From Clostridiales bacterium (GTDB lineage Bacteria > Bacillota > Clostridia > Saccharofermentanales > Saccharofermentanaceae), in assembly GCA_017428155.1 (NCBI GenBank), contig JAFRRJ010000062.1:1-64000 (forward strand): DNA of 64,000 nucleotides. The letters are read 5' to 3'. The stretch's first letter is position 1. Every line of letters begins with the position of its first letter. The notes beneath the pieces are model-generated. The model was not told the origin of the DNA and did not search any database. It saw nothing but the letters and a program-made list of their open reading frames with translations. A program made the translations under genes and the position numbers. Below are positions 1 through 64,000 of this stretch, one piece after another.

Positions 1-17
1 TCGATATAAGGATTCAA

Positions 18-52
18 AGAGGCCGCACACTTGAGTGTGCGTGTCAACCTCT
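18..52. other. Inverted-repeat hairpin at the left window edge
   Basis: AGAGG (18-22) can pair with CCTCT (48-52) around an inner 7-bp stem, CGCACAC with GTGTGCG, closed by a TTGA loop. No T-run follows on either strand, so it does not look like an intrinsic terminator. No gene is visible in 1-269 beyond this hairpin and the two terminators. The element may belong to a transcript cut off by the window edge. Confidence 0.3.
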
Positions 53-68
53 AACTGCAAAAATCACT

Positions 69-109
69 CAAAAAAAAGACCCCCATACCTTTGCGGTATG
101 AGGATCTTT
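69..109 (-). terminator. Second intrinsic terminator, minus strand
   Basis: A long stem (75-89 with 95-109, loop 90-94) has two A.C mismatches when read on the plus strand but G.U wobbles when read on the minus strand, and the minus strand then runs into eight or more T. It therefore works for minus-strand transcription. It lies about 90 bp beyond the terminator at 200-233 and probably acts as a back-up for the foldase gene. Confidence 0.6.
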
Positions 110-199
110 GAAAAGGATGTCTTAACTTAATGACATTGCTCTTAAGGAGGCAGCCTTTTGTTATTAAAGGAAAACACCTGCAATCATTCCGGATAATAA

Positions 200-233
200 A
201 AAACTGTCACAGACTTATGCCTGTGACAGTTTT
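200..233 (-). terminator. Intrinsic terminator of the foldase gene
   Basis: A perfect 13-bp inverted repeat (200-212 with 221-233, loop 213-220) begins with AAAA and ends with TTTT, so it can work in both directions. It starts 37 bp downstream of the foldase stop codon. Confidence 0.85.
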
Positions 234-269
234 ATTCATCCGTTGATCTGAAAAGCCTTAATGCCTGTG

Positions 270-2027
270 TTACGGAACATCCTTTATCTGGCTCAAGCCG
301 TCCTCGTTGAATGTCCAGGTGTATTCCTCGGAGCCGGCAGTGATGAACTGCTGATAGTTGTTCATCCTAAGGAAGCTGTTGACCCTGTCATACCATTCGG
401 GGTTGGGTGATTCCGATACGAAGTATACGACATAGAAAGTGCCTTTATCCTCAAGAAGGGTCTTGTCGCCCATGTTGCGTGCGCCAAAGATCCAGTCCGC
501 AAGAACATCCTGATACTTGGCCTGATAGATCTGGCTGTCGTGGAGCACGGACAGTCCGCCGGCGAGGATATAGTCGTTATAAAGGTTCTCGATCTCATTG
601 CAGCTGCCGACGTCTTCAACATAATCGTAGACTTCCTGGGCAAGAGCCTGTGTTGCTGCGATATCAGGGATCATGTCTTCAGTCATCTGGCTGTTAACGG
701 TGATTATGTAGCAGTTGCGGAGTTTTTCTGACATGCGGATCCTGTTTACGAAAACCAGGATAATAGGGAAGCCGTCCTCATCAGGAATAATGGTGGCATC
801 GCCGACCTCTCTTGATTCATCAAAGAGCCAGTTCCTGAATTCAGGGTGTGAAATGTCCTCGAAGCGGCAGTCGGGGATAAGCATCGAATCCTGCTGCTCC
901 AAAGTGTTTGCGGCAGCACCTGTAAAGTACTTTGCAGCGCACTGCTCGAACTTGGAAGGATCCTTGCCCATTGCGTCAATGATCTTCTGCGCTTTGAGGT
1001 TCGCAGTATCGACAAAAGCCTGTTCTCTCTGCTCATATGTAAATCTGAAGACCTTGTAGCTTACAAGATCGTAGATGTTTCTGGACTGTGAGTAAGCATT
1101 TTCAGCCTGTTCGTCCGTGGCGGAGAGCTGAATGAGCTTCTCGCCTTCGGCATAATCCTCGGTGAAGTATTTGCGTGCAAGCGTATTGATGATGCACTGT
1201 TCGTCGACCTGGCTTCCGAATACGCCCTTGATATATGTGTCCAGCGAGACACCGAGTTCGTCAGCCTTGCCTTTGAGCCAGTTGATATAAGCATTGGCAC
1301 GGTCGTAGTGTGCTTTCTCGATCACATAGCCCTGTGAGGTTGCATCGTCGTAAAGGACATCGATCTTCTGGATGTCTTTGGCAGTAACATATCTGAAGTA
1401 ATCTCTGTATGTCGCAAAATTCTCGTCATCAAGATAAGGCGATGAGAGCATCTTTTCCGTGTCGGCAGCGAAAAGGTCGACACCCTCGCTTAAGAGCTCA
1501 TAATGATACATGAAGCTGAACTCTCCGCTTGTTACATCTCTGCCGTGAACATTAAGAGGACTTATGAATGACTCGTCCATGCCCGTATCAAGAGCAAAGG
1601 TTACGACTGCGATTACCGCAACGAGCAAAACTGCGAAGAATACAAAGATAATGCCCGCATTGCGTCTCTTTTTGCCTTTTGCAAGAGCATCCTCATTCTT
1701 GTCGAGGTTGATCTCCGTCGGGATATCTCTCTGCTTGGGGGCATCCTCAACCTGCTTGCTGTTCCTGCTGTCCGGCAGTGCGGGAAGATCAGGAATGGCC
1801 GTAGCTTCGCTGGGCTTACCTGTCAGAAGTTCCGGATCGATCTCGGCAAGATCACTTAATGTTACGCCCTTCTGCGGAGCGGGTACGGGGTCCTGCATAA
1901 AATCATTAGTAACAGCACCTTCAGAAGCTTCAAGTACTTCTGAACCTGTATTCTGCCCGGTCACGGCCGGTGTGCGGGCTTTCCTGTTATCATTGGCTTT
2001 ATTGTTGTTCTTGTTTTTACCCTTCAT
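270..2027 (-). CDS. Membrane-anchored SurA/PrsA-like foldase (peptidyl-prolyl isomerase family)
   Basis: 585 residues. The N-terminal 120 residues are low-complexity, rich in Asn, Lys, Pro and Glu, and probably cytoplasmic. One membrane segment at about residues 124-146 follows a basic KGKKRR stretch. The extracellular part has the helical layout of SurA_N-type chaperones, then a stretch (FRNWLFDESREVGD, then IILVFVNRIR) that looks like a parvulin domain, with a second, more degenerate copy near the C-terminus. The family helps exported proteins fold at the outer face of the membrane. ATG at 2027 is preferred over the TTG one codon upstream because AAGGGG lies at a suitable distance. It is transcribed alone, away from yfhO, and ends at tandem terminators. 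Isomerase activity is inferred; it could be a chaperone only. Confidence 0.7.
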   Translation of the reverse strand: MKGKNKNNNKANDNRKARTPAVTGQNTGSEVLEASEGAVTNDFMQDPVPAPQKGVTLSDLAEIDPELLTGKPSEATAIPDLPALPDSRNSKQVEDAPKQRDIPTEINLDKNEDALAKGKKRRNAGIIFVFFAVLLVAVIAVVTFALDTGMDESFISPLNVHGRDVTSGEFSFMYHYELLSEGVDLFAADTEKMLSSPYLDDENFATYRDYFRYVTAKDIQKIDVLYDDATSQGYVIEKAHYDRANAYINWLKGKADELGVSLDTYIKGVFGSQVDEQCIINTLARKYFTEDYAEGEKLIQLSATDEQAENAYSQSRNIYDLVSYKVFRFTYEQREQAFVDTANLKAQKIIDAMGKDPSKFEQCAAKYFTGAAANTLEQQDSMLIPDCRFEDISHPEFRNWLFDESREVGDATIIPDEDGFPIILVFVNRIRMSEKLRNCYIITVNSQMTEDMIPDIAATQALAQEVYDYVEDVGSCNEIENLYNDYILAGGLSVLHDSQIYQAKYQDVLADWIFGARNMGDKTLLEDKGTFYVVYFVSESPNPEWYDRVNSFLRMNNYQQFITAGSEEYTWTFNEDGLSQIKDVP

Positions 2028-2166
2028 CAATAAGATTCCCCTTCTTTAGAATCTTCTTCTATTAAAAATATCAGCTATGGACACTTTACCATAAAAGCAG
2101 AAACAAAACGGTCTAAGTATGCTATTATTAACACGTTTGTAATCTAATAAAAATAATAGAGGTTAT

Positions 2167-4968
2167 ATGCGGGTAAAGGATAGACCGATACTGAAAGAAA
2201 AAAGCGGCACTTTGCTGGAATACTGGCCGCAGCTGCTGCTGGCTTTTTTATTCCCGACACTTACTGTTCTTGCGGCCTTTGCGGTTACGGGATGCTATCC
2301 TTTTGGAGAGCGGACGATCCTTACGGTGGATCTTTACCACCAGTATTGTCCTTTCCTTGTCGCATTCAGGGACAAGGTCTTATCAGGGCAGTCTCTTTTC
2401 TACAGCTGGAATGACGGCCTCGGGCAGGAATACTATGCCGCATATGCCAATTATGCAGCAAGTCCTTTGAATATCTTTGCTTTGCTTTTCGATGCAAAGA
2501 CAATGCCTGTGTTTATCGCACTCGTATCCTGCCTCCGTGCAGGTCTTGCATCTGTTTTTATGCTTCTTTTCCTCTCTGCCAATGACAATAAGAGAATGGA
2601 CAATATTACGGTAGTCTTCAGCGCATCTTATGCTCTGTGCGGATGGTTCATCTCATTCTTCTGGAACATAATGTGGTGCGATGCTGTAGTGCTGCTGCCT
2701 TTGATCATGCTGGGATTACGAAGACTGCTTCTGGAAAGAAAATGCGGTCTTTATACAGTCTGTCTTGCCATTGCGATTGTAAGCAACTACTATGCAGGAT
2801 ATTTTCTTTGCCTGTTCCTGGTGCTTTTCGCGCCTTGTTATTACATATGCCTCTTCTCAAGAGAGAAGCCCAAGGGCGATCCCGGAAGACTCTGCTTCAA
2901 GACTTTTGCAGGTTCAGCAATAAGATTTGCAGTGTCCAGCCTTCTTGCAGCCGCCGCTACTGCCGCTATTACGGTTCCGACATATCTGATACTCCGCAAC
3001 TGCTCCGCGACAGGTGATGAATTCAAGGCTGATTACGCTCTGCAGAACAACCTTTTCGACTTCCTCGGAAGATTGATGGTGGCTGCAAATCCAAATATAA
3101 GAGACGGTATGGCTAATGTATACAGCGGTCTTGTCATCGTTTTGTTGCTGCCGCTGTTCTTCCTGCTTCCGGCAAGAACCGGCATCAAGCTCAAGCATAA
3201 GATCGTATTCGGTGTTCTTACTGCGGTCATGTATCTGAGTTTTACAAACAGGACACTCAATTTCATCTGGCACGGAATGCATTTCCCGAACCAGATCCCT
3301 TACAGGGAATCATTCCTTATGAGCTTCCTTCTGGTGTTCATCGGATTCCTGACAATAAGGCGGATACGAAGCCTGGGCGCCAAATATGTCGCCGGCTCAA
3401 TATTAAGCTCGGTCTTTTTCCTGATCCTTTATGAGAAGTTCGGCACGGGCAATGAAGGATATCTTCAGATCGGTGTAACACTTCTGTTCCTCATAATCCA
3501 GGGCGCAGCTCTTTATACTGTAAGCAACATCAATTCGGGAAAGAGCGAGTTTTTTTGCGAGACACTCCTTACTGTCACCATGATGGTCGAGATGTTTGCT
3601 GCATCCCTTATCACGATCGGTCTTGTCTGCTATCACGAAGGCTTTACGCATTATGCTCCTTACGGCAGACACAAGAATGAGGTTGCAGCCTATGCGGAAG
3701 AGGTCGAGGGAACCGAAGGACATATGAACTTTGAGCGTTCCGAGCTTTTCCCGAATAACGTATGTGATCTGCAGTCACTTTATAACGTCAAGGGATTATC
3801 GATCTTCTCTTCGACTGCCAGGGAGAGCTTTATCAAATATGTAAGGAATTACGGATTCCATAACAACAATATCAACGGTCTTCGCAACGCGGGACTTACC
3901 CGTGTTACGGCGACTCTGTTTAATGTCAGGAACCTTATAGAGACGGATAAGACACAGGCCGTTCCTGATCTTTTCGAGAAGGAATACTCTGATGATACCA
4001 TTACATCATGGGGGAATCCTGATGCTCTGAGTGTCGGCTACATGACAGATCCTGCTGTTATCTCTTATGCTCCCGATTACGACAATGATATTGATGTTTT
4101 TGATAAGACCAACAAGTGGCTCGAGAGCATGGGTGCGACGTCCGCATATAAAAAGGTCAAGATGCATTCCAAGCCGTCAGCCGGCCTTACGACACAGGAC
4201 AGTTATAATGACGTCCTTGTATATAATTCCACTAATAATTCGAAGGAATTCAACATCAACTTAAGTGTTGACGAAGCAGATATCGGATCTGATATCTATA
4301 TCTATATAAATGCCAAAAAAGGCGGAAATGTCACCATTACATCGGGTGAGAATGTAAGAAAGTTCGAGATCAGAAGTTACCAGATAATCACTCTCGGTGT
4401 CTTCAACGGCGAGCCTATTGAAATCCAGATCAAGTATTCGGAGAATCCCGGCGCATCACTGTTCGTATACGGTTATCAGCTGGATCAGGACGGGTACAGG
4501 GGAATGCTCGATGCCCTGAGTGATGAGCAGCTTCAGGTGACATCTTACGATACCACCTCGCTGTCCGGACATATCGATGTTATCGAAGACGGACTTCTCT
4601 TCCTGACGATCCCATATGCTGAAGGATGGAGCGCTGAAGTAGACGGCGAGCCTTGTGAGATAGTATCTGTTCAGGATGCTTTTATGGGCCTCATGCTCGA
4701 AAAGGGAAGCCATGACATTACTATAACTTATGCTCCCGCAGGCGTCAGGGCAGGCATTCTGGTATCAGCAATCTCTGTATTTGCGATCGCTCTTATCAAC
4801 ATAATCCCGATGATCTTCATAAGAAAGAAGAAATCAGATGAACCGGCTGAAGCTGAGAACAGCGCAGAGGCACCTGCCGCGGAAGAGCCTCAAGCACCGG
4901 TAGAGGAAATAATTATTCCTGAAGAATTACTTGAGGACAACAGCAGTCCGGAGGTTACCGATGATTAG
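2167..4968 (+). CDS. yfhO: YfhO-family multispanning membrane protein
   Basis: 933 residues. The first half holds about twelve hydrophobic segments with the family's N-terminal loop (GERTILTVDLYHQYCPFL, then FYSWNDGLGQ). A large extracellular domain occupies about residues 490-850, followed by one last membrane segment and an acidic Glu/Pro/Ala tail. YfhO proteins are GT-C-like membrane proteins. The Bacillus/Listeria members are tied to sugar modification of wall or lipoteichoic acid, and the conserved early Asp fits a GT-C catalytic loop. AGAGG lies before ATG 2167. The 3' end overlaps the next YfhO-like gene by 8 nt (ATGATTAG), so the two are translationally coupled and may act as a pair. 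Family assignment is firm; the substrate is unknown. Confidence 0.8.
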   Translation: MRVKDRPILKEKSGTLLEYWPQLLLAFLFPTLTVLAAFAVTGCYPFGERTILTVDLYHQYCPFLVAFRDKVLSGQSLFYSWNDGLGQEYYAAYANYAASPLNIFALLFDAKTMPVFIALVSCLRAGLASVFMLLFLSANDNKRMDNITVVFSASYALCGWFISFFWNIMWCDAVVLLPLIMLGLRRLLLERKCGLYTVCLAIAIVSNYYAGYFLCLFLVLFAPCYYICLFSREKPKGDPGRLCFKTFAGSAIRFAVSSLLAAAATAAITVPTYLILRNCSATGDEFKADYALQNNLFDFLGRLMVAANPNIRDGMANVYSGLVIVLLLPLFFLLPARTGIKLKHKIVFGVLTAVMYLSFTNRTLNFIWHGMHFPNQIPYRESFLMSFLLVFIGFLTIRRIRSLGAKYVAGSILSSVFFLILYEKFGTGNEGYLQIGVTLLFLIIQGAALYTVSNINSGKSEFFCETLLTVTMMVEMFAASLITIGLVCYHEGFTHYAPYGRHKNEVAAYAEEVEGTEGHMNFERSELFPNNVCDLQSLYNVKGLSIFSSTARESFIKYVRNYGFHNNNINGLRNAGLTRVTATLFNVRNLIETDKTQAVPDLFEKEYSDDTITSWGNPDALSVGYMTDPAVISYAPDYDNDIDVFDKTNKWLESMGATSAYKKVKMHSKPSAGLTTQDSYNDVLVYNSTNNSKEFNINLSVDEADIGSDIYIYINAKKGGNVTITSGENVRKFEIRSYQIITLGVFNGEPIEIQIKYSENPGASLFVYGYQLDQDGYRGMLDALSDEQLQVTSYDTTSLSGHIDVIEDGLLFLTIPYAEGWSAEVDGEPCEIVSVQDAFMGLMLEKGSHDITITYAPAGVRAGILVSAISVFAIALINIIPMIFIRKKKSDEPAEAENSAEAPAAEEPQAPVEEIIIPEELLEDNSSPEVTDD

Positions 4969-7246
4969 TGTCAAGGAAAGACTTAAGCCATATCTGGGCC
5001 TCGCATTCTGCATTATCGTTTCTTCTCTTATTGCTGTTCTTGCGCTTAACACAGGTCTTCTTACGGAGCCCGAGCAGCTTTTGCCAAAGGGCATAACGAT
5101 GCGCAGTGCCGGCATGAGCGGCAATATCCTGCGCGGAATCGACCTGGCTTTAGAAGATGTTGAACTGATAAGATCCGGAACTGCATCAGGGAGCCTTTGG
5201 AGACTTCTGACATTCGTGCATCCCGATCTTTTCTTCTATCTTGCGCTTCTTATTCCCGCGGCAGCAAAAACAATACTTCTCACAGGTTACTATGTCAGAT
5301 TTGGTCTGTGCTGCGGAGCAATGTATTATTTTCTGTCAGAGCACTTAAAGCTCAGAAGGCTCCCTTCGGCAATGCTCGCTCTAATGTATGCCTTCTCTTC
5401 ACAGATCATCTTCACGGCCCAGTTCGCATCCATCATGAATATGGCTGTTATGCTGCCTGTTGTTATGTCTTCTTTTGATTCATATCTTCAGAAAAGGACA
5501 TGGAAAGCCTTTGTTCTCGCATGTGTCTCGTCTTTCGGATTATGTGCGAGCGGAGGATACGGTCTGATCACAGGTGTGCCGGGAATCATCCTCACAGGTC
5601 TTCTCATGTGTATTAGTCTGTACAGAACATTTAAGATGGCCTTCGTTTCATGGCTTAAGCTTATTGGAGCTGTTGCTGCCGGTCTTGTTATGGATATGGT
5701 CTTTGCTCTTCCGGGATTACTTGGTATGAGCACGGATATGAATATCAGTGAGAGCTTCAAGAACGCCAGAGTCACGTATACTGTTTTCGATTTTTTGAGA
5801 GGCACATACACTCTCAGATCCGGAAGCGTTTATCTTAACGGCATACCGCTTTTCTATATCGGAATACTTACGGTCGTGGCAGTTCTTGTTTTTGCTCTGA
5901 ATGACATGATCCCCGTAAGGCTCAAAGCCGCTGTAGCCGTTGTGGCAGCTGTTATTCACATAACATGCTGTTCCTCGTTTGTTAATGAGACGATCTCCGT
6001 ATTCGGCACTTCAGCTCTGCTTAATTCTTCAAAGCTAATATGCCTTGAGGCGGTTCTGTTCTTTGCTGCCGGAATCGGACTTAAGAATGCATCAGGTCTC
6101 AAAAAAGGCGATTTCATTGCCTGCGGCCTTATTCCGCTGGCCTTTCTCATCTTATCCAATAACAGTTCTGCAGGTACGACTCTTGCAAGCCCGATCCTGA
6201 TCTCAACATTTGTCACGATAATTGCAGAGGCATCGCTGGTCTATGCTATTGCCAAGGACAAGCTGTCCCGCAAGGGCAAGTATTGTGTGCTTATTGCCGC
6301 TTTCGTCCTCGTCGGCGTAAATACAGCGTTTGTCATGTTTAATAATACGATCCAGAGCCTTGCCTGTGAGGAGTATTTTAAAGGGAACAAGTCTGATAAG
6401 ACATCACAGACCCTCATTTTTGACGAGGGTTTTGAACTGCCGTCAATAAACGACAATAATTATATTGTTGTCCCGGGAGATTTGAGTCTTTACGAATCCA
6501 CCGGTACCGATATAGATGATATTAATTATTTATCTGAAAAGATTTCCGGCTCGGCACTGTTTGAAAGGCTGGACCTTGATCTGGCTGAGAAGAGGGATTT
6601 GCTCTCAGATGCTACGGACACTTACAGAATGATCGATGGCACAAATGACCTGGTATTTGAATCCTTTGCTCCGTCTCCTAATGAAAGATTATTTGCATTC
6701 TGCAGTTCGGCAAGCGGAGCTACTTTGATAATTGAGTCGTCTGAAGGCACGGCCGAAAGGCACTATACCGGGCCTTTCCTTACCGAGATAGAGAGCCACG
6801 CTGAACCGGTTGTCCTCAGATATATCATAGATTCCACCGGCGAAGCTGCATGCAGGATATCGCTGCTCAGGCTTAACCGGAATGCTTTAGACTCTATGAG
6901 ATCCGTTTCCGGAGAAATAAGTTCATCAAAATATACCGTGGAGTTCAGGGATACAAATGCTGTCGGCGGCACCGGCACAGTAATCTTCCCGTATTCATAT
7001 GACTCAGGGAACAAGATAAAGATCAACGGCTTTGAGGCTAAAACTTTCGATTTCTGCGGAAAGGCTGCCGTCATCTGCGACTTAAGCCATATGGACAGAT
7101 TCGAAGTAAGCGTTGACGGCGGCGGCAGAGGAACCGTTCAGGGTGCTCTTATCAGTGCTGCCGGCCTGCTCTGCCTTATCGCAATTCCTGTGATTCAAAG
7201 GTATAATGATAAGAAGAAAGTTACCGGCGAAGGAACCCAAAGCTAA
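4961..7246 (+). CDS. Second YfhO-like multispanning membrane protein
   Basis: About 761 residues. Its plan matches the gene before it: many membrane segments in the first 480 residues, then an extracellular domain of about 230 residues and a final membrane segment (GALISAAGLLCLIAIPVIQR). The stretch SGSLWRLLTFVHPDLFFYL recalls the YfhO region where a membrane loop meets the substrate site. The early residues are less like canonical YfhO than those of its neighbour. ATG 4961 is chosen over an upstream ATG at 4931 because GGAGG sits just before it and the upstream start lies deep inside the previous gene. The stop overlaps the next gene by one base (TAATG). It is probably a diverged duplicate acting in envelope glycosylation with its neighbour; this is inference. 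Confidence 0.65.
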   Translation: MISVKERLKPYLGLAFCIIVSSLIAVLALNTGLLTEPEQLLPKGITMRSAGMSGNILRGIDLALEDVELIRSGTASGSLWRLLTFVHPDLFFYLALLIPAAAKTILLTGYYVRFGLCCGAMYYFLSEHLKLRRLPSAMLALMYAFSSQIIFTAQFASIMNMAVMLPVVMSSFDSYLQKRTWKAFVLACVSSFGLCASGGYGLITGVPGIILTGLLMCISLYRTFKMAFVSWLKLIGAVAAGLVMDMVFALPGLLGMSTDMNISESFKNARVTYTVFDFLRGTYTLRSGSVYLNGIPLFYIGILTVVAVLVFALNDMIPVRLKAAVAVVAAVIHITCCSSFVNETISVFGTSALLNSSKLICLEAVLFFAAGIGLKNASGLKKGDFIACGLIPLAFLILSNNSSAGTTLASPILISTFVTIIAEASLVYAIAKDKLSRKGKYCVLIAAFVLVGVNTAFVMFNNTIQSLACEEYFKGNKSDKTSQTLIFDEGFELPSINDNNYIVVPGDLSLYESTGTDIDDINYLSEKISGSALFERLDLDLAEKRDLLSDATDTYRMIDGTNDLVFESFAPSPNERLFAFCSSASGATLIIESSEGTAERHYTGPFLTEIESHAEPVVLRYIIDSTGEAACRISLLRLNRNALDSMRSVSGEISSSKYTVEFRDTNAVGGTGTVIFPYSYDSGNKIKINGFEAKTFDFCGKAAVICDLSHMDRFEVSVDGGGRGTVQGALISAAGLLCLIAIPVIQRYNDKKKVTGEGTQS

Positions 7247-8235
7247 TGCTTAGCAAGAAAATAACAGACGGCACGGAATTTGTTGTATTCGATATGGAAT
7301 GGAATCAGCCGATGCCGGGCAAGGAATATCCCTTCGAAGTCAGCAAGCTGACTGGCGAGATCATAGAGATAGGTGCTCTTAAATATGTATACGATAACGG
7401 AGAACTGATCTATAAAGATTCATTTTCTACCGATATTGTTCCCGTTAAGTACACTAAGCTCCACTACCATGTTAAAAAAGTTACGCATAAGAAGAATGCT
7501 GATCTTCTGAACGGCATTCCTTTTAAAGACGCTTATTCCGGCTTCAGGGACTTCTGTGGTGATGCCATTCTGGTAGGGTGGGGAAGTTCGGACCCTTCTA
7601 TGCTCAAGATGAATCTTGAGTTCTTCGGAATGGATCCGAAGCTCGGTATGTTCTTCCTTGACCTTCAGCCGATATTCTCATTATTTGCCGGACTGCAGGG
7701 AACACAGAGAAGTGTTGAAGCCGCAGTGGACTTTTATAAAATCGATAAGAATGAGATCTTTCACAGTGCAACAGCCGATGCCCATTACACCGGTGCGGTA
7801 TTTGAGGAGATCTTTAAGCATAACAAGCCTTCAGAGGTTATTTCCGCCATATCAAGTTCATCGATAGATCCGGATGTTCCTTCTGACTTCAGTTTTGTCG
7901 GTCCCGAGTGTCTGGACAGTATAAGTGCATTTGCCACAGCAGGAAGTTTTATGAAAGACTGTCCTTTATGCGGAAACCGGCTGTCTGTAAAGATCCCGGC
8001 CTTCAGGATCCGCAAATCGCAGTACGCTCTGCTCGAATGCAGGGAACACGGTGAACTCTTTTCGAGGACCAGAGTAAAGAAAAACAAGGCAGGGAATTAT
8101 TACTCAGCATCGGTTTTGCGCTTCGCGACACAAAACGACTACTGGCTTGTCGCCTCCAAAAAGGAGGAATTTGACAAGTACGGAGAGAAGGGACAGCCGG
8201 CCGTAAAACCCGTTGAGGAAGAAAAAGAATCATAA
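7246..8235 (+). CDS. DEDDh 3'-5' exonuclease-like protein with C-terminal zinc-binding-type segment
   Basis: 329 residues. The N-terminal 185 residues form a DnaQ/RNase T-type fold: exo I as D-x-E in VVFDMEWNQ, exo II as the Asp in GWGSSDPSML, and exo III as H-x4-D in HSATADAHYTG, so the full DEDDh set is visible. After a linker, CPLCGNRL followed by a later Cys and His (LLECREHGELF) looks like a small zinc ribbon, which could help grip nucleic acid. The tail is rich in Lys and Glu. It is coupled by TAATG to the YfhO-like gene although no functional link is obvious. It could act on DNA or RNA ends. Confidence 0.7.
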   Translation: MLSKKITDGTEFVVFDMEWNQPMPGKEYPFEVSKLTGEIIEIGALKYVYDNGELIYKDSFSTDIVPVKYTKLHYHVKKVTHKKNADLLNGIPFKDAYSGFRDFCGDAILVGWGSSDPSMLKMNLEFFGMDPKLGMFFLDLQPIFSLFAGLQGTQRSVEAAVDFYKIDKNEIFHSATADAHYTGAVFEEIFKHNKPSEVISAISSSSIDPDVPSDFSFVGPECLDSISAFATAGSFMKDCPLCGNRLSVKIPAFRIRKSQYALLECREHGELFSRTRVKKNKAGNYYSASVLRFATQNDYWLVASKKEEFDKYGEKGQPAVKPVEEEKES

Positions 8236-8294
8236 ATTGTAAACAGATTGTTAACAAACTATGTAAAAAAAGTTAGCAAAATTCGAATTTTTTA

Positions 8295-8323
8295 TTGAAA
8301 TTTCAGTTGGGATGACATAAAAT
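8295..8323 (+). promoter_or_regulatory. Sigma-A promoter of the PilX-like gene
   Basis: TTGAAA (8295-8300), 17 bp, TAAAAT (8318-8323). Transcription from about 8330 would give an 85-nt leader before ATG 8415. I looked in the leader for a c-di-GMP riboswitch core and found no match. Confidence 0.65.
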
Positions 8324-8414
8324 AGGCTTAGCTAATAAGGAGAATTGTGCGGGGTATTCTCGCCAAACCCGGTAAATACACACTTTGATACCATAAAGAA
8401 GGAAGGTGCTTCTT

Positions 8415-10847
8415 ATGATTAAAAGAATTTGTAAGACAAAGCAGAGCAAGCACGGCGCGATACTTGTTGTCGTCGTACTGATCCTGGCACTCGCAATGAT
8501 CTTCATTGCATCCGCCATGATGCTTACCCAGTCTACAAGAACACGTCTGTATGAGCGTACGATGCAGAGTCAGGCAAGACTTACAGTAACTGCTGCTTCA
8601 GAAGTTTTCCTTGAAGCTCTCCAGACACAGGAGATCACTGATGATCAGATCGACGCTTTGCTTGGGGCGTCTCATGAGAAGCATGATAATAACAAGGATA
8701 AGATGAAGATGGTTGTTGACGGTGTCCCCGGAATGTCAACTGCTGATGATAACTGCACATATCTTGATCTTTATTATAAAGAAGACGCGACTGATACAGT
8801 ATGTGCGGATTTTACGACCGTTATCGGTGATGAGATCGAGAACGTTCAGGTTGTTCTTGTTATACAGGAGCCTGACGGCGAGACATTCGAGATCTTTAAC
8901 AACCAGATCGATATCGGCGGAAGCGTAAGCAACAACAATCTGCGTTTTACGCAGGGTGTCGGAATGTTCAATAAAGACGTAACACCTGCAAACAACAATA
9001 TCGTTATCAGAGGTAATTCGGCTAACCAGACAAACGACTCAATTTTCTTCTCTAATGTTATTTATACCGGAAAAGTATATTCCTTCTGGGGTGGTAAGGG
9101 ATACTTTATGGGAGACATTATTTTCAAGGATGACTCCTATTTAACAACAAAGGACAGCGGTCCGGTCATCAAGGGAGATATCTTCTTCTTCTCCAACTCC
9201 AGCAACGGCGCTTTCAGATTCCATCAGGAAGGCGGATGGGATTCCATCCAGAATTCCACTTCTACAAGAATCGTTATTAATGACGGTCGAGCTCCTCAGG
9301 GTCCTGATTGTACTCAGTCTGTTGCGGTTGACCAATGGTCATCATATAACCCGGGAAAAGATCAGAATGAGAAGATCAAAAACCTGCTTGCAAGCAAATC
9401 CGTATATTTTGTTGACAACAAAAATAAGACAGTAAGTGCTACGAATGTAAAGGGAACATATCAGGTTAAAAATTCTGCAGTAGATCAGGCTAGTGGCACA
9501 TATAAAGGTCTCCCGGATGATCTTGCATCAAAGAATACAAAGTATAAGAACTCGAAGATCAGTTCTTTCCCTCAGTCCTGCGATGAAGTATTCGTAACGA
9601 TCAACCCGATTACTAACAATGCAAATAAGGGAATAAAGACAGTATCAAAAAGCTTATCAAAGTTTACCCGTACTGAATATGAGGCGGTTACTGACGCAGC
9701 AGGCAATGTAACATACAAAGTACATCCCAAGGGTTCTGATGTTGGTGAAGAGGATGTTAAGGTATATGAGTTTCCGTTAACGACAAAATTCCCTGATAAA
9801 AATTATTTTATCGATGGTAATGGAAAGGCCCCTGATGCTGCAGGAGGGGCTGCGTATACAGCAAAGTATTACGAACTATATGATAAGAACGGCAATCTCA
9901 GAGCCGATCATAAGATTACTTTGACCAAGTCCGGATTCGATGCAATTGACGGTAAGACTATCGCTGTCAGCAATACAAACGCCGGAACTGTTAATACAAA
10001 AGTTGATAAAGACGGTAAAGCTAATGGCGTAATTGATCTTAAGCCCGGCTGGTATCAGTTCTCTCCCGGAACTCTGGATAATAATACAACGCCTTATATC
10101 ATTGCCATAGACGGATCCAGGGCTGATGAATACCGTTTGTATTTTTCTAAAGGCACTTATTGGTTTAAGTCTCTTATAATCGCTGTCTATAATGTTACAG
10201 ATGCAAAGAGTGTCTTTTGTATTTTGGAACCTGGAACAAGTATATCGTTGTCATGCTGCAACAACAGAGACTGCGGCAAAGCCCTCTGTATAGCCGGATT
10301 CCTTTCAGTAAAACGTGATGAGTGCGGAACCGCATCTGCGCTTGCACAGTATATCAAAGGCGGCTGCAATGGACGTATGGGCGGTCACCTCACCGGCGGT
10401 TCTGACGGTGAATGCCAGTCCTGGGAGAGGCCTGACGGTACGAATTACAAATATTATAAAGATGGCGCTGTAAAGGGTGATATCAAGTATTCTAAGTACT
10501 ATGACAGTATAAGAAAGCCCTCGATGTTCATCTTCGGTCAGGGTATTGATTTCAGAGCAAACAGCGGTGCTGTCCTGGAAGCATACTGTGGTTTCTATAA
10601 GAACGGAGACACCAAGTCAGTATTCGGAGGAACAGAAGGTCACCTTGACGGCAGTTTCCCTTGCTACATCTACGGAAGAGTAGAGTGCGATAAATTCGAC
10701 TGCGGTAACTCTCAGGAATGCTACTGTATGCCTTATTGCCCGCAGCCCGGCGGATCAACGACTCAGGATCCTCAGAGAAGAGCTGTTACAAAATATAAAG
10801 TATCTAATATTATCTACTACTATAAGAAGGAAGCTCCGGGATCTTAA
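8415..10847 (+). CDS. Large pilus-associated protein: PilX-like N-terminus, cysteine-rich C-terminus
   Basis: 810 residues. Residues 1-60 carry a basic leader, KHGAILVVVVLILALAMIF and a long amphipathic helix, the plan of PilX/PilV-type minor pilins (positive leader, Gly-Ala, hydrophobic helix, no Glu at +5). The rest is a large Asn/Thr/Gly-rich, beta-looking region. The last 200 residues hold about 15 cysteines, including SCCNNRDCG and ECYCMPYCP, suggesting a disulphide- or metal-stabilised domain. It could be a tip adhesin or minor pilin carried by the pilus encoded 3.3 kb downstream. It has its own promoter and a perfect terminator. ATG 8415 is preferred over GTG 8406 because AGGAAGG would overlap the GTG. 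The non-pilin part is not assignable by eye. Confidence 0.6.
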   Translation: MIKRICKTKQSKHGAILVVVVLILALAMIFIASAMMLTQSTRTRLYERTMQSQARLTVTAASEVFLEALQTQEITDDQIDALLGASHEKHDNNKDKMKMVVDGVPGMSTADDNCTYLDLYYKEDATDTVCADFTTVIGDEIENVQVVLVIQEPDGETFEIFNNQIDIGGSVSNNNLRFTQGVGMFNKDVTPANNNIVIRGNSANQTNDSIFFSNVIYTGKVYSFWGGKGYFMGDIIFKDDSYLTTKDSGPVIKGDIFFFSNSSNGAFRFHQEGGWDSIQNSTSTRIVINDGRAPQGPDCTQSVAVDQWSSYNPGKDQNEKIKNLLASKSVYFVDNKNKTVSATNVKGTYQVKNSAVDQASGTYKGLPDDLASKNTKYKNSKISSFPQSCDEVFVTINPITNNANKGIKTVSKSLSKFTRTEYEAVTDAAGNVTYKVHPKGSDVGEEDVKVYEFPLTTKFPDKNYFIDGNGKAPDAAGGAAYTAKYYELYDKNGNLRADHKITLTKSGFDAIDGKTIAVSNTNAGTVNTKVDKDGKANGVIDLKPGWYQFSPGTLDNNTTPYIIAIDGSRADEYRLYFSKGTYWFKSLIIAVYNVTDAKSVFCILEPGTSISLSCCNNRDCGKALCIAGFLSVKRDECGTASALAQYIKGGCNGRMGGHLTGGSDGECQSWERPDGTNYKYYKDGAVKGDIKYSKYYDSIRKPSMFIFGQGIDFRANSGAVLEAYCGFYKNGDTKSVFGGTEGHLDGSFPCYIYGRVECDKFDCGNSQECYCMPYCPQPGGSTTQDPQRRAVTKYKVSNIIYYYKKEAPGS

Positions 10848-10864
10848 TCTGATAATCAAAATCA

Positions 10865-10900
10865 ATTAACAAGGCTGCTCAAATGAGCAGCCTTGTTAAT
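10865..10900. terminator. Bidirectional terminator between convergent genes
   Basis: A perfect 16-bp inverted repeat (10865-10880 with 10885-10900, loop AAAT) sits between the PilX-like gene and the minus-strand DsrE-like gene. The outer stem is A/T-rich on both sides, so it can serve both transcripts. Confidence 0.85.
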
Positions 10901-10921
10901 TTCGTAAGTCAGCAAAAAGAA

Positions 10922-11368
10922 TTATTCCAGAACTAATATCCCGGGAAGATAGATTAGTTCCTCAGATATGGACAACATGGATCTTATGGTGATCTTCGGA
11001 TTATCCTTTACGTTTACTTTATAAAGATCAATACTATCCTTATCGGCGATAATGAGTTCTGATCTGTTGATCAGCGCAAGCATATCCTCATACAGAGGAC
11101 ATGCTTCATCGAGAAGCTTTGTTCCCATATCTGCCAGATAGATAATAATATTCTCATATGAAGCATCACATAAAACAGACAGAAAATCCTTAAGCATTTC
11201 ACGTCCGTGATCAGAATCAGAAGAATAATAGTCATGTTTTATAAGTATATATTTTGAAGAGTCAGCCTCATCTGTTTTTTGCGGAAGCACTTCGAGAATA
11301 GTGTTATCTTCAAACTGTTCGAGCTGAGGTTTTGAATATTCAAGACTGTTTTTTTGCTTGCTGTTCAT
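10922..11368 (-). CDS. DsrE-like small protein (YedF C-terminal type)
   Basis: 148 residues. After a polar N-terminus of about 38 residues comes a DsrE/YedF-like core: YILIKHDYY, HGREMLKDFLSVLC, then IIIYLADMGTKLLDEACPL. YedF-type proteins carry a CGTC-like motif at the end of a strand; here the position reads IIADKDSIDLY with no cysteine, so sulfur transfer by that route is unlikely. ATG 11368 has GGGAGGG upstream; the longer reading to 11485 has no such site and would overlap the next gene heavily. The chosen start still overlaps the DUF6062 gene by 29 nt. It is last in the yebC operon. Family assignment is tentative. Confidence 0.5.
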   Translation of the reverse strand: MNSKQKNSLEYSKPQLEQFEDNTILEVLPQKTDEADSSKYILIKHDYYSSDSDHGREMLKDFLSVLCDASYENIIIYLADMGTKLLDEACPLYEDMLALINRSELIIADKDSIDLYKVNVKDNPKITIRSMLSISEELIYLPGILVLE

Positions 11369-12101
11369 CAAAATCCCTCCCGTCTGAAGATAAGAAACGC
11401 ATTGAACGCTGAATGGCATTCTTGCTGGTTCCCCATGGTTTATCTGTATTTCTGTAGTCGAACTTAAGCGTAAAGTACTCGACATCAGCTATCAGCGATT
11501 CAAAAGTCTTGGAATTATTAGCATACAATGCCTCTACAAAATCAGAAGCTTCATTCTGCGATAGCTTGGAAGCCTGCCTCAGAAGCATGGCTGTATGGGG
11601 CAGGCAATGGAATTCTGAATTTGTGAATTTCTCCTTAAAATCCTTATCGTGAGAAAACATCCAGCAGATGACTTCAATATAATGCCCCATAGCATCGTTA
11701 AGATTCTCACATATAGGGCATAAACCGATTCTTTTCTCTATAAGGTCAGCCACACTGTTAAGCTTTTGTCTGTAGTCAGTGGTTCTTCCCTTGAGAAGTC
11801 CGGCTTTGGCGGGAATGCTTGATTTGAGTTTGGGATTAAGATCTTCATTAAAGTCTTTCAGATGAGTATGCATTACAAGACCAAGTCCAAGCCTGTTGGT
11901 AACGGCCTTGTTGAGTTTTCCCATATGAACAGGACAAAAGCCTGTCTTGTTGGTAATCTTTCTTGTATCGGGCTCCATCAGTGAAGGTCCCAGATAGTAT
12001 TCCAGATAATTATTTTCCGCCTTGTCACGAAGCCTGCAGACCGGGCATCCGCCTTCTTCGTTATAAGCATCATTAACAGGTATCATATATATCTTTTCCA
12101 T
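11340..12101 (-). CDS. DUF6062-type protein with two CPxC/CxxH modules
   Basis: 253 residues. Two similar cysteine/histidine pairs stand out: GGCPVCRLRD with GFCPVHMGKL, and LCPICENLND with FHCLPHTAML. Each looks like a zinc-binding knuckle, with helices between. This pattern fits the DUF6062 family of Clostridia, whose function is not known to me. ATG 12101 shares its A with the TGA of the upstream ATPase gene (TGATG), a coupling signal, and GGGAGGA lies just before it. Within the operon it may work with the P-loop/Asp23-like protein. Confidence 0.65.
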   Translation of the reverse strand: MEKIYMIPVNDAYNEEGGCPVCRLRDKAENNYLEYYLGPSLMEPDTRKITNKTGFCPVHMGKLNKAVTNRLGLGLVMHTHLKDFNEDLNPKLKSSIPAKAGLLKGRTTDYRQKLNSVADLIEKRIGLCPICENLNDAMGHYIEVICWMFSHDKDFKEKFTNSEFHCLPHTAMLLRQASKLSQNEASDFVEALYANNSKTFESLIADVEYFTLKFDYRNTDKPWGTSKNAIQRSMRFLSSDGRDFDEQQAKKQS

Positions 12102-13180
12102 CAAGATTCCTCCCGGGAGATTGGTTTTGGCATATGAATAAGCCGGTTGGCTCTTACATTTACGCCATTCATAGTAATCGATGTGAATTCCTCTACCGCA
12201 TTGCCGACACGCTGCTGTGCTGTCTCAAGCACTTTTTGGGCGTCATAACCATAGTAAAGAGCAAGATCGAGACTTATCATGACACCGAATGTCTGTTTCT
12301 CGGTCTTAAAGGATGTGACTTCGGCAAATCCCGGTACATCTTTAAGAACGATCTTGATCAGATCAAGGATAGCGTCATCGGAAATGGAATAAGAGCCGAG
12401 TGATGAGAAAGTGGGTCTTACAACCGTCCTGTCAGAGTCCGGAGCAAGCGGAGTAACACCTCGCTCACGGTCAAATCTCTGCCTGAGTTTACTGAACGGG
12501 TCAGAAAAATAACCTGAGAACTCGTGCTTTATCTCCATGCTGGGCACGGGGATAGTATGCATACCCTCGGTGACTCTGGTATTTCTGGCAAGACGCCTTT
12601 CCTCTTCAGTAGAGACGTCTTCGATCCTTATAAGCATCGAAGGGCGGTTAAGCCACAGATTGTCACAGATCTTGTTCAGCATGGAATCTGATGTACCAAG
12701 CACCATAAGTGCTCTTGGCATAGATTCGATCAGGGCACGCCTCATGACAGATGACCTTGTCGGATCGACAAAGATGGCCTGTCTTACGGATTCCATCTTT
12801 GTCGGAGCTTTCTTGGCTGAAGTGCCGGCGACTATACGGCTTCCGTTGATCAGAAGACCATCATCAATAATGTAATATATATTATTATCTCGCGCGACTT
12901 TAATAGCACGTGTGCTTTTGCCTGTCCCGGAAGGACCGACAAAAGCTATTACAGCTATATTTGATAATACCTCCCTGGTTAACTGTTCGCTTGAGAGGAT
13001 AATATCGGTATTGCGCTCAAAGGATTGCGAAGAATAATCAGAATTAGTATTCTGGGCAGAAGGCCCTGAACGGTCAAACCTTTTAAGCGTACCGCGGAAT
13101 TCGGACAACAAAGTCTTCCGCGCCACAGGGGCGCTTTGGGTCACAACCTGTTCTTGCTTTGATTCGTCGCGGTTATCCAA
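12101..13180 (-). CDS. P-loop NTPase with C-terminal Asp23/Gls24-like domain
   Basis: 359 residues. A Walker A motif, FVGPSGTGKSTRA, lies near residue 80, followed by IIDDGLLI, which could hold the Walker B acid. A middle region ends in charged helices around residues 200-250. The last 90 residues (FGVMISLDLALYYGYDAQKV ending in a VNVRANRL strand) match the Asp23/Gls24 (YloU-type) fold. A nucleotide-binding domain joined to an Asp23-like domain is unusual. The start is TTG 13180, 19 bp after the yebC stop, with a modest AAGGATAAGG site. The N-terminal 40 residues are polar and may be disordered. Function is unknown; a role in envelope or stress biology is only suggested by the Asp23-like part. 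Confidence 0.6.
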   Translation of the reverse strand: MDNRDESKQEQVVTQSAPVARKTLLSEFRGTLKRFDRSGPSAQNTNSDYSSQSFERNTDIILSSEQLTREVLSNIAVIAFVGPSGTGKSTRAIKVARDNNIYYIIDDGLLINGSRIVAGTSAKKAPTKMESVRQAIFVDPTRSSVMRRALIESMPRALMVLGTSDSMLNKICDNLWLNRPSMLIRIEDVSTEEERRLARNTRVTEGMHTIPVPSMEIKHEFSGYFSDPFSKLRQRFDRERGVTPLAPDSDRTVVRPTFSSLGSYSISDDAILDLIKIVLKDVPGFAEVTSFKTEKQTFGVMISLDLALYYGYDAQKVLETAQQRVGNAVEEFTSITMNGVNVRANRLIHMPKPISREES

Positions 13181-13199
13181 ATCCCTTATCCTTTAGAAC

Positions 13200-13925
13200 T
13201 CAGCCATTCCAGTTATGGAATACTTCCTGAATATCCTCGTTCTCATCCATCATATCGAGCATTTTCTCCAACTGGGCAATAGCGTCAGGATCAGTAACCT
13301 CAGCTGTTGTCATTGCCACAGGCCCGAGTGTTGAGTCGGAGATCTCATAATTCCTGGCTTCAAGGGCATCTCTGACATCATAATAGTCAGACGTGGAAGT
13401 AGAGATAATGTAAAACTCATCATCGCTATCGAAGTCGGTTGCTCCGCAGTCAAGTGCATCGCCCATAACCTGATCCTCGTCTTCATAATCTTTTTTGGAG
13501 ATGAGTATTGTACCCTTCTCGGTAAACAGGAAGGAGACGGATCCGTCAACTCCGAGATTTCCGCCGTTCTTATCAAAGATATGTCTTAAGTCGGCAGCGG
13601 TACGGTTGCGGTTGTTTGTAAGAGCCTTAACCATAATCGCAACGCCTGCAGGTCCGTAGCCCTCATATGTGATCTCTTCGTAATCGTCACCTTCACCGGC
13701 TTCCGCAGCCTTCTTAATAGCGCGGTTGATATTGTCGTTCGGCATATTGGCAGCCTTAGCCTTGGCTACTACGACCTTTAATCTTGAATTACTGTTAGGA
13801 TCAGCACCGCCTGCCTTAACTGCAACGGCGATCTCTTTGGCAAATTTGGTAAAAACAGCTCCCTTAGCTGCATCAGATGCTTCCTTTTTCCTTCTGATAT
13901 TGCTCCACTTTGAATGACCAGACAT
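13200..13925 (-). CDS. yebC: YebC/TACO1-family protein
   Basis: 241 residues, full length. It begins MSGHSKWSNIRRKK and contains NDNINRAIKKA, ITYEGYGPAGVAI and a FDKNGGNLG stretch, all family signatures. Classical YebC proteins were described as transcription regulators; more recent work on YebC2/TACO1 members points to relief of ribosome stalling at proline-rich stretches. Which type this is cannot be told by eye. GGGAGGG precedes ATG 13925. A TATAAT-like -10 lies upstream at about 13960 but its -35 is weak. It is first of four genes read leftward; the pilus operon is read away on the other strand. Confidence 0.93.
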   Translation of the reverse strand: MSGHSKWSNIRRKKEASDAAKGAVFTKFAKEIAVAVKAGGADPNSNSRLKVVVAKAKAANMPNDNINRAIKKAAEAGEGDDYEEITYEGYGPAGVAIMVKALTNNRNRTAADLRHIFDKNGGNLGVDGSVSFLFTEKGTILISKKDYEDEDQVMGDALDCGATDFDSDDEFYIISTSTSDYYDVRDALEARNYEISDSTLGPVAMTTAEVTDPDAIAQLEKMLDMMDENEDIQEVFHNWNG

Positions 13926-14074
13926 TTATGTCCCTCCCGAATAAAATTCACTTAATGTTTATTAATTATAATACAAAACGGTGATAAAATATAAAGCACA
14001 AATGGTGTGTTTCTGTGTAACACCTGCGACACAAGAATGTCAAATATATTTTTTGTGCAATGTGTCTTTTAAAC

Positions 14075-14103
14075 TTGTTATTTACTCAATTCTGTTGTAT
14101 AGT
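14075..14103 (+). promoter_or_regulatory. Sigma-A promoter of the type IV pilus operon
   Basis: TTGTTA (14075-14080), 17 bp, TATAGT (14098-14103). Transcription from about 14110 gives an 84-nt leader before ATG 14193. The same 150-bp region separates this operon from yebC. Confidence 0.65.
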
Positions 14104-14192
14104 TCTAACATCTATGCTTGGGCAAAGTGTGCCTGTCTGTTTGGTGTGCATTTCTGAGCGTATATTTTATAGACGATTATCGGGAGGGTTCG

Positions 14193-15857
14193 ATGAAGAG
14201 ATTAGGTGATATTCTTGTTGAGAGCGGCTTCCTAAATGCTACCGAATTGGCAGAAGTGCTCAGCACTCAGAAGGAAACCGGAAAGCGCCTTGGAGAAGTT
14301 ATCGTTGAAAGTGGTCTGATGTCTGAATTTGACATCTTAAGAGCCGTTTCAAGCCAGTATAATTATCCTATTATTGATCTGGCTGGTATTGACGTAGACC
14401 CTAAGGCCACATCACTGCTTACACAGAAATTCTGCGAAGAAAATGTCGTATTCCCGATTGGTTTTGATAATGACAATCTCGTAGTTGCTATCGATGACCC
14501 GATGAATATTACGATCGAGGATGAGCTGCAGTTCCAGACCGGATACCAGATATCCCTGATGCTTGCTACCCACTCTTCGATCATTGATGCTATTAAAGTT
14601 AATTACGGTAAGGAAAGTGCTGTCAAGGCTGCCGAAGAACTCGGAACGAGTATGGAGAGCGAGAGTCTTGACGATAACAATGAACTTTCCGAAGCAGTTA
14701 ACAGTGCCCCGGTTGTAAAGCTTGTTAACTCAATGATCGATTATGCGATCCGTTCAGGTTCATCAGATATTCATATCGAACCTCTTGAAGACCGCGTAAG
14801 AGTCCGTATCCGTATTGACGGTGTCATGCAGGAAGTCATGAGTAACCCGATTTCCGCAAAAGACGCCATTACCACCAGAATCAAGATCCTCGGCGGAATG
14901 AACATCGCCGAGAAGCGTATTCCTCAGGACGGCCGTATCACAACGGTGATCAATGGCGAGGATGTGGACATGCGTGTATCTGTCCTTCCCTGCGTTACCG
15001 GTGAGAAGACAGTTATCCGTATCCTTGCAAAGAACGATGCTAACCTCAACAGAAAGTATCTTGGTATCAGCGACCGTAATAACGAGATGATCGACAAGAT
15101 GATCAAGATACCGCAGGGAATCGTTCTTATCTCCGGTCCTACAGGATCAGGTAAGACAACCACACTTTATACACTACTTTCAGAAAAGAATACCGACGAA
15201 GTTAATATCATCACAGTAGAGGACCCTGTAGAAATCAGGATCCCCGGACTTAATCAGGTTCAGGTTAACTCCAAAGCCGGAATGACATTCGCAAGCGGAT
15301 TGAGATCCATCCTGCGTCAGGACCCTGATATCGTCCTCGTCGGTGAGATCCGTGACGGTGAGACAGCAGAGATCGCTATGAGAGCCGCTATCACCGGACA
15401 CCTCGTATTCAGTACAATCCATACCAATGATGCGGTATCTTCTATCAACCGTCTCATCGATATGGGTCTTGAGCCTTACATGGTATCGTCAGCTCTTGTA
15501 GGCGTTGTATCCCAGCGTCTTGTCCGCCGCATCTGCACTAACTGCAGAGAGTCTTATGAGCCTGATGATTTTGAGAGAGAATACTTAAGGCTTGACGCAG
15601 GTCAGAAGCTGTACCGCGGCAAGGGCTGCCAGGACTGCAATGAGAAGGGCTATAAGGGACGTATTGCTATCCATGAGATCGTAATCATGACAAGAAAAAT
15701 GAAGAGTTTGCTCGAGAGAAGAGCAAGTGAAGATGAGATGCGTCAGCTCGCAATCACTGAAGGCACACAGATGCTTCAGGATTCTGCCCGTGATCTCGTA
15801 CTCGAAGGAATTACGACGATCGGCGAGCTCAACAGAGTAGCTTACACGATTGACTGA
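14193..15857 (+). CDS. pilB: Type IV pilus assembly ATPase PilB with tandem MshEN c-di-GMP motifs
   Basis: 554 residues. PilB powers pilin polymerisation at the inner face of the membrane. Residues 3-26 (RLGDILVESGFLNATE...) and 32-55 (RLGEVIVESGLMSEFD...) are two near-perfect 24-residue MshEN motifs, each running RLG...L...Q, the type shown to bind c-di-GMP in MshE-class ATPases. The ATPase core has Walker A GPTGSGKTTT near residue 315, Asp box, Walker B (DPDIVLVGEIRDGE) and His box, and the usual zinc site CTNC...CQDC near residue 450. ATG 14193 is chosen because GGGAGGG lies 4 nt upstream; the longer reading from 14118 has no such site. It starts the pil operon and is followed 17 nt later by pilT. 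Confidence 0.93.
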   Translation: MKRLGDILVESGFLNATELAEVLSTQKETGKRLGEVIVESGLMSEFDILRAVSSQYNYPIIDLAGIDVDPKATSLLTQKFCEENVVFPIGFDNDNLVVAIDDPMNITIEDELQFQTGYQISLMLATHSSIIDAIKVNYGKESAVKAAEELGTSMESESLDDNNELSEAVNSAPVVKLVNSMIDYAIRSGSSDIHIEPLEDRVRVRIRIDGVMQEVMSNPISAKDAITTRIKILGGMNIAEKRIPQDGRITTVINGEDVDMRVSVLPCVTGEKTVIRILAKNDANLNRKYLGISDRNNEMIDKMIKIPQGIVLISGPTGSGKTTTLYTLLSEKNTDEVNIITVEDPVEIRIPGLNQVQVNSKAGMTFASGLRSILRQDPDIVLVGEIRDGETAEIAMRAAITGHLVFSTIHTNDAVSSINRLIDMGLEPYMVSSALVGVVSQRLVRRICTNCRESYEPDDFEREYLRLDAGQKLYRGKGCQDCNEKGYKGRIAIHEIVIMTRKMKSLLERRASEDEMRQLAITEGTQMLQDSARDLVLEGITTIGELNRVAYTID

Positions 15858-15874
15858 TAAGGAGGTTTTTTAAC

Positions 15875-16987
15875 GTGGAAGGATTTAGTTTATCGATCGA
15901 ATCGATTTTGGCTGAATCGGTTAAGATGGGGGCATCCGATACCCATATTACAGTAGGATTGCCGCCTATGATTCGTGTTGACGGTATGTTGATGCCGTTA
16001 GGCAATCAGCCGCTTACAGCTGCAGATACTGAGTATCTTTGTAAGTCAATGATTGACAAATCAAGACAGCAGTATCTGAACGAGAGAGGTGAGATCGACT
16101 TCTCTTACATTGTTGAGAACTTCAGCCGTTTCAGATGTAATGTGTTCAAGCAGCGCGGAACTTATGCACTTGCAGCCAGAACAATTACAAATGAGATCCC
16201 TACATGTGAACAGCTTGGTCTTCCTAACGTATTCAAGGATCTCGTTATGAAGCCCCGTGGACTTATCCTTGTTACCGGTCCTACGGGTTCAGGTAAGTCT
16301 ACAACTCTTGCCGCAATGATCGGACACGTAAATATGAGTAAGAAGTGTCATATCCTTACTCTTGAGGAACCTATCGAGTATCTCCATATGCACGGAGAGG
16401 CTATGATCAACCAGAGAGAGATTCACGAGGATACACTTTCATTTGCTAATGCACTCAGAGCTGCTCTCCGTGAAGACCCGGATATCATCCTCGTCGGAGA
16501 GATGCGTGACCTTGATACTATCAGTACCGCCATTACCGCAGCCGAGACGGGACACCTCGTTCTTTCAACACTCCACACGTCTTCAGCTGCTGATACAGTC
16601 AACCGTATTATCGACGTTTACCCGCCTCATCAGCAGGATCAGATCAGAGTACAGCTTGCTACCTGTCTTGTTGCAGTTATCTGTCAGACACTTGTACAGA
16701 GAATAGGCGGAGGCAGATGTGCCGCATTTGAGATCATGATCTCAAATGACGCTATCAGGAACAATATCCGTGAAGGTAAGACATATCAGATCGACTCCAC
16801 GATCGCTACCAGCCTTCAGTCGGGAATGTGTCCTCTTGATTTCTATCTTGCAGAACTCGTTAAGCGTAATATGATCACAAGAGATACTGCTCTCCAGAGG
16901 AGCAGAAACCCTGAAGATCTTAAGCGTTTCATCAATAATGCAGGTCAGACGAACAGCCCGCTGTTCGGTGATCTTGAGTTCGCCTGA
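15875..16987 (+). CDS. pilT: Type IV pilus retraction ATPase PilT
   Basis: 370 residues. PilT drives pilus disassembly, allowing twitching, adhesion under tension and DNA uptake. It has the N-terminal PAS-like region (MGASDTHITVGLPP), Walker A GPTGSGKSTTLA, Walker B DPDIILVGEMRD, and the C-terminal AIRNNIREGKTYQI, close to the AIRNLIRE signature that marks retraction ATPases. The start is GTG 15875 with GGAGG 9 nt upstream. Presence of PilT implies dynamic pili rather than a pure secretion system. Both ATPases are in one transcript, so extension and retraction enzymes are made together. Confidence 0.93.
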   Translation: MEGFSLSIESILAESVKMGASDTHITVGLPPMIRVDGMLMPLGNQPLTAADTEYLCKSMIDKSRQQYLNERGEIDFSYIVENFSRFRCNVFKQRGTYALAARTITNEIPTCEQLGLPNVFKDLVMKPRGLILVTGPTGSGKSTTLAAMIGHVNMSKKCHILTLEEPIEYLHMHGEAMINQREIHEDTLSFANALRAALREDPDIILVGEMRDLDTISTAITAAETGHLVLSTLHTSSAADTVNRIIDVYPPHQQDQIRVQLATCLVAVICQTLVQRIGGGRCAAFEIMISNDAIRNNIREGKTYQIDSTIATSLQSGMCPLDFYLAELVKRNMITRDTALQRSRNPEDLKRFINNAGQTNSPLFGDLEFA

Positions 16988-17090
16988 TTACAGGGCGCTT
17001 AGAGAGTTTAACCCGTCAGACAGCTCTGGTGAGTAAAGAACTCAAATAAAGCAATTAAGTTTAGTAATCAAAGAAGGAGGGAAATATTAG

Positions 17091-18299
17091 ATGGCTAATT
17101 TCAGATATCAGGTTATCGATTCGAACGGTAAAATGTCTGAAGGCATCATCGAAGCAGCAACCATCGGAGAAGCATCAAGAAAGCTCAAAGGCGATGGTAA
17201 ATACATTGCATCCTTGTCTTTGGACAAGGGTAAGGGTATTGCCAATATGGAGATCGGCAGCCCAAAACTCAAGACACAGGATCTCGTTCTTATCTCCAGA
17301 CAGCTGGCTTCACTTTTGTCTGCAGGTATTACCGTAGTCAGATCGCTCGATATGCTTTATCAGCAGCTTGAATCTAAAAAGGCAAAGAAGTGTATCGGAG
17401 AGATATACGAATCAGTTCAGAGTGGTCGTTCTCTTTCCGAGGCATTTAAGGAACAGAGGGGTGTTATCCCTAATATCATGATCAGTATGATCGCTGCAGG
17501 TGAGGAATCCGGCCGACTCGACGAAGTTATGGAAAGACTTGCTGAACACTTTGCGAAGGATGCAAAGCTCAAGAACAAGATCTCCTCGGCAATGGTTTAT
17601 CCTAAGATCCTCGCTGCACTTACAGCAGCAGTCAGTATCGGTCTCTTGACATTCCTCGTACCTAAGATCGGTGATACGATCAAGGATCTCGGAGGTGAAT
17701 TGCCTAAATTGACGCAGTTCCTTCTTGACTTCTCAGATTCAATCGTTCACTACTGGTACATTTATATTGCAGTTATCGGTCTTATTGTATATGGTTTTAA
17801 GCTCTGGAAGAGTTCCGAGAAAGGTGCTGAGACATGGTCTAAGATGATGCTCAAGATGCCTGTCGTCGGAAAATCCACCAGAATGAACGCTTCAGCAAGA
17901 TTTACCAGAACAGTATCCACACTCCTTAAGTCAGGTATTTCCGTACTTCAGGCAGTTGAGATTACCGAGAAGTCGCTTGATAATGTTATTCTTCAGAAAA
18001 AACTTTCCCAGGCACGTATCGAGATCAGAAAGGGTACATCTCTTTCAAGATCAATCAGAGATATTACCGAGTTCCCTCCCATGATCTATGCAATGGTTTC
18101 TATCGGTGAGGAATCAGGTACCCTGGACACGATTTTGCAGAAGGCCGCTGATTACTTTGAAGATGAGGCTGATGCCGCTACAGCAAAGATGGTTTCCGCT
18201 TTGGAGCCTGTCATGATCATCATCATGGCTATCATCGTCGGAACTGTTGTAGGCGGTATCGCAATGCCTATCTTCACGATGGCTCAGTGGATCATGTAA
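17091..18299 (+). CDS. pilC: Type IV pilus inner-membrane platform protein PilC
   Basis: 402 residues. PilC is the polytopic platform that couples the ATPases to pilin. Two copies of the GspF domain are visible, each with LASLLSAGITVVRSL or TLLKSGISVLQAVE type starts and ending in membrane segments; the G-E-E-S-G signature occurs twice (AAGEESGRLDEV and SIGEESGTLDTI). The last segment is strongly hydrophobic. A soluble N-terminal domain of about 55 residues (YQVIDSNGKMSEGIIEA) precedes them. A 103-nt gap from pilT holds a GGAGGG site but no terminator that I can see. Confidence 0.93.
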   Translation: MANFRYQVIDSNGKMSEGIIEAATIGEASRKLKGDGKYIASLSLDKGKGIANMEIGSPKLKTQDLVLISRQLASLLSAGITVVRSLDMLYQQLESKKAKKCIGEIYESVQSGRSLSEAFKEQRGVIPNIMISMIAAGEESGRLDEVMERLAEHFAKDAKLKNKISSAMVYPKILAALTAAVSIGLLTFLVPKIGDTIKDLGGELPKLTQFLLDFSDSIVHYWYIYIAVIGLIVYGFKLWKSSEKGAETWSKMMLKMPVVGKSTRMNASARFTRTVSTLLKSGISVLQAVEITEKSLDNVILQKKLSQARIEIRKGTSLSRSIRDITEFPPMIYAMVSIGEESGTLDTILQKAADYFEDEADAATAKMVSALEPVMIIIMAIIVGTVVGGIAMPIFTMAQWIM

Positions 18300-18328
18300 T
18301 CCCCGAATAGATTGAAAGGAGTATATAA

Positions 18329-19441
18329 ATGGATTTAGCATTAGGAAGAGGCTCAAACGAACTGGTAATCGATTGCTCCAGCTCAGACCTTAAAGTTGCT
18401 GTCGGGAATTACAATCCCAAGACAGGAAATATAACAATCGAGAAGATGGGCATAGTTCCGTTGGAAGGCGATGCCATTAACGACGGTACTGTTGCAGATT
18501 CCTTCGGAATCGTTATGGCTCTTAAGCACGCCATCGCAAGACTCGATATCAGAATGAAGAGCTGCATACTTACTACAGAAGGTGCTTTTGTTCACAGCAG
18601 AGACCTTGAACTTCCTGTAGTTAAAGATGATCAGCTTAAGGATATGGTTAAGTACGAGATCCTCGGACAGGGTTCCAACAGAGATATGTCAATCGATTAT
18701 CTCGTATACGGTACGACTAAGGATGCAGAGACAAATGCAGATAAGCTTAAGGTAAGAGCTACTGCTATCCCTACAGAAGTTATCAAGGATTACCGTGAAT
18801 TCTTAAAGAACATGGATCTCAATCCTGTTGCTCTTGATGTTAACCCCAATGCAGTAAGAAAGCTTTTCGAGCAGGGCATCATCAATGGTAACGTTAATAT
18901 CAAGCAGTCCACGATCCTTCTGATTGAACTTTCAAGCAAAACAACAACCGTTACGGTTCTTGATAAGGGATTCCCGGTTCTTTCAAGAAGACTCCAGTTC
19001 GGTCACAGCAACATCAGACAGGTTGCTGATTCTGTCAAGAAGCTTCAGAGCGGAAACCAGCAGTCATCTCTCGCAAGAAGACTTAACATTACCACTTCCG
19101 AAGCAGAAGCCAGTGTTCCGATCGAGGATATCGACGTTTGGAATGAGACGGTTGCAGAGACACCCGCACTCCAGAGTGCTGTTAATGCATACTTCAAGAG
19201 TCTCGTTGATGCAGTTTCCCGTACGGCACAGTTCTCAATTGCCAAGTATCACATTGATGCTATCAGCACATGTTTCCTTTATGGATCTGGTGCAGGTTAT
19301 AAGAAGATAGACAAAGAACTTGCGCGTCAGCTTGGAACACAGGTCGAGATCCTTAAGTCACTCAGCACAGTAAGCGGTCCTAGGGACTTCGAGCTCGGTC
19401 AGTTCATCAATTGTTGTGGCGCTTTGATTCGTCACGATTAA
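18329..19441 (+). CDS. pilM: Type IV pilus assembly protein PilM
   Basis: 370 residues. PilM is an actin-like cytoplasmic ATPase that binds the N-terminal tail of PilN and links the platform to the motor. The actin/FtsA fold is seen in LVIDCSSSDLKVAVGNYN (phosphate loop 1), in LLIELSSKTTTVTVLDKG (phosphate loop 2) and in CFLYGSGAGYKKID (adenosine region). GGAG lies before ATG 18329. It sits in the usual order M-N-O. The N-terminal motif reads D-C-S-S-S rather than D-x-G-x-S, so nucleotide binding may differ a little from the type proteins. Confidence 0.88.
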   Translation: MDLALGRGSNELVIDCSSSDLKVAVGNYNPKTGNITIEKMGIVPLEGDAINDGTVADSFGIVMALKHAIARLDIRMKSCILTTEGAFVHSRDLELPVVKDDQLKDMVKYEILGQGSNRDMSIDYLVYGTTKDAETNADKLKVRATAIPTEVIKDYREFLKNMDLNPVALDVNPNAVRKLFEQGIINGNVNIKQSTILLIELSSKTTTVTVLDKGFPVLSRRLQFGHSNIRQVADSVKKLQSGNQQSSLARRLNITTSEAEASVPIEDIDVWNETVAETPALQSAVNAYFKSLVDAVSRTAQFSIAKYHIDAISTCFLYGSGAGYKKIDKELARQLGTQVEILKSLSTVSGPRDFELGQFINCCGALIRHD

Positions 19442-19456
19442 GGAGGGGTTAACTAT

Positions 19457-20401
19457 ATGGCTAAGGCTAGCGGAATTAACAAAAAGTTATTGGCAAAGAA
19501 AGATATGAACTTCTTTGCCGAGTTTACAGCCAACGCAGCGAAACAGGCAAGATTGTTAGGCTATGGCGTTGTTATCGGTGTCCTTGTAGTATTTGTAGTC
19601 CTCGCGTTCATCGTTGCATTCTTTATCAGAAACTCAATCATTAAGGGCCAGATCAACGAACTGAATGAGCTCCTCTCAGGACCCGAGTATGCTACTCTTG
19701 AGCAGGATTCTGAGGCACTCAAAGCTCAGCTCAATGACAGAACAAATTACTATTATGCTCTTACACAGATGAGAAGAGATGTTGATGAGATCGATCCTGC
19801 CCCTGTTGAGCTTCCTGACATCATTGAGAAGTGTATCCCCAGCGATTCGTTCATCTCCAACTATTCGATCACAAATTCCATGGTGACAATGGACGGCTAT
19901 TCATTCACATATTACAGCCCCGTTGATATGGTAAATATGTTGAATGCGAAGAATGTCTTCACAGCAAGACCTACGATCACAATAGACAGATATGAACCTG
20001 ATACACAGCAGCTTACGATCGATGAGATCATTGCGGGAGCATCAGTCAATGCTATTAACAACTACTATAAGTTCTCTATTTCCGGAACACTGGTAGCAAA
20101 CGTTCATATTGCTATTACACGTTATACAGACGGTGAATCTGATACTTCTTCTCTTGGCGGAATTGAGACAATTACCGTTAAGGCAGGCGACCAGTATGAG
20201 ATCGATGGTGTTGCTCAGTATGAATATGCAGGTACAAGCTATAACCTGACGAGCATCTATGTAAACGGTGTACAGGTTGAGGAAGCAAGTTTCAACATGA
20301 TCGTAGCCAACAACAAGTATGTTGATATCGGCCGCGGCAACTACGACATCAGGTTCTACTACACACCTGTCGGCGCTGAAGCACCTGCTGAAGAAGGCTA
20401 A
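19457..20401 (+). CDS. pilN: PilN-like pilus alignment protein with extended C-terminus
   Basis: 314 residues, longer than the 180-210 usual for PilN. A cytoplasmic N-terminus (about residues 1-30) leads to a single membrane segment (VVIGVLVVFVVLAFIVAFFI), then a coiled-coil and a ferredoxin-like domain containing DIIEKCIPSDSFISN and VDMVNMLNAKNVF. The extra C-terminal 110 residues (DGESDTSSLGGIETITVK to the end) look like a small beta domain outside the membrane. Assignment rests on position between pilM and pilO plus topology. GGAGG precedes ATG 19457. Confidence 0.75.
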   Translation: MAKASGINKKLLAKKDMNFFAEFTANAAKQARLLGYGVVIGVLVVFVVLAFIVAFFIRNSIIKGQINELNELLSGPEYATLEQDSEALKAQLNDRTNYYYALTQMRRDVDEIDPAPVELPDIIEKCIPSDSFISNYSITNSMVTMDGYSFTYYSPVDMVNMLNAKNVFTARPTITIDRYEPDTQQLTIDEIIAGASVNAINNYYKFSISGTLVANVHIAITRYTDGESDTSSLGGIETITVKAGDQYEIDGVAQYEYAGTSYNLTSIYVNGVQVEEASFNMIVANNKYVDIGRGNYDIRFYYTPVGAEAPAEEG

Positions 20402-20422
20402 GTGTAAGGGAGGATATATAAT

Positions 20423-21418
20423 ATGAGTAATCTTACAGCTAGAGAAAAAGCCTTTATGTATGCGATCACATTGCTGATCATTATCGTATTGGGCTATTTC
20501 TTCGGAATCAGAACACTTAATAATAAGTATGATGATTATAGAGAAGAATTACAGACATTACAGGAAAAGAAAGAATTCCTTGACCAGCTTCGTGAGAACA
20601 ATGTAAGCATGGACAAGGAGATCCAGGTGCTCGAAGCATCATGCAAGGAACTGGAGTTATCCTTCATCGACAAGCTTGAGACAGAGTGCCTTCAGCAGTA
20701 TGTATTAAAGACATTTGAAGAAGAAGGCTGCCCCTTCCTTATCAACATCAACTCTGCTGATGTTGGAATGTCATCTGTAACCTATCCTGACGGAACAACT
20801 TCACCTGACGGACTTGTTTGTATGCAGATCGGTGTATCTTATTCAACAACAGACGGATACACAGTTACACAGTATAACCGTACTCCGGACTTTACAGAGG
20901 GTGCGCAGATTCCTGCGGAAGAGACTATCGCCGAACTGGCAACCCAGATGGGTCAGGGAGATTATGCCAAGAGAACTGGCTATCATGAATTCCTTTCAGC
21001 TCTTAAGAAGATTGCCAACGAGAATCCTTCCTGCATCAAGGTAACAAGCATCACTGCTACAGAGGAAGTCGGTATCATGACAGTCAGTGCTACTATCAAT
21101 TTCTATGGAACAAGTCTTAGAAACAGATTGTCCGTTGACGACAGCACAAAGCCTTATACAAGCTGGACTGGACATAGGGGCGTTGATACAAAGGGCGGAT
21201 TTATCGGATTCCCTTATATCTGCGATTATAAGGACAGCTTGTGGTATGGTTGCGTAACAATGAACCTCAAGGAAGGCTCACAGGTTAAGAGACCGTTCGC
21301 AGCATACTGGGCTAACGTACTGTTCGATGCACAGCTCGAAGCAGCAGGCGGAGATATCAAGGTTCTGTTGAACTTTGAGGGTGAAGAAGCACCCGCAGAG
21401 ACGCAGCCTGCGACATAA
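20423..21418 (+). CDS. pilO: PilO-like pilus alignment protein
   Basis: 331 residues, again longer than usual. A short N-terminus, one membrane segment (FMYAITLLIIIVLGYFFGIR) and a coiled-coil (about residues 30-70) are followed by an extracellular domain of about 250 residues. In diderms PilN and PilO form heterodimers linking PilM to PilP/PilQ; a monoderm has no PilQ, and the larger outer domains here may reach through the wall instead. Assignment depends mostly on context. The tail is Ala/Pro/Glu-rich, like that of the PilN-like protein. Confidence 0.7.
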   Translation: MSNLTAREKAFMYAITLLIIIVLGYFFGIRTLNNKYDDYREELQTLQEKKEFLDQLRENNVSMDKEIQVLEASCKELELSFIDKLETECLQQYVLKTFEEEGCPFLININSADVGMSSVTYPDGTTSPDGLVCMQIGVSYSTTDGYTVTQYNRTPDFTEGAQIPAEETIAELATQMGQGDYAKRTGYHEFLSALKKIANENPSCIKVTSITATEEVGIMTVSATINFYGTSLRNRLSVDDSTKPYTSWTGHRGVDTKGGFIGFPYICDYKDSLWYGCVTMNLKEGSQVKRPFAAYWANVLFDAQLEAAGGDIKVLLNFEGEEAPAETQPAT

Positions 21419-21463
21419 AGATGATTAATTGTGACAAAATTTTGAAAAAAATTGAAAAAAGTG

Positions 21464-21492
21464 TTGCAATTGTTCATAATAGCTTGTATAAT
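21464..21492 (+). promoter_or_regulatory. Strong sigma-A promoter of the first short pilin gene
   Basis: TTGCAA (21464-21469), 17 bp, perfect TATAAT (21487-21492). It lies in the 112-bp gap after pilO and gives a leader of roughly 30 nt with AGGAGGA before ATG 21531. Confidence 0.8.
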
Positions 21493-21530
21493 CAGGCTAC
21501 AAACTCAAAAACTTACAGGAGGAATCTAAA

Positions 21531-21743
21531 ATGAAGAAGATTCAGAAGTCAAAGAAGGGTTTCACCCTCGTAGAAATGGTACTCGTTATTGCTATCATCG
21601 TTATCCTCGCAGCAGTTCTCGTTCTTGGTATCGGTGCATACCTCAACAAGGCTAAGGCAGCTGCAAGCTCCGTTGGTAAGCACAACAGTGACGTTTCTGC
21701 AGTTAACAGCGAAGTTAACGCATTCATGGGTTGGACAGACTAA
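21531..21743 (+). CDS. Very short type IV prepilin, probable major pilin
   Basis: 70 residues. A basic leader (MKKIQKSKKG) precedes the class III cleavage site G|FTLVE with Glu at +5, then the usual hydrophobic helix (MVLVIAIIVILAAVLVLGIG). The mature protein is only 60 residues and has almost no globular head; it ends NAFMGWTD. Usual major pilins have 130-170 residues. Geobacter PilA is similarly short (about 61). Four aromatic residues are present in the mature chain (F1, Y27, F55, W58). The dedicated near-consensus promoter, strong AGGAGG site and tight terminator suggest high expression and hence the main subunit. It could instead be a minor pseudopilin, but its regulation argues against that. 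Confidence 0.8.
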   Translation: MKKIQKSKKGFTLVEMVLVIAIIVILAAVLVLGIGAYLNKAKAAASSVGKHNSDVSAVNSEVNAFMGWTD

Positions 21744-21778
21744 TATCTAGTTTAGTCGATCACTAGAAACTAAAAAAT

Positions 21779-21811
21779 GGCGGAGAATTCAGGTTCTCCG
21801 CCTTTTTGTTT
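21779..21811 (+). terminator. Terminator of the first short pilin gene
   Basis: A 9-bp GC-rich stem (GGCGGAGAA with TTCTCCGCC, 21779-21787 and 21794-21802) is followed by TTTTTG. It isolates the pilin as a one-gene transcript. Confidence 0.88.
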
Positions 21812-21860
21812 TATTTGTAAACAAATTATGACAAATTTTAACAAATTATTAACTTTGATG

Positions 21861-21888
21861 TTGAAATTTGCACAGAAGTCGGTATAAT
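21861..21888 (+). promoter_or_regulatory. Sigma-A promoter of the second prepilin cluster
   Basis: TTGAAA (21861-21866), 16 bp, TATAAT (21883-21888). It serves the second short pilin and probably the two longer prepilins after it, as no terminator separates them. Confidence 0.7.
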
Positions 21889-21932
21889 ACACATATAGAA
21901 GTATAAGATTTATTGTTTATCTGGAGGCCGGT

Positions 21933-22163
21933 ATGCACAGGATAACTAAATTTAAGAATTCTAAGTGTGGTTTTACACTTACCGAGATGGTAATTATCAT
22001 CGGAATTATCGTAATACTTGCCAGTGCAGTCGGTGCCGGTATTGCTGACACTCTTAAGAATGCGAAGAAATCAAAGAAGGCTGTTGAAGACTCCTGTGCA
22101 CAGCTCAAGCAGCGCATTGATGAGAGCGAGTCTATATTGAATAAGTATAATTTTGGCACTTAA
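21933..22163 (+). CDS. Second short type IV prepilin-like protein
   Basis: 76 residues. The leader MHRITKFKNSKCG ends in a G|FTLTE cleavage site with Glu at +5, followed by MVIIIGIIVILASAVGAG. The mature part (63 residues) is a single long helix with a charged, coiled-coil-like tail (KKSKKAVEDSCAQLKQRI) and one cysteine. It differs from the first pilin in having a richly charged C-terminal half. GGAGG lies before ATG 21933. It may be an alternative or minor pilin at the pilus base or tip. Confidence 0.7.
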   Translation: MHRITKFKNSKCGFTLTEMVIIIGIIVILASAVGAGIADTLKNAKKSKKAVEDSCAQLKQRIDESESILNKYNFGT

Positions 22164-22188
22164 TGACCAGTTCCGGGAGAGTGATTTT

Positions 22189-22866
22189 ATGAAGAGATTA
22201 GTTAAGAATTTCAGCCGCAAGGGATTTACTCTTGTCGAGACCCTCTTGGCAACATTTATCCTTGTTGTTGTTTCAACAATGCTTATCAACGGCTTTGTAG
22301 CTACTATGGGGTATTCTTACCAGACGTCAGTATACAATAAGTCCGGTGCAAGGAATTATACTGCCTGCCTCAATGAAGTTGCAAAATGGAATCAGCTTGA
22401 TAACTGTAATGTAAAGAAAGAAATCACAAATGATGCAGGAGTTAAACAGGAGGTTTTAGTAAACGGTCGAGAGAAGGCAGCTTATGATAAATATAAGGGC
22501 GCTAATAAGCCGGATACACTTACATTTAATTTGACAGGCTCAAAGTATGCTGGCGTAAAAGTAGAAGATCTTTATGTTGAGCTCATAACTTATGATGATC
22601 TCAAACTCACAGTTCCGGATGCAGTTCAGGGATATGAATTTGCTCCTACCAATAATCAGCTTGCCGATAACAGAAAGGCAATCAAGTATTATCCCGAGAA
22701 GTGGTCTGATGCAGATGGCAACAACGTAGGTTGTATCGTTGTAATGTATGATTCAGTATCGAAGAAGTATTACTGGGTAATCGGCTATAAGACCAACGGA
22801 GAAGAGATAGAAGATTTTACCGGTTATAAAGATACTGATTATATTGGAAACGCAATCGGAAGTTGA
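22189..22866 (+). CDS. Minor prepilin (pseudopilin), 225 residues
   Basis: Basic leader MKRLVKNFSRKG, cleavage site G|FTLVE, hydrophobic helix LLATFILVVVSTMLI. The rest is a soluble domain of about 190 residues that I do not recognise (contains DLYVELITYDDLKLTVPD and CIVVMYDSVSKKYYWV). It begins 25 nt after the second short pilin, so they share a transcript. ATG 22189 is preferred over the upstream reading because GGGAGA lies 8 nt before it and the leader then has typical length. Minor prepilins of this kind usually prime assembly or form the tip. Confidence 0.8.
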   Translation: MKRLVKNFSRKGFTLVETLLATFILVVVSTMLINGFVATMGYSYQTSVYNKSGARNYTACLNEVAKWNQLDNCNVKKEITNDAGVKQEVLVNGREKAAYDKYKGANKPDTLTFNLTGSKYAGVKVEDLYVELITYDDLKLTVPDAVQGYEFAPTNNQLADNRKAIKYYPEKWSDADGNNVGCIVVMYDSVSKKYYWVIGYKTNGEEIEDFTGYKDTDYIGNAIGS

Positions 22867-22917
22867 TCCGATTTTAATCACAGAGACTAACGTCACTAGT
22901 ACGGGGGCACGGTTTTT

Positions 22918-23580
22918 ATGAAGAGTGTTAGAAAGAGCAAAAAAGGTTTTACCTTGGTTGAAATGGTATTGTCCGTTGCTATCATCTGCATGATTGGCGG
23001 AGTTATAGCAGGCGTTTGTGCCTCAATATCAAGTTCCTTTGCTACGACCTACGATATTGATGATGCTGCAGATTACTCTATGTTGTACAGCAAGGGCTTT
23101 GAGAATTCCTTCCTGGCATGCACTCAGACAGACGGATCAGACAATCTTGTATGGTACATAAGCAATCCCAAGGCGGATTCATCCAAATATCCGACACTTA
23201 TGTTCGGACCTCAGACAGGAACGTGCAAGCCTGTTTTTGAGCCTAAGTTCATAGGTAATACCAAGACAGATTATAAGTGGAGGATAGCTCTTTTCTTTTA
23301 TTACGATGAAGCGAACGAGTATGTACATTACCGTATGTTCCTTGCTGATGCTTATAATAAAAAGACAGATTATATCTACATGTTTGATGACAGCTTCTGG
23401 GTTCCGCGTCTTAAGGAGAGAGCTGACTTTAACAGTAAGAATATGACTATTACGGTAGACGGTTCTGAGATGAATGCAAAGACATTAAAGAAATATGGAT
23501 TTACAGATGCTCAGATCGCTAAGCTTCCTTCAAAGGCATTTGATTCTAAATACAAGACACAGATCAAATTCAATCCTTGA
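22918..23580 (+). CDS. Minor prepilin (pseudopilin), 220 residues
   Basis: Leader MKSVRKSKKG, then G|FTLVEMVLSVAIICMIGGVI, a full class III signal with Glu at +5. The soluble part (about 185 residues) has WRIALFFYYDEANEYVHYRM and a lysine-rich end; I do not recognise the fold. It is the last gene of the pilus locus and is followed by a strong terminator. Its leader is nearly the same as that of the first short pilin, so one prepilin peptidase can process all four, but no such peptidase gene is in the window. Confidence 0.8.
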   Translation: MKSVRKSKKGFTLVEMVLSVAIICMIGGVIAGVCASISSSFATTYDIDDAADYSMLYSKGFENSFLACTQTDGSDNLVWYISNPKADSSKYPTLMFGPQTGTCKPVFEPKFIGNTKTDYKWRIALFFYYDEANEYVHYRMFLADAYNKKTDYIYMFDDSFWVPRLKERADFNSKNMTITVDGSEMNAKTLKKYGFTDAQIAKLPSKAFDSKYKTQIKFNP

Positions 23581-23603
23581 TCTTTATAAAAAGAATGATT
23601 CAG

Positions 23604-23634
23604 GCTCTGCAGTTTATCTGCAGAGCTTTTTTTT
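23604..23634 (+). terminator. Terminator at the end of the pilus locus
   Basis: A perfect 9-bp stem (GCTCTGCAG with CTGCAGAGC, loop TTTAT) followed by eight T. Confidence 0.92.
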
Positions 23635-23714
23635 GCAGTTCAATTCAATGACAAAATTGGATATATAAATATATATTTGATAGAATTACGTAAAAAATGA
23701 GGGAGCTGGTCGTC

Positions 23715-24542
23715 ATGAAGATAAAAGTCGGTCTTGATATTGGCGGAAGTACGACTAAGATCGTCGGAATGAGAGAAGGCAATATGATTGCCGGAGCGAT
23801 AGTTAAGGCAGCAGATCCGGTCACATCGGCATTTGGTGCGGTCGGCAAGCTTATTAATGATAATTCGATCTCAGTTAATGATATTGAGCAGATCAATATT
23901 ACAGGAGTCGGTTCAGGTTTTCCTCAGGCTCCGATATTCGGTATCAAGACTGTAGTAGTGGAAGAATTCAGGGCAACCGGACTTGGCGGATTGTACCTTT
24001 CAGGATTAGATCATGCCGTAGTTGTAAGCATGGGAACAGGTACAGCATATCTTGAAGCTACTAAAGAAAGTGTAAGGCACATAATCGGTTCAGGTGTCGG
24101 CGGAGGCACTCTTGTAGGTCTAGGGAGAGTTATTGCAGGAACTTCCGACGCAGTAAAGCTTTCTGATATGGCGACTTCCGGAGATATCCTTAAGTGCGAT
24201 CTAACTATCGGTGATATCACAAAGAACGGCGTTACAGGTCTTCCATTGGACGTTACTGCATCTAACTTCGGCAAAGCAGCCGATGATCTGTCCAGAGAGG
24301 ACAAGATGGCCGGCGTATTCAATCTTGTATATCAGTCTATTGGCACTGTTGCTGTTATGGCGTCCAGACAGTGCAATATAAAAGATATAGTGTTCACAGG
24401 TCAGCTGACAGGACTTAAGGAGTGCCAGAAATATCTGATCCCGTTCGAAGAACTCTATGGAGTGAATATGATTATTCCGGAAGATGCCGTTTTCGCTACG
24501 GCACTGGGAAGCTGTCTTGCGGAAGGGCTGGAAAACAAGTGA
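23715..24542 (+). CDS. coaW: Type II pantothenate kinase
   Basis: 275 residues. The enzyme phosphorylates pantothenate, the first step to coenzyme A. The acetate-kinase/sugar-kinase fold shows as VGLDIGGSTTKIVGM (phosphate loop), VVVSMGTGTAYLE, and IGSGVGGGTLVGLG, which fits the CoaW/PanK-II family found in Bacillota. ATG 23715 is chosen because GGGAG lies 9 nt upstream; an ATG at 23697 has none. The stop overlaps the next gene's GTG by four bases (GTGA), so the following membrane proteins are co-translated. Confidence 0.85.
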   Translation: MKIKVGLDIGGSTTKIVGMREGNMIAGAIVKAADPVTSAFGAVGKLINDNSISVNDIEQINITGVGSGFPQAPIFGIKTVVVEEFRATGLGGLYLSGLDHAVVVSMGTGTAYLEATKESVRHIIGSGVGGGTLVGLGRVIAGTSDAVKLSDMATSGDILKCDLTIGDITKNGVTGLPLDVTASNFGKAADDLSREDKMAGVFNLVYQSIGTVAVMASRQCNIKDIVFTGQLTGLKECQKYLIPFEELYGVNMIIPEDAVFATALGSCLAEGLENK

Positions 24543-25321
24543 GTAGGAAAGCTCTTAATAAGGACCGTGCATGGGAACTTGATTTCCTGAGAGGCATTGC
24601 AATACTCATGATGGTATTCATGCATATGTCATTTGACGTAAGGTATGAATTCAGAGTTGACACATTCTCCTATCTTGATGCAGGCTGGTTCTGGTCCTTT
24701 GTACATCCTGTAATAGTTGTTCTCTTTGTCAGTGTGTCGGGAATGTGCTGCACATTATCACGTAATAATGTCAAAAGAGGATTAAAGCTCCTTGCCGCTA
24801 CACTGGCGTTTTATCTTGCAACATATCTCATTACGGCATTTACGGTAGTTAATTGTCTCATCATATTTAATGTTCTGGCAGTTATTACCTGCGGCATCTT
24901 CTTATATTCTCTGATAACGTTTATCGAGAGAAAGACAAAAGTATCATCCAATGTCATTAATCTCATTATGGGACTTATTGGTCTTTATATAGTCATTTGC
25001 GGATGCAATATTCATGAGATGGATTATGCTTCAAAGTCATTGATGTTTCTGCCGGTGGGATTTGAAATATCGGGAACACCATATATGGCAGATTACATGC
25101 CGCTATTTCCATGGCTTGGGGTATTTCTAATCGGCTGCGTAGTCGGAAGGATCTGCTATAAAGATAAGAAGACTCTGTTTGCCGGCAGAGGAAAACTAAT
25201 GAAGGCCATATCAAGACCTGTCGAATTCCTTGGAAGACATTCACTGATCATATACCTTGCGCATCAGCCTATAGTATTTGCGATCTTATATTTGATCATC
25301 GAGTTGCCTAAAGCCGGATAA
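24539..25321 (+). CDS. DUF1624 (HGSNAT-type) membrane acyltransferase-like protein
   Basis: 260 residues with about seven membrane segments. WELDFLRGIAILMMVFMHM is the hallmark of the DUF1624/heparan-alpha-glucosaminide acetyltransferase catalytic family, in which a membrane His accepts an acetyl group from acetyl-CoA. A late LGRHSLIIYLAHQPI matches the final family motif. GTG 24539 is preferred to an ATG far upstream that would lie inside coaW. Placement right after a CoA biosynthesis gene is suggestive, as the family uses acetyl-CoA. The acceptor is unknown. Confidence 0.75.
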   Translation: MSRKALNKDRAWELDFLRGIAILMMVFMHMSFDVRYEFRVDTFSYLDAGWFWSFVHPVIVVLFVSVSGMCCTLSRNNVKRGLKLLAATLAFYLATYLITAFTVVNCLIIFNVLAVITCGIFLYSLITFIERKTKVSSNVINLIMGLIGLYIVICGCNIHEMDYASKSLMFLPVGFEISGTPYMADYMPLFPWLGVFLIGCVVGRICYKDKKTLFAGRGKLMKAISRPVEFLGRHSLIIYLAHQPIVFAILYLIIELPKAG

Positions 25322-26509
25322 ATGAAGATAAGCAGCAAGAAAAAGAAGCGGACGGCATTAAGGATCGTCCTGACTGTTATCTTAACGGTCATGTTCATTG
25401 CAGCGGTGATCTGCAACTGGTTCATACCACGGAGTTTTGCAGATTATTACTGCACAAGGATATTCCCGTACCTGTCTTCGCCTGCGCAGGGATTTAACAT
25501 GATGTTCCAGTTCTCGATTACCGAAAACGTGATAATATGCTTTGTCCCGCTGCTTGCTTTGGGACTTATCATATGGGTGGTATTCCTCATAAGGAAGATC
25601 TTAAGCCACGGCGCAATGAGTTTTCTTTATAAGTCATACCGGAATCTTATGATTCTTGCTATCGTGGCTGCCGTTATCTTTCAGGCAATGCACGGCATCA
25701 ATTACAAGCGCACGCATGTATCCGAGTCACTTGATCTTAATGGTGAAGAACTCACTTACGAAGAATACTGCAAAGCATTGAAGTGGGCATATCAAGGCAT
25801 GATAGAAGCAAGAAGCCGCTTGGGTGAGGATTATAACGGAGTGGCGCATATGCAGGAGAGCTTCGAGAATTCCGCAACTTTCGCATGTTCTCTGGTGGAT
25901 GCATTTTGCGAGGAGTACGATGTTCCGGCGAGCGGGAATTATGTCCGTGCCAAGCCGGTATCGATGAGCCATTACTGGAGCTACACTCACATAGTCGGAA
26001 TGTATGATCCGTTCCTTGCCGAAGTGAATATCAATACCGATTATATGAGCATCAACGAATATCCGATCACGCTTTGTCATGAACTCTGCCACGCAAAGGG
26101 GTATGCAAGTGAGACAGACTGCAATACTCTGTCGGTCCTCGCCTGCTCGAGATCTGTCAGAGCCGATTTCAGGTATGCCGGATATTATGAGATATTCTGG
26201 AATCTCTACTATGTAACGGAGAACATTGCAGAGGCTACCGGTGAAGTCATGCCGCAGTATGCAGCATCTTCTGAAATGGAGCCCGTCTACAGGGATATGA
26301 GGGCATCGATTATCTACTGGAATCAGATCGATAAAGAGGTTGATGATATAAAGCAAGTACTGGGGATCGACATCACCGAAGCAAGCGACAAGGTTAACGA
26401 TACATTCCTTAAGAGCAACGGTGAGAGCGGTGTGGATTCATACCACGTACCCGACAGTGTCTATGTCAGATATTATATGACTTATATCGAAGGGGCTGAC
26501 GATGCTTGA
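25322..26509 (+). CDS. DUF3810 membrane protein with HExxH zinc-protease-like motif
   Basis: 395 residues. Three N-terminal membrane segments (about residues 12-32, 58-82, 100-120) lead to an extracellular helical domain with ITLCHELCHAKGYASETDCN, a HExxH motif with a downstream acidic residue as in gluzincin-like peptidases. The layout fits DUF3810. It starts one base after the preceding stop and its own stop overlaps hemZ by 8 nt (ATGCTTGA). Peptidase activity is inferred from the motif only. Confidence 0.75.
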   Translation: MKISSKKKKRTALRIVLTVILTVMFIAAVICNWFIPRSFADYYCTRIFPYLSSPAQGFNMMFQFSITENVIICFVPLLALGLIIWVVFLIRKILSHGAMSFLYKSYRNLMILAIVAAVIFQAMHGINYKRTHVSESLDLNGEELTYEEYCKALKWAYQGMIEARSRLGEDYNGVAHMQESFENSATFACSLVDAFCEEYDVPASGNYVRAKPVSMSHYWSYTHIVGMYDPFLAEVNINTDYMSINEYPITLCHELCHAKGYASETDCNTLSVLACSRSVRADFRYAGYYEIFWNLYYVTENIAEATGEVMPQYAASSEMEPVYRDMRASIIYWNQIDKEVDDIKQVLGIDITEASDKVNDTFLKSNGESGVDSYHVPDSVYVRYYMTYIEGADDA

Positions 26510-27917
26510 AGTAATCCTTAAAGGACATGACAAATACTACGGGGTATCAGATGTTGTCAGAATGTTCTGCGGCGTGCCGGAGGAATTGAAAGACGAAGGC
26601 AAAGTCATAGCTCCTGATGGTCCTGATATCACACTTGTAAATGAACTCTCAAAAGACGGCAGATCCGTTACATATACAGAAGGCAGATCTTATGCATCTG
26701 AAGGGGAGATATTGGAGCCCGGCAGGGAGATCAAGAGATCTCTTTATATGGCTTTATCTGACATTACCTCGAAAAGACTTCCTTGGGGATGTCTTACCGG
26801 AATAAGACCCACTCTGGTAGCGTGCGAAGTCCAAAGCCCCAAAGAACTGGAAGAAAAGTATTTTGTAAGGCCTGATAAGGCGCTACTTGCTTTTGAGACT
26901 TCCAGAGAGGAACAGCATATCTTATCCAAAGTGCCCGAAGAGAGCTTATGTATTTATGTCGGCATTCCTTTCTGCCCTTCAAGATGCGCATACTGTTCTT
27001 TTGTATCTTCGGATATATCGTGCCATATGGACAGGCTCGTTAATTATGAGGCGGCACTCGAACGGGAGATAAGCCTGGTGGCACCTGCGGTAAAAAGACC
27101 TTTGTCAGCTATTTATGTAGGCGGCGGAACACCCACCGTGTTAGGCGAGAAAGAATTTGCTTCTCTTCTTGACCGTATCTATAAGGAATTTAAGATCACT
27201 CCCGGCTGCGAAGTCACAATAGAAGCCGGAAGACCGGACACGATTACTGACGGCAAACTTGAAGCGATGAGAGAGCACGGCATAACAAGGATATGCATAA
27301 ATCCTCAGACGATGAGGTCAGAGACGCTTCAAAAGCTCGGCAGGATCCATACAGCAGAAGAGGCAGTAAGGGTCTATAAGAAAGCCTGTGATATGGGTTT
27401 TGATCTGATCAACATGGACCTTATTGCAGGACTTCCTCATGAGAATGCAGATGAACATGTGCGCTCAACCGCAAAGCTCATTGAGCTGGCACCTGCCAAC
27501 ATAACCGTTCACACGCTCTATAAGAAGAGAAGAGCTGCCATGAGCAGGGACACCGTAATGGACCTTGAGATGGCAAGAGGAAAACTGGACGAGTGCGTTG
27601 CCGAAAGCTACAGACTGCTCAAAGAAGCCGGATACCATCCGTACTATATGTACCGCCAGAAGGATACGGGTCACGGACTGGAGAACACGGGATTTGCAAA
27701 AGGCGATACCGGAAGCCTTTATAACGTTGCCATGATGAGCGACTGCAGGGACGTCCTGTCTTTCGGTGCAGGCGGAATGAGCAAGAGATGTTTTGCCCAG
27801 GAGGGCGAGGCCGTTAAGCACCGTGTCGAGAGATGTCCGACCATTAAAGACGCGCTTAACTATATTGAGAGGGTCGAAGAAATGGCTGAGAAGAAGATCA
27901 GCTTTTTCGGGATGTAA
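26502..27917 (+). CDS. hemZ: HemZ-type radical SAM coproporphyrinogen III oxidase-like protein
   Basis: 471 residues. The radical SAM cluster motif CPSRCAYC (Cx3Cx2C) lies near residue 160 after a HemZ-specific N-terminal domain of about 150 residues; YVGGGTPTVL and TIEAGRPDTIT are family motifs. HemN-type enzymes decarboxylate coproporphyrinogen III without oxygen. HemZ proteins of Bacillota belong to this family but their exact role is less certain. The N-terminal extension and RLPWGCLTGIRPT separate it from HemW. No other haem genes are near. It is the last gene of the coaW operon. Confidence 0.85.
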   Translation: MLEVILKGHDKYYGVSDVVRMFCGVPEELKDEGKVIAPDGPDITLVNELSKDGRSVTYTEGRSYASEGEILEPGREIKRSLYMALSDITSKRLPWGCLTGIRPTLVACEVQSPKELEEKYFVRPDKALLAFETSREEQHILSKVPEESLCIYVGIPFCPSRCAYCSFVSSDISCHMDRLVNYEAALEREISLVAPAVKRPLSAIYVGGGTPTVLGEKEFASLLDRIYKEFKITPGCEVTIEAGRPDTITDGKLEAMREHGITRICINPQTMRSETLQKLGRIHTAEEAVRVYKKACDMGFDLINMDLIAGLPHENADEHVRSTAKLIELAPANITVHTLYKKRRAAMSRDTVMDLEMARGKLDECVAESYRLLKEAGYHPYYMYRQKDTGHGLENTGFAKGDTGSLYNVAMMSDCRDVLSFGAGGMSKRCFAQEGEAVKHRVERCPTIKDALNYIERVEEMAEKKISFFGM

Positions 27918-27927
27918 AACAAGAAAA

Positions 27928-27957
27928 GCCGGTCATGATCCGGCGTTGTTTTTTGTT
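27928..27957 (+). terminator. Terminator after hemZ
   Basis: GCCGG (27928-27932) pairs with CCGGC (27940-27944) around a 7-nt loop, followed by GTTGTTTTTTG. The stem is short. Confidence 0.6.
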
Positions 27958-27969
27958 GCCGGTTTCCTG

Positions 27970-28068
27970 TTATTCTTTTTTGCAGTATTTATCTTCAAAC
28001 TCATCAAGAACACGCTTCAAACCGCTGTCGAGAAGAAGGCGTCCTTTCTTCCTTATGCTGTCAGCACT
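27970..28068 (-). pseudogene. Possible remnant of a degraded gene, minus strand
   Basis: In the 277-bp gap between hemZ and the rpiB-like gene, one minus-strand frame reads about 32 sense codons of protein-like character (DSIRKKGRLLLDSGLKRVLD, then acidic and ending CKKE) before TAA at 27970. Two stop codons lie just upstream in frame, and no ATG or GTG start with a ribosome site is present. It could be the 3' scrap of a lost gene or chance; the family is not recognisable. Confidence 0.25.
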
Positions 28069-28140
28069 GTATCATCAGTAAACCTGGCCTCCCGCAGTTG
28101 CGTGGCGGAACCATAGTTTATCGGGAATCTGCAATATTGG

Positions 28141-28146
28141 TATAAT
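28141..28146 (+). promoter_or_regulatory. Probable -10 element for the rpiB-like gene
   Basis: A perfect TATAAT preceded by TTGG, 49 bp before the start codon. The -35 region (about 28117-28123) is a poor match, so the promoter may be weak or activator-dependent. Confidence 0.35.
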
Positions 28147-28194
28147 GATGGCGTTGGATAATTAGAATTTTGATCCGGAAGAGACTGATGGTGT

Positions 28195-28821
28195 ATGAAG
28201 ATCGCTGTAATTCAAGCAAGTTCCCAATCCGAAAAGAATGAACTGATATATAGAACTGTTAAGAAATATGCACCTGATGCTGACGTGATCAACTTCGGCT
28301 GTTTTATTGTTGAGGAGACAAGATACAGCTACATCGAGATATCTGTTTTAGCCGGCCTTCTGTTATCGAGCGGAGCTGTGGACTTTGTCGTCACAGGCTG
28401 CTCTTCAGGTCAGGGCATGATGCTTGCCTGCAATAATATGCCGGGCGTGTTATGCGGATATATCCCGACTCCTCAGGACGCTTATCTTTTCGCGCAGATC
28501 AACGACGGAAATGCGGTGTCTCTCCCCTTAGGCGAGGAATACACCTGGGCCGCTGAGGAAAACCTGGACAAAACCATCGCCAAGCTTTTTTCAGAGCCCT
28601 TCGGTCAGGGATACCCGAAGAGCGAAGCGGCGCGCAAAATGGAAGATACCAAGCTCCTCAAAAGGATAAGAAGATCTTCCCAGGTTAAGATGACTGACCT
28701 GGTAAAAAGCCTGGATAAACCGCTTCTTGATAAAGTGCTGACAAAAAAGGATGTAGTGGAATACATTCTGGAGCACGGTAAAGACGATGAATTATCTTTG
28801 CTGATAAGCGAGGAAGGGTAA
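28195..28821 (+). CDS. RpiB/LacA/LacB-family sugar-phosphate isomerase
   Basis: 208 residues. RpiB-type enzymes interconvert aldose and ketose phosphates such as ribose 5-phosphate and ribulose 5-phosphate. VVTGCSSGQGMMLACNNMPG corresponds to the active-site Cys/Gly-rich loop (CGTGIG in RpiB), with Cys kept but the loop changed to TGCSSGQG. A C-terminal basic helical extension of about 60 residues is not found in short RpiB. The substrate is uncertain; it could act on a different sugar phosphate. Confidence 0.75.
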   Translation: MKIAVIQASSQSEKNELIYRTVKKYAPDADVINFGCFIVEETRYSYIEISVLAGLLLSSGAVDFVVTGCSSGQGMMLACNNMPGVLCGYIPTPQDAYLFAQINDGNAVSLPLGEEYTWAAEENLDKTIAKLFSEPFGQGYPKSEAARKMEDTKLLKRIRRSSQVKMTDLVKSLDKPLLDKVLTKKDVVEYILEHGKDDELSLLISEEG

Positions 28822-28849
28822 TGGGCAGGGAACAGAAAGGGAAACGGTT

Positions 28850-28909
28850 ATGGGTTTATTTGATGCATATAAAAAGAAAAAGACTGTAAGTCTTGAGGGG
28901 ATCGATTGA
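28850..28909 (+). pseudogene. Possible truncated start of a gene (19 codons)
   Basis: ATG 28850 follows AAAGGGAAA and reads MGLFDAYKKKKTVSLEGID before TGA. This looks like the beginning of a longer protein that stops early. It lies between the rpiB-like gene and the tRNA-Pro terminator. A second tiny reading frame from 28821 (22 codons) overlaps it. Neither can be assigned. Confidence 0.2.
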
Positions 28910-28933
28910 CCAAAAGACCCGGCGGGCGGGTTT

Positions 28934-28968
28934 CAAAAACAAAAAAGCTGCCTCTTTTCGAGACAGCT
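28934..28968 (-). terminator. Terminator of tRNA-Pro
   Basis: On the minus strand a 9-bp stem (AGCTGTCTC with GAGGCAGCT, one G.U pair, GAAAA loop) is followed by TTTTTTGTTTTTG. It starts 10 bp after the encoded CCA end. Confidence 0.88.
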
Positions 28969-28978
28969 ATTCAAATTG

Positions 28979-29054
28979 TGGTCGAGGTGACAGGATTCGA
29001 ACCTGCGACCCCATGCTCCCAAAGCACGTACGCTACCAACTGCGCTACACCTCG
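28979..29054 (-). tRNA. tRNA-Pro (anticodon TGG)
   Basis: 76 nt including an encoded 3' CCA. The acceptor stem CGAGGTG pairs with CACCTCG, discriminator A. The anticodon stem CGTGC/GCATG closes the loop TTTGGGA, giving anticodon TGG at loop positions 3-5. The T-arm contains GGTTCGAATCC. A 10-bp gap separates it from its terminator and about 15 bp from its -10 box. Confidence 0.97.
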
Positions 29055-29069
29055 ATGTTCACGGCGATA

Positions 29070-29098
29070 ATTATATATGTTTTGCGGACTCACTGCAA
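29070..29098 (-). promoter_or_regulatory. Promoter of tRNA-Pro
   Basis: Minus strand: TTGCAG (29093-29098), 17 bp, perfect TATAAT (29070-29075), then 15 bp to the tRNA 5' end. Confidence 0.82.
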
Positions 29099-29101
29099 AT
29101 G

Positions 29102-29127
29102 AAAACCCCGCACCAACTGATGCGGGG
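29102..29127 (-). terminator. Terminator of the small membrane protein gene
   Basis: CCCCGCA (29106-29112) pairs with TGCGGGG (29121-29127), 8-nt loop. On the minus strand it is followed by TTTTC. It lies 25 bp beyond the stop at 29152 and just upstream of the tRNA promoter. Confidence 0.8.
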
Positions 29128-29151
29128 CCGGTAATGCGGTTTAATTGCAGA

Positions 29152-29484
29152 TTACTTAACGATCTTGATCTTTCCGAGGAAGAGAGGAAGTGTGAAGTAC
29201 TGAGTCTTAGCAGCTGCGATAATACCCATGATCATGAATACAACAACTACAATTTCTGCTATCCAGCCTAAGAACGGAATGCAAGCCAAAATTGCACCTG
29301 TGATGCAAATAACGATTCCGTTGTTTACGTGACTTCTTACGAAGGGTGATGTCTTCTCAGGTGAGATCAAGAGGCCTAAAAGCCAAAGAACACCGATGTA
29401 AGCAAGGATTGAGAACAACTTAGCGTTCTGTGGAAGCTGCTCTGAAACAGGCTCTTGAGCCTGAACGTTTTGATTTTCTGCCAT
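29152..29484 (-). CDS. Small DUF4870-like membrane protein
   Basis: 110 residues. A Gln/Glu-rich N-terminus of about 20 residues is followed by three hydrophobic segments: KLFSILAYIGVLWLLGLLIS, NGIVICITGAILACIPFLGW and IVVVVFMIMGIIAAA. The order and the SPFVRSHVNNG loop recall DUF4870/YtxH-like small membrane proteins. Function is unknown. It is a single-gene unit, read away from the RNA methyltransferase gene, with a terminator after it. Confidence 0.65.
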   Translation of the reverse strand: MAENQNVQAQEPVSEQLPQNAKLFSILAYIGVLWLLGLLISPEKTSPFVRSHVNNGIVICITGAILACIPFLGWIAEIVVVVFMIMGIIAAAKTQYFTLPLFLGKIKIVK

Positions 29485-29554
29485 AAGAGATTGCTCCTTT
29501 ACTTAAAATATAAAATAATATTAGCATATAATTCACAAACAGGGAGAATACAAA

Positions 29555-30274
29555 TTGATAAAAGTTAGCAGTTATAAAAACAACAATATACACACATATG
29601 GGCTCGGGGCAACCGTGGCAATGGAATATCTTCTGAAAAACAGGGGATCGGTCGAAGCTGTTATCATTCATCCGGATTTCAGATCGGAAGAGACTATAGC
29701 CCGCATAAATGATATTTGCGGTAAGGATATTCCTGTATCCGTTGAGGAAAAGCCTTTTAACATCCTGTCGAAGAAGGATAACTGTTTTGTTATAGCCGTT
29801 ATCAGGAAGCAGGAGATAAGGATAAAGGATGGCAACCATATGGTGCTGGTCAATCCCTCCAACTGCGGTAACCTCGGAACTATCGTAAGAAGCTGTCTCG
29901 GATTCGGAGTCAATGATATTGCGGTAGTCGGAAAGACGGCAGCAGATCCTTTTGATCCCAGGACCATCAGAGCATCCATGGGTGCATGTGCAAGCGTGAG
30001 GATAGAGGTTTTCGAGACCTTCGGGGAATACAGCTCAAGATTTCCTTCCAATAAGCTTTATCCCTTCATGCTGGACGGCAGTAAGATACTTCAGCAAACG
30101 AAGATAGAAAAGCCCTTCTCGCTCATCATGGGCAACGAGGCAACGGGCCTTGATCCTGCCTTTAAGGATATCGGTCAGCCCATAAGGATCGAGCACTCGG
30201 ACAACATAGACAGCCTGAATATTACAATTGCCGCAAGTATCGGGCTTTATGAAGCAACAAAGTCTTGCGAATAA
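29555..30274 (+). CDS. SpoU/TrmH-family RNA 2'-O-methyltransferase
   Basis: 239 residues. The SPOUT knot motifs are present: motif 1 LVNPSNCGNLGTIVRSCLGF (N-x-G-N-x-G), motif 2 FSLIMGNEATGL and motif 3 SLNITIAASIGLYEA. These enzymes methylate the ribose 2'-OH of rRNA or tRNA using SAM in a trefoil knot. An N-terminal domain of about 95 residues could bind the RNA. TTG 29555 has GGGAG about 8 nt upstream; no better start is seen. The target nucleotide cannot be told from sequence. Confidence 0.85.
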   Translation: MIKVSSYKNNNIHTYGLGATVAMEYLLKNRGSVEAVIIHPDFRSEETIARINDICGKDIPVSVEEKPFNILSKKDNCFVIAVIRKQEIRIKDGNHMVLVNPSNCGNLGTIVRSCLGFGVNDIAVVGKTAADPFDPRTIRASMGACASVRIEVFETFGEYSSRFPSNKLYPFMLDGSKILQQTKIEKPFSLIMGNEATGLDPAFKDIGQPIRIEHSDNIDSLNITIAASIGLYEATKSCE

Positions 30275-30293
30275 AATACAATCGTGATACAAT
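30265..30293 (+). promoter_or_regulatory. Promoter of rpsT
   Basis: TTGCGA (30265-30270), 17 bp, TACAAT (30288-30293). The -35 overlaps the end of the methyltransferase gene, so rpsT can be expressed apart from it. It gives a leader of about 37 nt. Confidence 0.7.
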
Positions 30294-30336
30294 TCTTCGG
30301 TAATTTGAAGATATAAGTCTATAAAGGAGAAGAAAG

Positions 30337-30597
30337 ATGCCTAATATTAAATCAGCTATCAAGCGTGTAAACGTTTCCGAGAAGAAGGCAGCTGCCAATA
30401 AGGGTAAGAAGAGTGCTATCCGCACAACTATCAAGAAGGCAAAGGCTGATATCGCTTCCGGTGAGAATCTTGATGCTACAGTCAAGTCTACTCAGAAGGC
30501 ATTGGACAAGGCTGCTGCTAAGGGCCACATGAGCAAGAACGCAGCTTCCAGAACAAAGTCCAGAATCGCAAAGGCTGCTAACGCTGCCAAGGCTTAA
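30337..30597 (+). CDS. rpsT: Small-subunit ribosomal protein bS20
   Basis: 86 residues, usual length. Begins MPNIKSAIKRV and is rich in Lys and Ala throughout, with KGHMSKNAASRTKSRIAKA near the end, all typical of bS20. It binds 16S rRNA in the body of the 30S subunit. AAGGAG lies before ATG 30337. A strong terminator follows. Confidence 0.97.
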   Translation: MPNIKSAIKRVNVSEKKAAANKGKKSAIRTTIKKAKADIASGENLDATVKSTQKALDKAAAKGHMSKNAASRTKSRIAKAANAAKA

Positions 30598-30621
30598 TCG
30601 ATCGTTTAAGAAGTTAAATCC

Positions 30622-30660
30622 AAGCCGTCTGCCTTGTGTTTAAGGCGGACGGCTTTGTTC
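30622..30660. terminator. Terminator between rpsT and the convergent tmcAL
   Basis: A 14-bp stem (AAGCCGTCTGCCTT with AAGGCGGACGGCTT, one G.U) with a 6-nt loop; a short T-rich tail follows on the plus strand. A second weaker hairpin, ACCCC...GGGGT, at about 30676-30697 could serve the minus-strand gene. Confidence 0.75.
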
Positions 30661-30723
30661 TGCGCATTTTAAGATGACCCCGAAAAGGGTTTTGGGGTAA
30701 GACATAAAGTCTTGTCCGGGGAT

Positions 30724-32007
30724 CTACTTAACTATTACAGGAACCTGCTCCCATTCTGTGGCTGTATCTCTTCCGTAAAGCTTCCAGCCTAAAGAAGCAG
30801 CTCTCATGTCAAGCTCGAAAATATTCTTTAAGGCCTCATTGCCCGACTGAAGCTCGAGGCAGTCGGAAGGTCTGTTTATAACCGGGATCTTCGCGCATTT
30901 CCCCATTATCTTAAGGCAATACTTGCCCTCGGAGTTAAAGCCAAGGACTCTTATGTAGGGAGGATGCTTGATCTCAAGGACGGACCGGTCCTGTCCGGCC
31001 ATGAGGCAGGCAAGTGCTCTCTCGATCCTTGTTAATGTATATCTTTTTGTCGATATTCCGTCCTCGAAAACTTTAAGGTCAGGATCTTTATCCGGAATGG
31101 TTCCGGGTCTGATGTCACGGGCAAAATTCCTCAAATAACCCGGGAGATCATCAGTCATGTAGGAGATGCTCTCAAGATCAGGTGTGCTGAGAACCTTATT
31201 CATGCAGTCTCTTATATAGCCCGCATAGTCAGGGAAGGAGAATACTCCGCCTGAGTTAGAAGAGAGCATGACGCCGAGAGAAATATCAGGCATAAGACCG
31301 TTAAGGCAGGACGCTATCCTTGATGCGGATGGAGCGGCGGATGTTATCAGGCTGCGGATCGATGTGGCGCTTGCCATTTTGCTCTTTGCTTCCTGATCCT
31401 TGTAACCGTCGCCTTTGCGTCTGATCATGATGATGTTGATCCTGTTTTTCTTATCGAATTTCTTAAGCGCAGTAAGATAATCCAGAGCAAGGATCGAATT
31501 GGGACTTGAGAGGATCTGATCAATGCGGCCGGTAATATTTCTTGAAGCTGCAAGATCCCTGATGGCGTTTGCCCTTGCCTTTGGATAATTCAATCCCCGG
31601 GAGATGTACCCGTTAAGCAAAGTATTGAATGCTTCATCTGATTCGAAATCTTGAGATGCCAGAGTCATAAGAAGATCTGTATCATCAGTGTCAACGCCGA
31701 AAGCTATATCGGTTACAACGCCCGTTGAGATCAGTTCGGAAACAGCACCTTCGGCAAATCTTGAAGACGGCGCGCAAGAGAAGCTGAACGGAAGCTCTAT
31801 AACGACATCAGCGCCGCACAAGAGCGCCTGTCTTGCGCGGACAGAAGGAGGGCATATGGCAGGAAGTCCGCGCTGTGTAAAAAATCCTGACATAACGGGC
31901 ATGACGATAGCCCTGGGGTCATTTACGGCCTCACGCGCCTTTTTTATCAGGTATTCGTGACCATTGTGAAACGGATTAAATTCCGCAATTATTCCTATGA
32001 CCCGCAA
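30724..32007 (-). CDS. tmcAL: tRNA(Met) cytidine acetate ligase TmcAL
   Basis: 427 residues. TmcAL makes N4-acetylcytidine at the wobble position of elongator tRNA-Met from acetate and ATP. It begins with the nucleotidyltransferase signature GIIAEFNPFHNGHEYLI (HxGH) and has PVMSGFFTQRGLPAI and SIRSLITS, all family motifs (formerly YlbM). The start is TTG 32007, which gives the conserved N-terminus. The upstream AGAGGA is rather far away. An acetate-using enzyme lies close to pta-ackA, probably by chance. It is read away from the next gene, with start regions only 68 bp apart. Confidence 0.9.
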   Translation of the reverse strand: MRVIGIIAEFNPFHNGHEYLIKKAREAVNDPRAIVMPVMSGFFTQRGLPAICPPSVRARQALLCGADVVIELPFSFSCAPSSRFAEGAVSELISTGVVTDIAFGVDTDDTDLLMTLASQDFESDEAFNTLLNGYISRGLNYPKARANAIRDLAASRNITGRIDQILSSPNSILALDYLTALKKFDKKNRINIIMIRRKGDGYKDQEAKSKMASATSIRSLITSAAPSASRIASCLNGLMPDISLGVMLSSNSGGVFSFPDYAGYIRDCMNKVLSTPDLESISYMTDDLPGYLRNFARDIRPGTIPDKDPDLKVFEDGISTKRYTLTRIERALACLMAGQDRSVLEIKHPPYIRVLGFNSEGKYCLKIMGKCAKIPVINRPSDCLELQSGNEALKNIFELDMRAASLGWKLYGRDTATEWEQVPVIVK

Positions 32008-32031
32008 TTTATGTAAATCCTCTGCTTTTGG

Positions 32032-32037
32032 TATAAT
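32032..32037 (+). promoter_or_regulatory. Probable -10 element before the anchored unknown protein
   Basis: TATAAT, 38 bp before ATG 32076; the -35 at 17 bp spacing (TTATGT) is weak. It lies between the two divergent starts. Confidence 0.3.
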
Positions 32038-32075
32038 CTTTGATTGTAAAGATTATATTTCATAAGGCGGAGTTT

Positions 32076-33425
32076 ATGCAACGCAGAGGAATGATAGAGA
32101 TAACCGCAAAAAGAGTCATCACGGGCGCGGTCATTGCAGCGCTCGGTGTGGGTGCGACGGTTTTCTATCTGTTTTATACCGGAAGATTCGGAGGCGGCAC
32201 CAAGCTTAAGATAAGCGCCACCACCCACGTTGGTCATGAATGGAGCGACATAGCAGCCGACAACAATATTGTCAGCGATTATATGTTCGGCAGGACCAAG
32301 AATCTTATAGTAGGCAAGGGCGGTGACGGTACTTTTGCTGCGACATCATATATGATCGCGGGAAGACTTGTGACGCAGGAGGCGGAAGATTCCGGCATCT
32401 ACGGACTTTCCGACCAGGCACTTCTTCTTAAGGCATATGTAAGGACAGGTGACAGAAATAACGCTGTCGCTCTTAAGGAAAAGGTCATCAGACAGTTCAA
32501 GCTCTCCGGCGGTTCATACAAAGCCTTCGTCTACAAGGAAGGGGAAGGTGAGGAGGTTATATCCTCATCGGCTTCATTAGAGTGGCTTGACGCGATGATG
32601 GAGTATTACGTCGTCTACGGAAGTGACGGGGATTATGAGGAGATAAAGAGTCTTACGGAGGTTCTTTTCGATGGTGAGGGAAGACTTAAGCCCGAGAAGA
32701 TCGATGTCGCCAAATACGCCGAATCTTTGTACGTGAGCCTTGAAGACCCGAGCACGTTCTCGGAGGACGGCCGTGAAGGATCTCTTGAGCAGCTCTACGG
32801 CACGATCACAGGAGACGATGAAGGTGCCGATACGGACAGGGAGGATTCAAGCGCGGAGATCGAAGGCGTGCTTCTCTCCAACATCAACCTAAGGCTCATA
32901 AGAGATCTCGAGACAAACGGACTCATAGCTTCAGGTGCATATGACAGGGCGCTTAAGGCTGTAAAAGACGGATTCACCGGAGCAGGACACGCGTTTTATG
33001 CTTATTCGACCTCAGGCGCAATGGACTGCGGTGACTATATTTACAGCGGTCAGGATATCGGTGCCATAGATATTGCACAGAACGTTAAGACTATGAAAAA
33101 TCTTGCCGAAGTCGGCGAACTCGACAATGCTTCTTTTGCCGAATTTAAAGGCATGGTGATCAACAGCGGCAGGATATATACGGAATATGTACTTATGACG
33201 GGCAACTATTCCGGCAGAGAAGCTTTAAGCTCATATACTGACGGACTGATGATCGCATATTTTATGGGCGACAGGGATCTCTACGGCAAGCTCTCGGATA
33301 CCCTGGGAAAAAGGGTTGCGACAAAGTCTACGAGCCCTGCTCTTTACATGATCTTCAGGGAAGAAAACGACAGATACGTCTTCTATGCGAGGGAGAATCT
33401 GGGCACGCGTCTCGTGACCTCATAA
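32076..33425 (+). CDS. Membrane-anchored protein of unknown function, mainly helical extracellular domain
   Basis: 449 residues. One N-terminal membrane segment (about residues 14-33, VITGAVIAALGVGATVFYLF) is followed by a helix-rich outer domain with repeated pairs such as YGLSDQALLLKAYVRTGDR, SSASLEWLDAMMEYYVVYGS and ALSSYTDGLMIAYFMGDRD. This recalls the alpha/alpha toroids of some glycoside hydrolases, but I see no convincing catalytic acid pair. An acidic linker (DDEGADTDREDSSAE) divides it near residue 265. ATG 32076 has AAGGCGGAG just upstream. It may act on cell-wall or extracellular polysaccharide; this is a guess from fold type. Confidence 0.5.
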   Translation: MQRRGMIEITAKRVITGAVIAALGVGATVFYLFYTGRFGGGTKLKISATTHVGHEWSDIAADNNIVSDYMFGRTKNLIVGKGGDGTFAATSYMIAGRLVTQEAEDSGIYGLSDQALLLKAYVRTGDRNNAVALKEKVIRQFKLSGGSYKAFVYKEGEGEEVISSSASLEWLDAMMEYYVVYGSDGDYEEIKSLTEVLFDGEGRLKPEKIDVAKYAESLYVSLEDPSTFSEDGREGSLEQLYGTITGDDEGADTDREDSSAEIEGVLLSNINLRLIRDLETNGLIASGAYDRALKAVKDGFTGAGHAFYAYSTSGAMDCGDYIYSGQDIGAIDIAQNVKTMKNLAEVGELDNASFAEFKGMVINSGRIYTEYVLMTGNYSGREALSSYTDGLMIAYFMGDRDLYGKLSDTLGKRVATKSTSPALYMIFREENDRYVFYARENLGTRLVTS

Positions 33426-33441
33426 TTCCTTATTTTATTAT

Positions 33442-33470
33442 TTGAAATAGCATAGGTTTACGAGTATACT
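33442..33470 (+). promoter_or_regulatory. Promoter of pta-ackA
   Basis: TTGAAA (33442-33447), 17 bp, TATACT (33465-33470), then a leader of about 30 nt with AAGGAGA before ATG 33508. Confidence 0.75.
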
Positions 33471-33507
33471 TTTGACGACTAAAAATTCCAAAAGGAGATT
33501 TATATAT

Positions 33508-34599
33508 ATGGCATTTATTGATGACATCATTGCCAGGGCAAAAGCTGACAAAAAGACTATCGTACTTCCCGAATCAATGGACAAGAGAACTTTTGAGGCT
33601 GCCGAGAAGATCCTCAAGGCAGATATGGCTAACCTCATCATCATCGGAACCCCCGAAGAGATCGCTAAGAACTCCGAAGGTTTTGATATCACAGGCGCTA
33701 CTATCGTAGATCCTTTCAACGATCCCAACAAGCAGAAATATATCGACAAATTCGTTGAGCTCCGCGGTGTTGACACCATGGTAGCTGCAGCTAAGAAGAA
33801 GGCTGAGAAGAAGGGCCTTTCCGAAGAAGAGACAAACGCTCTCATCGCTGACGCACAGAAGAAGGGCATCACACCCGAGAAGGCTCAGGCTCAGATGGAA
33901 GCTGACTATATGTACTACGCTTGCCTCATGTGCAAGTGCGGCGATGCTGACGGTGCCGTATCCGGCGCTTGCCACTCCACAGGCAACACGATCCGTCCCG
34001 CTCTCCAGCTCCTCAAGATGAAGCCCGGCATTTCTTCAGTATCAGGCTTCTTCCTTCTCGACGTACCTAACTGTGACCTCGGTGAGCATGGTCTCTTCAT
34101 TTTTGCTGACTGCGCAGTAAACACAGACGTTGATTCCGCTAAGCTTGCTGAGATCGCCAAGCTCTCCGCTGAGTCTTTCGAGCAGTTCATCGGCGCTCCC
34201 GCTAAGGTTGCTATGCTCTCATATTCTTCCTACGGTTCTGCAAAGCACGATGACGTTACAAAGGTTGCCGAGGCAGTTAAGATCGCAAAGGAGAAGTATC
34301 CTGATCTCGTAGTTGACGGTGAGCTCCAGCTCGACGCAGCACTTGTTGAAGAGGTTGGCCAGTTAAAGGCTCCGGGTTCACCGGTTGCAGGCCACGCAAA
34401 CACATTGGTATTCCCTTCACTCGAAGCAGGCAATATCGGTTACAAGCTCGTTCAGAGACTTGCAAAGGCTCCCGCTTACGGACCTGTCCTTCAGGGTCTT
34501 GCACTTCCGGTTAATGACCTCTCAAGAGGATGCAACGCTGACGATATCGTCGGAACAGTTGCTATCACAGCAGTTCAGGCTCAGGCTGCACAGGCATAA
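33508..34599 (+). CDS. pta: Phosphate acetyltransferase
   Basis: 363 residues. Pta converts acetyl-CoA and phosphate to acetyl phosphate. It begins with FIDDIIARAKADKKTIVLPE and shows GAVSGACHSTGNTIRP, DCAVNTDVD and ANTLVFPSLEAGNIGYKL, all family motifs. It is longer than most short-form Pta (about 325-335) because of a Lys/Ala/Glu-rich insert around residues 92-120 (KKKAEKKGLSEEETNAL and more). ATG 33508 has AAGGAG upstream. It is followed 43 nt later by ackA, forming the acetate/ATP pathway of fermentation. Confidence 0.95.
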   Translation: MAFIDDIIARAKADKKTIVLPESMDKRTFEAAEKILKADMANLIIIGTPEEIAKNSEGFDITGATIVDPFNDPNKQKYIDKFVELRGVDTMVAAAKKKAEKKGLSEEETNALIADAQKKGITPEKAQAQMEADYMYYACLMCKCGDADGAVSGACHSTGNTIRPALQLLKMKPGISSVSGFFLLDVPNCDLGEHGLFIFADCAVNTDVDSAKLAEIAKLSAESFEQFIGAPAKVAMLSYSSYGSAKHDDVTKVAEAVKIAKEKYPDLVVDGELQLDAALVEEVGQLKAPGSPVAGHANTLVFPSLEAGNIGYKLVQRLAKAPAYGPVLQGLALPVNDLSRGCNADDIVGTVAITAVQAQAAQA

Positions 34600-34642
34600 G
34601 AGCTTATTGACAATACAAATTTAAATACAGGAGAAAAGTCTA

Positions 34643-35839
34643 ATGAAGATCTTAGTAATCAACTGCGGAAGCTCTTCCGCGAAGTTCCAGCTTTTCGACA
34701 TCGACACAGGTGATGTCCTCGCTAAGGGTAATGCCGAGAGAATCGGAATCGACGGTAAGCTCACATATAAGCCCGCCGGCAAGGATGAGTTCGTTTCTAC
34801 AGAACCCATGCCTGACCACAAGGTTGCTGTAAAGATGATTCTCGATGCTCTTGTTGATCCTGAGCACGGCGTAATCTCTGACGTTTCCGAGATCGCAGCA
34901 GTAGGCCACAGAGTACTCCACGGCGGTAAGTACTACAGTGCTTCAGTTATCGTTAACGACGACGTTAAGAGAGTTATCAGAGAGTGCTTCCCGTTGGGAC
35001 CTTTGCACAATCCTGCAAACCTTATCGGTATCGAGGCATGCGAGGATGTTCTTCCTGAGGGCACACCTCAAGTTGCAGTATTCGATACGGCTTTCCATCA
35101 GACAATGCCCCCGAAGGCATACACATATGCACTTCCTTATGAGATCTCCGAGAAGTATGACATCCGCCGCTACGGTTTCCATGGAACATCCCACCGTTAT
35201 GTAAGCCACAGAGTTGCTGATTTCCTCGGCAAGAAGTATGAGGACTTGAGGATCATCACCTGCCACTTGGGCAACGGTTCTTCCTTCGCAGCTGTTAAGG
35301 ACGGCAAGTGCCAGGATACATCAATGGGTCTTACACCTCTTGCAGGTATCTGCATGGGTACAAGAACAGGTGACATCGATCCGGCTATCGTTCCTTTCCT
35401 CATGAAGAACGAGAGATACACAGCTGATGAGATGGACAATCTCCTCAACAAGCAGTCCGGCGTACAGGGTGTTTCCGGCGTTTCTTCCGACTTCAGAGAT
35501 CTCGAGAAGGCAGCTAACGAGGGCAACGAGAGAGCGAGACTTGCGCTCGACATGTTCGCATACCAGGGCAAGAAGATCATCGGATCTTATGCAGCTGCTA
35601 TGGGCGGCGTTGACGTTATCGTCTTCACGGCAGGAATCGGCGAGAACACAGACCACATGAGAAGGGCTATGTGTGAAGGCCTTGAATTCATGGGCGTTGA
35701 GTTCGATGCTGACGTTAATGCAGGCTTAAGAGGCAAGGAAGCTATCATCTCCAAGCCTTCTTCAAAGGTTACAGTTTGCGTTATCCCTACAAACGAAGAG
35801 CTTGCAATCGCACAGGAGACAGAAGCTCTCGTAAGATAA
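34643..35839 (+). CDS. ackA: Acetate kinase
   Basis: 398 residues, full length. AckA turns acetyl phosphate and ADP into acetate and ATP. Family motifs are VINCGSSSAKFQLFD at the N-terminus, YGFHGTSHRYVS, ITCHLGNGSSFAA, and VFTAGIGENTDHMR. It shares a transcript with pta. A GGAG site precedes ATG 34643 and a strong terminator follows. Confidence 0.97.
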   Translation: MKILVINCGSSSAKFQLFDIDTGDVLAKGNAERIGIDGKLTYKPAGKDEFVSTEPMPDHKVAVKMILDALVDPEHGVISDVSEIAAVGHRVLHGGKYYSASVIVNDDVKRVIRECFPLGPLHNPANLIGIEACEDVLPEGTPQVAVFDTAFHQTMPPKAYTYALPYEISEKYDIRRYGFHGTSHRYVSHRVADFLGKKYEDLRIITCHLGNGSSFAAVKDGKCQDTSMGLTPLAGICMGTRTGDIDPAIVPFLMKNERYTADEMDNLLNKQSGVQGVSGVSSDFRDLEKAANEGNERARLALDMFAYQGKKIIGSYAAAMGGVDVIVFTAGIGENTDHMRRAMCEGLEFMGVEFDADVNAGLRGKEAIISKPSSKVTVCVIPTNEELAIAQETEALVR

Positions 35840-35866
35840 TCTTCTGCATAACAAATCAAACATATT

Positions 35867-35897
35867 AGGGTTGTCTCAAATCGAGGCAACCCTTTTT
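35867..35897 (+). terminator. Terminator after pta-ackA
   Basis: An 11-bp stem (AGGGTTGTCTC with GAGGCAACCCT, one G.U, 5-nt loop) followed by TTTTT. Confidence 0.9.
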
Positions 35898-35926
35898 GAT
35901 TGATGTGTTTGAATTTTGACCGCGTA

Positions 35927-36580
35927 TCAGTAATTGATATTGAGGTTCTTCTTTATGTCCTTGTCGGCGCCGAAGATCGTTACCGTGTCGCCTTCCTCGA
36001 AAACAAGATTTGCGGGGAATTCCAAAATTGCTTTGCCGTCTCTCTTGATCGACAGAACATTCAGGTGGAGCTTATTGCGGACACCGAGGTCAACGAGGCT
36101 CTTGCCGATCCACTCCTTGGGGACCTTGATCTCGAAGATCGAGTAGTCTCCCGGGAAATCGAGATAATCGACGACACGGCCGGAACACCAGCGGATTGCA
36201 GCCCATTCGGCAAGCTGCTTCTCCGGGAAGACCACAGCATCGGCACCGTTCCTTAAAAGGAACTTCTCATGAACTGACCGGGATGCTCTTGCCACAACAT
36301 ATTTAGCACCGCACTCCTTGAGGAGTGAAGTCGTCTCAAGTGATGACTGGAAATCGTCGCCGATCGCAACGAAGCAGACATCGAAGTTTGCGACGCCTAA
36401 GGTTCTTACGAATTCCTCTTTGGTGGTGTCACCTATCAGGGAACTTGTTACCATACCCAGAACGGGTTCGATCCTCTCTTCGGAAGAATCAACGGCCAGG
36501 ATCTCGTCGCCTGCCTTGCTCAGCTGATCAATGAGGTGGTAGCCGAAGCGTCCGATTCCGATTACGAGTATGCTCTTCAT
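35927..36580 (-). CDS. ktrA: Potassium uptake regulatory subunit KtrA (TrkA type)
   Basis: 217 residues. The N-terminal RCK domain has a Rossmann motif GIGRFGYHL with AVDSSEERIE after it; the C-terminal TrkA_C (RCK_C) domain covers about residues 135-217. KtrA rings gate the KtrB channel in response to ATP/ADP; RCK_C domains of many Bacillota also bind c-di-AMP. It lies 21 nt after ktrB. AAAGGA precedes ATG 36580. Confidence 0.93.
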   Translation of the reverse strand: MKSILVIGIGRFGYHLIDQLSKAGDEILAVDSSEERIEPVLGMVTSSLIGDTTKEEFVRTLGVANFDVCFVAIGDDFQSSLETTSLLKECGAKYVVARASRSVHEKFLLRNGADAVVFPEKQLAEWAAIRWCSGRVVDYLDFPGDYSIFEIKVPKEWIGKSLVDLGVRNKLHLNVLSIKRDGKAILEFPANLVFEEGDTVTIFGADKDIKKNLNINY

Positions 36581-36601
36581 ATTTTTGTCCTTTCTGCCGG
36601 C

Positions 36602-37939
36602 TTAGCCGACCGCGATATTATCAGAGGGGAATTGTCTGTTGCCGGTTGCTTTTCGCGTGATCGCCGCGAATACCAGGGTGAGGCCGCCGACACGTCCTGT
36701 GTACATAAGGAATATTAGTATGTATTTCGAAGCTGTGCAGAGCGTGGGGGTTATGCCCATGGTAAGTCCGACTGTGGCAACTGCCGATGCGCTCTCGAAA
36801 ATAGTCTTTATAAAAGGAAGGTTCTCGATCCTTGCAATTGCCATTGCACCGAACATTGTTATGAGGAAGTCGAGCATGAATACCGCAACGGCACCTGATA
36901 CTGCTTCATTTGTGATCCTTCTCCTGAATACCGCAGGGGATTTCTCGTGCTGGAAATATGAGAGCATCGTAAAGAATAAGACTGCAACAGTAGTGATCTT
37001 CATACCGCCTGCAGTGGAACCCGGCGCACCGCCTATCAGCATCAGTATGACAGTCAACACAGAGCCGGTACCCGAGAAATCATTATAATCAGTCGTATTA
37101 AAGCCTGCAGTTCTGGGCGTGACTGACTGGAAGAGTGATGCAAGGAATCTCTGACCGCAGGGAAGGTCAGTATATTCACCGAACCAGAGATATACCATCG
37201 GAACAACAACAAGGATGACTTCGAGCACGATGATGATCTTGCTCTGAGTGCTGTACTTGCGGAACTTGAAGCCGTATCTGCGGATATCCATCCATGTAAG
37301 GAATCCGAGACCACCCGTAAGGATGAGGAAAACAAGAGTAAGGACTATTACCGGATTATCCACATAAGGCACCATGGATGAGAAAGGTCCGTGTGCACCG
37401 TTAAGGTCGAACCCGGCATTACAGAAAGCGGATATCGAAGTGAAAACAGATACCCATAATCCCTTGATCACACCATACTCCTCAATGAATACAGGAGACA
37501 TTAATACCGCTCCGGCGGCCTCGAAAATGACTGTCCCGATGCAAATGAACCTTGTGTACTTCATGAGTTCGCCGAGGTTAGGCGCAGAGACAGCTTCCTG
37601 AAGTGTCGTTCTCGCCTGAAGACCGATCTTCCTGCCGATGATCTTTGTTAAGATGGTCGTCATGGTAACGACTCCCATACCTCCGATCTGAATGAGGGCA
37701 AGGATCACGAGCTGGCCGAACCATGACCATCGGGAAGCGGTGTCATATAGTACGAGACCGGTAACGCTGCTTGCGGAGACAGCGGTGAATAATGCGTCGG
37801 TAAAACCCGTCCATTCACCGGTCTTTGTTGAGATGGGGAGCATAAGAAGAAATGCGCCCGAGAGCATTAACAGAATGAATCCGAGGAGTATACTCCTCGA
37901 TCCCGTTAATCTGAAATGACTGTGTCTGCCGTTTGCCAT
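36602..37939 (-). CDS. ktrB: Potassium (sodium-coupled) transporter subunit KtrB
   Basis: 445 residues. Four membrane-pore-membrane repeats carry the filter glycines: SSVTGLVLY, NAGFDLNG, TAGFNTTD and ATVGLTMG. The long third-repeat gate loop is Gly-rich (MLIGGAPGSTAGGMKI). KtrB forms a dimeric K+ uptake channel gated by KtrA. The start ATG 37939 has no ribosome site and follows a TATAAT by only six bases, so the mRNA may have no leader. No c-di-AMP riboswitch is visible upstream. Confidence 0.93.
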   Translation of the reverse strand: MANGRHSHFRLTGSRSILLGFILLMLSGAFLLMLPISTKTGEWTGFTDALFTAVSASSVTGLVLYDTASRWSWFGQLVILALIQIGGMGVVTMTTILTKIIGRKIGLQARTTLQEAVSAPNLGELMKYTRFICIGTVIFEAAGAVLMSPVFIEEYGVIKGLWVSVFTSISAFCNAGFDLNGAHGPFSSMVPYVDNPVIVLTLVFLILTGGLGFLTWMDIRRYGFKFRKYSTQSKIIIVLEVILVVVPMVYLWFGEYTDLPCGQRFLASLFQSVTPRTAGFNTTDYNDFSGTGSVLTVILMLIGGAPGSTAGGMKITTVAVLFFTMLSYFQHEKSPAVFRRRITNEAVSGAVAVFMLDFLITMFGAMAIARIENLPFIKTIFESASAVATVGLTMGITPTLCTASKYILIFLMYTGRVGGLTLVFAAITRKATGNRQFPSDNIAVG

Positions 37940-37945
37940 GCTGAT

Positions 37946-37951
37946 ATTATA
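37946..37951 (-). promoter_or_regulatory. -10 element that would give a leaderless ktrB mRNA
   Basis: Minus strand TATAAT lies 6 nt before the ktrB ATG. A weak -35 (TTTAAA) lies 17 bp further up. The initiating base would be at or next to the A of ATG. Confidence 0.45.
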
Positions 37952-38061
37952 AAACTAAGATTTTGATTTTTAAAAGAAAATTGTCCCATTAATTGACGGC
38001 TATTATTTTTCTTTATTGATATAATCTCCTAAATCGGTTTTATCTCAGGGAGAATTCAGTT

Positions 38062-40494
38062 TTGGCAGACGATATTTATAACAGCTCAGAAGATTTCTTT
38101 AAAGATTTGGAGAATATATACGGACAGGTTCCGCAGACCGCTGTTGACAGTGACGCGGAACGGCTTTTAGACGGGCTTAATGCAGAGCAGAGAGAAGCTG
38201 TAACTCATCTTGACGGACCTCTTCTTATCCTTGCAGGTGCAGGTTCAGGCAAGACCAGGGTCATAACATACCGCATCGCCTACATGATGAAGAAGCACAA
38301 TGTAGCTCCTTCGTCTATACTTGCGATCACCTTTACCAACAAGGCGGCTAATGAGATGCGTCAGCGTATCGAAGGTCTTGTCGGAGAGCGTTCGAAGTAT
38401 ATCTGGTGCGGCACGTTCCACAGTATTTTTGCGAGGCTGTTAAGAAGGCATGCAGAGCTCTTAGGATATACACAAAACTTCTCGATCATCGACTCCGATG
38501 ACCAGCTTAAACTCGTCAAGGATTCCATGAAGGAGCTCGATATTGCAGACAGCCAGTTTAAGCCGAGGAATGTTCAGATAGAGATATCCAATGCAAAGAA
38601 CAAGTTCATCGGAGTTGAGGAATATACACTCCTTGCCGGCAAGGAGTACTTCCAGGGCGTTGTCGCAAGGATCTACAAGAGATATCAGGAAAAGCTCCTT
38701 GCAAACAATGCGATGGACTTTGACGATATCCTGGTAAACATGGTCAAGCTTCTTGAGCAGAATCCGGATATCAGGGATCTTTACAGAGCCAAGTTCAGAT
38801 ACATAATGGTCGACGAGTATCAGGATACCAATATGCCTCAGTACCGTGCGGTCATGCAACTTGCCCAGGGCAACAACAATATCTGCGTTGTAGGTGATGA
38901 CGACCAGTCCATCTATTCATTCAGAGGTGCGGATGTAAGGCTTATCCTTAAGTTTGAGAAGGATTTCCCGGGCGCGGGTGTTATCAAACTCGAGGAGAAC
39001 TACCGTTCCACAAAGACTATCCTTAATGCTGCCAACTGTGTTATATCAAATAACAAGAAGCGCAAGAGCAAGAAACTCAGGACTGAAGGTGCCGAAGGCG
39101 AGAAGATCATCGTAATGAATGCCGACACGAGTGCCGGAGAGGCAGACTTCGTCGGAAGGACGATCAAGATGATGGCCGACAAGGGCAAGTTCAAATATTC
39201 GGACTGTGCGGTCCTCTACAGAATGAATGCGCTGTCGCGTAATATAGAGACCACGCTCCACAACATGGGCATTCCGTTCAAGGTCTACGGCGGAATGAGG
39301 TTCTATGACAGGAAAGAGATCAAGGACATCCTGGCATACTTAAGACTCATCAACGATCCGAAGGATAATATCTCATTTGAAAGGATAATCAATGTTCCGA
39401 GAAGAGGTATCGGTGATACTACGATCGAGAAGATAAGGCAGTACGCGATATCTGACAATATCAGCATGTTTGAGGTCGCAATGCATGCCGTAGATTATCC
39501 TGAACTTGTAAGATCCGCAGCGAAGATCGGCGCATTTACCGATCTGATCAATGAGATGAGAGACAAGCTTAAGGAAGATGAATTAGACTTCGCACAGTTC
39601 GTGGATTATGTGGAGAACGAGTCGGGCATTATCGAAGAGATCACCGAACAGCGTGAGAAGAAGGGCGACATCATAGACAGGGTCGAGAACTTAAAAGAGC
39701 TTTTGTCTGAAGCTGCCGAATATGACAAGGCGCACCGTGCCGAGCCGGTTGATATGGATACGCTGGAGATCGACGACGGTGACGGACGTCCCGTTGAGGT
39801 CACTGATGATTTCTTTTTCGATACTGCCACAGCCGATACAACTGAAGGAATACTGGGGCTTTATCTTGAGAATGCATCGCTCTTTACGGAAGGCGATGAT
39901 TTCAACGAGGGTGATGACTTCGTAAAGCTCATGTCGATCCACAGTGCTAAAGGTCTTGAGTTCGGCGCCGTATTCATCATAGGTCTTGAGGAAGGGGTTT
40001 TCCCGAGCTACAGATCCATCCAGAGTATGGAGGATACCGAGGAAGAGAGAAGACTCATGTATGTTGCTATCACAAGAGCCAAGAAGAATCTCTTTATCGT
40101 TCTGGCAAGACAGAGAATGCTGTTCGGACAGACCAACTGCAACCAGCCGTCGAGATTCATAAGGGAGATAGATCCGGAACTCCTGTATCTTATGGGTTCC
40201 AAAAGAGAGGCTCCCAAGGAGGCACCTCAGGGGGAGAGCAACAGGGAGAAGTCCAGGAAGTCGATTGCGTCAGCTATCAAGTCGCAGTTTACAAAGGATA
40301 AGCCTGCCGGTGCACGCGAAGGACAGCTTGGTCCTGACGAGCTTTTCGAGGGCCTGAGAGTAGTCCATCCCAGATTCGGTGAGGGCGTGATCTTGAAGGT
40401 GGAAGCGGTCGGCGGTGACGCGCTCATTACGGTCGACTTCGACGGCAAGCGCAAGAATATGCTCGCAAATGCTGCAGGACTTAAGAAAGCATGA
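38062..40494 (+). CDS. pcrA: ATP-dependent DNA helicase PcrA (UvrD/Rep family)
   Basis: 810 residues. A 3'-5' superfamily 1A helicase used in excision repair, plasmid and fork processing. Motif I GPLLILAGAGSGKTRV, motif II VDEYQDTN, motif III CVVGDDDQSIYSFRGAD, motif IV NYRSTKTIL, motif V SIHSAKGLEF and motif VI VAITRAKKNL are all present. The C-terminal tail ends in a Tudor-like domain (GLRVVHPRFGEGVILKVE) that in PcrA binds RNA polymerase. The first 40 residues are an acidic extension. TTG 38062 has GGGAG 9 nt upstream. A TATAAT at 38020-38025 is the likely -10. Confidence 0.96.
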   Translation: MADDIYNSSEDFFKDLENIYGQVPQTAVDSDAERLLDGLNAEQREAVTHLDGPLLILAGAGSGKTRVITYRIAYMMKKHNVAPSSILAITFTNKAANEMRQRIEGLVGERSKYIWCGTFHSIFARLLRRHAELLGYTQNFSIIDSDDQLKLVKDSMKELDIADSQFKPRNVQIEISNAKNKFIGVEEYTLLAGKEYFQGVVARIYKRYQEKLLANNAMDFDDILVNMVKLLEQNPDIRDLYRAKFRYIMVDEYQDTNMPQYRAVMQLAQGNNNICVVGDDDQSIYSFRGADVRLILKFEKDFPGAGVIKLEENYRSTKTILNAANCVISNNKKRKSKKLRTEGAEGEKIIVMNADTSAGEADFVGRTIKMMADKGKFKYSDCAVLYRMNALSRNIETTLHNMGIPFKVYGGMRFYDRKEIKDILAYLRLINDPKDNISFERIINVPRRGIGDTTIEKIRQYAISDNISMFEVAMHAVDYPELVRSAAKIGAFTDLINEMRDKLKEDELDFAQFVDYVENESGIIEEITEQREKKGDIIDRVENLKELLSEAAEYDKAHRAEPVDMDTLEIDDGDGRPVEVTDDFFFDTATADTTEGILGLYLENASLFTEGDDFNEGDDFVKLMSIHSAKGLEFGAVFIIGLEEGVFPSYRSIQSMEDTEEERRLMYVAITRAKKNLFIVLARQRMLFGQTNCNQPSRFIREIDPELLYLMGSKREAPKEAPQGESNREKSRKSIASAIKSQFTKDKPAGAREGQLGPDELFEGLRVVHPRFGEGVILKVEAVGGDALITVDFDGKRKNMLANAAGLKKA

Positions 40495-40565
40495 GGGTTT
40501 ACCAAGAAACGGGCATGTGAATTGTAGTATAATAACCTATTGTTTTTAGAAGGAGACTTTTGCTG

Positions 40566-41795
40566 ATGACAGATAATCTCAGTTTCCAGGATCTGTATGC
40601 CGACAGCGTAGCCAGTATCGGAAAGTCAGACAAGATATCGGAGGCAACAAGAGCCAAGATCAGGATGCTTCAGGATGAGAAGGACAGGATCTTAAGTGTT
40701 AATGCCACCAAGTGTTCTGATTCAAGAGGCAGAGTCCGTCCTGAGAAAGACGGGGATATAAGGAACTGCTTCGAGCGTGATATGGGAAGGATAATATATT
40801 CCCAGGCTTTCAGGCGTCTTAAGCATAAGACGCAGGTCTTCTTTAATCCTGCTAACGATCATATCTGCTCAAGACTTGAGCATGTCATTTATGTTGATTA
40901 CATAGCCTCGACGATCGGAAGGGCACTTAATCTCAATGTCGATCTTATAAGGGCGATTGCATTGGGGCACGATGTCGGGCATACACCGTTCGGCCACAGC
41001 GGCGAGAGGATAATAAACAAGAAGCTTAAGCAGATCGATCCGAAGCTTTATTTCGAGCATGAATCCAACGGTTTGAGAGTTCTTAATATCCTCGAAAAGC
41101 ATAACGGCGACAACGGCCTTAATCTCACATTCGAAGTAAGAGACGGAATAATCAGTCACTGCGGGGAATACTATTCGGAGAGAAGACTTGAACCCTGCCG
41201 TGATAAGACAGAAGAGGATCTGTCCTACCTTATCCCAAAGAAGGAGCGCAAGGGTCCTGCGACTATGGAGGGATGTGTCGTAAGATTTGCCGACAAGATA
41301 GCATATGTCGGAAGAGATATCGAAGACGCATTGAGAACAGGCGTTATCGCAAGTGAATTCGATGTTCCCGTCGTTGCTGACGGAATGGGAAGCTCTAATT
41401 CGGAGATCATCAATTTCCTTGTTCAGGATATTATCGAGAACAGTATGGACAAAGGCTGCATCATGATGAGCGACCATGCAGGTGATGCGCTCGAGCATAC
41501 ATTGAATGAGAATGTCACAAAGATCTACACAGCGGGCAAGGTAAAGACTTATGAGAAATACTGCGAGGTAATGCTCGAAGGATTATTCGATGCTTTCTAT
41601 CAGGCAGTCTTAAATATCAATAAGGCAGCAGAATCGAAGTCGTCATCGATCAGGAAGTTTGCCGAATTCGTAAGCAACCATCCTGAATACAAGGCGGGAG
41701 CAGACACACCTCTCCCGATCTATGTGTCCGATTATATTGCAGGCATGACTGATACGTTTGCAGTAATCTGCTTTAACGAGATGTACAAGAGCTAA
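40566..41795 (+). CDS. dgt: dGTP triphosphohydrolase (HD domain)
   Basis: 409 residues. The enzyme removes triphosphate from dGTP, giving deoxyguanosine. The HD-domain metal ligands are seen in RLEHVIYV and LGHDVGHTPFGHSGE, with a later Asp in RFADKIAYVGRDIE; FRRLKHKTQVF is the family's early motif. ATG 40566 has AGGAG about 10 nt upstream; TTG 40560 is too close. A TATAAT at 40528-40533 may be its -10. It is followed 14 nt later by another HD phosphohydrolase. Confidence 0.87.
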   Translation: MTDNLSFQDLYADSVASIGKSDKISEATRAKIRMLQDEKDRILSVNATKCSDSRGRVRPEKDGDIRNCFERDMGRIIYSQAFRRLKHKTQVFFNPANDHICSRLEHVIYVDYIASTIGRALNLNVDLIRAIALGHDVGHTPFGHSGERIINKKLKQIDPKLYFEHESNGLRVLNILEKHNGDNGLNLTFEVRDGIISHCGEYYSERRLEPCRDKTEEDLSYLIPKKERKGPATMEGCVVRFADKIAYVGRDIEDALRTGVIASEFDVPVVADGMGSSNSEIINFLVQDIIENSMDKGCIMMSDHAGDALEHTLNENVTKIYTAGKVKTYEKYCEVMLEGLFDAFYQAVLNINKAAESKSSSIRKFAEFVSNHPEYKAGADTPLPIYVSDYIAGMTDTFAVICFNEMYKS

Positions 41796-41809
41796 AGGAA
41801 GAATAAGTT

Positions 41810-42439
41810 ATGGATAGAACAGAGGAATACGGTTTCTTTGCGATGCTTGACCGCATGCAGTACATCGGAAGATGGGCACTGATGCGCAACAGCAGGATCG
41901 AGAATATCAAGGAACACAGCTTTGATGTGGCGGTGATAGCACATTGCCTTACCGTCATTCACAACAAGAACGAGAAAGATAAAGAAGGCGCTATTCTGCC
42001 CGATCCTTATAAAGTTCAGGCTTATGCTCTTTATCACGACTGCACGGAGATACTTACCGGAGATCTTCCGACTCCTATAAAGTACCGTAATAAGGAGATC
42101 ACAAAAGCATATAAGGAAGTCGAGTCAGAAGCAGCAGCAAGCCTCGTGCAGCTCCTTCCCGAAGATATGAGAGCGGAATATATGGAACTCCTTGCTCCGT
42201 CCATGTCCACAGAAGAGGAACAGCTTATACAAAGACTAGTTAAGGCTGCAGACAAGATCTCGGCATATATCAAGTGTTTAAGGGAAGAGAGCACGGGCAA
42301 TGCCGAATTTGCCGCCGCTAAGATATCTACGGGTAAGATCATCCGCGGGATGGATATGCCTGAAGTACAGTTTTTTATGGATCATTTTGTTCCGTCGTAC
42401 GGATATACGTTAGACAGGATCACCGGGAGGGAAGGCTGA
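41810..42439 (+). CDS. yfbR: YfbR-type 5'-deoxynucleotidase (HD domain)
   Basis: 209 residues. YfbR removes the phosphate from deoxynucleoside 5'-monophosphates. MQYIGRWALMRNSRIENIKE, EHSFDVAVIAH and YALYHDCTEILTGDLPTPIK (HD and E) are close to the E. coli protein. It lies between dgt and an envelope operon; its stop and the next start are 3 nt apart, so it could be transcribed with both. With dgt it would lower dNTP pools. Confidence 0.9.
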   Translation: MDRTEEYGFFAMLDRMQYIGRWALMRNSRIENIKEHSFDVAVIAHCLTVIHNKNEKDKEGAILPDPYKVQAYALYHDCTEILTGDLPTPIKYRNKEITKAYKEVESEAAASLVQLLPEDMRAEYMELLAPSMSTEEEQLIQRLVKAADKISAYIKCLREESTGNAEFAAAKISTGKIIRGMDMPEVQFFMDHFVPSYGYTLDRITGREG

Positions 42440-42442
42440 CCG

Positions 42443-44962
42443 ATGTTCAGAAGACGTCCCGAGTATTTTGCTGTAGCGGCTTTAGGCGGAGTTTTGGCTG
42501 TCGCCGCAACCATAATAACTGCGGTAAGCCTTGATACGGGGATTGCCGAACCTGACAGGAGATCTTTAAAGGCTGCTGATGATATAGTTGTGCGCGCAGG
42601 AGCGCTTACTTCAAGCTCTGAAGACGAACTCAAGATCGCAAGATCACGTGTCGAGGACGGGCTTATATCCTGCGGTGATTATGTTATCTCCGTTATGACT
42701 TCACCTGAATATTTACTCAGGGGTGTAACAGATCAGGAGTTCGCATCCGATCTTTGCAATGTGATCTACGGCGAGCAGAGATCTGATGAGATAGGATACA
42801 TCCTTGAAGATCTTAAAGATCACTCGAGAATGTCAGCTATAGACAGGGCTATATCTTCTGAAGACAAAGATCTTTCCGCATCCGGAAAGATCACGGGCAA
42901 GGGCTCTGTGATATCTAATGTCAGTCTTTCTTCAGCCATCGATTCACCCGGCCAGTATACTGTCGGAATAAGAGAAGCGACGGGCTCTTATACTGCTACA
43001 GGTGATGAAGTAAGAACGGACTTCTTTGTTGACGGCTCGCTTTATTACGGATATCTGAAATTCAACGATCAGGCAGGCTCTGATTACCGTGAATTTGTTC
43101 TCTCGTGGGATACGGCAGACTGTCTTCCCGGACGCCATGAGGTCTATGCGCTGCTTAGAAGCTCTGACGGCAGAGGCACGGTAATCTCGGGAGGAGAGAT
43201 CATGATACCCGAGAAGACCAGCATAACTCCGGGCGGAGTTTTTCAGGGCTGTCTTCCTTCAGGTGAGGATACTTCCTGGTACATGATCGATTGCGGTGAA
43301 GAGAATTGTTATATCGATTTTGCCGGTCTTTCTGACGACATAAGAGTATCACTCTATGATCTCAAGGGAGATGTTGTAGGAACTAATGAGAACCCCGGCA
43401 TTCCCTATATCCTTATCAGAGGCAGGAAACAGGATACAAAAGCCGTGGCTGACGAGACCGGAATAAGCGGTGTATCGAACTGCTATTACGTCTGCGTAAG
43501 CCGCACAGGTTCCGGAATCGATACGGATAAAGATATTGATTACACGATGATACAGACCAGGGACTGTGCTTATTTTGACGGTCAGTATATGGCTGTAACA
43601 GGCGAAAGCGGAGATAAGGTAAAGCTTACCGACAGTTACGGCAATACCTATGAAGTCGAGAAAAAGAAGGCGGGAATAATTCCCGTCAACGGTGCTTTAT
43701 CAGGTTTTTATATGGCAGATTCGGCAACATCAGAGAGCATAAACATCTATCCTGATTTTGATTTCCTGAGCCGTGATTATGCTTATTTTTCAGACGGATC
43801 TAAAAGTATTGCCTTAAGATGCACATCGCTTGAAGGTTTTTCCTCCGAGATAACGATCAAGGCGGATTCGAACGGAAGTGCGGTCTATCTTGATCAGGGT
43901 CAGATATTTGATCTTCCTCAGGGCGAGACTGTCATCACATGCACCGTTACGAGTTTTGACGGATATTCCGATTCATACAGATTTTATCTTCTTAACGGCG
44001 ATGACAACGGTACTTTCAATGAGAATACGCTTTCCAAATTCCCGAAGAGTTATTACAGCGGATTGTGGCTGGTCCACAGTCTCAAGCCTGAATACATCTT
44101 TACTCCGTACTATACGAATCTTTCATTCGAGAATGCGCTTGCCGCTGAAGACAGCAAGGGCAGAAGCCTTATACAGAATTCATCTAATCCTTCGTGGGTT
44201 AAGCCTAACAGCAAGGTCTATGACAAGCCCGACTGGATGGCTTGCAAGACTGAAGTTGTAAGCTATTACCTCGACCCGAGGAATTTCTTTACTCCGCAGA
44301 AGATCTTCGCATTCGAGATGCTCGGATTTGACCCCAATGTTCATACTGTTGACGGCGTAAGGGAGATCATTAGAGGATCGTTCATGGATGGTTCTTCTGA
44401 TTACGATTACGCGAAGATAATCTATGAGGCCGGAGAGAACGCGGGAGTATCTCCTTATTTCCTTGCAAGCAGGATAATCCAGGAGATGGGTTATTCAGGT
44501 GAATCCGCTCTGTCGAGGGGAGACCTGACAGGTTATGAAGGATACTATAACTATTACAATATCGGTGCCTATGCGACGACCGAACCCGGCGGAGCGGTTA
44601 TCAACGGTGCAAAATATGCACAGTGGGGCAGAGACTGGGAAGGACAGGAGATAACCGAGACAGAGGCATCATTCCTTCTTCCGTGGACATCTGTCGAGAA
44701 GGCCATAAAGGGCGGAGCACTTTGGATCGCATCAGGATATATAGACAAAGGTCAGAACACACTTTATTTCCAGAAGTTTGATGTGCTTGATGACGGTACC
44801 GAGAAGTATAATCACCAGTATGCACAGAATATCCAAATGGCGTATTCTGAAGGTATGAGATATTACAGAAGTTATGATTCGATCGGAATGACGGATTCGG
44901 GATTCGAATTTATCATTCCGGTATATGAGAATATGCCGGCAACATACGGGAGTCTGCCTTAA
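42443..44962 (+). CDS. Exported protein with C-terminal beta-N-acetylglucosaminidase domain
   Basis: 839 residues. An N-terminal hydrophobic segment (about residues 10-32) serves as signal or anchor. The middle 550 residues hold several beta domains I cannot name. The last 230 residues (AGVSPYFLASRIIQEMGYSG, NYYNIGAYATTEPG, EKAIKGGALWIASGYIDKGQ) match the GH73/LytD glucosaminidase family, with the Glu of QEMG in the catalytic position. It would cut GlcNAc-MurNAc bonds in peptidoglycan during growth or separation. It is coupled to the next gene by TAATG. The beta region may bind wall polymers. Confidence 0.8.
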   Translation: MFRRRPEYFAVAALGGVLAVAATIITAVSLDTGIAEPDRRSLKAADDIVVRAGALTSSSEDELKIARSRVEDGLISCGDYVISVMTSPEYLLRGVTDQEFASDLCNVIYGEQRSDEIGYILEDLKDHSRMSAIDRAISSEDKDLSASGKITGKGSVISNVSLSSAIDSPGQYTVGIREATGSYTATGDEVRTDFFVDGSLYYGYLKFNDQAGSDYREFVLSWDTADCLPGRHEVYALLRSSDGRGTVISGGEIMIPEKTSITPGGVFQGCLPSGEDTSWYMIDCGEENCYIDFAGLSDDIRVSLYDLKGDVVGTNENPGIPYILIRGRKQDTKAVADETGISGVSNCYYVCVSRTGSGIDTDKDIDYTMIQTRDCAYFDGQYMAVTGESGDKVKLTDSYGNTYEVEKKKAGIIPVNGALSGFYMADSATSESINIYPDFDFLSRDYAYFSDGSKSIALRCTSLEGFSSEITIKADSNGSAVYLDQGQIFDLPQGETVITCTVTSFDGYSDSYRFYLLNGDDNGTFNENTLSKFPKSYYSGLWLVHSLKPEYIFTPYYTNLSFENALAAEDSKGRSLIQNSSNPSWVKPNSKVYDKPDWMACKTEVVSYYLDPRNFFTPQKIFAFEMLGFDPNVHTVDGVREIIRGSFMDGSSDYDYAKIIYEAGENAGVSPYFLASRIIQEMGYSGESALSRGDLTGYEGYYNYYNIGAYATTEPGGAVINGAKYAQWGRDWEGQEITETEASFLLPWTSVEKAIKGGALWIASGYIDKGQNTLYFQKFDVLDDGTEKYNHQYAQNIQMAYSEGMRYYRSYDSIGMTDSGFEFIIPVYENMPATYGSLP

Positions 44963-46443
44963 TGAGAAAAACGGTTTGCAAAAAGATAATGAAAGCAACT
45001 GCAAAGATCAGCTCTGCGTTCTTTGCTTTTGTTATTGCTGCAACCGTATGCCTTGCAAATCTTAATCAGACAGATGTTAAAGCTGACGGGGAAGTGACTG
45101 TCTCTGCAGTGACACAAAAGACAAATATCGGTCCGGGAGACATCATGAAAATCGATATCGTTGCAAACAAGATGCCCGGCATTACAGAGTTTGGTCCGAT
45201 CGTCTTCAACTACGATTCCGATAAAGCTGAATTTGTATCTTTCGATCAGGGAAAGGATCTTACCAATTTTGTCTTTACAGAGACACAGACTCCGGGTTCT
45301 TTATCCGTAAGCGGTATTGACCAGATGGTAAGCATAGGTTCTGACGGAAGCGGCGAAGATATACTGGCTGCTTCATTCTCGTCTTTGGATTCAGTAGTGC
45401 TCTTTACTGTTGCACTGAGAATGTTTCCCGGAAGTTCAGGCGATATCAATTGCTGGATCAGCGATACCGGTACATTTACTGCAGTATCCGACAGTGTCCC
45501 TTCGAAGATCGGAAGCGGCATCACATTGCCTATCACAAGATCCGGATTATCCGGTGATGCGACCATCGCTTCGCTTAAGATCAGAGGCACTACGATAACA
45601 CCGGAATTTAATCCCAATATCACTGAATACAGCTGCTCGGTCGAACGTTCCGTTACCGAAGTCCAGGTAAGTGTTACGGCAAGCAATCTCTGGGCCGCTA
45701 TTATCATCAACGGCAACCAATATCTTAATATGGGTGATAATGTCGTCAGCATCGATGTCACCGCTCAAGACGGCGTTAACCGTATGCATTACACTATCCA
45801 TGTAATTCGAAGAGAAAGCAATATACCTGACGATGCTTCAATGGTCGATAAGGACGGCAACACATACACGTTCCTTGATACCCCTGAGGATGCAATGATC
45901 CCTGCAGGTTTTACGCAGACGACAAGATACATAAACGGATACAGCGTTCCGGCTTATGTTAAAGACGGCGTTACGAGTGTCCTGCTCTATCTGTTTGACG
46001 GCACTAAGTCACCCGGATTCTATTTCTACAATGCAGCCGAGAAAACAGTCTTAAGATACGAGGAAGATAATACGATCATTGAATCTTCAAGGATACTTAA
46101 GATGACAGATGTTCCTTCCGATGTAATTATCCCGGATGAATTCAGACCTGCAAAATACAATACGGGTTCTGTTATCTTATCGGGTTATACCAATAAGGAT
46201 GGTGACTTTATCTGCTATCTCGAAGATGAGAACGGCTCAAAGGAATTCTATTATGTCGACAAGACGGACAATTCCCTCAGTGTATACAGATTTGCGGATA
46301 AAAAAGCGGAATTATTATATTCATATCTGTTTGACGTTTTCCTTGTAATTGCTATTATTGAGGCGGTCATTATCACAATTACTACATATATCGTAAAAAG
46401 GATGGTCTCCGAGAGAACGAATCCGAGACCTAAAAGGGTTTAA
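44962..46443 (+). CDS. Exported cohesin-like/cadherin-like beta-sandwich protein with C-terminal membrane anchor
   Basis: 493 residues. A signal peptide (about residues 1-37, ISSAFFAFVIAATVCLANL) is followed by a cohesin-like domain (residues 45-190: PGDIMKIDIVANKMPGITEF, FTVALRMFPGSSG) and a cadherin-like beta-sandwich repeat (residues 195-285: IASLKIRGTTITPEFNPNIT to YTIHVIR). A membrane segment lies at about 450-475. There is no sign of a dockerin in the window, so the cohesin-like fold may simply be structural. It is coupled to the glucosaminidase upstream and may position it at the cell surface. Confidence 0.75.
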   Translation: MRKTVCKKIMKATAKISSAFFAFVIAATVCLANLNQTDVKADGEVTVSAVTQKTNIGPGDIMKIDIVANKMPGITEFGPIVFNYDSDKAEFVSFDQGKDLTNFVFTETQTPGSLSVSGIDQMVSIGSDGSGEDILAASFSSLDSVVLFTVALRMFPGSSGDINCWISDTGTFTAVSDSVPSKIGSGITLPITRSGLSGDATIASLKIRGTTITPEFNPNITEYSCSVERSVTEVQVSVTASNLWAAIIINGNQYLNMGDNVVSIDVTAQDGVNRMHYTIHVIRRESNIPDDASMVDKDGNTYTFLDTPEDAMIPAGFTQTTRYINGYSVPAYVKDGVTSVLLYLFDGTKSPGFYFYNAAEKTVLRYEEDNTIIESSRILKMTDVPSDVIIPDEFRPAKYNTGSVILSGYTNKDGDFICYLEDENGSKEFYYVDKTDNSLSVYRFADKKAELLYSYLFDVFLVIAIIEAVIITITTYIVKRMVSERTNPRPKRV

Positions 46444-46452
46444 AGGAAAGAT

Positions 46453-47064
46453 ATGGGTTTAATCAAGAAGATAGTATTCGGTGATCCGAGCTTTACCGAG
46501 AGTCAGGAGAAGAAGCGCAAGCTGTTCATGTATCTTGTAAGCGGCGGTCTTACCACATTGACGAATTTTGTTTGTTATGCACTTTTAGATCTTCTGGTAA
46601 AAGCTGACATGATGGTCTCGGTCTTCGGATTTGAATTCTCTTTGAAGGTTGCAGTTAAGCAGGTCGTAAGCTGGATCGCGGCGGTAATTGTCGCATATTT
46701 CCTTAACAGGATCACAGTATTCAGGTCAAAGGGCAATGTCGTAAGAGAGCTTCTGTCATTTACAAGCGCCAGGATAGTATCATTCCTGGTCCTTGAACTC
46801 GGATTATTGTATCTGATGCTGTGGATATGCGAACTGATCACCAAAGTGCCATATACGACACCTATGACATATATAAACATTCTTATGTGGAGCATTCCGT
46901 TCACCTATGAATACATGATAAAGCTCATAAACGCGGTATTTGTAGTCATTGCCAACTATGTCCTGAGCAAGCTCATGGTATTCAGGAAGCAGGATATGCT
47001 GGATTATAAAGCAGCGGAAGATAATAAAGACGCTTCCCCGGAGGAAATAAAAGAAAATGCCTGA
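46453..47064 (+). CDS. GtrA-like membrane protein
   Basis: 203 residues with four membrane segments. VSGGLTTLTNFVCYALLDLL, the Asn-rich AYFLNRITVFRSKG and NYVLSKLMVFRKQ at the end are GtrA family signatures. GtrA proteins help move undecaprenyl-linked sugars or modify wall polymers. It overlaps folC by 8 nt (ATGCCTGA). Position in an envelope operon fits a glycosylation role. Confidence 0.85.
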   Translation: MGLIKKIVFGDPSFTESQEKKRKLFMYLVSGGLTTLTNFVCYALLDLLVKADMMVSVFGFEFSLKVAVKQVVSWIAAVIVAYFLNRITVFRSKGNVVRELLSFTSARIVSFLVLELGLLYLMLWICELITKVPYTTPMTYINILMWSIPFTYEYMIKLINAVFVVIANYVLSKLMVFRKQDMLDYKAAEDNKDASPEEIKENA

Positions 47065-48448
47065 TAATTTAGTTCCGGAAGTTCTTAAAGGTGCTTTGCA
47101 ATTCGGTATCAAGCCCGGCCTTGAAAGGATCTCTGAACTGATGAGGCTCACAGGCGATCCCCAGGACAGATTCAAGTCTGTTCATATCGCAGGCACCAAC
47201 GGCAAAGGTTCGGTAGCAGCATATATCTCCTCAGTGATGGCAGCTTCGGGCAAGAAGGTCGGTGTCTTTACTTCTCCTTATCTTGAGCGTTTCTCCGAGC
47301 GGATCAGGATAATTGACGGTGCGGATGGATTATATAAGCTTGTAAATGATGACAGTTACGGAGAGATATCAAATGAGGATCTCGTCAGATATTCTGATAT
47401 TGTAAAGAATGCAAAAGACACCATGATGAAGGAAGGCTCTTTTGACGAGCCTACTGAATTTGAACTGATCACGGCGATCTGCTTCCTCTATTTTGCAGAC
47501 ATGAAAGTCGATATAGCAGTGCTTGAGACAGGTCTCGGGGGCAGGCTCGATTCGACAAATATCATAAGCAATCCCCTTGTAACCGTTATCACGGCTCTGG
47601 GGCTGGATCACTGCGGTGTATTAGGCAATACGATAACGGAGATCGCAGGCGAGAAGGCCGGCATTTTCAAAGAGGGAACACCCGGTGTCTGCTATGATCC
47701 CGATCTTATGCTCATACCTGACAACATGAAGAGTGAAGCAAGGGACGCTTTGCTTTCCAAAGCGCGCGAAAAGAATATTGATATCTTATTTGCCGGAAGC
47801 AGATCAGCTTCTGACAGTGCAAAGTTTACTTCTGACGGCAGAATGGAATTTACTTACGGCGGCACAGTGTATAACACCGCTTTGAACGGAAAGCATCAGG
47901 TCGGCAATGCGATCTGCGCGATTGAAGCCTGCAAAAAGTGCGGAATCCCCGGGAATGTGATCAGGGAAGGAATATCTCTTGCAAGATGGAAGTGCAGGGC
48001 TGAGATACTCAGCATATATCCTACGGTGATCATAGACGGCGGGCACAATCCCCAGGGCGCTGTAAGCCTCGGCTACACACTTAATGAGATGCTCGGGGGC
48101 AGATTGAGAGGCAAACCTGTAAGACTTCTTATCGGAGTCATGAAAGATAAGGATGTTTGGGGTATCCTTGAAGCCTACAGATCCTGCGGTATCAATGTAG
48201 CGGCTGCTGTTGCGGTAACACCTGACAACCCGAGAAGTGAGAGCGCTGATGTTCTCGCACAGAAAATTAAATATGTGTATAATATCAGCGACGATTTGGC
48301 GGTAGTGCCTGATGCAGTGGAAGGTACCCGGCTTGCATATCAGAAATGCGGCAGGGACGACATGATTCTTCTTGCGACAGGATCGCTATATCTCGCAGGC
48401 CAGATAAGGTCTACGCTGAAAGGATTGATCGAATGCACGACTATTTAA
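47057..48448 (+). CDS. folC: Folylpolyglutamate synthase / dihydrofolate synthase
   Basis: 463 residues. FolC adds glutamates to folates (and may join dihydropteroate to glutamate). VHIAGTNGKGSVAAYIS is the ATP loop; TSPYLERFSERIRI, VLETGLGGRLDSTN, and IDGGHNPQGAVSL are family motifs. It begins inside the end of the GtrA gene and its own last codons overlap the next gene by 16 nt. Confidence 0.94.
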   Translation: MPDNLVPEVLKGALQFGIKPGLERISELMRLTGDPQDRFKSVHIAGTNGKGSVAAYISSVMAASGKKVGVFTSPYLERFSERIRIIDGADGLYKLVNDDSYGEISNEDLVRYSDIVKNAKDTMMKEGSFDEPTEFELITAICFLYFADMKVDIAVLETGLGGRLDSTNIISNPLVTVITALGLDHCGVLGNTITEIAGEKAGIFKEGTPGVCYDPDLMLIPDNMKSEARDALLSKAREKNIDILFAGSRSASDSAKFTSDGRMEFTYGGTVYNTALNGKHQVGNAICAIEACKKCGIPGNVIREGISLARWKCRAEILSIYPTVIIDGGHNPQGAVSLGYTLNEMLGGRLRGKPVRLLIGVMKDKDVWGILEAYRSCGINVAAAVAVTPDNPRSESADVLAQKIKYVYNISDDLAVVPDAVEGTRLAYQKCGRDDMILLATGSLYLAGQIRSTLKGLIECTTI

Positions 48449-49419
48449 GCTTATGTATGATGATACAGCCGATAAATGAGTCGAGTCTCATTCTTTTCGA
48501 CGTGAGCAATGAAGAGAAAGCACGTATTGTCCGCCAGTACAACAGAGCATTACAGAACAGTCAGGGCGACGGCACTGACGTTGCACAGATATTCTTAAAG
48601 CCCCTGATCTCCCAGTATCAGAAGTGGGGAGATCCGGCATTGATCTTCGGACTTTGCCTTGCAAGGGAAGGGCAGTTCAAAAGAGCAGAGGGAAGTCTTG
48701 TTTTCGCGATCCAGGGAGTGCTCGGTACAGAGCAGTATCTGACCATTGCCCAGGAGGCATTAAGAATGGTCAGGGAGGACATAAAGAACCCTCCGGCTGA
48801 CATACCGCCTGCAGATATCGCGGGCAAGCTCAAAAATGCACAAATGGCATCAGGCTCATCTCCTGCGGCAAGAGCAAACTTCCAGGCACCTATCCTTACA
48901 AAGGCGCAGAAGACCTCGGAACCGCCTCAAATGGCTTCTTCCAAGGAGAGAAGAGACATCATGATGCGCTCCGGCGGAGTTGCCGATGAGCTCCCTGATG
49001 ATTCAATAGATATTGAGGATATAAAATCTCCAAGAGAGAGAATGAGAAGTTTAGTTGCTGCAGGCGTCGTAATTCTGTCATTGTTACTAGTGACGCTTCT
49101 CATCATATTTGGTATTATTCCTCTGGTAAAACAGATCGAGACCGGGGCTGACGCCGTAGACAGGCTTGAATATCTGTACGGAGAGTTCAAAAAGAATAAG
49201 TACGATCCTGAGGTTTCAGCTATCATAAGTGCTTACGAATCAAGCTACGGTACGGTCTTCTCACAATCGCCGTCGGATCTTACGACTCTGCCTGAGACTG
49301 AGTCCGAGACGACTTCTGAGACGACAACCGCCGCAACTGAGCTGTCGGCAATACTTGCCGAGACGACAACTTCAGAAGAGACAACGACTTCCGGAGAGAC
49401 GGCGCAAGGAGAAGATTAA
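48433..49419 (+). CDS. Single-pass membrane protein with Thr/Glu-rich outer tail, unknown function
   Basis: 328 residues. A cytoplasmic part of about 200 residues contains a TPR-like pair of helices (DPALIFGLCLAREGQFKRAE) and a Pro/Ala-rich linker. One membrane segment (LVAAGVVILSLLLVTLLIIFG) is followed by a short helical stretch and a Thr/Glu/Ser tail of about 60 residues, low-complexity and probably crossing the wall. ATG 48433 has AAAGGA upstream; it overlaps folC by 16 nt. The stop shares a base with thrC (TAATG). I do not recognise the family. Confidence 0.6.
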   Translation: MHDYLSLCMMIQPINESSLILFDVSNEEKARIVRQYNRALQNSQGDGTDVAQIFLKPLISQYQKWGDPALIFGLCLAREGQFKRAEGSLVFAIQGVLGTEQYLTIAQEALRMVREDIKNPPADIPPADIAGKLKNAQMASGSSPAARANFQAPILTKAQKTSEPPQMASSKERRDIMMRSGGVADELPDDSIDIEDIKSPRERMRSLVAAGVVILSLLLVTLLIIFGIIPLVKQIETGADAVDRLEYLYGEFKKNKYDPEVSAIISAYESSYGTVFSQSPSDLTTLPETESETTSETTTAATELSAILAETTTSEETTTSGETAQGED

Positions 49420-50924
49420 TGAACTATATAAGCACAAGAGGATATGAAGGAAAGTTTTCTTCCAGCGAAGCGATCATAAGAGGAATCGCTCCTGACGGAG
49501 GACTCTTCGTTCCCGAGTCGGTTCCGCAGCTTACAAAAGAAGATCTCGAAGCAATGCAGACGATGGAATTCTATCAGCTGTCTGCATTTGTTTTATCTAA
49601 ATTCCTTACAGACTTTACAGAGGAAGAACTCCTCGAATATACAAGACAGGCTTATTCCGAGGAGAAGTGGGGAGTAAACCCCATTCCCCTCGTTCAGATG
49701 AATGAATATAACGACAGGGAATATATCTTAGAGCTCTGGCACGGACCTACATGCGCATTTAAGGATGTCGCGCTCCAGCTCCTGCCCCATCTCATGACTG
49801 CCGCAGCAAAGAAGACAGGCATCAACAAGAAGATCTGCATCCTTACTGCAACATCAGGTGATACGGGCAAGGCTGCACTTGAGGGCTTCAAGGATCTTCC
49901 CGGCACGGAGATCATCGTATTCTATCCCACAGGCGGCGTTTCTGAGGCACAGAAACTCCAGATGACGACGACAGGCGGATCCAATACACATGTCATCGCG
50001 GTCAACGGCTGCTTTGACGATGCCCAGACTGGCGTTAAGAGGATCTTCGGAGATATGGAGTTTGCCATAACTCTCGATGAGCATGACATAATGCTCTCTT
50101 CGGCTAACTCCATCAACTGGGGAAGACTTGCTCCGCAGATCGCATATTATGTATATTCCTATGTTGAACTCGTAAGAAAGGGAAAGATCGATCTTACGGA
50201 ATCATTCAACATAGTTGTTCCTACAGGTAACTTCGGAAACATCCTTGCAGCGTGGTTTGCAAAGCAGATGGGCATTCCGGTACATAAGCTCATCTGTGCT
50301 TCCAACCGCAACAAGGTATTGTGCGACTTCTTCTCAAGCGGCACATACGACCGCAACAGGGAGTTCTTCAAGACGACATCGCCTTCGATGGATATCCTTA
50401 TCTCTTCCAATCTCGAGAGACTTCTTTATGAGATCGCAGGAAAAGATCCGCAGAGGGTAACCGACTGGATGAGGCAGCTTAGCGATAACGGCAAGTACAG
50501 TGTCGACAAGGATACATTAAAGGCTTTGCAGAAGCTCTTTGTCGGAGGATTTGCCGATGAGACCGGTGTATCGAAGACCATCCTTGAGGTTTACGACCGC
50601 ACGGATCACGTTATCGATCCTCATACTGCCGTAGGATTCAATATCTACGGAAGATATCACACAAGATCAGGTGATGAGAGCAAGACGGTATTTGCTTCAA
50701 CGGCATCTCCGTTCAAGTTCGCACCTGCCGTAATGGATTCATTAAGGGGAGCCGGCTATTCGGACGGAAAGTCCATACCGGATATCATTGCCGAACTTGC
50801 TGAGGAAAGCGGGCTTACTATCCCGCAGTCCATTGCCGAACTGCCGTCTCTTGAGGTAAGGCATAAGGACGTTATCGAGAAGGAACAGATGGAAAGCAAA
50901 GTGCGCGAGATTCTTCTCGGTTAG
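49419..50924 (+). CDS. thrC: Threonine synthase
   Basis: 501 residues. ThrC converts O-phospho-homoserine to threonine with PLP. It starts MNYISTRGYEGKFSS; GPTCAFKDVALQLLP carries the PLP lysine; LTATSGDTGKAALEGF and VPTGNFGNILAAW are family motifs. It is the long-form (class II, E. coli/yeast-like) enzyme. It is coupled by TAATG to the membrane protein before it and ends at a strong terminator, so no other threonine genes are linked to it here. Confidence 0.95.
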   Translation: MNYISTRGYEGKFSSSEAIIRGIAPDGGLFVPESVPQLTKEDLEAMQTMEFYQLSAFVLSKFLTDFTEEELLEYTRQAYSEEKWGVNPIPLVQMNEYNDREYILELWHGPTCAFKDVALQLLPHLMTAAAKKTGINKKICILTATSGDTGKAALEGFKDLPGTEIIVFYPTGGVSEAQKLQMTTTGGSNTHVIAVNGCFDDAQTGVKRIFGDMEFAITLDEHDIMLSSANSINWGRLAPQIAYYVYSYVELVRKGKIDLTESFNIVVPTGNFGNILAAWFAKQMGIPVHKLICASNRNKVLCDFFSSGTYDRNREFFKTTSPSMDILISSNLERLLYEIAGKDPQRVTDWMRQLSDNGKYSVDKDTLKALQKLFVGGFADETGVSKTILEVYDRTDHVIDPHTAVGFNIYGRYHTRSGDESKTVFASTASPFKFAPAVMDSLRGAGYSDGKSIPDIIAELAEESGLTIPQSIAELPSLEVRHKDVIEKEQMESKVREILLG

Positions 50925-50934
50925 ATTGCATTCT

Positions 50935-50966
50935 AAGGCTTTTTCTTCAACGAAAAAGCCTTTTTT
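50935..50966 (+). terminator. Terminator between thrC and carA
   Basis: An 11-bp stem (AAGGCTTTTTC with GAAAAAGCCTT, loop TTCAAC) followed by TTTT. It ends only 20 bp before the carA start, leaving little room for a separate carA promoter. Confidence 0.85.
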
Positions 50967-50985
50967 ATAAAAGGGGGTTATATAT

Positions 50986-52065
50986 ATGAAACGTTATCTT
51001 GTATTAGAGAACGGCAACATCTACGAAGGAGAGGCGATGGGCGCAGAAGGCAGCGTCATTTCCGAGATCGTATTTACGACCGCAATGACAGCTTACCTTG
51101 AGACCCTTACCGATCCGAGCTATAAAGGTCAGGCAGTCGTGCAAACCTTCCCCCTGATAGGCAACTACGGAATAATCACACCCGACATGGAAGGACCCAA
51201 GGTCAATGTGTCCGGCTATATCGTAAGAGAAGCATGTGAGCTTCCTTCAAACTTCAGATGTGAGACAGATCTGGACACTTTCCTTAAGCAGCAGAACATT
51301 CCGGGCATCAAGGGAATAGATACAAGAGCACTCACGAAGTGCTTAAGAGAGTCCGGCACCATGAACGGCGCTATCTGCTCAAGCCCTGACGAATTCTCAA
51401 TAGACGAGATCAAAGCATACAGGATCAAAGACCCCGTAGAAGAGGTCACGACAGAGACAGAACAGGTCATAAAGGCTGAAGGCGAGACGGTCTACAGGGT
51501 CGCTATGTTCGACTTCGGCATCAAGCGCAACATTATCCGCGAGCTCTCGAAAAGAGGAGCCGAAGTATATCTTCTCCCCGCAGATACGACGGCGCAGAGA
51601 GTAAAGGAGATAGATCCTGACGGAATCTTCCTGTCCAACGGTCCGGGAGACCCTGAAGACAACGTAAAAGCGATTGAGACCATGAAGGAAATAAAGGACT
51701 GGGGCACACCCGTCATGGGCATCTGCTTAGGCCACCAGATCCTGGCTCTTGCTCACGGCTTTAAGACTTCAAAGCTTAAATACGGCCACAGGGGAGCTAA
51801 CCATCCGGTCAGGGATCTTGATACGGGAAGAGTCTACATCTCTTCACAGAACCACGGCTATCAGGTCGTAAGTTCCTCCGTGGATCCGAAGATCGCAAAA
51901 GAATACTTCGTCAACGTTAACGACGGAACGAATGAAGGTATCGAATACATGAATAAGCCCTGCTTCTCGGTGCAGTTCCACCCCGAGGCATGCGGAGGAC
52001 CTAAGGATACGGAATTCCTTTTCGACAGGTTCATAAAGATGATGGATGACAGGAGGAACAGTTAA
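50986..52065 (+). CDS. carA: Carbamoyl-phosphate synthase small subunit
   Basis: 359 residues. CarA releases ammonia from glutamine for CarB. The N-terminal domain has TAMTAYLETLTDPSYKGQ; the class I amidotransferase triad is Cys in MGICLGHQIL, and His and Glu in QFHPEACGGP; LSNGPGDPEDN is the oxyanion region. AAGGGGG precedes ATG 50986. It is followed one base after its stop by carB, so both subunits come from one transcript. No PyrR-type or arginine-type leader is visible. Confidence 0.96.
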   Translation: MKRYLVLENGNIYEGEAMGAEGSVISEIVFTTAMTAYLETLTDPSYKGQAVVQTFPLIGNYGIITPDMEGPKVNVSGYIVREACELPSNFRCETDLDTFLKQQNIPGIKGIDTRALTKCLRESGTMNGAICSSPDEFSIDEIKAYRIKDPVEEVTTETEQVIKAEGETVYRVAMFDFGIKRNIIRELSKRGAEVYLLPADTTAQRVKEIDPDGIFLSNGPGDPEDNVKAIETMKEIKDWGTPVMGICLGHQILALAHGFKTSKLKYGHRGANHPVRDLDTGRVYISSQNHGYQVVSSSVDPKIAKEYFVNVNDGTNEGIEYMNKPCFSVQFHPEACGGPKDTEFLFDRFIKMMDDRRNS

Positions 52066-52066
52066 T

Positions 52067-55000
52067 ATGCCGCTTGATAAAACTATACGTAAAGTTCTTG
52101 TTATCGGATCAGGCCCTATCGTTATCGGTCAGGCAGCCGAGTTCGACTATGCAGGCACACAGGCCTGCAGAGCCTTGAGGGAAGACGGCATCGAGATCGT
52201 GCTCCTTAACTCCAATCCGGCCACCATCATGACAGACAAGACGATGGCAGATAAGATCTACATCGAACCTTTAACACTTACTACAGTAAAGAGAATAATC
52301 GAGACTGAAAGACCTGACTCAATCCTCTCGGGTCTTGGCGGACAGACTGCGCTTACATTGTGCATGCAGCTTGCAAAGGAAGGTTTCCTTGAGTCGCACG
52401 GAGTAAAGCTCCTTGGCTCATCTCCCGAGTGTATCGACAAGGCTGAGGACCGTCAGATCTTCAAGGATACGATGGAATCCATAGGCCAGCCCTGCATTCC
52501 TTCAAAGGTCGTAACTACAGTTGAGGATGCACTGGAATTCGCTGACGAGATCGGTTACCCGGTTATCGTAAGACCTGCTTTCACTTTAGGCGGAACGGGC
52601 GGCGGAATCGCAAATGACAAGGACGAGCTTTTCGAGATCGCGAGAGGAGGACTTGCATTATCACCTATCACTCAGGTCCTGATCGAGCGCGGAATCGCAG
52701 GCTGGAAAGAGATCGAGTTCGAAGTAATAAGAGATAAAGACGGCAACGTAATCACGGTCTGCTCGATGGAGAACTTAGACCCCGTAGGAGTTCACACAGG
52801 TGACTCTATCGTCATAGCTCCTGCAGTAACTCTTTCCGACAAAGAGTATCAGATGTTAAGAACAGCATCACTTAACATCATCGAAGCTTTGGGCGTTGAA
52901 GGCGGATGCAACTGCCAGTTCGCGCTTAATCCGAACTCCTTCGAATATGCGGTAATCGAGGTCAACCCGAGAGTCTCAAGATCCTCTGCACTTGCATCAA
53001 AAGCAACGGGTTATCCCATCGCGAAGGTTGCGACAAAGATCGCGATCGGATACAGGCTTCACGAGATCGTAAATGCCGTAACAGGTCACACATATGCTGC
53101 ATTTGAGCCTGCGCTGGACTATGTTGCAGTCAAGTATCCGAAGTGGCCTTTCGACAAGTTCGTATATGCAAAGAGAGACCTCGGAACGCAGATGAAGGCG
53201 ACGGGCGAAGTCATGTCCATCTCCGATTCATTTGAGAGCGCGCTCATGAAGGCAATCAGAGGTGCGGAGATCTCCGCTGATACACTTCACCTGAAGAAGA
53301 TGGAGGACGTATCCGACGAAGACCTTATGCCGAACTGCATCAAGGCTACCGATGAAAGACTCTTCTACGTCGCGGAAGCGATCAGAAGAGGCGTAGATAT
53401 CAAGATCATCAATGAGAAAACAAAGATCGATATGTGGTTCCTGTCCAAGATCAGGAATCTCGTTGAGTTCGAGAAGGCTATCTCCGGCAAAGAACTCACT
53501 TTCGATGAATATGTAAAGGCCAAGAAGCTTGGTTTTACCGACAAGGCTCTTGCAAGGATCACGGGCAAAAAGCCTGAATATAAGCTCAAGCCGACATTTA
53601 AGATGGTCGATACGTGCGCAGGCGAATTCGAAGCGCACACACCTTACTTCTATGCGACGTATAACACGCCTGAGGAGGGCGGCGAGAATGAGGCCGACTT
53701 CGAGAAGGCAGGCGATAAGGACAAGAAGACAGTCATCGTATTCGGTTCAGGCCCGATCAGGATCGGTCAGGGAATCGAGTTCGACTACGCTGCTGTTCAC
53801 TGCGTAAACGCGCTCCGCAACTTAGGCTACAGAGTCGTTATCGTAAACAACAACCCTGAGACGGTATCCACTGACTTCGACACCGGCGACAGACTCTACT
53901 TCGAACCTCTGACACCTGAAGACGTAATGAATATTGTTGATCAGGAAAAGCCTTTTGGCGTAGTTGTTGCGTTCGGCGGCCAGACTGCCATCAAGCTCAC
54001 GAAAACTCTTTCCGAGAATAACGTTAACATCATCGGAACTTCCGCGGATTCGATCGATATGGCAGAAGACCGTGAGAGATTCGACGAGCTCTTAGAGCGC
54101 CTCGGTATCGCAAGACCTAAGGGATTCTCAGTTCTCACTCTTGAAGAAGCCCTCCATGCCGCAAACACACTTGAATATCCCGTGCTCTTAAGACCTTCAT
54201 ACGTTCTTGGCGGTCAGAACATGATCATCGCCTTCAACGACGAGGACGTTAATGAGTACATGAAGATCATCTTAGCGCAGGGCATCGAGAACCCTGTCCT
54301 CATCGACAAGTACATCCAGGGCAAGGAGATCGAAGTAGACGCGATCTACGACGGCAAGGATGTCCTTATCCCGGGCCTCATGGAACACGTTGAGCGTGCG
54401 GGAATCCACTCCGGTGACTCCATCGCTATGTATCCCGCAAAGCACATCTACGACGATATGTATAAGAAGCTTGCTGATACCACGATCGCTCTCTGCGACG
54501 GCCTTAAGTCAACAGGTATCGTAAATATCCAGTACATCGTAAAGGACAACAGGATCTATGTTATCGAGGTCAACCCGAGAGCATCAAGAACGGTTCCTTA
54601 CATGAGCAAGGTAACGGGCATCCCGATGGTAGACGTTGCCATAGAAGTAAGTCTCGGCACACCTCTTGCCGATATGGATTACGGCACCGGATTCTACAGA
54701 CAGTCACCTTATACCGCAGTCAAGGTTCCGGTATTCTCATTTGAGAAACTCACGGACGTTGATACTCAGCTTGGACCTGAGATGAAGTCCACGGGTGAGG
54801 TATTGGGCGTAGGCAGAAACCTCTCAGAAGCTTTGTACAAGGGCCTCGTAGCAGCAGGCTACAAGATGTACAAACGCGGCGGAGTCTTCATCACGGTAAG
54901 AAATTCCGACAAGATGGAGATCGTTGAGATCGCTAAGAAGTTCGATCTCATGGGCTTCAAGCTCTATGCGACGCACGGTACTGCCGAGGCATTGAGACAG

Positions 55001-56125
55001 GCCGGAATGGAAGTTTCCGAAGTATCGAAGATCCACGAGTCCGATGAGAACAACACAATGACACTCTTAGAGAGCGGCAAGATCAATTACATTATCTCGA
55101 CATCAGCAAAGGGCAGACTCCCTGCGAGAGACTCCGTTAAGCTCAGAAGAAGAGCAGTCATGCTCGGAATTCCGTGCCTTACGGCTATCGATACCGCAGA
55201 CGCCCTTGCTGACTCGCTCATGAGCCACTTCTCCGAGATCAACACAGAGCTTGTCGACATCAACAACATGCGTGATAAGCGCCGTAAGATCAACTTCATC
55301 AAGATGCAGGGTGCAGGCAACGATTATATCTACATCGACTGCATGGAGAGCATGGTATCTTCGCCTGAATCACTCTCTGTCTATATGAGTGACAGACACT
55401 TCGGTGTCGGCGGTGACGGCATCGTTCTCATCGCCCCTTCAAAGGTTGCCGACTGCAGGATGATAATGTTCAATCTTGACGGTTCAGAGGGCATGATGTG
55501 CGGAAATGCGATCAGATGCGTTGCAAAGTACATGTACGATGAACGCGGCCACAAGAAGAGACATATGAAGATCGAGACCAAGAGCGGCATCAAGACACTT
55601 GAGATCATGACATTAGGCGGTGTTGCATCCAGAGTCAAAGTCGACATGGGCAAGGCAGAACTTAATCCGCCGAAGATCCCGTGCACCCTTCCCGGAGACA
55701 GTGCGATTAATGTTCCTGTAAATATAGACGGTGATGAATATAAGATCACGGCAGTATCTATGGGCAACCCGCATGCTGTCGTATTCACGGATCTTGTGGA
55801 TGTTATGGATCTCAATACTATAGGTCCGAAGTTCGAATATTCGACAGACATCTTCCCTGAAAGAGTCAACACGGAGTTCGTTAAGGTCATAGACGAACAC
55901 ACTCTCAAGATGAGAGTCTGGGAGAGAGGTTCCGGCGAGACGATGGCCTGCGGTACCGGCGCCTGCGCAACAGTTGTTGCGGCATGCGAGAACGGCTTCT
56001 GCAAGAAGGGTGAAGACATAAGAGTCATCCTTAAGGGCGGAGATCTCATAATCAACTATACTGACGATACTGTATGGATGACCGGAAACTGCGCCAAGGT
56101 TTTCGAGGGCTCCATGGAGGTTTAA
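52067..56125 (+). CDS. carB-dapF: Carbamoyl-phosphate synthase large subunit fused to diaminopimelate epimerase (CarB-DapF)
   Basis: 1352 residues. Residues 1-1067 are a complete CarB: first ATP-grasp half starting VLVIGSGPIVIGQAAEFDY, second half from VIVFGSGPIRIGQGIEFDY, and an MGS-like allosteric domain ending NTELVDINN. From Met1068 a complete DapF follows (INFIKMQGAGNDYIYIDC), with both catalytic cysteines: Cys1145 in MMCGNAIRC and Cys1295 in MACGTGACA. DapF converts LL- to meso-diaminopimelate for peptidoglycan and lysine; CarB makes carbamoyl phosphate. There is no linker and no ribosome site before Met1068. An out-of-frame ATGcgTGATAA at the junction looks like an ordinary gene boundary shifted by one base. 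ATG 52067 has AGGAGG upstream. Either a true fusion or a one-base sequence error. Confidence 0.85.
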   Translation: MPLDKTIRKVLVIGSGPIVIGQAAEFDYAGTQACRALREDGIEIVLLNSNPATIMTDKTMADKIYIEPLTLTTVKRIIETERPDSILSGLGGQTALTLCMQLAKEGFLESHGVKLLGSSPECIDKAEDRQIFKDTMESIGQPCIPSKVVTTVEDALEFADEIGYPVIVRPAFTLGGTGGGIANDKDELFEIARGGLALSPITQVLIERGIAGWKEIEFEVIRDKDGNVITVCSMENLDPVGVHTGDSIVIAPAVTLSDKEYQMLRTASLNIIEALGVEGGCNCQFALNPNSFEYAVIEVNPRVSRSSALASKATGYPIAKVATKIAIGYRLHEIVNAVTGHTYAAFEPALDYVAVKYPKWPFDKFVYAKRDLGTQMKATGEVMSISDSFESALMKAIRGAEISADTLHLKKMEDVSDEDLMPNCIKATDERLFYVAEAIRRGVDIKIINEKTKIDMWFLSKIRNLVEFEKAISGKELTFDEYVKAKKLGFTDKALARITGKKPEYKLKPTFKMVDTCAGEFEAHTPYFYATYNTPEEGGENEADFEKAGDKDKKTVIVFGSGPIRIGQGIEFDYAAVHCVNALRNLGYRVVIVNNNPETVSTDFDTGDRLYFEPLTPEDVMNIVDQEKPFGVVVAFGGQTAIKLTKTLSENNVNIIGTSADSIDMAEDRERFDELLERLGIARPKGFSVLTLEEALHAANTLEYPVLLRPSYVLGGQNMIIAFNDEDVNEYMKIILAQGIENPVLIDKYIQGKEIEVDAIYDGKDVLIPGLMEHVERAGIHSGDSIAMYPAKHIYDDMYKKLADTTIALCDGLKSTGIVNIQYIVKDNRIYVIEVNPRASRTVPYMSKVTGIPMVDVAIEVSLGTPLADMDYGTGFYRQSPYTAVKVPVFSFEKLTDVDTQLGPEMKSTGEVLGVGRNLSEALYKGLVAAGYKMYKRGGVFITVRNSDKMEIVEIAKKFDLMGFKLYATHGTAEALRQAGMEVSEVSKIHESDENNTMTLLESGKINYIISTSAKGRLPARDSVKLRRRAVMLGIPCLTAIDTADALADSLMSHFSEINTELVDINNMRDKRRKINFIKMQGAGNDYIYIDCMESMVSSPESLSVYMSDRHFGVGGDGIVLIAPSKVADCRMIMFNLDGSEGMMCGNAIRCVAKYMYDERGHKKRHMKIETKSGIKTLEIMTLGGVASRVKVDMGKAELNPPKIPCTLPGDSAINVPVNIDGDEYKITAVSMGNPHAVVFTDLVDVMDLNTIGPKFEYSTDIFPERVNTEFVKVIDEHTLKMRVWERGSGETMACGTGACATVVAACENGFCKKGEDIRVILKGGDLIINYTDDTVWMTGNCAKVFEGSMEV
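55268..55278 (+). other. Junction of CarB and DapF: in-frame ATG with out-of-frame TGATAA
   Basis: ATG (55268-55270) is in the current frame and TGA TAA (55273-55278) is one frame away. ATGCGTGA is the same 8-nt stop/start overlap form used at 4961, 26502 and 47057. One extra base just upstream would make CarB stop at this TGA and DapF start at this ATG. Confidence 0.6.
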
Positions 56126-56775
56126 TGGAAAAAAGCAAAAGAAGCTTCACGGCGGCCATCTTTGATATGGACGGACTTATTCTCGATTCGGAGAGGACAG
56201 TCCTCAAATGCTGGGAAGTGATAGGTGAGAAGTACGGTTTTCCCGATATTGTTACATACGGGATCAGCGTTATCGGAAAGAATAAAAGGTCCACAGTCGA
56301 AGAATTCGAGAGGGTTTACGGCGAGCCCGGTGACAGGTATGAGGCAGAACTCAGACAGATCTATAACGGTATGGAGGTTCCGTTAAAGCCCCATACCATT
56401 GAACTGTTAAGCGCTATGAAGAATGCCGGGATGAAGATCGCTATTGCTTCATCTTCAACAAGAGAAGAGGTTATCTCCCAGCTTACAAAGCTCGGTGCAT
56501 TTAAGTTCTTTGATGCGGCAGTCTGCGGAGATCAGGTCACTAAGTCAAAGCCTGATCCGGAGATATTCCTTCTTGCCTGCGATGCACTGGGTGTAAAGCC
56601 GGAAGAGTCCATAGGACTTGAGGATTCCTTCAACGGGGTAAGAGCGTGCAAGGCGTCAGGCCTTTACACGATAATGGTGCCGGACATAATTCAGCCCGAT
56701 GACGAGATGAAAGGACTTGCGGATGTTATCCTGCCGTCTCTTAAAGACGTTCAGGATTTCTTGAATCTCAAGTGA
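56125..56775 (+). CDS. HAD-superfamily phosphatase, beta-phosphoglucomutase-like
   Basis: 216 residues. Motif I AIFDMDGLILDSE (DxD), motif II IASSSTREEV, motif III lysine in TKSKPDPEIF and motif IV GLEDSFNGVRA are all present, with a helical cap between motifs I and II. This fits the PGMB/phosphatase branch of HAD enzymes. The substrate is unknown. ATG 56125 shares its A with the carB-dapF stop (TAATG). Its last 25 bases overlap the end of the convergent EamA gene. Confidence 0.88.
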   Translation: MEKSKRSFTAAIFDMDGLILDSERTVLKCWEVIGEKYGFPDIVTYGISVIGKNKRSTVEEFERVYGEPGDRYEAELRQIYNGMEVPLKPHTIELLSAMKNAGMKIAIASSSTREEVISQLTKLGAFKFFDAAVCGDQVTKSKPDPEIFLLACDALGVKPEESIGLEDSFNGVRACKASGLYTIMVPDIIQPDDEMKGLADVILPSLKDVQDFLNLK

Positions 56776-57668
56776 TTGTTGTTATAGAGATAGTTCAGCA
56801 CGGATGCGCCGATGATTATCGCGTATCCTGCTATGCTGAGCCAGTCGGGCATCTCGCCAAGGAAGATGAGCCCCAGAAGTGCCGTGAATATTACGGTTGA
56901 GTAGTCGTATATCGATATCTCTTTTGCAGGGCATGCGGCATAGGCCGATGTGATGAATATCTGGCCGAAGCATGCGGAAACGCCGGTCATGCAGCAGTAG
57001 AAGAACTGAAGCCACGTAATAGGCTGATATGTGAATATGATGAACGGTATCAGCGCCACGCATGAGAATGTCGAAAAGAACGCGACCACGACTATTCCGC
57101 GTTCACCTTTAAGTGTGACCTTGCGCAGGAATGTATATGCTATGCCCGCGCATATTCCTCCGATAAGCGCGATCACCAGCGGGAAGATGTCATCACCGCT
57201 GACTCCCAGCGTTCCGAACAGGAATGTGGGCTTAACAACGAATACCGCGCCCGTGATCGCCGTAAGGATCGCTGCCCACTGGAAGCCGTCTGCAGCTTCT
57301 TTAAGAACGATGATCGAAGTCAGCATCGCAAAGAACGGCGAGAGCTTGTTGAGCATCATGGCATCGGACATGTTGGTGTGCGATATCGCATAGAAGTTGG
57401 CAAGAACGCCTATCGTGCCGAATGAGGCACGCATGAGAAGTCCCGGCCAAGAGCCCTTTTTGATCTTGAATTTCTCGGGAGACCTTGCAAGGAGCACATA
57501 GGACATTACGATAGCCACAAGGTTTCTGAAAAAGGCCTTCTGGAATACGGGCATGTCTCCGGCGAGGTTAATGAACAGCGCCATGCATGCGAAAGAAAAT
57601 GACGACAAGAGAAGGTATATGATACCCCGTTTGCGTGGTGATAGCTTTTCCAAAAACCTGACTGTCAC
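56751..57668 (-). CDS. EamA/DMT-superfamily transporter
   Basis: 305 residues with ten membrane segments in two EamA repeats of about 140 residues each (SSFSFACMALFINLAG; SAYAACPAKEISIYDYSTVI). The family exports metabolites such as amino acids or moves nucleotide sugars; the substrate cannot be told. The start is GTG 57668 with AGAGG upstream. The last codons overlap the HAD gene on the opposite strand by 25 bp. Confidence 0.88.
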   Translation of the reverse strand: MTVRFLEKLSPRKRGIIYLLLSSFSFACMALFINLAGDMPVFQKAFFRNLVAIVMSYVLLARSPEKFKIKKGSWPGLLMRASFGTIGVLANFYAISHTNMSDAMMLNKLSPFFAMLTSIIVLKEAADGFQWAAILTAITGAVFVVKPTFLFGTLGVSGDDIFPLVIALIGGICAGIAYTFLRKVTLKGERGIVVVAFFSTFSCVALIPFIIFTYQPITWLQFFYCCMTGVSACFGQIFITSAYAACPAKEISIYDYSTVIFTALLGLIFLGEMPDWLSIAGYAIIIGASVLNYLYNNNHLRFKKS

Positions 57669-57755
57669 AAAGGCCTCTAAATTAACAAAATCTGCAATTA
57701 AGATAAAGTAAGCAGCCGCCGTTGTCTATATAATAAGGCTTAGTCAAAACGTAGA

Positions 57756-57784
57756 TTGACACATTAAGCCGTGCTAAATACAAT
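57756..57784 (+). promoter_or_regulatory. Promoter of the oxidoreductase-QueT-methyltransferase operon
   Basis: Perfect TTGACA (57756-57761), 17 bp, TACAAT (57779-57784). One of the best promoters of the window. Confidence 0.85.
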
Positions 57785-57825
57785 TAGGAAGTTGCATAGA
57801 CTGGAAGGAATAAGAGGTTTTTTAT

Positions 57826-58785
57826 ATGCTTAGAGTCGGTATCCTGGGTTGCGGTTCTATCGCTTCTAAAGTCGCTGACAGCTTGAAGCGCAACAGGAAC
57901 GTCACTATTGCGGGCGTGGCATCACGAGAACGGAGCAAGGCAAAGAAGTTTGCCGCACTTCATTGTCCTGATGCAAAAGTCTTTACGGGCTATGAGAAGC
58001 TCGCTGCTTCCAAAGATATTGATCTTGTATACATCGCTACTCCGAACACATATCACTATGAGCACGCGATCATGTGCATCAAGGAGTATAAGAACATCCT
58101 TGTCGAGAAGCCTTTTGCCATGAGCAAGGCGGAAGCCGACAGCATATTTTTCGAGGCCAAGAACAGAGGCGTATTCGTCGCAGAGGCTATGTGGACTTCA
58201 TACATGCCGCTTCACAAGAAGGCTCTCGAGTGGATCGCAAAGGGCAGGATCGGAGCAGTAAAATATGTTTCCGCAAATCTCGGCTACGACATTGCCAATG
58301 TTCCGAGACTTAACAGCCAGGCCTTAGGCGGCGGAAGCTATTACGATCTTGGTGTATATACGACTAATTTCGCTCTTTCTTTCATGGGCGATGACATAAG
58401 GGTGGCGAGGGTCTTTGCAAGACAGATCTCTTCAGGGATCGACAAGGATACCACATATTCTATGGAATCAGAGGATGGAAGTATTCTTGGAAATTTCTAT
58501 GTCACCATGTGTGCCGATACGGACAAGGACGGTGTGGTCATTGGTGAAAGAGGCAAGATCAAGTTCACCAATATAAATAATTACCGCAAGATAACTCTTC
58601 TGTCGCAGGACGATACACTTTTGGAAGAGGTGGAAGCCAAGGAGGATTATTTGCACGGATACGTTTACGAGTTTGAGAGTTGTGCCAACGCGATCTCAAA
58701 GGGCCTTATCCAGGCGCCTGAGATGCCGTGGGCAAGAACTGTCAGGATCGCGGCGTTAGGCGATGCCATCCGTTCAATGATGTAA
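57826..58785 (+). CDS. Gfo/Idh/MocA-family oxidoreductase
   Basis: 319 residues. The N-terminal NAD(P)-binding fold has VGILGCGSIASKVADSL; VYIATPNTYHYEH and ILVEKPFAMS (the EKP motif) follow, then a C-terminal alpha/beta domain with GGGSYYDLGVY. Such enzymes oxidise sugars, inositols or related diols. The substrate is unknown. It is first in a four-gene operon with a near-perfect promoter. Confidence 0.9.
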   Translation: MLRVGILGCGSIASKVADSLKRNRNVTIAGVASRERSKAKKFAALHCPDAKVFTGYEKLAASKDIDLVYIATPNTYHYEHAIMCIKEYKNILVEKPFAMSKAEADSIFFEAKNRGVFVAEAMWTSYMPLHKKALEWIAKGRIGAVKYVSANLGYDIANVPRLNSQALGGGSYYDLGVYTTNFALSFMGDDIRVARVFARQISSGIDKDTTYSMESEDGSILGNFYVTMCADTDKDGVVIGERGKIKFTNINNYRKITLLSQDDTLLEEVEAKEDYLHGYVYEFESCANAISKGLIQAPEMPWARTVRIAALGDAIRSMM

Positions 58786-58786
58786 T

Positions 58787-59323
58787 ATGCCGGACAGAAG
58801 TATTAGACAGTCTCAGAACAGAAAGCGCATAAAGTTCATTGTTTTCAATGGAATCGTTGCAGCTCTTTATGTGGTCTTCACGGCTCCGTTCGCGAACATC
58901 GCCTACGGTCCCATCCAGGTGAGGATCGCGGAAGTAATGACAGTATTCCCGATATTCTCATGGGGCATGATCCCCGGAGTGACTCTGGGATGCTTCATCG
59001 CAAATCTTATCAATCCCGGCAACTACGGACCTGTCGACATTATCGGAGGAACACTTGCGACACTGATCGCGGGGATCCTCTCATATCTGCTCGGCAAGAA
59101 GAGTGTGTGGCTCGGATTGATACCCCCGGTACTGGTCAACGGGATCATAGTCGGAGGCTATCTCCCGTTCCTTCTCATGGACCAGGGAAGCACGGTTACG
59201 GTTCAGGCAGTGCTCGTAAGTATGCTCTCCGTAGCAGGAAGTGAGGCGGTGCTCCTTATCGTACTCGGAATACCGCTCATATTAGTAATGGAAAAGACAG
59301 GATTGAAGAATAAGTTACCATGA
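58787..59323 (+). CDS. queT: QueT-family transporter (ECF S-component type)
   Basis: 178 residues with about five membrane segments. IVAALYVVFTAPFANIAYGP and QVRIAEVMTVFPIFSWGMIP are the hallmark of QueT, thought to take up a queuosine precursor using the energy-coupling module encoded elsewhere. It starts one base after the oxidoreductase stop. No preQ1 riboswitch lies in front because it is inside an operon. The stop overlaps the next start by four bases (ATGA). Confidence 0.85.
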   Translation: MPDRSIRQSQNRKRIKFIVFNGIVAALYVVFTAPFANIAYGPIQVRIAEVMTVFPIFSWGMIPGVTLGCFIANLINPGNYGPVDIIGGTLATLIAGILSYLLGKKSVWLGLIPPVLVNGIIVGGYLPFLLMDQGSTVTVQAVLVSMLSVAGSEAVLLIVLGIPLILVMEKTGLKNKLP

Positions 59324-59931
59324 CACAGTATTTTGACCCAAACCCGATGACTCCTTCAGAACGTAAGGTTATCCCTTACAGAATGAACGGGATCAACTTC
59401 GAATTCTATACGGATACAGCCGTATTCTCCAGAAAGGAAGTCGACTTCGGAACCAACCTTCTTATCGAGACACTAGTAAAAGACATCAAGGCAAGAGGTC
59501 CGAAGATGGAGCGCTTTGCCGATTTGGGCTGCGGTGTCGGCATAGTCGGGATCGTTATAAAGTCCTGCTTTATGGCTTTTGATGTCACCGGCGTCGACAT
59601 CAACTCAAGAGCTGTTGCACTGGCCCGCGAGAACAGCAAGCTCAACGGCGTCAACTGCAGGTTCATGTCCAGTGACGTGCTCTTCGCAGTAAGAGACGAA
59701 CACTTCGACATTATCGCAACAAACCCTCCCGTAAGAGCCGGCAAGAAAACTGTTTTCGAGTTTTACGAACAGTCCTATGAACTTCTTAATCCGGGCGGAT
59801 ACCTCTATGTGGTGCTCCAGCGCAAGCAGGGCGCGCCCTCTACAATGGATAAGCTTAAAGAACTCTTCGGCAACTGCGAGACTCTTTCCATCGACGGCGG
59901 CTACAGGGTAATGAGAGCGAGGAAAGAATGA
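59320..59931 (+). CDS. RsmC-like class I SAM-dependent methyltransferase
   Basis: 203 residues. FADLGCGVGIVGIVI is SAM motif I, TGVDINSRAVALAREN motif II, and IIATNPPVRAGKKTV contains NPP(V/I)RAGK, typical of RsmC/RlmG-type enzymes that methylate guanine N2 in rRNA. Related single-domain proteins of Bacillota are annotated 16S rRNA methyltransferases. ATGA overlaps join it to its neighbours on both sides. Confidence 0.85.
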   Translation: MTQYFDPNPMTPSERKVIPYRMNGINFEFYTDTAVFSRKEVDFGTNLLIETLVKDIKARGPKMERFADLGCGVGIVGIVIKSCFMAFDVTGVDINSRAVALARENSKLNGVNCRFMSSDVLFAVRDEHFDIIATNPPVRAGKKTVFEFYEQSYELLNPGGYLYVVLQRKQGAPSTMDKLKELFGNCETLSIDGGYRVMRARKE

Positions 59932-60905
59932 GCCTTCCTTATCCTTTTATCGAATCCTACCTGATGTTCTTCATCTACAGTTTCACGGGATGGGTCATCG
60001 AAGTAATCTATTACGGTCTCACCGAAGGAAAGTTTATTAACAGAGGCTTTCTTGCAGGACCTCTTTGTCCTGTTTACGGCCTGGGTTTTTATGCCGCCAT
60101 CTGGATCTTTGAGCCTTTGAATGACAGCTTTTTTATCATCTTCTTCGGTATGGCTACCGCCTGCACGTTAGTCGAGCTTATCGCCGGAGTGATCCTTTAC
60201 CATACCTTCCATATGCGCTGGTGGGATTATTCGGATTACAAGTTCAATTTCAGAGGATATATCTGTCTCAGATTCTATGTTTACTGGGGTATTGCCGCTT
60301 CTTTGGGCATCTATGTTCTTCACCCGGCAGTCAAGTGGCTCATAGCCCATATCAATTATCCCGTAAGGATCGGCATACTGATACTCTTTACTGTGGTCCT
60401 TGTCGCTGACCTTGTAACCACAATCATTACTATCGTAGGCTTCAGGAAGAAGTTCGAAGCGATGGAGAAAGTCGTTACAGGTACAAAGGCAGTGTCAGAC
60501 AAGATCGGGTCGGGCATCTACGGTGCTGTAGATACGCTCGTTACCGTAAGCGAGCCTACGAGGAACCACTACGAGCAATACAGGAAACTCCTGGCTGATA
60601 ACCGTCAGCAGGAAAAGGAACTTGCCGCTCAGCACAGGGCAGAGGAGAAGGCTTTTGCAAATCAGTTCACCGAGGCGGAGAAAGAGAGCATCAGACTTGC
60701 AAAAGAATCTGCTTCCAATGCCGTCGGATCACTTGTCAGATCGTTTAAGAAGAACGAGCAGCGTCTTGTAAGAGTAGTTATGGTCAGGTCAAGTGATGCA
60801 GGTGCTGCAGTCATGAGATTTATCAAGAAAAAGACGGAAAACGACAACGAGGAACTCTTCAATATGGAAGAGGACGAGCCTTCAGAAGAGAAGTCCGGCT
60901 CCTGA
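59928..60905 (+). CDS. PF06541-type (CmpB-like) membrane protein
   Basis: 325 residues. Five membrane segments in the first 180 residues (FFIYSFTGWVIEVIYYGL, NRGFLAGPLCPVYGLGFYA, CLRFYVYWGIAASLGIY) match the family listed as putative ABC transporter type IV. A long charged coiled-coil (about residues 215-265) and an acidic tail follow. No ATPase or binding protein is next to it, so the ABC label is doubtful. It is the last gene of this operon. Confidence 0.8.
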   Translation: MSLPYPFIESYLMFFIYSFTGWVIEVIYYGLTEGKFINRGFLAGPLCPVYGLGFYAAIWIFEPLNDSFFIIFFGMATACTLVELIAGVILYHTFHMRWWDYSDYKFNFRGYICLRFYVYWGIAASLGIYVLHPAVKWLIAHINYPVRIGILILFTVVLVADLVTTIITIVGFRKKFEAMEKVVTGTKAVSDKIGSGIYGAVDTLVTVSEPTRNHYEQYRKLLADNRQQEKELAAQHRAEEKAFANQFTEAEKESIRLAKESASNAVGSLVRSFKKNEQRLVRVVMVRSSDAGAAVMRFIKKKTENDNEELFNMEEDEPSEEKSGS

Positions 60906-60917
60906 TCTTTCTTAATT

Positions 60918-60946
60918 TGAAATAAACACAGGCATTACATATAATA
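60918..60946 (+). promoter_or_regulatory. Promoter of the Mrp-lipoprotein-ispF operon
   Basis: TTGAAA (60918-60923), 17 bp, perfect TATAAT (60941-60946), then TTAGGAGG before ATG 60978. Confidence 0.82.
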
Positions 60947-60977
60947 TTCGCGTCTTAAACGGTTAGGAGGAATAAAT

Positions 60978-61826
60978 ATGTCATCAGCATGCGAATCATG
61001 CGCCCACAAGGACGGATGCACATCCCAGAGCACATGCCCTTCATTGAACGGTCCCGTAAAGGACCCTCTCGCAAACGGATCTTCTGTTAAGACCGTTATC
61101 GGTATCGCGAGCGGCAAGGGCGGCGTCGGAAAGTCTTTTGTTACTTCAGTTCTCGCTGTCGGGCTCGCTCGAAAAGGGTATAAAGTCGGTATCATGGATG
61201 CGGACGTAACCGGTCCTTCAATTCCGCAGTCATTCGGTCTTAAAGATAATCTTATGGCTAACGATGAGCAGATCATTGAACCTGCAGTAACCTCTACAGG
61301 CATTAAAGCAGTAAGCGTAAATCTTCTTCTCGAGAACAAGGAGGCTCCCGTTATCTGGAGAGGACCTGTTCTCAATTCTCTTGTTAAACAGTTCTGGGGC
61401 CAGGTCAACTGGGGTCCTCTGGATGTTCTTCTTATCGACATGCCGCCGGGAACAGGCGATGTGCCGCTCACGGTCTTCCAGTCTATCCCTCTGGACGGTA
61501 TCGTTCTTGTAGCTACGAGCCAGGATCTTGTATCCATGATCGTAAACAAGGCAAGGAACATGGCTTCCATGATGAACGTTCCCGTTCTCGGAATGGTCGA
61601 GAATATGAGCTTTATCAAGTGTCCTCACTGCGGTGACGAGATCAGATTGTATGGTGACGGATCTTCCATTGAGAAGTCCGCAAAAGAGATCGGATCCAGA
61701 GTTCTGGACAAGCTCCCTCTTGATCCTGAAGTAACAAAACTCGTCGATTCAGGAAATGCTGAGATGGTTGCAGAAGACCTTCTTTCCGGAGCAGTTGAGA
61801 TGGCAGCCGGGTTGATCAGCAAGTGA
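60978..61826 (+). CDS. Mrp/NBP35-family iron-sulfur cluster carrier ATPase
   Basis: 282 residues. Family members bind a 4Fe-4S cluster at a dimer interface and pass it to apo-proteins. The deviant Walker A is ASGKGGVGKSFVTS, followed by DADVTGPSIPQSFG, DMPPGTGD and the cluster motif KCPHCGDE (CxxC). The N-terminus adds four cysteines (SACESCAHKDGCTSQSTC), an Nbp35-like extension that can hold a second cluster. Its stop overlaps the lipoprotein start by four bases (GTGA). Confidence 0.92.
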   Translation: MSSACESCAHKDGCTSQSTCPSLNGPVKDPLANGSSVKTVIGIASGKGGVGKSFVTSVLAVGLARKGYKVGIMDADVTGPSIPQSFGLKDNLMANDEQIIEPAVTSTGIKAVSVNLLLENKEAPVIWRGPVLNSLVKQFWGQVNWGPLDVLLIDMPPGTGDVPLTVFQSIPLDGIVLVATSQDLVSMIVNKARNMASMMNVPVLGMVENMSFIKCPHCGDEIRLYGDGSSIEKSAKEIGSRVLDKLPLDPEVTKLVDSGNAEMVAEDLLSGAVEMAAGLISK

Positions 61827-62344
61827 GAAAAAGATATCTGTCATCAGTTCTGATACTGTGTTTTGCATTCGCATTCCTCTGCGGGTGTTCAGGAAGCAAG
61901 TCCGGGGGAGTAAAGGATTACCTGGGCAATTATTCCTATGCCGAACCCGCTGTGTGTATGGTCTATGAAACGGTTGAAGGCGAGATCGATGAAGCAGGCA
62001 ATCCGTGCTATGGCATCCAGTACCGCAAAGTAACTGATCTTGACGGGCTTATAGCATCCGGAAACACTTTGCTGCTTTATTTCTACAGCTCTATGTCGAA
62101 CAGCGGTGCAGTGATAACTGCCTCAATGGAAGATGTGGCACAGGCCTATAACGGAAAGTTCGCGGTCATTATGATTGACGCGATGGAATATCCCGATCTC
62201 ATGAGCAAATACAAGATCGAAGCGGTACCGGATTTTGTCCTTATCAAGGCAGGTCAGGAAGATCAGGTTTTCTGCAGCAGCTCATATGGTTACTGGTCAG
62301 TCAATGATGTGTTATCATGGCTTCAAAGCAACGGAATCAAATAA
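61823..62344 (+). CDS. Lipoprotein with thioredoxin-like fold lacking the CxxC
   Basis: 173 residues. A signal peptide with lipobox (LCGC, Cys about residue 22) is followed by a thioredoxin-like domain: TLLLYFYSSMSNSGAV where SMSNSG replaces the CGPC site, FAVIMIDAMEYPDLMSKYKI, and the cis-proline stretch AVPDFVLIKAGQ. Without both cysteines it cannot act as a dithiol oxidoreductase. A few other cysteines are present. It may bind a partner at the outer face. The start is GTG 61823 inside the Mrp stop. Confidence 0.7.
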   Translation: MRKRYLSSVLILCFAFAFLCGCSGSKSGGVKDYLGNYSYAEPAVCMVYETVEGEIDEAGNPCYGIQYRKVTDLDGLIASGNTLLLYFYSSMSNSGAVITASMEDVAQAYNGKFAVIMIDAMEYPDLMSKYKIEAVPDFVLIKAGQEDQVFCSSSYGYWSVNDVLSWLQSNGIK

Positions 62345-62354
62345 GGTGAGAAAC

Positions 62355-62849
62355 ATGGGAAACATTATATCCATCAGCACGATAGGACAGGACAGTCACA
62401 GATTCGGGGAGCCTTGCGGCAGTACGGCAATAAGGCTCGGAGGGATCGATATCCCTTTTGACAGACCCATCGAGGCAAACAGTGACGGCGATGTAGTATA
62501 TCATGCTATAACCAATGCGATCTCCGGTTATACAGGTGTTAATATCCTTGGCGGTGAAGCCGATAAGCTCTGTCTCGAAAAGGGTATCAAAGACAGTTCC
62601 GTTTATCTTAAAAAAGCTCTCGAATATATAAAAGAAGGACAGATCATTCACTGCTCCGTCACCATTGAGTGCTTAAGACCTAAGCTTATGCCTTACATTC
62701 CTTCTATGAAGGAGTCTGTTGCCGGCATGCTGGGGATCCCGTCTTCTTCGGTCGGCATTACTGCAACGACCGGCGAAGGTCTGACCGGCTTTGGCAGGGG
62801 TGAAGGAATACAGGTATTTGTTATACTGACTTTTGCAAAAGAAATCTGA
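62355..62849 (+). CDS. ispF: Divergent 2-C-methyl-D-erythritol 2,4-cyclodiphosphate synthase
   Basis: 164 residues. IspF closes the cyclic diphosphate in the MEP isoprenoid pathway. Metal ligands are kept (D and H in GQDSHRF; the H in SDGDVVYHAI), and KLMPYIPSM and TGFGRGEGIQVF match the family. The usual HSDGD reads NSDGD here, and the usual loop before the S of GADS is replaced (NILGGEADKLCLEKGIKDSS). ATG 62355 has AAGGTGAG upstream. It faces ispD with a 3-bp gap, so the two MEP genes are adjacent but convergent. Confidence 0.75.
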   Translation: MGNIISISTIGQDSHRFGEPCGSTAIRLGGIDIPFDRPIEANSDGDVVYHAITNAISGYTGVNILGGEADKLCLEKGIKDSSVYLKKALEYIKEGQIIHCSVTIECLRPKLMPYIPSMKESVAGMLGIPSSSVGITATTGEGLTGFGRGEGIQVFVILTFAKEI

Positions 62850-62852
62850 CCG

Positions 62853-63602
62853 TCAGTCATGGAACGGTTCACTCTCACCGCGTGATCTGACGATCTCTGA
62901 AGCGATTGCAATATCTTCCGGCGTCGTGATCTTAAGATTGGAATAAAGTCCCTTAGTAAGATAAACATCAAGACCATAGATGGTGGCAAGCGCGGTATCA
63001 TCAGTAGCTTCGATACCGTCAGAAGCAGCCCTCTCATAACACATCTTAATATCACTGTACTTAAAGCCCTGCGGCGTAAGTATCTCGTAGAATCTGGAAC
63101 GGTCGGGAGTGCCTGTAACTTTAACTTCCCCGGACGCCATGACTTCAACTTCCTTAAGTGTGTTCTTAACAGGAACGGCAGACGCACATACCGTGTGATC
63201 CTTAAGTCCGTCAATGCAGGCTGTTATCTCTTCATAAGTGATAAGGCAACGGGCTCCGTCGTGAACGAGAACGAGATCGTCACCGGAAGCACCTTCTATA
63301 GCTTTAAGCCCCAAACAGACAGATTCGGTCCTTGTATTTCCTCCGAAAGCAAACACGATATCAAGATCGGGGAAATACTCCATACACATAGCCTTAAGGG
63401 TATCTATGAGATCATGCGTCGTAACGAGTATTATCCGGTAACTGAATCCGGCATATCCGTTCCTGCACACTTCGGATACCGCACCGAGAGTCCTTAAGAT
63501 AACCGGGCTGCCTTCGACATTCCTCATGAGCTTGGGCAGACCTGCTCCCATACGTGTTCCGCTTCCTGCGGCAGGTATCAGAAAATAACATTTACGTTCC
63601 AT
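62853..63602 (-). CDS. ispD: 2-C-methyl-D-erythritol 4-phosphate cytidylyltransferase
   Basis: 249 residues. IspD joins CTP to methylerythritol phosphate in the MEP pathway. LIPAAGSGTRMGAGLPK is the CTP loop; LVHDGARCLI and TPDRSRFYEILTPQGF and ATDDTALATIYG match the family. AAGGAGG precedes ATG 63602. It starts 20 bp after radA on the same strand. In many Bacillota radA lies close to ispD, so this order is familiar. Confidence 0.92.
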   Translation of the reverse strand: MERKCYFLIPAAGSGTRMGAGLPKLMRNVEGSPVILRTLGAVSEVCRNGYAGFSYRIILVTTHDLIDTLKAMCMEYFPDLDIVFAFGGNTRTESVCLGLKAIEGASGDDLVLVHDGARCLITYEEITACIDGLKDHTVCASAVPVKNTLKEVEVMASGEVKVTGTPDRSRFYEILTPQGFKYSDIKMCYERAASDGIEATDDTALATIYGLDVYLTKGLYSNLKITTPEDIAIASEIVRSRGESEPFHD

Positions 63603-63622
63603 AAGATATCCTCCTTATCCCC

Positions 63623-64000
63623 TTATGAAAACAGTATATCAACTGCTTCTTTAAGGTTATCCGCATAGATGAACTCGGGGGCCTGACCGTCTCCGAATGT
63701 ATCTGATGAGATACCCTTCAATTCCTTCTCAAGTGCATCCTTGGAACTGCCCGGAAGAACTACCGTGGTGACACCGATCTTCGATGCCGCAACGCATCTT
63801 TTTAAGATCCTGCTTACAGGTCTTATCTCACCTGACAGGCCGATCTCTCCCAATATCAGAGTATTGGCTTTGCAGCTTACACCTCTTGCGGATGACACGG
63901 CGGCTATGCAAACTGCAAGGTCAGTTGCCGGATCGCTTACCTTAAGGCCGCCTATTACGTTAACAAAACAATCCTTTGAAGTAAGGCCCAACGACAGGAT
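63623..64000 (-). CDS. radA: DNA repair protein RadA, C-terminal part (cut by window edge)
   Basis: About 125 codons are visible; the 5' part lies beyond the right edge. CFVNVIGGLKVSDPATDLAV and LILGEIGLSGEIRPV, then KRCVAASKIGVTTVVLPG are the Lon-like domain of RadA/Sms, a helicase that drives branch migration in recombination. The stop is TAA at 63623. The frame is open to the last base. Confidence 0.92.
   Translation of the reverse strand: MLSLGLTSKDCFVNVIGGLKVSDPATDLAVCIAAVSSARGVSCKANTLILGEIGLSGEIRPVSRILKRCVAASKIGVTTVVLPGSSKDALEKELKGISSDTFGDGQAPEFIYADNLKEAVDILFS

Follow-up and report, generated by a model that had tools for sequence, protein, structure and literature searches.

What would an 810-residue protein with the N-terminus of a pilin do beside a pilus whose presumed shaft subunit is only about 60 residues long when mature? 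The question is raised by a contig of a Clostridiales bacterium, of which we analysed a stretch of 64,000 nucleotides (the window). One proposal for type IV pili (T4P) is that anaerobic rumen bacteria use them to attach to cellulose, and substrate contact in Clostridia is mostly undescribed. The protein, which we call the giant, is a testable candidate for such contact: it is encoded by a single gene, always beside the pilus, and its large module is unrecognised by domain libraries.

The giant gene and its neighbourhood

The open reading frame is a real gene, with 810 codons counted from an ATG and a ribosome-binding site (GGAAGG); an in-frame GTG 9 nt upstream is a possible alternative start. 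For this gene, two close relatives, G023 and G058, gave a dN/dS of 0.14, and comparing the window with G042, the nearest relative, gave 0.29. These values place the gene under constraint, by purifying selection, and taken gene-wide they give no sign of positive selection. A riboswitch was sought in its leader, with no credible match in Rfam. The earlier note, made from the sequence alone, had described a minor-pilin-type N-terminus on an 810-residue protein 3.3 kb from a pilus operon, and this was borne out: the N-terminus is of the GspK/PilX type, and the distance to pilB is 3.34 kb.

Table 1 Positions in the window of the giant gene, the segments of its protein and the neighbouring features.
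Feature	Position	Strand	Remarks
Giant promoter	8295-8323	+	TTGAAATTT-N14-TAAAAT (TTGAAA-17-TAAAAT)
Giant K-type minor pilin gene (best reading)	8415-10847	+	810 aa
N-terminal pilin-type segment, residues 1-85	8415-8669	+	G14 cleavage site, no Glu5, GspK/PilX_N-like
Leader, residues 1-14			
Hydrophobic helix, residues 15-38			
Conserved segment, residues about 60-170			
Residues 176-300			Moderate conservation
Residues 301-535			Hypervariable, indel-rich
C-terminal domain, residues 536-810	10020-10844	+	15 Cys, moderate conservation
Hairpin	10864-10901		17-bp stem
Orphan protein	10922-11377	-	151 aa, convergent with giant gene
T4P machinery	14190-21418	+	PilB, PilT, PilC, PilM, PilN- and PilO-position proteins
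Short pilin	21531-21743	+	70-aa precursor, about 60 aa mature; PF07963 above cut-off
Second promoter-signature match	21861-21888	+	In front of minor-pilin operon
Minor-pilin operon	21933-23580	+	PF07963 above cut-off in all three pilins
76-aa pilin	21933-22163	+	First in minor-pilin operon
225-aa pilin	22189 (start)	+	Minor-pilin operon
220-aa pilin	22918 (start)	+	Minor-pilin operon

Between the giant gene and the convergent orphan gene lies a hairpin that is probably the shared terminator of both. The earlier note had given the giant a terminator of its own; on the + strand the hairpin has a weak T tail, and the terminator scan called it on the - strand only. The orphan protein has no Pfam match and diverges about as fast as the giant (53% identity to its nearest relative).

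Homologues of the giant occur in 56 of the 58 other genomes of the same genus, a genus of gut and rumen Clostridia; completeness is 79-80% in the two that gave no match. When a profile was run against 391 genomes of the class, from 222 genera, it found the giant in 11/11 genomes of this genus and in 0/380 genomes of other genera, so that it is a genus-level family at the sensitivity of this search. The viral contigs searched contained no homologue. The one relative with a name is a MAG from sheep omasum that bears the label Clostridiales bacterium. Some relatives have two copies of the gene (G021:C114:46618-49177, G004:C75 and G041:C28), apparently in tandem in G021, while in G004 and G041 assembly contamination remains a possible source of the second copy.

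Gene order was the same in 19/19 relatives: YfhO, YfhO-like, exonuclease, giant, four reversed genes, pilB-T-C-M-N-O, short pilin and minor pilins. The exceptions were the ends of contigs or of fetched stretches, or a small divergent gene without a match; a 20th relative, whose region ended right after the giant, is outside the 19 counted. The giant and the short pilin are thus both present at the locus in every one of these relatives, and the co-occurrence check that the earlier note had suggested did not refute its proposal; since the family is confined to one genus, finding the two together does not count as independent evidence. Ahead of the exonuclease and the giant there are always two consecutive membrane proteins of the YfhO family (PF09586; 2167-7246, +), and a role for them in pilus or wall glycosylation is conceivable.

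The T4P operon beside the giant is complete. PilB (14190-15857, +) bears an N-terminal MshE-type c-di-GMP-binding motif (NF053729, E 3e-16), which suggests that pilus extension may be controlled by c-di-GMP. The proteins in the PilN and PilO positions (19457-21418, +; 314 and 331 aa) are fast-evolving, with a mean identity of 0.53, and matched no T4P model in NCBIfam. The pilin that follows, presumed to be the shaft subunit, is short in all members of the genus seen, and its synonymous sites are strongly conserved (dS 0.06-0.09, against 0.2-2.3 in neighbouring genes). A second short pilin, an 85-aa frame 69% identical to the first, is encoded far from the T4P operon (G000:C40:58894-59094; L079:5874-6131), with no giant found beside it.

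A YfbK-type vWA protein (G000:C52:37035-38657, equivalent to L077:5036-6661; L081:4076-5758) has a membrane helix at its start and then a sequence that nearly copies the tail of the short pilin (YLNKAKAASGSVGKHSPDVAAVNSEVNAFMGWDD); protein and pilin share 60% identity over about 58 residues. Its N-terminus has no prepilin cleavage motif. The pilin-like stalk recurs in the vWA protein of G042, while in most other relatives the match of the vWA protein is confined to parts further in. It is possibly a pilus-mimicking or pilus-associated surface protein.

N-terminus and promoter

The N-terminus of the giant reads MIKRICKTKQSKHG followed by AILVVVVLILALAMIFIASAMML and has the form of a class III signal peptide, in which a short basic leader ending in Gly precedes a hydrophobic helix. 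G14 is invariant across the aligned homologues, with about 24 hydrophobic residues after it, and mature position 5 is V, I, F, M or T, never Glu, in the homologues listed. The genome contains one match to a prepilin peptidase. The top NCBIfam match of the giant was GspK, over its N-terminal part only (E 6.6e-4), and the same weak match was common to 25/25 aligned homologues (best E 1.6e-4); when the whole genome was searched, the giant was the sole match to the N-terminal part of the GspK model. In hhalign, the profile built from residues 1-85 aligned with PilX_N/DUF7305 proteins from other Clostridia at a probability of 82 (E 1e-5).

K subunits are without Glu5 and cap the tip complex (PMC9934059). 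A GspK/PilX-type N-terminus together with the absence of Glu5 and an invariant G14 is the mark of such a subunit, and, as expected of one, T4P machinery and other minor pilins lie nearby in 19/19 relatives. On these sequence features the best assignment for the giant is to the K position, that of the tip-capping minor pilin, in the adjacent T4P. It resembles the GspK/PilX K subunit of the HIJK tip complex in helix type, in position 5, in the weak GspK match and in its genomic company, and differs from it in an ectodomain that is several times larger and unrelated in sequence. Further differences weigh against the K reading: the giant scores 19.3 bits against GspK (NF037980), well under the curated cut-off of 130 bits; Pfam PilX_N (PF14341) matched neither the giant, nor the 25 homologues, nor anything else in the whole genome; and the gene forms a transcription unit separate from the minor-pilin operon. 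Surveys based on the standard N-methylation motif can miss K-type modular pilins that lack Glu5.

The earlier note had also given the gene a promoter of its own. Judged from this genome alone, promoter-like matches stood at chance level (8 found, 8.0 expected), but the site is strongly conserved in 26 genomes, with the conserved elements GTTAACAAA ... GTTAGCAAA upstream of it. An extended pattern, TTGAAATTT-N12-15-TAWAAT, had exactly two matches in 2.96 Mb, namely this site and another 13 kb away that is kept with some variants in relatives (Table 1). The pattern was derived from the same two sites that it finds, so the informative part is the absence of a third. A signature common to the giant and the minor-pilin operon only is read as shared control, linking the giant with the partners that a K subunit needs; we propose that the three minor pilins of the operon are its H, I and J partners.

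The ectodomain and its cysteines

The mean pairwise identity of the giant was 0.38, against 0.83-0.93 for PilB/T/C/M. Residues 1-85 were the most conserved (mean identity 0.67); residues 86-300 and 536-810 averaged 0.37 and 0.36, and residues 301-535 only 0.23, with many length changes. Divergence of the giant tracked that of its conserved neighbours (rho 0.82), which gives no sign of module swapping between strains. Rapid divergence is no hallmark of adhesins, since PilN, PilO and a YfhO-like neighbour show it too; in the ectodomain it is compatible with a surface role and is no proof of one.

Modular pilins combine a pilin module with an extra functional module that is not T4P-specific (Raynaud et al. 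2021, PMC8179133). The giant has the large extra region, in which no domain was recognisable: the ectodomain had no sequence match in Pfam, NCBIfam or PDB. A Senescence-domain match in Pfam (E 0.007, below cut-off), found in one member of 25, was put down to chance. The PilX_N-DUF7305 proteins of other Clostridia (PF14341, PF23981) share a related N-terminus with the giant by profile comparison, but the ectodomain has neither a Pfam match to DUF7305 nor profile similarity to it (hhalign probabilities of at most 2% with 25 PilX_N/DUF7305 proteins from Clostridia). Some PilX_N proteins in other families of the class are open frames of 780-880 aa, so the size of the giant alone is unremarkable. 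AlphaFold2 on the full protein, with a two-sequence alignment, reached a pLDDT of 35. A low-confidence model of residues 176-400 (pLDDT 51, pTM 0.60) had no Foldseek match below E 0.96, and a second structural look with it reached a Z of 5.1 at best, its matches including solenoids and leucine-rich repeats; this model was not taken as evidence of fold.

The C-terminal domain closes with YCPxP...KYxVxxIIYYY. The giant has 20 cysteines; the final 220 residues contain 15 of them and the final 200 contain 14, against about 15 in 200 in the earlier note, whose cysteine-rich end is borne out. Cysteine makes up 1.4% of the residues in the other 18 proteins of the locus, and at that rate a stretch of 220 residues would contain at least 15 with a probability of about 1e-6; the enrichment is therefore a real compositional feature of this protein. 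The same note had offered a metal- or cofactor-binding tip, for which this enrichment would speak, as would the 9 cysteines in the C-terminal domain of the nearest relative. Other relatives have 1-8, however, and most of the positions are not common to relatives, so that a family-wide metal or cofactor site is not supported. In place of a conserved set of ligand cysteines, only C775 (in YCPxP; 28/29), C114 (27/29) and C625 (20/29) are widely kept among 29 homologues, C775 and C625 being the only two at the C-terminal end, and no CxxCH or other recognised motif was seen in the sequence. We find a tip of this kind scarcely credible. Lineage-specific disulfides are likelier, although cysteine co-occurrence offered too few cases to infer their pairing, and the cysteine-rich end is peculiar to this genome, not the key to function.

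A proposed role at the pilus tip

We think it likely that the giant is a K-type tip pilin of the adjacent T4P, most likely displaying a surface-binding module. The tip-pilin half of this proposal is probably right: the N-terminus, the K-like match unique in the genome, the T4P linkage, the promoter and the diverging ectodomain all point to it. The tip adhesin of the earlier note gains from the same observations as far as a tip-type pilin goes, while adhesion itself is suggested by analogy and is unproven.

The prepilin peptidase of the genome would cut the leader after G14, and the giant would meet the three minor pilins in the membrane, serve as their K subunit and help to start the filament. 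Since it has no Glu5, another pilin is unlikely to be stacked above it; it would assemble first, end at the tip and presumably stay there, exposing a module of roughly 700 residues at the end of the fibre. The main fibre subunit would be little beyond an N-terminal helix, which makes this module the obvious candidate for surface contact. It would most likely bind plant fibre, mucus or another cell; T4P of rumen bacteria have been linked to cellulose (PMC3672088), so plant fibre is a fair first guess at the ligand. A broader picture is possible, if doubtful: throughout the genus, the T4P may have a headless shaft, with specificity moved to a giant, hypervariable K-type tip of undescribed fold, and with a lineage-gained cysteine cluster that would be disulfide-stapled or metal-binding.

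Tip pilins of this kind are already known. Streptococcus sanguinis PilB and PilC are modular pilins shown to be adhesive and predicted to sit at the tip (PMC8179133, PMC9934059). Like the giant, they are minor pilins of a monoderm T4P with a large extra module, but the modules they carry are of vWA and lectin type, and Glu5 is present in PilC, whereas the module of the giant is unrecognised and Glu5 is missing. The PilY1/PilC tip adhesins of diderm T4P resemble the giant in its proposed role as a large effector at the tip, although PilY1 does not belong to the pilins and monoderms are reported to lack it (PMC9934059). What is new here is a family of unrecognised K-type modules that goes with a short-pilin T4P within one genus.

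Another known tip pilin leads to a different function. ComZ of Thermus thermophilus is a large GspK-like pilin without Glu5 that carries a DNA-binding beta-solenoid, a module argued to force it to the tip, where it is proposed to be a DNA receptor (PMC6561018). The giant could likewise be a K-type tip pilin for DNA uptake, not adhesion, as it shares with ComZ the type of N-terminus and the large extra module, and the minor pilins match ComGD/E/F models weakly. This we consider unlikely: PilT is present, the operon is of pil and not comG type, a ComGG-type match appeared in only one homologue, and the giant has no detectable sequence similarity to ComZ or to any other PDB entry. It would be just as improbable that the giant mainly nucleates and caps the filament, its module being structural and without a specific ligand. 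That the module has no recognised binding domain would suit such a part, yet about 700 additional residues are more than a mere cap requires, and a module with a purely structural job would be expected to diverge less quickly than this one does.

A further reading would take the giant out of the pilus altogether, as a common surface protein that spans the membrane once and whose anchor resembles a pilin by chance. The weak family scores would agree with this, and the vWA protein with a pilin-like stalk indicates that such anchors occur on other proteins of the same genome. We consider this reading very unlikely: every aligned homologue matches the N-terminal part of GspK, G14 is invariant, the T4P linkage is constant, and the promoter signature is common to the giant and the minor-pilin operon only. 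Elsewhere in the genome, a 3200-aa frame (G000:C59:14032-14346) has DUF7305-like (ice-binding-like adhesive) matches and is possibly a separate giant adhesin.
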